33,188 bases of DNA from NCBI GenBank assembly GCA_003661365.1, contig QMVZ01000003.1, forward strand, positions 1 through 33,188, written 5' to 3'. The notes beneath the pieces were generated by a model. The model was not told the DNA's origin, did no database searches, and saw only the letters and a list, made by a program, of their open reading frames with translations. The position numbers were made by a program, and so were the translations under genes. Of the stretch, positions 1 through 33,188 are shown piece by piece. The stretch comes from Thermoproteota archaeon. GTDB lineage: Archaea; Korarchaeota; Korarchaeia; Korarchaeales; Korarchaeaceae. How positions within the stretch are numbered: position 1 is the stretch's first letter; each line of letters starts with the position of its first letter.

Positions 1-8
1 AAGAACCG

Positions 9-347
9 ATGGATGTCAGGGTAGTTGAAATAATGATTCATAAAGAACAAATGACTACAAGACCCCTTAAGATGCCAGAGGACACTTACTCTTGGCTAAA
101 GACAGAAATAAGAAGGGTAAACATGATGAAGGACTCAGATCCTCTCGAAATAAGGCGATTAACATCCAATCTTTTTGATTTAAGCTCAGCAAGGTTGAGA
201 AAAATAGTCAGATATCTCTTGCTTTCTCATGTTGATGATATGGAGTGGAGAATTCTTGAGCATCTTACTCCTGAGGAGAGGGTATTATATCTAGTCCTTA
301 AGGGAATTATAGATAAGTGGAGGAAGGATCTGAGGGAGGAGAAGTAG
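9..347 (+). CDS. Probable GINS complex subunit (Gins15/51-like or Gins23-like A-domain), possibly 5'-truncated by the window edge
   Basis: ORF is open to the window start. It is helical, with an LRKIVRYLLL...LTPEERVLYLVLKGIIDKWRK C-terminal pattern typical of the GINS A domain, and lies directly upstream of MCM, a known archaeal neighbourhood. Confidence 0.6.
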   Translation: MDVRVVEIMIHKEQMTTRPLKMPEDTYSWLKTEIRRVNMMKDSDPLEIRRLTSNLFDLSSARLRKIVRYLLLSHVDDMEWRILEHLTPEERVLYLVLKGIIDKWRKDLREEK

Positions 348-353
348 GTAAAA

Positions 354-3300
354 ATGAGTCTTGTAAGCTCTCCTTCTATTCCAACGGACATCAAGAGTTT
401 AAAGGCCATTTACAAGAGATTCCTAGAGGAATACAAAGACAAATCCGGAGAAGCCAAGTACAGGCGTGCCATCGATGAGATGATAGCTAATGGACGGCGA
501 TCTCTTATAATTGATTACCACGACCTGTTTGGTTACCCCCTGACAAGAGAACTAGCAAGAGATTTGCATTTTAATCCTGAGAAGCACATAGAGGCCGCGT
601 CTCAAGCTATTAAGGAAATTGTACTGACGTTAGTTGGAGACCTCGATTCCCCAGAAGTTACTTTCGTGAAATATCCCTTTCACGCAAGATTTGATAATCT
701 TCCTGAGACCACTAGCATAAGGGAGCTGCACTCTCAAGTCCTTAATAGATTCGTTCAAATAAAGGGGATCGTAATAAGAGTTTCTGAGATATTTGCCAGG
801 ATTTCGAAAGCAGCTTATCGATGCAAAAGCTGCGATGAGATGATCTTGATCGACCTCATGAAAGGAGAGCAAGACATTCCAAAAGTATGTCCTAATTGTG
901 GAGGAAGGCTTCTCTTTGATGAAGGGAATAGCGAGTACATCAATTGGCAACATATAAGGATACAAGAACTCCCGGAAGACCTACCACCTGGAGCCATGCC
1001 TAAGCACATCGAGGCAGAGCTTTGGGACGATTTAGTGGACAAAGTAAAGCCAGGAGATCAGATAATTGCAACGGGGGTCATTAAACTCCAACCTGCTTCA
1101 GGTTCTAGAAGGATCTCCACGAGACCCGTGTTAATTTACAAGAGGTACTTGGACCTCAACAATATCAAGGTCCCGTCAAAGGTTTACGAGAAGGTGGATA
1201 TATCGCCCGAGGACGAGAAGATTATTCTGAACCTAGCAAAGGATCCGAACATTGAAGAAAAGCTACTAAACTCAATAGCGCCCGCAATTTACGGATGGAG
1301 ACATATAAAGAAAGCAATCGTCTTAGCACTTTTTGGAGGCAACCCCCTTGTCCTTCCAGATGGGACGAAAATAAGAGGCGAGTTACACCTTTTGTTGGTA
1401 GGGGACCCTGGAGTCGCTAAGTGTGTGTCTGGGGATACCCTTGTATTTGTTGATGGAGAATTTTGCAGGATTGCTGATTTGGCTGAAGAATTATTGAAAA
1501 AGGGAAACAAAAGATTAGAAGACGGATATGCTGCAGAGGGCAATTTTAAAGTCCTTTCTATGACAAAGGATATGAAGATAGAGGAGAAAAAATGCGCAGG
1601 AATCGCAAAGAGAAAGGCTCCAGGTACTTTACTCGAAATAAAGACCGAGAGGGGACTTTCTATAAAAGTTACCCCAACTCATCCGTTTTTGACGATAGAC
1701 AAGAATGGACGGCCCCAATATGTGAAAGCAGAAGATCTGTTAATGGGATCTTATGTGGCTACTCTAGGACTTTTTGAGACTAAGCACAACCGCGATCCTC
1801 CCAAATGTTCTTTGAAAGTTGACCACGAACTAATGGAGATTTTAGGCTTCCTTTTGGGAAAGGCACAGTTTAGAAAGAGAAAATCCACAGTCCTAGTTAC
1901 TGTTCAAGCAAATGAAAGGTGTATAAACAGATTTACAAAACTAGTTAAGGGCTGTTTAAAGGCTAGAGGAGTCCGTGTGTATGAAACTAGGGGGAAAAAT
2001 AAGAAAATTGGGTTCTATATTTCCAAAGGCGTGTATGAAGACATGCTTTCGTTAATTCCGTCATTACAAGACAAGAAGATAGCCAGAAAGCTGCCATCAT
2101 GGCTAATCTATTCTCATAAAGATCTTGTACTGCCTTTTATCAAAGGATATGTTGCTTCTTCAGCCAATTTTTCCGAAAAACTCAAGAAATTATGGTTTTA
2201 CACGTATAATCAGGGGTTAACGCATCAGGTTAGGCTTATTCTCTTGAAGTTAGGAATAGCTCCAGATGTTGAGGTAAATAGGACGTGTAAGATAATTCTA
2301 AAGGGAGGTCCTCTTAAGCAATTTATAGGTTTAGTAGAAGAAGACTTTCCATTTTTCAATGGTTATGATTCAAAGATTGCAGGACCTAACAGCAAGCAAG
2401 CGAGACAAAGCCTTGGAGTTCCTCGCATAGGAAAGCTTGTAAAGAAGATTCGTGAAGAAATGAAAATTCCTAGGTCAACCCTTGCATCTCTCACAGGAAT
2501 CAAGCCTTATTTGCTTAGAAGATATGAACTTGGCATTTCAAGGGTTCCAAAAGAGCATCTAAGCAAGATCTCTAAGGCACTCAGGAAGGAGTTAAAGAGG
2601 AGATCCTCCACTTTCAGAAAGGCCGAAGTTGCCTCCATAAGAAAAGATCTCGGCCTTTTAGACTTCATTTCTGAGTCTACGGTGGATTGGGAAAGGGTAG
2701 TTGAGATAAAGAAGATAAGGAGGCATGAAGGCTGGGTATATGATATAGAGGTCCCTGGAACGAGAAACTTTGTAGCAAACGGATTTATTGTCCACAACAG
2801 CCAGTTCTTGAAGTATGCCGCAGAAGTTTCCCCAAGGGGATTATATACGACTGGAAAAGGCTCCACTGCTGCTGGTTTGACTGCTGCTGTGATTAGAGAA
2901 CCTGCAACAGGGGGTTGGACGCTGGAGGCAGGGGCTCTCGTGATTGCAGATGGTGGAATCGCTTGCATAGACGAGTTCGATAAGATGAACGAAGATGATA
3001 GAAGAGCTATTCATGAAGCGATGGAACAGCAGTCATATCATCCCTCAACTGAAATACAGTTCGCAGATGGAACCAAAAAACGGATTGGACAGTTTGTAGA
3101 TGAACTCATGGAAAAGCATCCAGAAAAAGTCATTGACGGCATAAACTGTCAGATTTTGCCTCTAGATCAAGAAATTGAAGTTTTCACAGTTGATCTTAGG
3201 ACATTTGAGATAAAGAGATCGAGAATTGATAGGGTAAGTAGGCACTTGGCTCCTTCATATTTTGTTAAGCTGAAGTTTTCGAATGGTAGAGAGGTAATTG

Positions 3301-4421
3301 TAACGCCAGAACATCCTGTTTTTGTTTATGATGAGGGTACTTTGATAACCAAGCCGGCTATCGAAGTTGAAAGCGGTGAGTCAACATTAGGCGTTCAAAG
3401 GCTTCCTGAGTTTTGTACATTATTCTCTAGAGATTGTAATAAGATTGAGGAACTTGTTATGAAGGATGGTGGCTTCAATCTGCTAACCATAGAAAGCGTA
3501 GAGGTCGTGCCAAACAAAGGAGATCTTTCGACGAAATGGGTCTACGATGTCACAGTAGAACCGACTCATAACTTTGTTTCACATGGTGTTGTTCTACATA
3601 ACACGGTATCTATAGCAAAAGCTGGAATAGTTGCGACGCTAAACGCGAGGACAACAATTATAGCTGCCGCAAATCCGAAAAGAGGTCGCTATGACGCAGA
3701 TTTATCTGTTGCAGAGAACATCAACTTGCCTCCAACGATCTTATCGCGTTTCGATTTGATTTTCGTAATTAGAGACATTCCTGATGTAACTCTGGACGAG
3801 AAAATAGCAGACCACATCCTCGCCCTTAGAGCTGGAACAGGAAAAGAAGCTCAGCCCCCAATTCCCCCAGATCTTCTAGAAAAGTACATTGCTTATGCAA
3901 GGAAGAGAATCAGACCGGTAATGTCTGAAAAAGCTGCGGAGTTAATCAAACAGTTTTACCTTGAAATGAGAAAGATGAGCATGAAGAAGGAGCAAGAGAT
4001 GGCTTTTGAATCTGTTGCAATCACTCCGAGACAATTAGAAGCCTTGATCAGGCTTAGCGAAGCCAGAGCAAAGATGTTTTTGAGGAGAGAAGTTACCGAG
4101 GAAGACGCAAAGGAAGCCATCGAACTCATGAAGATAATGCTGAGCACAGTTGGATACGATGTTGTCAGCGGTAGATACGACATATATGGTGTTATGGCTG
4201 GTAAGTACATATCTGAAGCAGAAAGACGTGCTAAAGAGATTGAGTTCTTAAGGGAAATGGAAGAAGATAGGAAAGGCCCTGTTCCGAAGGTAGAGTTCAT
4301 TCAGGAGATATCTAGGTTGCTAGGTATAAAGGAGGAAATCATTGAGAAGGATCTCAGAGTTCTTAGGGAAGAAGGTCATATATATGAACCTAGACCCGGA
4401 TACCTTTCCTTAGTAAGGTGA
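354..4421 (+). CDS. mcm: Replicative minichromosome maintenance helicase MCM with two in-frame inteins (about 706 aa of extein)
   Basis: Zn-binding CKSC...CPNCGG; split Walker A GDPGVAK|SQFLKY; Walker B CIDEFDKM; AIHEAMEQQ|TVSIAKAGIVATLNARTTIIAAANPKRGRYD; arginine finger LSRFDLIF. Confidence 0.97.
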   Translation: MSLVSSPSIPTDIKSLKAIYKRFLEEYKDKSGEAKYRRAIDEMIANGRRSLIIDYHDLFGYPLTRELARDLHFNPEKHIEAASQAIKEIVLTLVGDLDSPEVTFVKYPFHARFDNLPETTSIRELHSQVLNRFVQIKGIVIRVSEIFARISKAAYRCKSCDEMILIDLMKGEQDIPKVCPNCGGRLLFDEGNSEYINWQHIRIQELPEDLPPGAMPKHIEAELWDDLVDKVKPGDQIIATGVIKLQPASGSRRISTRPVLIYKRYLDLNNIKVPSKVYEKVDISPEDEKIILNLAKDPNIEEKLLNSIAPAIYGWRHIKKAIVLALFGGNPLVLPDGTKIRGELHLLLVGDPGVAKCVSGDTLVFVDGEFCRIADLAEELLKKGNKRLEDGYAAEGNFKVLSMTKDMKIEEKKCAGIAKRKAPGTLLEIKTERGLSIKVTPTHPFLTIDKNGRPQYVKAEDLLMGSYVATLGLFETKHNRDPPKCSLKVDHELMEILGFLLGKAQFRKRKSTVLVTVQANERCINRFTKLVKGCLKARGVRVYETRGKNKKIGFYISKGVYEDMLSLIPSLQDKKIARKLPSWLIYSHKDLVLPFIKGYVASSANFSEKLKKLWFYTYNQGLTHQVRLILLKLGIAPDVEVNRTCKIILKGGPLKQFIGLVEEDFPFFNGYDSKIAGPNSKQARQSLGVPRIGKLVKKIREEMKIPRSTLASLTGIKPYLLRRYELGISRVPKEHLSKISKALRKELKRRSSTFRKAEVASIRKDLGLLDFISESTVDWERVVEIKKIRRHEGWVYDIEVPGTRNFVANGFIVHNSQFLKYAAEVSPRGLYTTGKGSTAAGLTAAVIREPATGGWTLEAGALVIADGGIACIDEFDKMNEDDRRAIHEAMEQQSYHPSTEIQFADGTKKRIGQFVDELMEKHPEKVIDGINCQILPLDQEIEVFTVDLRTFEIKRSRIDRVSRHLAPSYFVKLKFSNGREVIVTPEHPVFVYDEGTLITKPAIEVESGESTLGVQRLPEFCTLFSRDCNKIEELVMKDGGFNLLTIESVEVVPNKGDLSTKWVYDVTVEPTHNFVSHGVVLHNTVSIAKAGIVATLNARTTIIAAANPKRGRYDADLSVAENINLPPTILSRFDLIFVIRDIPDVTLDEKIADHILALRAGTGKEAQPPIPPDLLEKYIAYARKRIRPVMSEKAAELIKQFYLEMRKMSMKKEQEMAFESVAITPRQLEALIRLSEARAKMFLRREVTEEDAKEAIELMKIMLSTVGYDVVSGRYDIYGVMAGKYISEAERRAKEIEFLREMEEDRKGPVPKVEFIQEISRLLGIKEEIIEKDLRVLREEGHIYEPRPGYLSLVR
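1422..2798 (+). mobile_element. Intein 1 in MCM (459 aa, Cys1...HN/Ser+1), inserted in the Walker A motif, with a degenerate LAGLIDADG-like region and an XRE-like HTH
   Basis: Starts CVSGDTLVFVDGE (block A), TPTHPFLTI (block B), ends VYDIEVPGTRNFVANGFIVHN followed by S. Removing it restores GDPGVAKSQFLKYAAEVSPRG. Confidence 0.95.
3033..3602 (+). mobile_element. Intein 2 in MCM (190 aa mini-intein, Ser1...HN/Thr+1), no endonuclease domain
   Basis: Starts SYHPSTEIQFADGT, block B TPEHPVFVY, ends WVYDVTVEPTHNFVSHGVVLHN followed by T. Removing it restores AIHEAMEQQTVSIAKAGIVATLNA. Confidence 0.94.
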
Positions 4422-4426
4422 ATTGA

Positions 4427-6571
4427 TTGCTGCTTGAACAGGCTCCGCTCCCAGAAAACATCAAGACCGCACTAAAGGGATGGGGTATTACCAAGCTCTT
4501 TCCTCCTCAGCAAGAAATCATAAAAAAGGGACTTGTTTCGTCAGGAAATTTCGTTTTGGCGGCTCCTACTGCAAGCGGCAAGACTTTGGCAGCCGAGCTA
4601 GCTATGCTCAACGAGCTGTTCAATGGAGGGAAAATAGTTTATGTCGTGCCTCTAAGGGCCCTGGCTTCGGAGAAATTCTCAAGCTTTTATCCTAGATATA
4701 AGGCTCTTGGATTTTCTGTTAGAATAAGTGTTGGAGACTATGATTCATCTGAAGAGCCTTTGCGAAAAGATGACTTGATCATAACCACTTATGAGAAGTT
4801 TGATTCAATACTTAGGCACCGAGCTTCATGGATCGGGGATATTAGCGCAATCATCTTTGATGAGATACATTATGTGGCTGATGAAGGTAGAGGTCCAGCT
4901 ATCGAGATGACTGTAGCTAAATTCATGGATTTAAACGAGACATGTAGACGAATAGCGCTTAGTGCAACCATTCAAAACATAGATCAAATAGCTGAGTGGT
5001 TGGAAGCTCAACCAATCGTAGTAGATTGGAGACCGGTCCCCTTAAGATATGGTGTTTTCTACAAAGGAGAAATAGTATTCCAGGATGGCAGGCGCCAAAC
5101 GTTACATGATGGTGGGGACTTGTCTGATCTAATTTTGGATTGTTTGGATGGGGGGCAGGTTCTGATCTTTTACATGAGAAGGAAAGCAGCGGTTAGCGGA
5201 GCTAAGAAAATAGCTAGGATATTCAAGAAATACGATGTTAAAATAGACAGGGAGGTCCTTTCTGAAAAGGCAGAGGAACTCGTTGAAGATGAGCCTTCAT
5301 CGCATCTTGCCAGAGAATTGGCAAGCGTTCTAAGGGAAGGGGTTGCGTTTCACCACGCAGGTCTCTCTCACAGAATGAGGACCATAGTGGAGGATTTGTT
5401 CAGGAGAAGATTTCTTCTAGCGCTTACGGCTACTCCAACTCTGGCAGCAGGCGTAAATCTGCCTGCTAGAAGGGTTGTTATCGCTTCTTACATGCGTTAT
5501 GATAGTATGGCTGGATATTCAAGGCCAATCTCCACGATGGAGTTCAAACAAATGGCAGGTAGGGCTGGAAGGCCAGATTACGATGAGGTAGGGGAGGCAC
5601 TTATCATTGCTCGATCTAAAGCAGAAACACAGAAGTTGTTTGAAAAATACCTATTTGCAGCCCCCGAACCAATATCCTCAAGCCTTCACAGCATAACGAA
5701 GTTAAGAGCTCAGATTTTATCTTTAGTAGCTTTAAAGGAGCCTACAAACGAAAAGGAGATAGAAGAGGTCCTTAACAAAACTCTGTTTTCCATACAAGGA
5801 GGAAGAAGGCTAATAATGAGGATTATTGACCCTATATTGGAGTTCTTACAGAAAAATGGGATGATTGAGAGAGTTGGAGGAGCATTGCTTGCCACAAAAC
5901 TTGGGAAAAGAGTTTCTCAGCTTTACATAGATCCGATGAGCGCCATTATGATGGTAGAAGCCATGGAGCCTGCTAATAGACTTTTGAAGAGGTCAATACA
6001 TGACCTGGAATTGTCTGTCTTGCAGTTTATTGGAATGCTACCAGATATGCCTAAGATAGGTCTAAGGAGGACAGAGTATGATAAAATCGGTATGATAATG
6101 GACGAATTAGAGTATCTTATTCCTCTTGCAGAGGCTCCTCTTGCATCATCGTATGAGTTACTTCAAACGATAAAGCTCGCGTTAACGCTAAGGGCTTGGA
6201 TAAGTGAGATGTCTATGGGTGAGATTGAGTACAAATTTAGAGTTGAGCCTGGTGATCTTCATAATGTCGTTCAAAACGCCGTATGGTTAGTATATTCGTT
6301 CTCTGAGATAGCAAGGCTGTTTCAAAAAAGAGAACTTTACAGATATCTTGAGAGGCTTATGGATAGGGTGAGATATGGGGTGAAGGATGAGTTGTTGGAT
6401 ATTGTGAGGATTCCCGGTATTGGTAGGAGAAGAGGCCGTATCTTGTATAATGCGGGATACACCTCCCCTGTTGAGATAGCACGCGCAGATGTGGCCGAGT
6501 TGGCGAGGCTTCCAGGTATTGGAGAGAAGATTGCCAGTAAGATAGTTCAGCTAGCTAGGGAGATGAACTAA
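4427..6571 (+). CDS. hel308: Ski2-like DNA helicase Hel308/Hjm
   Basis: APTASGKT Walker A, DEIHYVADEGRG, SATIQN, MAGRAGRPDYDEVGEA, and C-terminal helix-hairpin-helix repeats (IVRIPGIGRRRGRILY, LARLPGIGEKIASKI). TTG start. Confidence 0.93.
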   Translation: MLLEQAPLPENIKTALKGWGITKLFPPQQEIIKKGLVSSGNFVLAAPTASGKTLAAELAMLNELFNGGKIVYVVPLRALASEKFSSFYPRYKALGFSVRISVGDYDSSEEPLRKDDLIITTYEKFDSILRHRASWIGDISAIIFDEIHYVADEGRGPAIEMTVAKFMDLNETCRRIALSATIQNIDQIAEWLEAQPIVVDWRPVPLRYGVFYKGEIVFQDGRRQTLHDGGDLSDLILDCLDGGQVLIFYMRRKAAVSGAKKIARIFKKYDVKIDREVLSEKAEELVEDEPSSHLARELASVLREGVAFHHAGLSHRMRTIVEDLFRRRFLLALTATPTLAAGVNLPARRVVIASYMRYDSMAGYSRPISTMEFKQMAGRAGRPDYDEVGEALIIARSKAETQKLFEKYLFAAPEPISSSLHSITKLRAQILSLVALKEPTNEKEIEEVLNKTLFSIQGGRRLIMRIIDPILEFLQKNGMIERVGGALLATKLGKRVSQLYIDPMSAIMMVEAMEPANRLLKRSIHDLELSVLQFIGMLPDMPKIGLRRTEYDKIGMIMDELEYLIPLAEAPLASSYELLQTIKLALTLRAWISEMSMGEIEYKFRVEPGDLHNVVQNAVWLVYSFSEIARLFQKRELYRYLERLMDRVRYGVKDELLDIVRIPGIGRRRGRILYNAGYTSPVEIARADVAELARLPGIGEKIASKIVQLAREMN

Positions 6572-7933
6572 ATGCCCGTTCATCCTATTGAATATAGATA
6601 TGGTTCAAAAGAGATGAGGGAGATTTTCGAGATATCTACAAAGTACAAGCTTATGGCAGAGGTAGAGGCGGCTCTTGCTAAGGCAGAAGCCCAGGTGGGA
6701 CTTATACCTAAGGAAGCTGCTGAACATATAGTTAAAGCTGTAAGGGATGGTAGAATTCGGCCAGAGCGGATATTTGAGTTAGAGAAGGTCACTCAGCACG
6801 AAACCATGGCACTCGTTCTAACTATAGCAGAACAAGCTGGCCCTTATGGGGAATACGTGCACTTCGGTGCTACGTCCAACGATATATTAGATACGGCTCT
6901 AGCACTTCAACTAAAGCAGGCGATAACCTTAGTGAAACATAGACTCATTTCTTTAACAAGATCTATTATCGAGAGAGGGAGAGAAGCCCTAAATTTAATT
7001 TGTTTAGGCAGAACTCATGGAATAGCTGCTCTTCCAATGCCATTCGGGTTTAAACTTGCGGTCTGGGCTAGTATTATGAAAAATAACCTAGAAAGACTCA
7101 ATTCAGTTGAATCTAGAGTTGTTAGGGGTAAGATGAGTGGAGCTATAGGAACGATGGCTTCTTTTTATGGTAAGGGCAGGGAAATTCAGTCACTCGTTAT
7201 GCAAGAGCTGGGTTTGAGAGAAGCAGATATTTCAACTCAAATTGTACCGAGGGATTCGCTTGCTGAGTTAATATCCACACTGGCTCTGATCTCTTCAACA
7301 CTTGAACTAATTGCCAATGAGATAAGAAATCTGCAAAGGACTGAGATCGCAGAAGTAGAGGAGCCGTTCAAAGAGAGAAAGCAAGTTGGTTCTAGCACAA
7401 TGCCTCACAAGCGAAATCCCATAAGAAGCGAAAAGGTTTGCGGGCTAGCTAGAATAATGAGGGGTTTAGCTGTGGCTGCTTTTGAAAACGTAGTTCTTGA
7501 GCACGAAAGAGATCTCACAAACAGTTCTGTTGAACGAATAATGATTCCAGAAGCATTCCTCATTGTAGATGAGCAACTTAGATCGTTGGAATATGTCGTC
7601 AAGAACATGGTTCTAAAGGAAGAAGCGATGAAAGAGAACCTCAAGAGGGCGGGAGATCTCATAATGGCCGAAAGGGTGATGCTCGAACTGGCCAGGCGTC
7701 AAATGGGACGTCAAAAAGCCCACGAATTAATAAGAAACCTTTCAATGAGAGCCATGAAAGAAAGGAAGAGCTTTTTAGATCTACTCTCCCAAGAACCACT
7801 TGTTCTTGAGAAGATTTCTAAAGATGAAATTAGCTCTCTCTTAGATCCTGCTACCTACCTAGGAGAATCTAAAGAAGTGGCAGAGAAGATATTCAAGAGT
7901 ACTGAGGAGTTTTTAGACTCTATAACTACGTAA
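6572..7933 (+). CDS. purB: Adenylosuccinate lyase
   Basis: Fumarase/ASL superfamily signature GSSTMPHKRNPIRSEKV; HFGATSNDILDTA; start codon abuts the hel308 stop. Confidence 0.95.
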   Translation: MPVHPIEYRYGSKEMREIFEISTKYKLMAEVEAALAKAEAQVGLIPKEAAEHIVKAVRDGRIRPERIFELEKVTQHETMALVLTIAEQAGPYGEYVHFGATSNDILDTALALQLKQAITLVKHRLISLTRSIIERGREALNLICLGRTHGIAALPMPFGFKLAVWASIMKNNLERLNSVESRVVRGKMSGAIGTMASFYGKGREIQSLVMQELGLREADISTQIVPRDSLAELISTLALISSTLELIANEIRNLQRTEIAEVEEPFKERKQVGSSTMPHKRNPIRSEKVCGLARIMRGLAVAAFENVVLEHERDLTNSSVERIMIPEAFLIVDEQLRSLEYVVKNMVLKEEAMKENLKRAGDLIMAERVMLELARRQMGRQKAHELIRNLSMRAMKERKSFLDLLSQEPLVLEKISKDEISSLLDPATYLGESKEVAEKIFKSTEEFLDSITT

Positions 7934-8723
7934 TTTGACTTTGTTGACCGTCGCTATCGATTATCTTTCTCATAATGATGATGAACCCCGTATGCCCTAT
8001 CATCCATGGCTTTGGCCTAGTTCTCCTCTCATCTACCTCGTATTCTCTAAGTAACACCTCATACACCTCTGCTACCCCGAAGCCATTGTCTTTAGCTGAT
8101 AGAACAACCTTCCTCATCTGTTCGTATGAGGGAACAAAACAGCAGATCGTTCCTCCGGGCTTTAAAGCTAAATGAGCTTGTTCGAAGACGTCCCAAGGAT
8201 TACCAATGTCCAGAAATATGGCGTCTACTTCTTTCTCGTCAAGATCTCTTATGTCTTTGTTTTTCAGGACTACATTCTTGACCCCAAATCTCTTTAAGTT
8301 CCTTGAAGCGAGTTTTAGAAAGTCTTTGTTTGTTTCATAACTAACGACTAAACCACTTTCCCCAACAGCAAATGAAAGACAGAGAGTTAGAGATCCAGAA
8401 CCCGTTCCTCCTTCAACAACTAAGGATCCTGGTGAGATGCCAGACTTAATTATCATGAAGGCGGCGTCCTTAGGATAAATTATCTGAGTCCTCCTAGGTA
8501 TTTGCTCCATTAGATCTGAAAGTGTAGGTTTTAGAACTAGAATGCTACCTCCTGTTGAGGTTTTGATTGAACTTCCCCACTCAAGTCCAATCACATCATC
8601 GTGACATATAGTCCCTAAATGGGTGTGGAAATACTCCCCTCTTCTCACTCGCCTTATAACTTTTCTCAATTCTCTTTTTCCTTTGTATATGAAAAGTACT
8701 AGATCGCCTTCTTTTATTGTCAT
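7926..8723 (-). CDS. trmI: tRNA (adenine-N1)-methyltransferase TrmI family
   Basis: RRTQIIYPKDAAFMIIKSGISPGSLVVEGGTGSGSLT (TrmI SAM motif), VDAIFLDIGNPWD. Confidence 0.92.
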   Translation of the reverse strand: MTIKEGDLVLFIYKGKRELRKVIRRVRRGEYFHTHLGTICHDDVIGLEWGSSIKTSTGGSILVLKPTLSDLMEQIPRRTQIIYPKDAAFMIIKSGISPGSLVVEGGTGSGSLTLCLSFAVGESGLVVSYETNKDFLKLASRNLKRFGVKNVVLKNKDIRDLDEKEVDAIFLDIGNPWDVFEQAHLALKPGGTICCFVPSYEQMRKVVLSAKDNGFGVAEVYEVLLREYEVDERRTRPKPWMIGHTGFIIIMRKIIDSDGQQSQIT

Positions 8724-8937
8724 CTATGGATCATGTATGTGCGAGTAAATAATCATTGAAAAATTCGACTTGAGACGTATTCTATTTACGCACTCACCAT
8801 CACTTCAGATTCAATACTAACCGTTTCCTTATGTTCAAATAAAGATCTGTGGGTTCTTTCAAGGCTTAGGTTTCTTTTTTGGAGTTGCTTAAGGCATGTT
8901 AACTTTTAAGATAATGTTGATACATATATCTCAACAA

Positions 8938-8990
8938 GGGTTCCCGGCGCCCCCGGGCGATCCCCTAGGAGGGGGGTTCCTAGGTAACCC
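8938..8990 (+). ncRNA. Candidate structured RNA / 5' leader (three-way-junction-like fold)
   Basis: GGGTT(8938-8942)/AACCC(8986-8990) closing helix; hairpin CCCGG(8943-8947)-cgccc-CCGGG(8953-8957); hairpin CCTAGGA(8964-8970)-ggggggt-TCCTAGG(8978-8984). GC-rich island in an AT-rich intergenic region, directly 5' of the 9010 CDS. Confidence 0.5.
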
Positions 8991-9009
8991 AAGATGAAGG
9001 GGGAAGGCC

Positions 9010-9261
9010 TTGCAGAATCATAAATTACTGAATGCCCATATAAGGATTCTAAGGAAGTTAGAGAAGGCCGGCGAGGACGGTGTTGTGGCTTCAGAACTAG
9101 TTCCAGAGAGGTCCTATAGGGAGTTCGTTCTTAGGTATCTTTGTATTCATGGATTAATTGAAAGACAGAAGCGATTTCGAGGTGAAAGGGTTTTCATAAC
9201 CGAGAAGGGCCTTTCACTGATTTACAAATTCAACAACGGGCACGAGGAACTCCCTGACTAA
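9010..9261 (+). CDS. Small winged-helix DNA-binding-like protein
   Basis: LRKLEKAGEDGVVASELVPERSYREFVLRYLCIHGLIERQKRFRGERVFITEKGLSLIYKF has a wHTH plus wing pattern. TTG start preceded by GGGGGAAGG. Confidence 0.6.
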   Translation: MQNHKLLNAHIRILRKLEKAGEDGVVASELVPERSYREFVLRYLCIHGLIERQKRFRGERVFITEKGLSLIYKFNNGHEELPD

Positions 9262-9317
9262 TCTCCCCTCTCCTTTTTTTAGTAATAATCTCCTTCTTTA
9301 ATGAAGAGGGTCAAAAG

Positions 9318-11087
9318 ATGAAGGAAATTGGCTTTTTTTCAATACGAGCCAGAGACGCATCTGCAAGGCTAGGCACACTTGAAACCAAGAGCGGCGTCCT
9401 AGAGCTACCCGCTTTCTTTCCTGTCTATAACCCAAACAAGCCCATAATACCGGCAGAAGAGATCCTAAGCGATTTCAAAATAAAACAGATAATAACGAAC
9501 TCTTACATAATATATAGAAACCCGGATTTGAGATCAATGGTGCTTGACCGTGGTTTACACGCTACTTTAGGTTTTGATGGGATAATAATGACTGATTCAG
9601 GAGCATATCAGCTGTACAAATATGGAGAGGTGGAGGTTTCCAACATCGATATAGTTAGGTTTCAGCATCAGATTGGTTCTGATATTGGAAGCATAATAGA
9701 TGTTCCTATGGCGGCTCATATATCCTATCAACAAGCCAAAGAAGGGGTTAAAAAGACTATTGAAAATGCTAGGGAGCTAGATAAGATCAAAAATGAGCTA
9801 GAGGGGACAATTTGGCTTGGAACAGTTCAGGGCGCAAGATTTCAGGACCTGCTAGCTCGATGCGCAAGAGAGATCTCTTCTCTGTGTTTTGGATATTTCG
9901 GTGCAGGTTCGCTAAAAGTCGCTTTGGAAAGGTATGAGTACAATGTTCAAGTAGAATATCTACTTCGTGTTAGAGAGCTTTTACCTGCCGGAAAGCCCCT
10001 CCATTTTTGGGGGATAGGACATCCGTCCACGTTTGCCTTTTTTGTTGCTTTGGGTGCAGATAGTTTTGATTCTGCTGCCTATGCCTTGTTTGCCGAGGAT
10101 GGAAGGTATATGACCATTGAGGGAACCATGTACCTTGAGGATCTCGAAGAGTTCCCATGCAACTGCCCTGAATGCATAAAATACAATCCAGAGGAAGTTA
10201 GGTCCTTAACTAAAGACAAAAAAGTGCGTTTTTTGGCAAGACACAATCTTTACGTTTGCGTTGGGGAGATTAGGAAGATTAGAGAGGCTATTAGAGGAGG
10301 ATGGTTGTGGGAACTCGTCCAAATGAGAGCTAGATCTCATCCAAGCCTTTTAGAGGCCCTAAAATTTGCATTAAAGCATTTCAAAAGCGAATTAGAGAAG
10401 AGAGAGCCGTTTTCTAAGAAATCTGGTATCTTTTACTCCGGTGAAGAGACTATGGATCGTCCGGAGGTTAGTAGGGCAAAGAAAATGTTGCGAAGGGTGA
10501 CTGAAGCTAGACGTTTCTTTTCAACACACCTTTACGGCCAAGTACCAATTGGATTGAGGTACACCTATCCTTTTGGTCAAACACATGTTCCTGGTGAGGC
10601 CGAGCCTAAGGAAGAACCCAGCGATGAAGAGTTGCTGTCCCATTTGCTCCAATATCAGTTCGGTCCTGAGGCTAGAGACGCCTTTGAGAGCCCTAGAATT
10701 GTAAGGTCCAAAAGGACAGGCATGCCAAGACAGGTCTTTGATGGAGAAGAGAGGGTTGGCATGATAAGACACTATGATGGCATGTTCGTTCCCAGTTTAG
10801 AGGGAGCTAGGAAATTGATTAGAGTCTTGCCCTATCCTAAGTGCAGGGTTGTCGTGAAAAAGGAATTTGTGGAGGCTGTCGCAAGAGGGACTTCTGTTTT
10901 CACACATTTTGTTGATGATTTAGATCCTGAAATCAGGCCTTACCAAGAGATAATTGCAGTTGATGGATCTGATTCAGTCTTGGCTGTTGGTAAAACGATC
11001 TTGGCTGGACCAGAGGTTAGGGAATTTAAGAGGCATCCATTTATGAGAATTAGACATCACGTGCTTCCAAGAAAAGCTGAAAATTAG
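9318..11087 (+). CDS. tgtA: Archaeosine tRNA-guanine transglycosylase (ArcTGT) with C-terminal PUA domain
   Basis: MTDSGAYQLYKYGEVEVSN, WLGTVQGARF, GADSFDSAAYALFAEDGRYMT, zinc site CNCPEC...H; C-terminal PUA CRVVVKKEFVEAVARGTSVFTHFV... Confidence 0.95.
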   Translation: MKEIGFFSIRARDASARLGTLETKSGVLELPAFFPVYNPNKPIIPAEEILSDFKIKQIITNSYIIYRNPDLRSMVLDRGLHATLGFDGIIMTDSGAYQLYKYGEVEVSNIDIVRFQHQIGSDIGSIIDVPMAAHISYQQAKEGVKKTIENARELDKIKNELEGTIWLGTVQGARFQDLLARCAREISSLCFGYFGAGSLKVALERYEYNVQVEYLLRVRELLPAGKPLHFWGIGHPSTFAFFVALGADSFDSAAYALFAEDGRYMTIEGTMYLEDLEEFPCNCPECIKYNPEEVRSLTKDKKVRFLARHNLYVCVGEIRKIREAIRGGWLWELVQMRARSHPSLLEALKFALKHFKSELEKREPFSKKSGIFYSGEETMDRPEVSRAKKMLRRVTEARRFFSTHLYGQVPIGLRYTYPFGQTHVPGEAEPKEEPSDEELLSHLLQYQFGPEARDAFESPRIVRSKRTGMPRQVFDGEERVGMIRHYDGMFVPSLEGARKLIRVLPYPKCRVVVKKEFVEAVARGTSVFTHFVDDLDPEIRPYQEIIAVDGSDSVLAVGKTILAGPEVREFKRHPFMRIRHHVLPRKAEN

Positions 11088-11632
11088 TCATTTGCACATT
11101 CAAATGACTCTTCTAGGATCCTTATAGCCCTAGCCTTTTCTTGCTTGGTTAAGTGAACTATCACAGCCCCTTCTCCTGGCTGTCCATAGACAAAAAGGGA
11201 ATCTAATGGACCAATGATGGCTACAGGGAATCCAAGAAGATCTTCCTCCCCTTCAACTAACACAGCAACTTTTTGACCTGTATTCATGGCATTTATTGCC
11301 TTTTTTATGGTTAGCCAGGCCTCCATGGTTATCCACCCGGGAGGGTTTTTCGTCCTTAGAATAGTGTAGCCCTTTAGCGCCTCTTTTGGTTCTTCTATCC
11401 TTTGCCTTTGTACTTTGAGATCTAGAACACAGAGATTTGGTTTTATTCCTATTTCTATGAGGTTTTTGAAAACCGCATCGCCTACTGCCAAAACTAGTTT
11501 CTCCTCAAATAGATCTCTAGAGAGCTTTCTAACGACTAAGCCCTTAGGTCGACTAATGACAAGCCTAGCGTCCTGTTTCAGCTTTAAATCACAGATCAGA
11601 TCTCCTTGAAGAACTCTTTTAGTTCCTTTCAA
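11084..11632 (-). CDS. GTP-dependent dephospho-CoA kinase (DUF359)
   Basis: VLAVGDAVFKNLIEIGIKPNLCVLDLKVQR, ILRTKNPPGWITMEAW, VLVEGEEDLLGFPVAIIGPLDSLFVYGQPGEGAVIV are typical of DUF359. Confidence 0.88.
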   Translation of the reverse strand: MKGTKRVLQGDLICDLKLKQDARLVISRPKGLVVRKLSRDLFEEKLVLAVGDAVFKNLIEIGIKPNLCVLDLKVQRQRIEEPKEALKGYTILRTKNPPGWITMEAWLTIKKAINAMNTGQKVAVLVEGEEDLLGFPVAIIGPLDSLFVYGQPGEGAVIVHLTKQEKARAIRILEESFECAND

Positions 11633-11697
11633 CAGACATCACATCGTTTTGACGGTTTGGGTTTTGAAGAAATCCATAACCATTATTTTTGTAAAAA

Positions 11698-11806
11698 TGG
11701 GGCCGCCGGGATTTGAACCCGGGTCACCAGCGCCCCTAGCCGGTCAAAGAAAAGTAATCGTCTTGACCTCAGGCTGGCATCCTGGACCAAGCTAGACTAC
11801 GGCCCA
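11698..11806 (-). tRNA. tRNA-Pro(GGG) with a 34-nt intron (11736-11769, minus strand), non-canonical position within the anticodon
   Basis: Minus strand: TGGGCCG TA GTCT AGCTTGGTCCA GGAT G CCAGC CTG[intron]GGGC GCTGG TGAC CCGGG TTCAAAT CCCGG CGGCCCC A. A bulge-helix-bulge forms from outer GCC/GGC, central AGCC/GGCU, bulges UGA and AGG, and inner GGUCAA/UUGACC. The spliced loop CUGGGGC gives anticodon GGG. Confidence 0.9.
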
Positions 11807-12010
11807 GTTCAAAAAGCTCTAACCAACATTTAAATAGTTACATTTTTCCTAGAGACAGCTAGAACCTTTTCAGGTATAGAATCTCACATTTTCGCCTTTT
11901 GGGTAACCAAAAAATCGATGGATGAGGAAATTTTGCCCATTAAAATCTTTCTTGCATCGAGATCTTTATAATATAGTAGTAACAAGCGGGTTAAGAGAAA
12001 GGGACCTAGA

Positions 12011-12805
12011 GTGTATACTAAGATAATAGGCCTTTCAATAGTTATTGCTCTTGGGCTTATCAGTCTTAGAAAGGGCTGGGTAGATTTTCTAGGGCTAATC
12101 AGTGGTTTTGTTGTTGGAGGGAGTATCGTTCTTCTAGGTGACTTAAAGGCTTTTTTGCCGATGATGGCCTTCTATTTATCTGGTAGTTTAGCTACGAAGC
12201 TAAAATACAAGAGAAAAGTTCAAAAAGAGGCTGCTCAGCCCAAAGGTGGAGCGAGAAGTTGGCAGAACGTTTTTGCAAACGGTTTAATGCCTGTGGTCTT
12301 TCTAGTTCTGTGGCGAACCTTGGGGTCTGAAAGATGGCTTTTTGCCTATATTGCTTCAGTCTCTGCTTCTATTGCTGATACTTTGAGTAACGAGATTGGC
12401 GTTTTGAATCCTTCTCCACCAAGACTTGTCACAAGACCCTGGATGGAGGTTGATCCTGGTACATCTGGAGGAGTTAGTCCGCTAGGCTTTTTAGTAGCTC
12501 TGGTTGCCCCCTTTCTCTTGGGATCTTTAACTAGTGCTGTTGGTCTCGTTGGATCCAATCCGGTTCTGTTTTCTACAATAACGGGCTTTTTTGGAAGTTT
12601 AGTGGATAGCATAATAGGAGCTGAGTGGCAGGCCCTTTACTTATGTCCTAAATGTGATAAGATAACGGAGTCAAAGGTTCATAGATGCGGAACTCAGGCC
12701 AAGCTAATTAAGGGGTATAGTTGGCTGAGTAACGACCTTGTTAATCTTATTATGAGTGGAACCACTGGTCTAGTTGGTTATCTGATTTCAGTAAGGTTTA
12801 TTTAA
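12011..12805 (+). CDS. DUF92 (TMEM19/VTE6-like) integral membrane protein
   Basis: Multiple TM helices; ADTLSNEIG, DPGTSGGVSPLGF, SLVDSIIGAEWQ, CPKC...HRCG, SNDLVN are DUF92 hallmarks. Confidence 0.85.
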   Translation: MYTKIIGLSIVIALGLISLRKGWVDFLGLISGFVVGGSIVLLGDLKAFLPMMAFYLSGSLATKLKYKRKVQKEAAQPKGGARSWQNVFANGLMPVVFLVLWRTLGSERWLFAYIASVSASIADTLSNEIGVLNPSPPRLVTRPWMEVDPGTSGGVSPLGFLVALVAPFLLGSLTSAVGLVGSNPVLFSTITGFFGSLVDSIIGAEWQALYLCPKCDKITESKVHRCGTQAKLIKGYSWLSNDLVNLIMSGTTGLVGYLISVRFI

Positions 12806-12815
12806 TCTAACGTAA

Positions 12816-12825
12816 AATTTATATA
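12816..12825 (+). promoter_or_regulatory. Putative TATA box upstream of tfb
   Basis: aatttatata, about 45 nt upstream of the TFB start. Confidence 0.45.
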
Positions 12826-12866
12826 TCACTTCTCCAACGCATAGTGGAGAATACTTTTCTGGGGGT

Positions 12867-13865
12867 ATGTATTTCTTGTTCGAATATCCATCTTCTAGGG
12901 ATAAGAAAGAGAGTGAAGAGTCTCCCTTCATAGAGGAGAGGATTGTTTGTCCCAGATGCCATAGCACAAAAATTATTGAGGATGTTGATACTGGAGAGCT
13001 GGTTTGCTCTGAGTGCGGATTGGTGATAACAAAAGGTCTATTCCTTGAGGATAAAGATTGGAGAGCATTTGATACCGAGGAATTCATGGAAAGAGCCAGA
13101 GCAGGGGCTCCAGTCACTCCAACAAGACCCGCATATGGGTTAGATACCCAGATCTCTTTCTCAAAGGGAATTAGCCAAAAATCCATTCAGGCCCTGAGAA
13201 GAACAAAGAAGCACGTTAGAAGTAGAAAAGAGAAGAACGTGATGCCTGCGTTGTTTAAGATAAGGGCCATAGCAGAGCAGTTAGACCTTCCCACCCATAC
13301 GGTAGAGGATGCTGCCAAGCTATATAGAATGGCCTCGTCTGCTGGCCTTGTTAAAGGGAGGAGCATGGATGCTATGGTGGCGGCCGTCATCTACGCTGCA
13401 TGCAGAAGAACAGAGGTACCAAGATCTCTTGGAGAGATAGCTTCCTTCTTCAATCTTACAGAGAAAGAAGTAGGCCGCAGCTTTAGGTTCTTGTTTAGGA
13501 AGCTGGGTACAAGGATTCCACCACCGAAATCCGAAGTCTATGTCCCTAGGATCTGCTCTAAGCTGAAACTTCCTCAATCCATTGCTACAAGAGCAATAAA
13601 AATACTCAAGATAGCAAGAGAGGTTGGCGCAACGTTAGGGAGGGAACCTGTAGGAGTGGCGGCTGCTGCTGTTTATCTTGCATGTCAAGAGGCAGGAATA
13701 CATAGGACTCAGAGGGAGTTAGCACAAGCAGCCTCAGTGACTGAAGTTACTGTTAGAAACAGGTACCGTGAATTTCTAGAGAAAGTACGGCCTGTTCTTA
13801 AGGAAGAAGATGAAAAGGCGGCTGCTGCCGTAGTACCGGATGGTGCCAGTGACCAACAAAAATAA
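12867..13865 (+). CDS. tfb: Transcription initiation factor B (TFB)
   Basis: Zn ribbon CPRCHSTKIIEDVDTGELVCSECGLV, B-reader DWRAFDTEE, two cyclin-like repeats (AAVIYAACRRTEVPRSLGEIA; AAAVYLACQEAGIHRTQRELAQAASVTEVTVRNRY). Confidence 0.97.
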   Translation: MYFLFEYPSSRDKKESEESPFIEERIVCPRCHSTKIIEDVDTGELVCSECGLVITKGLFLEDKDWRAFDTEEFMERARAGAPVTPTRPAYGLDTQISFSKGISQKSIQALRRTKKHVRSRKEKNVMPALFKIRAIAEQLDLPTHTVEDAAKLYRMASSAGLVKGRSMDAMVAAVIYAACRRTEVPRSLGEIASFFNLTEKEVGRSFRFLFRKLGTRIPPPKSEVYVPRICSKLKLPQSIATRAIKILKIAREVGATLGREPVGVAAAAVYLACQEAGIHRTQRELAQAASVTEVTVRNRYREFLEKVRPVLKEEDEKAAAAVVPDGASDQQK

Positions 13866-13921
13866 ATTTTCTAAAGGGATCGCAATATCCAGACCTGTCA
13901 AGGGAGGTCTTGCATAAAGTA

Positions 13922-14242
13922 ATGAGCTTCGGAGAAAGGTGCCCGATCTGCGGACTTCCAAAGGAGTTATGCGTCTGCGGTGAAATAGCCAAGGAGCAGC
14001 AGAAAGTTGTAATAAAAATCGAAAAGAGAAAGTACGGCCGCGAAGTGACTCTAGTTGAAGGAATTGATGCCAACGACACCGATGTTAAGGGATTAGTGAA
14101 ATACCTTAAGAAGAAGCTGGGTTGCGGTGGAACTTACAAAAAGAAAGAGGGTTTGCTTTTACTTCAGGGCGATCATAAGCGCAAACTTAAGGACATGCTG
14201 GTGCAATGGGGGATCCCAGAAGATAGGATAGAGGTGGTCTAA
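13922..14242 (+). CDS. Translation initiation factor aIF1 / SUI1 family (ORF extends to TTG 13910; ATG at 13922 more likely)
   Basis: CPICGLPKELCVCGEIAKEQQKVVIKIEKRKYGREVTLVEGID...LKKKLGCGGTYKKKEGLLLLQGDHKRKLKDML. Confidence 0.93.
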   Translation: MSFGERCPICGLPKELCVCGEIAKEQQKVVIKIEKRKYGREVTLVEGIDANDTDVKGLVKYLKKKLGCGGTYKKKEGLLLLQGDHKRKLKDMLVQWGIPEDRIEVV

Positions 14243-14389
14243 GTGTACGTTTGTATGAGGTGTGGAAATACTTTCCATAGGGAAGAGATGGAGGAATACT
14301 TCAAGGACTTTAGATGCCCGAAATGCGGATATAGAATATTGAAGAAAGTTAGGTCAGGAGCTGTTCCCAGACATGTGAAAGCCAAGTGA
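14243..14389 (+). CDS. rpoP: DNA-directed RNA polymerase subunit P (Rpb12-like), 48 aa; not in the supplied ORF track
   Basis: Own translation from GTG: MYVCMRCGNTFHREEMEEYFKDFRCPKCGYRILKKVRSGAVPRHVKAK*; Zn ribbon CxxC...CPKCGYR with conserved RpoP C-terminus. Confidence 0.93.
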   Translation: MYVCMRCGNTFHREEMEEYFKDFRCPKCGYRILKKVRSGAVPRHVKAK

Positions 14390-14904
14390 GGTCTTCCACA
14401 TTGAATAGAGAAAAGGAGATAGCAAAGTCAATTATAGAGATTATAGTAATCTTTGCTGTCGTTTTTATAATTGCAAACTATGGATTGCGTTTCTTACTTG
14501 GGGTAAAATATCCTCTAGCGGTCCCCACCTCAAATTCCATGTATCCCACGCTAAAGAAAGGAGATTTGCTTATAGTAACTAAAGCGGATCCCTACGAACT
14601 CAAGGAAGGGGACATCATTGTTTTTCAAGCATCATGGGCAAGCAAACCTGTTGTTCACAGGATAGTTAAGATAGAATGGTCTGGGGGTTCACCTATCTTT
14701 TACACAAAGGGAGATGCCAATTCTCACATAGATATGGGATTCAGAACGGTTGAAGATGTGATTGGAAAAGTGAAATATCGAGTTCCTATCCCGAGACTTG
14801 GGGAATTCCTGACCATACTTCAGAATAAGTGGGTGCGTATTACGCTGATAGGGATCCTTGGATACATGCTAATAGAGGATATACTCAAAAAGGAAGAAGA
14901 GTAG
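14386..14904 (+). CDS. Archaeal signal peptidase I (S26B family)
   Basis: N-terminal TM; PTSNSMYPTLKKGDLLIV (catalytic Ser), VVHRIV (His), TKGDANSHID, C-terminal TM. Start overlaps the rpoP stop. Confidence 0.93.
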   Translation: MRSSTLNREKEIAKSIIEIIVIFAVVFIIANYGLRFLLGVKYPLAVPTSNSMYPTLKKGDLLIVTKADPYELKEGDIIVFQASWASKPVVHRIVKIEWSGGSPIFYTKGDANSHIDMGFRTVEDVIGKVKYRVPIPRLGEFLTILQNKWVRITLIGILGYMLIEDILKKEEE

Positions 14905-15034
14905 GTCTTTGCCTTCATAACATGTTAGTTACCCTTATTTCTCTAAATTTCCATCATTTTAGGAGATGTTTAGGAAAGAAAGCTAAAAGGTTCTCCAGAA
15001 TTCAAAAAAGCAGTTGTAGAGAGCTTTAGCAAGG

Positions 15035-15044
15035 TATTTAAAAA
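15035..15044 (+). promoter_or_regulatory. Putative TATA box of tbp
   Basis: tatttaaaaa about 30-39 nt upstream of the ATG, implying a nearly leaderless mRNA. Confidence 0.5.
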
Positions 15045-15073
15045 GTCCCCTTCTTAGGAGCATAGGGCTGCAA

Positions 15074-15661
15074 ATGGGGTTGGGGAGTGAAGAACATCCA
15101 GAAATTAAGAAAAAGCCTGAAATAAAAATACAAAACGTAGTTTCATCCGCAGATATAAGACAAAGGCTGGATCTCAATGAAATAGCTACTAAGATAAAGG
15201 AATCTAGATACGAACCGGATAAGTTCCCTGGATTAGTCCTTAAGCTGAAGGAACCAAAGGCTGCCCTCCTAGTTTTCAATAGCGGAAAGTTTGTATGTAC
15301 TGGAACGAAATCAATAGAGGAAAGCGCTATTGCCGTCCAAAAAGCGATAGAACTCATGAAGCAACACGGGATCAAGATAGAGGGAAAGCCTTTGATAAAA
15401 GCCGAGAACATAGTTGCTTCAGCCAAGCTATTCCTTAAGGTTGATATCGAGAGGCTTGCCTTTGAAATGCCAAATACCCTCTATGAACCTGAACAGTTTC
15501 CAGGTTTAATCTATAGGATGGATAGTCCCAAAGTGGTGTTCTTAGTATTTGCCTCTGGCAGCTTGGTATGCACAGGAGCTAAAAAGGAGGCAGATGTTAA
15601 GAGGGCTGTTTATAAGCTCAGGGATATATTATTAGAGCGCGGATATGCTAAACCTGAATAA
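15074..15661 (+). CDS. tbp: TATA-box-binding protein (TBP)
   Basis: Two saddle repeats: IQNVVSSADIRQRLDLNEIATKIKESRYEPDKFPGLVLKL...LVFNSGKFVCTG and AENIVASAKLFLKVDIERLAFEMPNTLYEPEQFPGLIYRM...LVFASGSLVCTGAK. Confidence 0.98.
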   Translation: MGLGSEEHPEIKKKPEIKIQNVVSSADIRQRLDLNEIATKIKESRYEPDKFPGLVLKLKEPKAALLVFNSGKFVCTGTKSIEESAIAVQKAIELMKQHGIKIEGKPLIKAENIVASAKLFLKVDIERLAFEMPNTLYEPEQFPGLIYRMDSPKVVFLVFASGSLVCTGAKKEADVKRAVYKLRDILLERGYAKPE

Positions 15662-15704
15662 AATTACGCCTTTAGACCTTGAGTTGAAAGGCGGGTTGTG
15701 AACT

Positions 15705-16325
15705 ATGAGCATCGAAAATATCGGAATTGAAGAAGGTGCTTACCTAGTAAAGCTAGCTAGAAGAGCGATTGAGACATATATTTTGGATGGAAGTAAGCTT
15801 AAGGTGGACCCCCCGTATGAGATATTGAAGTCCAATTTCGGAGTCTTCGTGACATTAAGCACTTATCCTAGAGGATTACTGAGAGGATGTATTGGCTATC
15901 CTGAGCCTATTTTGCCCCTGTACAGGGCAACGATTGAGGCAGCCATCGCGGCTGCCTTAGAAGATCCTAGATTTCCTCCTCTAACTGTAGGAGAACTAAG
16001 TTCCATTGTTGTTGAGGTATCTGTTTTAACTCCTCCTGAAAAGATCGTGTTAGATTCTAGGGAAAAACTTCCTGAGAATGTCATGATCGGAAAACATGGG
16101 CTAATGGTTAGGTCTGGATGGTTCGGTGGACTTCTCCTACCTCAAGTCGCTGTAGAGTATGGATGGAATTCGAGAGAGTTCTTAGATCAAACATGCATCA
16201 AAGCAGGAATGCAACCTGGGTGTTGGCTCAGGGAAGACGTAGATGTGTACAGGTTCTCTGCCCGCATATTTAAAGAGGAATCTCCTGCTGGAGAAGTTGT
16301 TGAAGAAATCCTAGAGAAGCATTAG
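15705..16325 (+). CDS. AMMECR1-domain protein
   Basis: GVFVTLSTYPRGLLRGCIGYPEPILPLYRATIEAAIAAALEDPRFPPLTVGEL...EVSVLTPPEKI; GLMVRSGWFGGLLLPQVAVEYGW. Confidence 0.95.
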   Translation: MSIENIGIEEGAYLVKLARRAIETYILDGSKLKVDPPYEILKSNFGVFVTLSTYPRGLLRGCIGYPEPILPLYRATIEAAIAAALEDPRFPPLTVGELSSIVVEVSVLTPPEKIVLDSREKLPENVMIGKHGLMVRSGWFGGLLLPQVAVEYGWNSREFLDQTCIKAGMQPGCWLREDVDVYRFSARIFKEESPAGEVVEEILEKH

Positions 16326-16328
16326 AAC

Positions 16329-16838
16329 CTATCTTTCGAGTTCAGCAGACTTCCTTACAGACCATATGAGTTTTCCTATGAGATCGTTTATCTGATCTTC
16401 CTTTATGTTCGATATCTCGATTTTCCTTACCTCTCCAGCCTTCCCCTCCTCTAGTTCAAACTTTAAGGCTGGTTGCTCCTTACGCAATTCCCTCATGACT
16501 TTCCTCTTGAGGAAAGACTCTATTGGACCAGAGTTTGCGGGTATGAAGACTTTCTCCGAAGGTTTGAAGACTAACGTTTTTGATATCGGATTTACAAAGA
16601 TCTTCCCGACTTCAACTTCGCCAAGTCTTACTTCAATTATTCTTTTTTCAATCTCTTCAGATGGACGTTTCTCTAGCATTACATCGGCGCTAACAAGAGA
16701 CTCTTCTAAGAGAAGATCCTCTAACCTATCTAATATCTCTCTAAGCTCTTGCAGGGTACTATTAAGGCTACTAATGCTCTTTTTCATGTTTTCTCTTATT
16801 TCTAATAAGCGTTTAATTCTCTCACGATCTTTCTCCAT
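16329..16838 (-). CDS. Uncharacterised protein: N-terminal coiled coil plus C-terminal alpha/beta region
   Basis: Continuous 169-aa ORF overlapping the 3' end of the upstream LysRS CDS (same strand) by 17 nt. Heptad-like N-terminus; I recognise no family. Confidence 0.75.
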   Translation of the reverse strand: MEKDRERIKRLLEIRENMKKSISSLNSTLQELREILDRLEDLLLEESLVSADVMLEKRPSEEIEKRIIEVRLGEVEVGKIFVNPISKTLVFKPSEKVFIPANSGPIESFLKRKVMRELRKEQPALKFELEEGKAGEVRKIEISNIKEDQINDLIGKLIWSVRKSAELER

Positions 16839-18447
16839 TACCTCTCCTTATTCTTTCAATGGCACTTAATATTAACGATTTTGAAGTTTCTATTCCGAGC
16901 CTGTGAATCAAGGGTCCAAGCTTAGGGCCTGAAGACCTCCCTAAAAGAAGGAAATAAACAGCAGAGAAGAACTTCCTGATGGGAACTTGGTTTTCCCTTG
17001 CCAATGAAAAGGCAAGGGATTGTATCTCTTCTGGATTCATATCATCTTCTATTGAGTCTAAGAACTTTTCAATGGTTTCCAATGTTTTGGGATCTATTTT
17101 CGGCGTCTCAACATGTATGTATGGGACTATCTCGTTTAGATAGTTCAGAGCACAGCGATGCAATTGAATGAACCAACTATCTTCTCTCAGTTTTTCTTGT
17201 GGGATTTCATAGTATTTTCCAATTATTTCAGAGACAAGCCTGAGCAAGGATTGTTCATCCATCTGCTTGAAGGGGAGAAGCGAGATAACGTTCATTATCG
17301 TTCCAAACCTGTATTCTTTAGGTTCTGGGACCTTTTCTAGAAGATATGAGTATTCGACCAAGCGCTTTATGTTAATTCTTCTTCTAGGATCCTTTATTCT
17401 ATCCAAATTATGATATTGTGCAAGTTTCTCTTCAAGTTCGTTAATGTATGTTGGAATCATCTCAAGCGAGATTGCTCTTGTACCTTTGTACCGTTTGAAC
17501 ATCAACATCCTAAGCACTTCAGGAGGGGAGTATCTCAGCCATTGCTGAGGAGTTATCACATTTCCTTTTGATTTGGATATCTTTGATCCAGTTCTGTCAA
17601 GGAACATCTCGTAAACTATCGTAAGCGGCGGATCGAACTTCAGTATTTCCTTGCAGATCCTAGCGTTAACTCTGAAAGAGTCGGTTATGTCCTTACCGTG
17701 AGGCTCAAAGGATATACCTAGTGCTGCCCATCTCGCAGCGAATTCCCCTCCCATCCATGCTAGTTTTCCAGTCCCCCTTCTGTAGCTAGCCTCGCCATTG
17801 TACCCACACCCTTTAATACCTTTGAACTCCTGATCGCAAACATAAAGGACCTTTCCTTCCTCTGGAAGAACCTTTGTAACCCTGGTTGTGTAAATTCTCC
17901 CACACCTTTCACAAACAGGCCAATAGTGTATCCAACCGAGAGGCTTGCTTGATCCAACCTCTTCCCTTATTATCTGGTCTACTTTTTCATGATTTCGCAG
18001 AAGAACGTCAATTGATTTGTCCAGAAGTCCAGATTTGTAAGCTTGCGTTGCCGATATGAACGTAAATTCTAATTCGAGCATCTCTAGGGCCTCGAGTAGC
18101 AATTGACTCATGTGTTCTCCATAACTAGAATGACATTTCCATGGATCTGGTATATCCGTTACTGGCATTCCAAGATATCTCTCATAGTCACTGGGAACTC
18201 CTACCGGAATCTTTCTTAGGCCATCTCTGTCATCACTGTATGCTATGAGTTCGCTCTTTGTACCCAATGCATCTAGCCCCAATTTCACTCCAAATGCCCT
18301 AATAGCATCTCCTACGGATCCTATATGGGGAAAGCCACTTGCTCCTATCCCACATTCAACTCTTAGTACTTTAAGGCCTCTATCTAGTTCCTTTTCTCTT
18401 TCTAGGACAGCTTTCGATATCGCATCGACCCAGAATTGTGGTGGCAT
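16822..18447 (-). CDS. lysS: Class I lysyl-tRNA synthetase
   Basis: GASGFPHIGSVGDAIRA (HIGH), SKISKSKGNVITPQQWL (KMSKS-like), zinc-binding cysteines CERCGRIY...CGYNGE. Confidence 0.95.
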   Translation of the reverse strand: MPPQFWVDAISKAVLEREKELDRGLKVLRVECGIGASGFPHIGSVGDAIRAFGVKLGLDALGTKSELIAYSDDRDGLRKIPVGVPSDYERYLGMPVTDIPDPWKCHSSYGEHMSQLLLEALEMLELEFTFISATQAYKSGLLDKSIDVLLRNHEKVDQIIREEVGSSKPLGWIHYWPVCERCGRIYTTRVTKVLPEEGKVLYVCDQEFKGIKGCGYNGEASYRRGTGKLAWMGGEFAARWAALGISFEPHGKDITDSFRVNARICKEILKFDPPLTIVYEMFLDRTGSKISKSKGNVITPQQWLRYSPPEVLRMLMFKRYKGTRAISLEMIPTYINELEEKLAQYHNLDRIKDPRRRINIKRLVEYSYLLEKVPEPKEYRFGTIMNVISLLPFKQMDEQSLLRLVSEIIGKYYEIPQEKLREDSWFIQLHRCALNYLNEIVPYIHVETPKIDPKTLETIEKFLDSIEDDMNPEEIQSLAFSLARENQVPIRKFFSAVYFLLLGRSSGPKLGPLIHRLGIETSKSLILSAIERIRRGNGERS

Positions 18448-18466
18448 CTAAATTCCTTACACTCTT

Positions 18467-18500
18467 AAAAAAGAGAAAAATTGGGGGGTGATCCCCTCAA
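18467..18500 (-). terminator. Intrinsic-terminator-like hairpin plus U-tract downstream of alba
   Basis: Minus strand: TTGAGGGG-ATCA-CCCCCCAA followed by TTTTTCTCTTTTTT. Confidence 0.55.
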
Positions 18501-18520
18501 TGCTTATCCTCCATTCAAAC

Positions 18521-18805
18521 TTAGACTGTCGTTAACTCTATCTCAATGACGCTAATGTCCCTTCTGCTTCCGTCTTCCTCTATTAGCTCGTCCGTCCCTG
18601 TCCTGATGTCAGTGATTTTGAGTTTTCCTGGGAAATACTTGAGTCTTGCAATTTCAGCCACATCAACGGCCCTTGAAATTGCCCTTCCACGCGCTTTAAG
18701 GATTATTTTTTTCACTCCTCTGTTGATTTGGAGGGTTGTAGCCATAACATAGTTTATTGCAGGTTTTCTACCAACATACACAATTCCTACTTCCTCGCTT
18801 GACAT
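18521..18805 (-). CDS. albA: Alba chromatin protein
   Basis: VGRKPAINYVMATTLQINRGVKKIILKARGRAISRAVDVAEIARLKYFPGKLKI. Confidence 0.96.
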   Translation of the reverse strand: MSSEEVGIVYVGRKPAINYVMATTLQINRGVKKIILKARGRAISRAVDVAEIARLKYFPGKLKITDIRTGTDELIEEDGSRRDISVIEIELTTV

Positions 18806-18889
18806 ATCCCTCGCCTTCCTGACTTACTATGAAGTAATGTTACCCATGAGGATGGGTAGTAGGAGAGGATCGGCTTGAGCTATTAAACA

Positions 18890-19150
18890 TTACTCCTCTT
18901 CAATGAGTTCATTTACAGGGATGAGCTGGGACTCCCCAGTTATCCTTTTCCTTTCTATTAGAAGTGGTAAACGCCCCAGTTTTAGTTCTAGCTCGGCTAG
19001 CTTGATAGGATCAACCTCTCCTTCGGGTATCTCGTCCTCTTTAAGAAAGAGTGGGGAGCCAGCAGCGATTTGTTGGGCTCTAAGAGCTATTATCCTGGTT
19101 TTTTCGTACCGAGTTAATCTTTTAGGACCTATAATTTCTTCTTGGTTCAC
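18890..19150 (-). CDS. rpoK: RNA polymerase subunit K (Rpb6-like)
   Basis: GPKRLTRYEKTRIIALRAQQIAAGSPLFL...DPIKLAELELKLGRLPLLIERK. Confidence 0.95.
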   Translation of the reverse strand: MNQEEIIGPKRLTRYEKTRIIALRAQQIAAGSPLFLKEDEIPEGEVDPIKLAELELKLGRLPLLIERKRITGESQLIPVNELIEEE

Positions 19151-20784
19151 GTCTCTACTCCTGCTCCCTTCTTTGGAAATTCTGTCTTGCCTGCAGCTGC
19201 GATAATGTCATCAATCTTTAAGATCGTCTCTGCAAATTCAGCGGCGGATTTAACGGCGTGGCTTACAACCCTTAGCGGTTCAATTACGTTCCTTTCCTTC
19301 ATGTCAACTACATCTCCGGTGAATATGTCGAATCCCTGATAGACATTCCCTAAGGCATGCCTTCTCGTCAACTCGGCCATCTTAACTACTGTATCCATTC
19401 CAGAGTTCTCAACTAATGTTTTAGGTACGACTTCGAGGGCTTCAGCAAATTTCTGAACTGCTGCCTGTTCTTTTCCACTCAGGGTGTTTGCGTAGTCTTT
19501 CAGGCGAAGTGCCAGCTCTAATTCAACAGCCCCACCACCAACTACTATCTTTCCGTCTTCAATGACATCTCTTACTACGCAGAGAGCATCGTGCAAGGCA
19601 CGCTCTGTCTCGTCAACAATCTGCTTTGATCCTCCTCTTATTAGTATTGAGACTGCCTTGGGGTTCTTGCACCCTTCAACGAATACCATCTTATCTTCTC
19701 CGATTCGACGCTCTTCTACTAGTTCTGCGTGTCCTAGGTCTTTCTCAGACATATCCTCTAGATTGACCACGATCTTTGCACCAGTGGCTTTAGCAAGCTT
19801 CTCCATGTCCGATTTCCTTACCCTTCTTACCGCCAGGATTCCCTTCTTGGCCAAGAAGTGCTGAGCTATGTCATCTATTCCCTTCTGACAGAAGACCACA
19901 TTAGCTCCAGTAGCTGCTATCTTATCTATTAGATCTCCTATCATGGCTTTCTCTTGATCTAAGAATTCCTTGATTTGAGATGGAGAGACTATTCTTATTT
20001 TTGAGCTTATTTCTGGCTTCTTAACTTCTAGAGCTCTTGAGATTAAGGCTATTTTTGCGTCAGCTACGGTCTTTGGCATTGCTGGATGAACCACTTCTTT
20101 GTCGATGACTATCCCTTGTATTAGCTGAGTATCAAATATGGATCCGCCTTCTTTCTTTTCCAACTTTATGTTGTCGATGTCTGTGACCCTCTTTCCATCT
20201 CTCTCTTCTACTACTGCTAGACAGGCCTTAACTGCCAGCTCAGAAAGGTGAGCTTTTGCTGAAGATACCGCTTTGGATCCCATCGCTATCTCAGCAACTT
20301 GTTTTAAGACCTCCTCGTCGTTCCAGGCTACATCGATTGATATCCCGTTGAGAATCTCCTGAGCCTTCTTCTCTGCCTTTCTGTAACCTGATATCACTAT
20401 TGTTGGATGAATGCCCATGTCAATGAGCTCTTCCGCCTTAGATAGGAGTTCTCCCGCTAAGATCACGACTGTGGTAGTCCCATCGCCCGTCTCTTGATCT
20501 TGTGTCTTTGCTAAATCTACCATCATCTTGGCAATTGGATGCTCAACCTCCATCTCCTTCATTATTGTGGCGCCGTCATGGGTGATTATAACGTCCCCGA
20601 ATGGGTCTACTAGCATTTTTTGCATTCCTTTAGGACCTAGAGCAGTCCTCACTGCATCGGCTATCGCCTTTGCTACAGAAATGTTTAATCTTAGGGCTTC
20701 ACGCCCCCTGGTTCTACTAGTGCCCTCTTTGAGTATAAGAACTGGGATTTTCGCTCCTTCCGACATAAAAACCACCTCAATCAT
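19147..20784 (-). CDS. thsA: Thermosome (group II chaperonin) subunit; ATG at 20766 ([12 protein letters not shown]) is the more likely start
   Basis: [66 protein letters not shown]-terminal [15 protein letters not shown]. Confidence 0.98.
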
Positions 20785-20840
20785 TATTTTCGCTCTTAGT
20801 AATCCCCTAGCTGCAGGAAACTACCATCTTAACCTTAAAG

Positions 20841-20881
20841 GTGCTTCCATTTATAAACTCTAATATTACTCCTCGAAGCAC
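20841..20881. promoter_or_regulatory. Thermosome promoter: TATA-like TTTATAAA (20850-20857) enclosed by a perfect 7-bp inverted repeat
   Basis: GTGCTTC (20841-20847) and GAAGCAC (20875-20881) flank the TATA-like element, about 85 nt upstream of the likely start codon. Confidence 0.5.
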
Positions 20882-21114
20882 TTTCATCGGCCTTTGTCTA
20901 GTGGATAAATGAAGGAGAGGAGATATTGCCTTAAAAGTAGTGAAACTTGATATCGAAGTCATAAAGGTACAAAAGAGAGCTTGAGTCTCGTCGATTGTAC
21001 TTCATTCATCAATAAATGCGTCGCGTACAGCATGGAAAATTAACTGTTTTAACAAAATCCCCCCGTCGTGTTTGAGATGAGGATTATCTGAGTGATTGCG
21101 TTTCTTTACGAAGA

Positions 21115-22497
21115 CTATAGTCCCCAGAGCTTCTTAAAATCATTTATCGAGGGTTTTTCCCCAAGTACCCTGATTATCTGGCGACTTTTCAGCGTTAAGT
21201 CAGGGCAGGGTCTGACGAAGCTTCCATTCTTCTCGTAGATCGATATTATCTTAACTAAATCCCCTTCAGCTTCTTTTACCGTGCGACCTGAAAGTTCTTT
21301 GTTCACTATGAAGGAAGTATAAACTGGAGCTCCTGAATCGAATTTTGGAGGAGTAAAGGCGATTTTCTCCTCTTCTAACCAATTGAGTAGAACCTCTGAT
21401 ATCTTAATAGATGCAGTTCCATCTCCAAACGGATTTGGAGCGCTCTTAACTCTCTCTACTAAAGCACTGTTATACAGGAAGTCGCTTACACACCTCTCTA
21501 TTTTAAGGGGATCGACTCCAGCCATAACGCCTATTCCCTCATCGATGATCTCGGGTCTTTCCGTGCTGTCCCTCAACACTACACATGGGACCTTCAGGGT
21601 AGCTGCTTCCTCTTGAACCCCTCCAGAATCTGTTGCCACAACAGTTGAATTGTCTAGAAGCTTCAAGAAATCGAGATATGATAGTGGATCTGTTATCTTT
21701 ATGTGCTTTGCTGTATATAGGCTTTTCAGAAGCCCGATCTTCTCCATGTTTTCCTTCGTTCTGGGGTGGAGGGGCCAGATTATTTGAACCTCTTTTAATT
21801 CTATGAGTGCGTTTACAATTGATTCAAGCCTTTCGGGATTGTCAGCGTTTTCCCTCCTATGCACGGTTACCGTCATTAAGAACTTTGAGGGATCTACCTT
21901 CAATTTTTTCAGGATGTTCGACTCAGCCCTGGCCTTTGGCAACATCTTTAGCAGGGCGTCAACGACCGTGTTACCTGTTACAAAAGTTCTCTCTGGAGAG
22001 CAGCCTTCGTTGAGTAGATTTGATGCTGCTCTCTCAGTAGGTGCAAAATTTAGGCTTGCCACGTGATCTGCTACCTTCCTGTTGATCTCCTCAGGCATAG
22101 TTGGGTCAAAGCTCCTAAGACCAGATTCTACGTGCACGAAGGGTATGTCCATCTTAGAAGCCATGATGGCAGTAGCCAAAGTCGAGTTTGTGTCTCCTAC
22201 GGCCAAGATTGCGTCTGGAAGGTAAGTTCCCACGACTTCCTCGGTTTTTTCAATTATCTTGTAGATTTGATATGGTTGAGAGCCAGAACCTACTCCTAGA
22301 TGATATAAAGGGGTAGGCAATCCCAATTCCTCAATAAAAATCCCGCTCATATTCCAATCGTAGTGCTGTCCGGTGTGCACCAGATCCACTTGGACGCCAG
22401 AACTCTTCCTAAGGGTATGAAAAAGGGGAGCAGCCTTTATAATCTCAGGTCTGGTGCCAACAAAAAAGAGTAGCCTCGGTAGCATTTCCCGCTCCAC
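21115..22497 (-). CDS. wecB: UDP-N-acetylglucosamine 2-epimerase (non-hydrolysing, WecB family) with C-terminal TrkA_C/RCK_C-like extension
   Basis: FVGTRPEIIKAAPL, HTGQHYDWNMSGIF, GDTNSTLA, HVESGLRS, MPEEINRKVADH, VHRRENADNPERL, TDSGGVQEEA. About 80 extra C-terminal residues. Confidence 0.93.
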   Translation of the reverse strand: MEREMLPRLLFFVGTRPEIIKAAPLFHTLRKSSGVQVDLVHTGQHYDWNMSGIFIEELGLPTPLYHLGVGSGSQPYQIYKIIEKTEEVVGTYLPDAILAVGDTNSTLATAIMASKMDIPFVHVESGLRSFDPTMPEEINRKVADHVASLNFAPTERAASNLLNEGCSPERTFVTGNTVVDALLKMLPKARAESNILKKLKVDPSKFLMTVTVHRRENADNPERLESIVNALIELKEVQIIWPLHPRTKENMEKIGLLKSLYTAKHIKITDPLSYLDFLKLLDNSTVVATDSGGVQEEAATLKVPCVVLRDSTERPEIIDEGIGVMAGVDPLKIERCVSDFLYNSALVERVKSAPNPFGDGTASIKISEVLLNWLEEEKIAFTPPKFDSGAPVYTSFIVNKELSGRTVKEAEGDLVKIISIYEKNGSFVRPCPDLTLKSRQIIRVLGEKPSINDFKKLWGL

Positions 22498-22577
22498 GAT
22501 CAGACTTGATATTAAAGTTATAAGCTACCATGTATCGCTGACGTAGTGGACATAGTAATGCTTTAGGAGGTGAATGG

Positions 22578-24752
22578 ATGTTCAGAGCAGTTCCAACTAA
22601 GCGTTTCTATCTCTATACGGCTAAGTGGAACAGAGATAGGCTAGTAAATGCACTTCTAGATTTTAACGAAGTAGAACTGACAGATATAAAGGATCCAGAA
22701 CTAAAACCATTGAAAGAAACTACAGAACTAGATGAATTTTATACGAAAGTACTTTTGAAGCTCAAACTCAAGTTAGAAGAAATAGAAGAGATCGTAGGTA
22801 AGAAGATTAGAACAGAAGATGTGGAAGGGGCTCTCTATATCACTCCAGAAGATGCCGAGAAGTTGCTAAAAAAAGTTGATGAAAAAATAGCTTTACTCAG
22901 AAATCTATTGGATCCTAAGTTGATTGAAAAAAGGAGAAAGGAGCTAGAGGAGGTTAACAATAAACTTGCCTGGTTAGAAGAAGAGATACTTTCTTCCCTT
23001 GAACCAAAGGTGAGAGCCAGTCTTAGGATTGAAGAAAAACATGCAAGGATATTTGAAGTTCTAAGCTTTTTAGAGGAGAACATAGATTCAATGGAGAAAA
23101 CAATTAAGGAAATTGCACAAAATCCCTCAAAAATTAAAGACAAGACATCAACCGTATACGAACTGACCGACTTGCTGTCTAAAATGGAGGAGAACTGGTT
23201 TTCTCTGCCGGAAGATATCAGAAACAGGATATCAAAAAAGTTCGAGAGACTGAAGGAGGGAATACATGAACTAGAATCACTAATGAACCAGCTATCAAAT
23301 CAAGAGAAAGAGGCTGAGGAGGTCCAGCTGACCTTTCATGACGAAATTATAAAGACTTGTCAGGATCTCCTAAGGTTCTTAGACGAGTTCAGGGGCGAGA
23401 TAGCAGACATAGGAAATTCGGTTCTTTCAACGTCAGTTTTGCTTTCCGAGGGCTTTTCTCTCGAGAAAGTGCTACCAGAATACGTTCAGAAGGCTAAACC
23501 TCTGATAGAGCGGAAAAGAAATCTTGAGGCAGAGATATCTTTGTTTGAAGATCTGTTTGAAAGAAGAGCTACTGAGATAGAGCGACTCAAGCAAGACATC
23601 CTCGGGCTGGGACAAAACATTGTGGCAGTTATGTTATGGATAAAGGGATTTCTTCTAAACTCAAAGATATTAGAATGCATCTATGAGGGAGAGAGAATCA
23701 TTGCGGTCTCTGGATGGATCCCGACCTCTTTAGAAGAGGAATTCAAACAGCATATGAGTTCTAGATTGGGACCTCTAATGGAGCTTAGATTAGAAGAAGA
23801 TAAGATGGGCCCATCTTACATACACCTTCCAAGGATATTTGCCCCATTCAGACTCCTAACACATAAAATGGTCGGATATCCTAAGGCCAAACAGCTCGAC
23901 CCAACGCCCTTGGTTTCTCTTCTATTTCCCATAATGTTTGGAATTATGTTTGGGGATATTGGTCATGGTCTAGCTGCGCTCTTATTTGGACTTTTCCTAC
24001 GAAGGAAGAAGGGAACTCTTAGAGATCTTGGAGGCATACTGGTGCCCATGGGAATATGTTCGATGTTCTTCGGTCTTCTATACGGAGAAGCCTTTCTGAA
24101 AGAGGTTTACCATCCGATTCTCTTCTCACCGATACACGAGCCCATCAGGATCCTCCTTGTAGCAATAATCTTCGGCCTTATCCATCTAAATATAGCGTTT
24201 ACTGCCAATATAGTCAGTAAACTCGGGGAAGGAAGGTATTTGGATGCAATATTTCACCATGGTGGATTGCTCACAGTAGGTATGTATGACTTGGCAGCCT
24301 ATGCAGTCTATAGGACAGGAGGAGATGTAATGTCGGCTTTAAAAGATCCCTTCATGATGGGCGCGGCTTGCCTGCTCGGAATAACCATGCTAGTTATGAT
24401 GATTGAGCCCAAGCTAAAGGGACATGGAATGTTTGAAGGGATCATGGAAGCTTTTGAGGCAGCTCTCGAAGGAACCATTGGTTTGCTTGCAAACACCCTC
24501 TCATATTTGAGGTTAGCTGGTTTTGCCATTTCTCACGCAGCGTTTGGCATAATTGTCAAATCTATTGTTGGAGAGGGCGGAAGTCTGCCGACATTCATCA
24601 TAGCATCTGCATCAATGAACCTGCTCGCCATGGGCTTGGAGGGTATGGCGGCATTTATTCAAGCTACTAGGCTTACCCTATACGAATTTATGACCAAATT
24701 CTTCAAAGGAGAGGGAAGAGCACTAAAAACGATAGATAGCTTGGTTGGATAA
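22578..24752 (+). CDS. atpI: A/V-type ATP synthase subunit I (a-subunit homologue)
   Basis: Long N-terminal coiled coil, then VSLLFPIMFGIMFGDIGHGLAALLFGLFL, FFGLLYGEAF, NTLSYLRLAGFAISHAAF. Confidence 0.95.
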   Translation: MFRAVPTKRFYLYTAKWNRDRLVNALLDFNEVELTDIKDPELKPLKETTELDEFYTKVLLKLKLKLEEIEEIVGKKIRTEDVEGALYITPEDAEKLLKKVDEKIALLRNLLDPKLIEKRRKELEEVNNKLAWLEEEILSSLEPKVRASLRIEEKHARIFEVLSFLEENIDSMEKTIKEIAQNPSKIKDKTSTVYELTDLLSKMEENWFSLPEDIRNRISKKFERLKEGIHELESLMNQLSNQEKEAEEVQLTFHDEIIKTCQDLLRFLDEFRGEIADIGNSVLSTSVLLSEGFSLEKVLPEYVQKAKPLIERKRNLEAEISLFEDLFERRATEIERLKQDILGLGQNIVAVMLWIKGFLLNSKILECIYEGERIIAVSGWIPTSLEEEFKQHMSSRLGPLMELRLEEDKMGPSYIHLPRIFAPFRLLTHKMVGYPKAKQLDPTPLVSLLFPIMFGIMFGDIGHGLAALLFGLFLRRKKGTLRDLGGILVPMGICSMFFGLLYGEAFLKEVYHPILFSPIHEPIRILLVAIIFGLIHLNIAFTANIVSKLGEGRYLDAIFHHGGLLTVGMYDLAAYAVYRTGGDVMSALKDPFMMGAACLLGITMLVMMIEPKLKGHGMFEGIMEAFEAALEGTIGLLANTLSYLRLAGFAISHAAFGIIVKSIVGEGGSLPTFIIASASMNLLAMGLEGMAAFIQATRLTLYEFMTKFFKGEGRALKTIDSLVG

Positions 24753-24804
24753 GTGATTGGAAAATATTTTAATAAATCCATGTAGGGGGCAAGGGGAGAT
24801 TCAT

Positions 24805-25143
24805 ATGTCTGCGTCGACGAGAAAGATCTTGCTTTACTCCTTTATCCTAGTTCCGTTGGTCATTATATTCATAGCAGGGCACGTAATGGCTGTGGCGGCA
24901 GCAGAGGAAGTGGAGGCCATGGATGAAGAAGCTAGGAAATGGGCATTTATTGGTGCTGGTGTAGCTGTCGCAGCAAGCACATTTAATGCAGCTTGGGCAC
25001 TTCGTGCCGTCGCAATAGGCGGGACTGCCCTCCTTACAGAAAGACCTGAACAGTTCGGCGCCGTTCTACTTCTCGGAGGTCTTGCTGAGGGCGTCGCCAT
25101 ATACGGCTTGCTAGTGGCCATTCTAATACTTGGAAAGATATGA
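24805..25143 (+). CDS. atpK: A/V-type ATP synthase subunit K (proteolipid c-ring); ORF extends to 24757 but ATG 24805 with GGGGAG RBS is the likely start
   Basis: Hydrophobic leader, then AFIGAGVAVAASTFNAAWALRAV and LLTERPEQFGAVLLLGGLAEGVAIYGLLVAILIL with a membrane Glu. Confidence 0.93.
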   Translation: MSASTRKILLYSFILVPLVIIFIAGHVMAVAAAEEVEAMDEEARKWAFIGAGVAVAASTFNAAWALRAVAIGGTALLTERPEQFGAVLLLGGLAEGVAIYGLLVAILILGKI

Positions 25144-26151
25144 AGCTATCCCAACTATCCTTCGGAGGGTTTCAGACGAAACCCCCTCTTTCTTACCTAT
25201 AACTACTAATCTAATGGCCTGTGACTCCCATTCTGTTCTAAGGATGTACCAAATTGTATACGATACACCTACAAAGTTTCTCCTTGCAATTAGGCATGCC
25301 CTTTCAAGCAAATCACTGAATAGTATGAATTCCCATAAGAGAGGCTCCTCAATCTCCTTATGAACAGTAAGTATCCTCTTTGCTATCGCCGAATATCTGT
25401 TTAAGGTTGAAATTTTCTTTAGCGCCTCTTCAAAACTCTTCGTCGCTGATAGAATGTCATAAGCTTCTTGATCCATGGTTTCTTGCAATACTTGGATTCT
25501 ATCGGCCCTATCGCAATAAATGGCTCTCAGACAGACAACTACTAACCTCCCATCTACATATTTACGAAAAAGTTCTCTTAACTTTTTATCAATGAGACGA
25601 GTTTTAAGCTTCTTTGTAAGTAATTCTGCGTAAGATCTCTCCAGCAACATATCTAACAGAGCAATATCTTCCTCCCCGCTCTCTCTCCATTCTTCCATCG
25701 CTCTAAATATGGGTTCTACTTCTTTTGAGGGAGGTTTTCTTTTCATTTCGATCAACTGATATACTCCTGGGAGGAACTCGGCAGGAAAAACTTCTATGGG
25801 CACTTCTTGCTCGAATCTTTTGGCGTAAATCGTTCTTCTTAACCTCTCTATATCATATTTTGAAAGGTATGCGCACACAATTCCCGCCATTTTCTCATCA
25901 AGAAGGGAGAGGATGTAAGAAATTCTCTCATACATCAGTTTGTTTATGCGGGCTTCGATTTCCCTGTTGTCGAGGAGGTCATCTCTCGTCCTGAAGAACT
26001 TTCCGTACTCGGTGTTTCTGAGCTTTTCGAGCAATTGATCAAGATCCTCGGTATCAATAAGTGAGAGGAGATCCTTGTATGATAAGAGATGGAGAGCCAA
26101 CCCATGGCTTCTTATCACAGAGTATAGCCTCTTTCCACTAAACATTCTCAT
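25123..26151 (-). CDS. atpC: A/V-type ATP synthase subunit C
   Basis: V-ATPase C/d-type all-helical protein, last gene of the minus-strand ATPase operon (LDQLLEKLRNTEYGKFF...). Confidence 0.85.
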   Translation of the reverse strand: MRMFSGKRLYSVIRSHGLALHLLSYKDLLSLIDTEDLDQLLEKLRNTEYGKFFRTRDDLLDNREIEARINKLMYERISYILSLLDEKMAGIVCAYLSKYDIERLRRTIYAKRFEQEVPIEVFPAEFLPGVYQLIEMKRKPPSKEVEPIFRAMEEWRESGEEDIALLDMLLERSYAELLTKKLKTRLIDKKLRELFRKYVDGRLVVVCLRAIYCDRADRIQVLQETMDQEAYDILSATKSFEEALKKISTLNRYSAIAKRILTVHKEIEEPLLWEFILFSDLLERACLIARRNFVGVSYTIWYILRTEWESQAIRLVVIGKKEGVSSETLRRIVGIASYLSKY

Positions 26152-26765
26152 ACACCTCTCTTCAACATTCTATACTTCTTAATCCTGAGGAAATCCTCCA
26201 AGCTTTCCTCTTCCAATCTCTCTTCTATGTACTTGATCGCTCTCTCATGTTCTGGTATGATCACCTTTCTCAGCGTGTTAACTCTTCTCATGGTATCTGC
26301 GACCTCAATGGCAAGTCTCTCAAGGGCTGCTTCCAGCATAACGACATCTATCAATCTATCCATCATTCGTTGAAGTCCATCCAGGGCTGAAATCAGAGGT
26401 GCTTGTATGGAAGGTGATGGTTTGAAGCCCTTTTGAACGATTTGAGCTCCTGGTATCTCTACTCCCATGAGGCTAGTTGTTTTGACTTTAACTAGGAAGG
26501 GCTGGCTCAGTAGTGCAGCCTTCCTCATCTCTTCAACTCCAGCAATTGCATAAGCCACCTTTAACTGCTCGTAGACCTCCATCATCTCTTTGTCTAACTC
26601 TTTTCTTTCAATCAACCTTCCTTGAAGCGCTGAGAGCTCTTTGATTAGCTTATCTCTCTTCATTTCAAGGGTTTCTGCTCCCATTTTGAAGAATTCGACC
26701 CTTTTCCTAAGTTTTATTAGAAAGCCCTTCGTGGGAGCTACCCTTCCTACGGCTCTAAAGGCCAC
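26148..26765 (-). CDS. atpD: A/V-type ATP synthase subunit D
   Basis: PTKGFLIKLRKRVEFFKMGAETLEMKRDKLIKEL...DTMRRVNTLRKVIIPEHERAIKYIEERLEEESLEDFLRIK. Confidence 0.95.
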   Translation of the reverse strand: MAFRAVGRVAPTKGFLIKLRKRVEFFKMGAETLEMKRDKLIKELSALQGRLIERKELDKEMMEVYEQLKVAYAIAGVEEMRKAALLSQPFLVKVKTTSLMGVEIPGAQIVQKGFKPSPSIQAPLISALDGLQRMMDRLIDVVMLEAALERLAIEVADTMRRVNTLRKVIIPEHERAIKYIEERLEEESLEDFLRIKKYRMLKRGV

Positions 26766-26770
26766 TCAAT

Positions 26771-28159
26771 TCACCCAGCCCTGTACTTCGGATGGTACTC
26801 TTTCATCACTTCCTCGCTTATCCTGGTAAGCTCCCTCTCGGGAATCATCGACAAGAGTTCCCACGCTATATCTAAGGTTTCTTCGATGGTTCTCCTCTCT
26901 TCAAACCCTTGCTTTACGAACTTCTCCTCAAATTCCGTTGCAAACTCATAGTACCTTTTCTCCCTCTCGCTCAATCCGGCCTCTCCTATAATGCTGGCAA
27001 GCTCCCTAGCCCTAGTTCCCATGGAATATGTAGCATAAAGCTGGTCTGAAACAGCCTTATGATCTTTTCTGGTCTTACCTTCACCTATTCCATCCTTCAT
27101 GAGCCTGCTAAGGCTCGGAAGAACGTCTATGGGCGGATATATCCCCCTGTTGTAGAGGGTAGTGCTCAGGAAGATCTGTCCCTCGGTGATGTATCCGGTG
27201 AGGTCTGGGATCGGATGGGTAAAGTCGCCTCCAGGCATCGTCAGTATTGGCATTAGAGTGATGGATCCAAGCCTTCCCTTTATTCTACCAGCTCTCTCAT
27301 AGAGGGATGCTAGATCGCTATACATGTACCCAGGGTAGCCCTTCCTGCTTGGAACTTCTTCCCTAGCAGCACTGATTTCCCTTAAAGCCTCGCAGTAGTT
27401 GGTCATGTCGGTCATTATGACGAGGACGTCCATACCTAAGTCGAAAGCAAGGTATTCAGCAGCTGTCAAGGCAACTCTAGGCGTAGTAAGCCTCTCAATA
27501 ACAGGGTCGTCTGCAAGGTTGAGAAACATGACCGACCTGCTCAAAGCCCCTAGTGCCTCGAACTGCTCCATGAAGAACCTTACTTCCTCTGTCTTCAGGC
27601 CTATGGCGGCGAAAACTATGGAAAACCTCTCCTCCTTTCCTGGAACGAACGCTTGTCGTGCTATCTGGGCAGCCAGTTCATTGTGAGGAAGACCCGATAT
27701 TGAGAAGATTGGAAGCTTCTGTCCTCTGACAAGGCTTAGCATTCCGTCTATAGCGGATATCCCCGTTTCGACGAACTCGTCCGGATAGTCCCTGCTAACA
27801 GGGTTTATTGGCTTTCCATCTATTTCCCTATAGTCCTCGGGTCTAATTGGAGGACCCCCGTCTATTGGCTGACCAGCGCCATTGAACATCCTACCTATCA
27901 TATCGCTGGAAACCGGAAGTTGAAGGGTCGTTCCTGTGAACTTTATCATGGCGTCGCTTTCAATTCCTTCTGGATCTCCCAGTACTTGGATTATCACCAT
28001 GTCCTTTCCAGCTTCTAGAACCTGTCCAGTCCATTCCCTGCCCTCTTCGGTGAAGATCTTGACTACTTCACCGTACTTAGCGTCAGGCACCCCTCTCATG
28101 ATGACGAGGGGTCCCTTTACCTGATCGATGCCCCTATACGTTAGTCCGCTAATACTCAT
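26771..28159 (-). CDS. atpB: A/V-type ATP synthase subunit B
   Basis: [87 protein letters not shown]. Confidence 0.97.
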
Positions 28160-29940
28160 TATATCACCACCCTTTTCACGAGCGAAATCTCCTTCTCAAG
28201 CTTCTCCATTATGTTCTTTATGGCTTCTTCTACCCTATCTTCCTCTAGAAACTTTAGCCTTCCAAGATCTCCGATGACTTCCATTTTTTCTATCTCTGTA
28301 AATGGAACGCCAGCGTCTACGAGGGGCTTAACTTTCTTGTAGAATTCTAGGAGTGTCTTCAAGATTAGGACCTGCTTTCGCGGAGAGCAGTAAGTATCCA
28401 CTTCATGATAAGCGTTCTGCACCAAGAAACCTTCCCTTATCAGTTCTCCTACCAAAATGATCAGTCTGTTCTCGTCGGAGAGGGCACTTTCCCCGACAAC
28501 GCTAGCTATCTCTTCGAGGCGGGAGGATTCTTGAAGTATGGTCATGGCTTCCTCTCGTGGTGCATACATGTCCATCTCCACTTGCCTTATCCACCACTTC
28601 CTAACGTTATCCACGTACTTTGAGAAGCTCTGAAGCCAGTTTATTGCTGGAAAGTGCCTTTTGAATGCGAGAGTTGTATCGAGAGCCCAGAAGGTTCCCA
28701 CATACCTGATTGTGTGCTGAGTTACTGGCTCGTTTAGATCTCCTCCCGAAGGGCTTACTGCTCCAATTATGCTTACTGATCCTACCCTTCCATCCCCTCC
28801 TAGCGTCCTTACCTTGCCACCTCTTTCGTAGAAAGCCGCTATAAAGTCAGGTAGGTATGCTGGATATCCTCTCTCAGATGGGATCTCCTCAAGCCTAGAG
28901 CTGAGCTCTCTCAGAGCTTCCGCCCAACGAGATGTGGAATCAGCGGTCAAAACGACGTGATAGCCCATGTCCCTGTAGTACTCGGCATATGTAATGCCGA
29001 CGAAGATGCTGGCCTCCCTAGCTGGCACAGGCATGTTACTAGTGTTTGCAATTAGTATGCTCCTCCTCATGAGAGGAGCGCCAGTTCTAGGATCTACAAG
29101 CTTGGGGAAGTGGAGAAGGAGGTCTGTCATCTCGTTCCCTCTCTCCCCGCACCCCACATACACCACTACATCTGCATCTGCCCACTTAGAAATCTGGTGA
29201 AGCGTCACGGTCTTACCCGTTCCAAATCCTCCCGGAATGGCTGCAGTTCCCCCTTTCGAGATCGGGAAGAACGTGTCGATAACCCTCTGTCCGGTTACCA
29301 GCAGCTCGGTTGCTCCTAAGTATTCCTTAAACGGCCTTGGAACTCTAACTGGCCACTTATGGTACATCTTAAGTTCTATTTCCCTTGAATCCTCTCTTAG
29401 GGTGGCGATAACGTCTTCAATCTGGTAGGTTCCCTCAGGAACCACATCAACGACCTCTACCCTCCTCAAGTTGGGAGGAACCATTATCCTGTGGGTTATA
29501 GCTCCCTCAGGAACCTCTCCAATGACGCTTCCAGGTTCAAGCCTATCTCCCTTCTTAACAAGGGGCTTAAACTCCCACTTTCTGTCTCTTGGAAGAGTCG
29601 GAAGCCTTATACCTCTCTCTATGAAGGAGCCCGTCATCTCTGCGATCTTCTCTAAAGGCCTTCCAAGACCATCTAGAACCTGGCCTAAGAGTCCGGGGCC
29701 TAGCTCAACGCTAAGGGGCTCACCAGTCCTCTTAACAGGCTCTCCAGGGGACATCCCTGTCGTTGTCTCGTAGATCTGGATAACTGCTGTATCTCCCTCT
29801 ATTCTAACGATCTCCCCAGTTAGCTCCTCCTCTCCCACCAAGACGACCTCTCTTACCCTGGCCCCCCTCATGTTATCGGCTATAACGACGGAACCCTTAA
29901 TGTGCCTGATAACCCCTATACCTAACTCCTCGTTACTCAT
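28159..29940 (-). CDS. atpA: A/V-type ATP synthase catalytic subunit A
   Basis: [82 protein letters not shown]. Confidence 0.97.
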
Positions 29941-30593
29941 TCATCACTCCCTCCAAAAAGCAGATCTATAAGCTTTGGCTCGTTTCTTTCCCTATAACCC
30001 ACAAGCCTTCCATCAAATGTGTTGTAAAACCTCCTTGTGTCACCCTCGTCCCTCGCTATTACGCCGCCTATTACGAAGGCCTGCTTTGTCACATCCACCT
30101 GCATGTCCACATTCATCTCCTTGCTCAGCCTCTCAGCCACCTTTCTCAGAACTGATAAGTCCTTTCCCTTCCCCCAGATATACAATTTGTTAGTCCCAAG
30201 TGCTTCGGCCGCCTCTCTGGCGTATTTCATCAGAATCTCCTCATAATTCCACTCTGGTAGCTTGTTTTCAGCTATAAGTGCAAGCTGCTCCCTTACTTTT
30301 TCGAAAAGAAGGTCAAGATATCTTTTCTGCATGGTGAGGATTTCCCTCTTTATCTTTATCTCTACCGCGCTGCTCTTCTTTGCTATCTCATCCTTAACCT
30401 TTCTGTCTATCTCCTTCTTCTTTGCCTCTATTATCCTGTTAGCCCTTCTTTCGGCTTCCTTAATTATCCTTTCAGCTTCTTCTTTCGCCTGAGAGATTAT
30501 CTCATCTGCCTTTCGCTTCGATACCTCTAAGATCGACTCTATCATCTCTTCAAGTTCCTTTCTCTCTACCGCTTCGACCTCAGCCTTCTTCAC
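29937..30593 (-). CDS. atpE: A/V-type ATP synthase subunit E (peripheral stalk)
   Basis: N-terminal long charged coiled coil, C-terminal alpha/beta domain KAFVIGGVIARDEGDTRRFYNTFDGRLVGYRERNEPKLIDLLFG (E-subunit pattern), in ATPase operon. Confidence 0.92.
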   Translation of the reverse strand: MKKAEVEAVERKELEEMIESILEVSKRKADEIISQAKEEAERIIKEAERRANRIIEAKKKEIDRKVKDEIAKKSSAVEIKIKREILTMQKRYLDLLFEKVREQLALIAENKLPEWNYEEILMKYAREAAEALGTNKLYIWGKGKDLSVLRKVAERLSKEMNVDMQVDVTKQAFVIGGVIARDEGDTRRFYNTFDGRLVGYRERNEPKLIDLLFGGSDE

Positions 30594-30894
30594 CTAGGAC
30601 TACCCCCCTCAAAACGATTTCAACTGCCTTTTCTATGTTCTTCTTTGCAAGCTCCTCCATCTCTGTTAGCTTTCCTGTCATTTCCTTGGTTATCTTTTCT
30701 ACCTCTTTCTCCACGATCTCATCTATGTTAGTGCCCAGCACTATGGTTTCAGCAGATCTCTCAGCTTCCTCCACTATTTCCTTTGCCCTCTTCTTTGCTT
30801 CCTCCACTATTTCCTTTGCCTGTTTTCTAGCATTCTCCAAAATCTCTCTAGACTTCTTGTCTGCCTCTACAATCAGTTCGACTAATCTTGGCAT
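30580..30894 (-). CDS. atpH: A-type ATP synthase subunit H-like (peripheral stalk coiled coil)
   Basis: 104-aa coiled coil with repeated RAKEIVEEAKK units, located between F and E. Confidence 0.8.
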   Translation of the reverse strand: MPRLVELIVEADKKSREILENARKQAKEIVEEAKKRAKEIVEEAERSAETIVLGTNIDEIVEKEVEKITKEMTGKLTEMEELAKKNIEKAVEIVLRGVVLGEEG

Positions 30895-30907
30895 AACATT
30901 CCCCCGT

Positions 30908-31252
30908 CTAAACTTTTAATCCCTTGAAACCGAGAGACTTCTCTATCAAATCACGAAGCTCCCTTAACCTCAGGCCTCTCGGTTTCTTTAAATCTGGTAT
31001 TACCGCAAATATTGGCTTGAAAATTCTTCTTTGGAGAATTCTCTCTCTGTAATCTGATATCATCTCCGCAACCGATTCGTTCATAAATACTATTTCAGGG
31101 AGCTCATCTTCCTCCCGCCTCAAAATGCGTAAGACCTCGTTTTTATCCCTCACAATGTAAGATTTTATGCCAATTGCCTCAAAAGCGGAAGCTAGTAGCT
31201 CATCATCCGTCAACAGCAAGGGTTGTGAAGGTTCGTATGTCTCACTCATCAT
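30908..31252 (-). CDS. atpF: A/V-type ATP synthase subunit F
   Basis: LLTDDELLASAFEAIGIKSYIVRD...PEIVFMNESVAEMISDYRERILQRRIFKPIFAVIPDLK has the F-subunit fold pattern. Confidence 0.88.
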   Translation of the reverse strand: MMSETYEPSQPLLLTDDELLASAFEAIGIKSYIVRDKNEVLRILRREEDELPEIVFMNESVAEMISDYRERILQRRIFKPIFAVIPDLKKPRGLRLRELRDLIEKSLGFKGLKV

Positions 31253-31261
31253 CCTGCTACC

Positions 31262-31277
31262 TCATCCGGACGGATGA
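31262..31277. promoter_or_regulatory. 16-nt palindrome TCATCCG-GA-CGGATGA just upstream of the atpF start, near the predicted TSS
   Basis: Perfect 7-bp inverted repeat. AT-rich TATA-like tttaatatttt on the minus strand lies about 20-25 nt upstream. Confidence 0.4.
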
Positions 31278-31324
31278 TAGTAAAAAATATTAAAACACTG
31301 AGCTGATATCCTTATCAATGGCGC

Positions 31325-31412
31325 GCGGGGGTGGCCGAGCCAGGTCAAAGGCGGCGGACTTAAGATCCGCTCCCATAGGGGTTCGTGGGTTCGAATCCCA
31401 CCCCCCGCACCA
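31325..31412 (+). tRNA. tRNA-Leu(UAA), CCA encoded, no intron
   Basis: GCGGGGG TG GCC...GCGGA CTTAAGA TCCGC, long class II variable arm, GTGGG TTCGAAT CCCAC CCCCCGC A CCA. Confidence 0.95.
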
Positions 31413-31545
31413 TCTCTCTGACAATCATTTTTCGATCAGCTATATCAAATCAATTTTCAGTTCGAACTTTGGGTGTTAATTCATTCGAAAACCAGGGAGA
31501 TTTTGGAGCGAATAGCGTCCTCCATACTTTTTAAACAAGCGGATC

Positions 31546-32184
31546 ATGATACTTGCAGAAAACACAGATGAGATGCCAAAATTGAATGGTCATGCCATCG
31601 AAAAGGAGGTTAAGTTAAGAATCAAACACGCAAGATTCCTAGGTCTGTTAGAGAAACATGGGTTGAAGTTTTCCATCTCAAAGACAGCGACTCAGAGAGA
31701 TCTAATCTTCGATTTCCCTGATTTTAGATTGTTTAGAGGCGACCAGCTTTTCAGGATAAGATTAGAAAACGGGAAAGTAATGCTGACTTTCAAAGGCAGG
31801 CGAGATATATCGAGATATTCTAAAAGAAGAATCGAGATAGAAGAGGACATTGGGTCCGAACGTGCTATAGATGTTTTGGAGAAGATAGGCATCCGAGTCT
31901 CTGAGCCACCTAGCACGCTTGAAGCAACGGTTGAACTACTTAAACGAAGCGGAATGATTATGGTTATAGAGGTAGTTAAGGAGAGAACCCTTCTAAACTT
32001 GGAAGGATGGGGTTGTAACGTCTACTTAGATAAAGTTAGGGGTCTCGGTGAATTTGTTGAAATTGAGGGCGAGGGTGCAGATCAGTTAGTTGATGTGCTC
32101 GATTTGCCTAAAGCTGTTGTAATAGAAAGCTATGTTGAAATGTTAGTTCGCTCCCTAGATCATGAATTGTCATCGATATCGTAA
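31546..32184 (+). CDS. CYTH-domain protein (CyaB/class IV adenylate cyclase / triphosphatase-like)
   Basis: EKEVKLRIKH (ExExK-like), QRDLIFDFPDFRLFRGDQLFRIRLENGKVMLTFKGR, YSKRRIEIEEDI, VYLDKVRGLGEFVEIEGE. Confidence 0.9.
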   Translation: MILAENTDEMPKLNGHAIEKEVKLRIKHARFLGLLEKHGLKFSISKTATQRDLIFDFPDFRLFRGDQLFRIRLENGKVMLTFKGRRDISRYSKRRIEIEEDIGSERAIDVLEKIGIRVSEPPSTLEATVELLKRSGMIMVIEVVKERTLLNLEGWGCNVYLDKVRGLGEFVEIEGEGADQLVDVLDLPKAVVIESYVEMLVRSLDHELSSIS

Positions 32185-32353
32185 TTTGCTCCTACTATTA
32201 GTTTTTTAGCCAATTCTCTCACTCTTTCACTCTGATATCGCAAGGGTACTAGTTAACAAAGATAAGTGAATGCTAGGTTTTAACCATGGAATATAGCAAT
32301 TTATAACGTAATTCTTTCCCGTATATGTTCTTGTTGTGAAAATCAGTAAAATC

Positions 32354-33188
32354 TCATTTCATTAGCTCGGAGGAGATCCCTGACTTTTCTAATAGAGATT
32401 TGGAGGTCTTTGAAGCTCTAGTCATTATTTCTCTTTCATCTAAAGATATCAGCCTTTTTTGCCTCAATATTATTTTTCCGTTGATTATTACGCTATTTAC
32501 ATCGGTAGATCTTGTAGCATAAATTAGGTGAGATAATACCGAGTGGAGGGGTGTCCACCATGGTAGTTCTGTGTCTAGCAAAACGATATCTGCAAGCTTA
32601 CCCTCCTCTATTGAACCAACATTAAGGCCTAGACTTTTTGCTGGTATGATCGTGGCCATATCCAGCACTTGTTGAGCATTCATGACTGTTGGGTCCTTTT
32701 TTATGCATTTGTGTATAAGAGCAGCTGCTTTCATCGTTTCAAACATATCTACAGTATTATTACTCGCAGGCCCATCGGTTCCTAGTCCGACTGATACTCC
32801 TTTTGATAGCATTTCTGGAACTGGAGATATGCCAGCGGCTACCTTCAGATTGCTAATTGGATTGTGGGAGACTAACACATTCTTGTTTGTAAGAAGATCT
32901 ATTTCCTCTTTATTTGGCCATACAACATGAGCCGCTATGACTTTAGCCCTAAAGAGCCCTAAATCAGCTACATGTCTCACTGGAGTTTTCCCATACTTTT
33001 TCTTTATCTGTTCTACCTCAGAATAATCCTCGGCAAGATGAATCTGGATCAGACAATCGTTTTCTAGTGCAAACTCTATGCTTTCCTGCAGAAGATCAGG
33101 AGAGCATGTGTAGGGAGCGTGGGGCCCTATGGATGGTATGACAAGCTCTTCCTTATCTTTCCACTCTTTAACAAAATCTTTAGCTATT
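32354..33188 (-). CDS. Amidohydrolase of the 5'-methylthioadenosine/S-adenosylhomocysteine deaminase (TrzN/AtzA-like) family, 5'-truncated by window edge
   Basis: My minus-strand reading beyond the listed Met: SIGPHAPYTCSPDLLQESIEFALENDCLIQIHLAEDYSEVEQIKKKYGKTPVRHVADLGLF..., then LVSHNPISNLKVAAGISPVPEMLSKGVSVGLGTDGPASNNTVDMFETMKAAALIHK. Listed Met at 32980 is internal. Confidence 0.92.
   Translation of the reverse strand, partial: IAKDFVKEWKDKEELVIPSIGPHAPYTCSPDLLQESIEFALENDCLIQIHLAEDYSEVEQIKKKYGKTPVRHVADLGLFRAKVIAAHVVWPNKEEIDLLTNKNVLVSHNPISNLKVAAGISPVPEMLSKGVSVGLGTDGPASNNTVDMFETMKAAALIHKCIKKDPTVMNAQQVLDMATIIPAKSLGLNVGSIEEGKLADIVLLDTELPWWTPLHSVLSHLIYATRSTDVNSVIINGKIILRQKRLISLDEREIMTRASKTSKSLLEKSGISSELMK

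Follow-up and report, generated by a model that had tools for sequence, protein, structure and literature searches.

The window (the whole stretch of DNA analysed, 33,188 nucleotides) encodes a WecB-family UDP-GlcNAc 2-epimerase which, as modelling of its structure shows, ends in an RCK_C fold. This combination is an old and widespread architecture in archaea. It is a real and old variant of a known enzyme, apparently undescribed, and we found no published description of a WecB-RCK_C fusion in the open-licence literature. WecB is the non-hydrolysing UDP-GlcNAc 2-epimerase and works as a dimer, and RCK_C is familiar above all as the half of potassium-transport regulators that binds the ligand. 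Why should the two be joined? The features of the gene are the following.

21115..22497, reverse strand: WecB-RCK_C coding sequence, 460 aa, GTG start, stop codon at 21115-21117
21382..22470, reverse strand: epimerase core, residues 10-372, GT-B fold, TIGR00236 wecB
21325..21372, reverse strand: linker, residues 376-391, with a PxFxxGxPxY motif conserved in the source phylum
21124..21324, reverse strand: RCK_C/TrkA_C domain, residues 392-458, with the PF02080 match at 399-457 (21127-21303)

Epimerase core and C-terminal domain

The peptide quoted in the original prediction is present letter for letter in the reverse-strand reading frame 21115-22497. Over residues 10-372 its product matches the NCBIfam equivalog TIGR00236 with 363.3 bits against a cut-off of 210.15, which places it in WecB; Epimerase_2 of Pfam matches at 28-370 with 353 bits, and the core ends near residue 373. 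Nine residues, Q44, H45, D102, E124, E136, E137, H213, R214 and H244, are invariant among 31 sequences, and we take them to be the catalytic Asp, two Glu and His and the allosteric Gln-His motif, as in the bacterial enzymes. Judged by its sequence, the protein is a WecB-family enzyme with an ordinary catalytic core, and epimerase activity on UDP-GlcNAc is predicted.

What is the tail that follows the core? The TrkA_C family PF02080 gives 26.5 bits for the whole protein, just below the cut-off of 27 bits, and exceeds it with 30-30.9 bits for the tail alone and 29.4 bits in the genome scan. Such a borderline score is weak by itself, therefore the fold was tested independently. TrkA_C is matched singly by 20 of 26 homologous tails, more than any other Pfam family. 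A profile of these 26 tails searched against PDB sequences found the RCK_C domains of CpaA and KtrA first, weakly (E 0.07-0.09), and the lone window tail gave chance matches only in PDB sequences. The AlphaFold model of the whole protein has a mean pLDDT of 92.4 and a pTM of 0.89; for the tail alone the pLDDT is 89.8, mostly above 93 in the domain itself, and the linker at about 370-390 is modelled less surely (71-77). The tail is modelled as a strand-helix-strand...strand-helix domain at residues 392-457. In Foldseek, RCK proteins make up 50 of its 50 top PDB matches (probability 1.00, best E 4e-4), among them the TrkA ring, KhtT, MthK, KtrA, CpaA and BusR. Conserved positions in the tail are mostly structural, lying in hydrophobic strands and turns, and form no obvious polar pocket. 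The TrkA_C/RCK_C-like module originally proposed for this WecB is thus confirmed by the tail-alone PF02080 score, the AlphaFold model and the Foldseek matches. Nor is the tail simply the normal WecB C-terminus of all homologues, as WecB of bacteria and of the M. jannaschii type ends 0-17 aa past the core.

Distribution and history of the tail

Is the tail peculiar to one lineage? The genomes were surveyed with a profile (A3) covering the tail together with the final stretch of the core; only in-frame tails were counted, and matches reaching the tail by reading through stops were removed by hand. With this profile WecB was found in 28 of the 29 genomes of the source phylum and the tail was seen in 23; a contig end truncates one further WecB, the tail is shortened in two gene copies, and in f4 and f5, the phylum's outermost families, no such tail was detected. 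An in-frame RCK_C-type tail follows WecB in 64 of 394 archaeal genomes, belonging to 16 family codes. Restriction to one lineage was rejected by this archaeal survey. The survey of WecB homologues suggested by the original prediction reveals an old archaeal architecture, not one confined to the window protein. In a bacterial sample centred on one Bacteroidota genome, 160 of 293 genomes had a match, and none among the matches listed carries an in-frame RCK_C tail.

The form of the tail varies. Its last RCK_C helix is missing in one group, and at loci L070 (G005:C28) and L075 (G008:C75) WecB has shortened tails in which the RCK_C pattern is kept in part only. At loci L035, L124, L125 and L126 an untailed WecB stops just past a linker that resembles the one in tailed relatives.

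A quick tree was built from 79 cores with the tail columns left out. Presence of the tail on this tree takes 5 changes, compared with 23.7 in shuffles, a contrast raised by near-copies. The Thermococcales-like genes (f10) and one f60 gene end right past a linker that resembles the one found in relatives with a tail (GELKVRSSRF, GALLIKSPDF). Since these untailed genes end after a tail-type linker, their sequences suggest that the RCK_C domain was lost in both cases. Two genomes of the window's family, G002 (L146, G002:C28) and G012 (L145, G012:C111), carry an additional WecB without a tail; in the tree it clusters with bacterial sequences, and it was perhaps acquired by transfer.

Did the tail arise once? 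The tails are too short for a tree of their own, and profile comparisons took its place. Tails of three separate groups match one another with E of 1e-7 to 4e-12; because they also match the TrkA_C domains of potassium transporters, a single origin is likely rather than proven. Over 13 close pairs, the dN/dS of the tail is 0.03-0.35 where measurable and that of the core 0.05-0.22, the value for the tail usually being one to three times that for the core. The tail is under purifying selection, constrained more loosely than the core. Together, the tree, the losses with linker remnants and the purifying selection point to an old, functional module.

Gene neighbourhood and possible roles

The window gene is flanked by a thermosome gene on one side and a divergent V-ATPase gene on the other, a context that says little; the neighbours of WecB in relatives are an HxlA-like gene or those for thermosome and V-ATPase. 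Around 20 tailed genes, with selected neighbours named, no conserved neighbour of the potassium-transport operon kind was found. At four loci of one archaeal group (L091, L092, L095 and L096), WecB is directly followed by a gene for a same-cluster nucleotide-sugar dehydrogenase resembling UDP-ManNAc dehydrogenase. For the L092 dehydrogenase the subfamily model gives 443 bits and that of archaeal UDP-ManNAc dehydrogenase 360, the latter below its cut-off of 750. Two such dehydrogenases are encoded elsewhere in the window's genome. Because of these two and of the four loci, a route from UDP-GlcNAc via UDP-ManNAc to UDP-ManNAcA is likely on gene content. Elsewhere in the window, positions 354-4421 of the forward strand encode a 1355-aa MCM helicase in which the N- and C-terminal intein models match twice each, marking two intein splicing regions, and the first of these contains an HTH_3 match.

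What might the domain do for the enzyme? The reading we prefer, to which we give close to an even chance, is that a pair of RCK_C domains couples the WecB dimer and adjusts epimerase activity or assembly on binding of a small ligand. In this old archaeal subclass a conserved linker joins the C-terminal RCK_C to the epimerase; two tails would most likely pair within WecB dimers (or between them), the paired tails would couple the subunits, and the ligand would act on activity or assembly from the RCK_C dimer interface. Pairing is the simplest reading since WecB is a dimer and RCK_C domains function as pairs. RCK_C forms dimers even when no ligand is bound, and in BusR a ligand between the subunits drives the attached domain (PMC8517857). 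In the source phylum the ligand would probably not be c-di-AMP; some other nucleotide or a nucleotide-sugar product is the likelier candidate. Retention of the tail across 16 archaeal family codes under purifying selection argues for such a role, as does the UDP-ManNAc-dehydrogenase-like gene placed directly after WecB in four loci. Against it stand the mainly structural nature of the conserved positions, the helix-less tails of one group, the two shortened copies in the source phylum, and the Thermococcales-like genomes (f10), which do without the domain. A wider scenario, in which RCK_C senses a ligand other than c-di-AMP in an unrecognised signalling or feedback circuit that governs ManNAc-type surface-sugar supply in several archaeal phyla, is speculative and rather doubtful.

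It is also quite possible, if short of probable, that the domain is purely structural, the tails pairing to stabilise the dimer or to build tetramers with no regulatory ligand. The predominance of structural positions among the conserved ones is what such a role predicts, and the varying length of the tail, its capacity to be lost and the absence of a KtrA-type ligand pocket agree with it. A pure heat-stability role fits poorly with the apparent loss of the domain in Thermococcales-like genomes, which weakens the structural explanation a little.

A regulatory or oligomerisation module, as originally predicted, is still the best class of explanation, but the cyclic-dinucleotide version of that prediction has been weakened. 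The RCK_C domains of several bacterial proteins bind c-di-AMP (PMC7288161, PMC8517857), and a tail acting likewise would be a receptor tying ManNAc supply to the osmotic or potassium state, as with KtrA, CpaA, KhtT and BusR. The fold is the same as that of c-di-AMP-binding RCK_C, 13 tailed genomes outside the source phylum encode DAC, and Pro191 of KtrA is matched in the window protein. However, the DAC domain (PF02457) was found in none of 29 source-phylum genomes, namely the window's own (78% complete) and 28 relatives, many of them more than 95% complete; published work reports no DAC in crenarchaea (PMC6741144). Among 394 archaea, DAC occurs in 13 of 64 tailed versus 91 of 330 untailed genomes, which gives no association (Fisher p = 0.28; 0.59 outside the source phylum) in a test that is rough because the genomes are related. 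The KtrA pocket comprises I163, I164, D167, I168, R169, A170, N175, I176 and P191, of which R169 and the isoleucines show good conservation (PMC7288161). Arg169 and Asn175 are kept in 0 of 26 tails, in a helix alignment with a two-residue gap, and in the window tail only I176 and P191 are retained, V standing in the place of I163; this mismatch excludes the KtrA type only, because BusR uses other residues. On these three grounds c-di-AMP was rejected as a general ligand, and a c-di-AMP receptor is improbable, though a minority of tailed archaea could use it.

It is also improbable that the tail serves to dock WecB onto another protein, for instance the nucleotide-sugar dehydrogenase encoded next to it or a transporter in the membrane: the dehydrogenase gene adjoins WecB in four loci, but the window's genome and its relatives have thermosome, V-ATPase or HxlA-like genes there and no such neighbour. 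That the tail is an artefact of assembly or a functionless remnant in decay, as the near-cut-off Pfam score and a few shortened tails might suggest, is already refuted by the same fusion in 64 independent genomes, and the confident fold and the tail dN/dS make it almost inconceivable.

Comparison with known systems

An RCK_C domain on a surface-sugar enzyme in 16 archaeal family codes, genomes without diadenylate cyclase among them, suggests new ligands or roles for RCK_C. As a soluble and easily assayed protein, WecB-RCK_C is a good experimental target for finding them. In pseudomurein-bearing methanogens WecB is without functional characterisation (PMC12820599).

The best Foldseek match of the whole window model is the M. 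jannaschii UDP-GlcNAc 2-epimerase (PDB 4NEQ/4NES), with 44% identity and a TM of 0.94 on the target. Core residues of known WecB/MnaA members are kept in the window protein, but the solved structures match it only to residue ~376 and none has an RCK_C tail; because no solved WecB relative matches further, the tail is regarded as an addition to WecB. With the RCK_C/TrkA_C proteins KtrA, CpaA, KhtT, BusR, MthK and TrkA the tail has fold and profile in common, whereas here the domain is joined to a cytosolic nucleotide-sugar enzyme, and the protein has no RCK_N. BusR, a GntR-type regulator in which an RCK_C dimer sits on a non-transport output domain, has a similar arrangement; it differs in that its output is DNA binding and its ligand c-di-AMP (PMC8517857). 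Haloarchaeal Lrp/AsnC regulators, which carry a TrkA_C whose ligand is unknown (PMC8229911), are a precedent; they are, like the window WecB, soluble archaeal proteins with this domain at the C-terminus; they are transcription factors, while the window protein is an enzyme.
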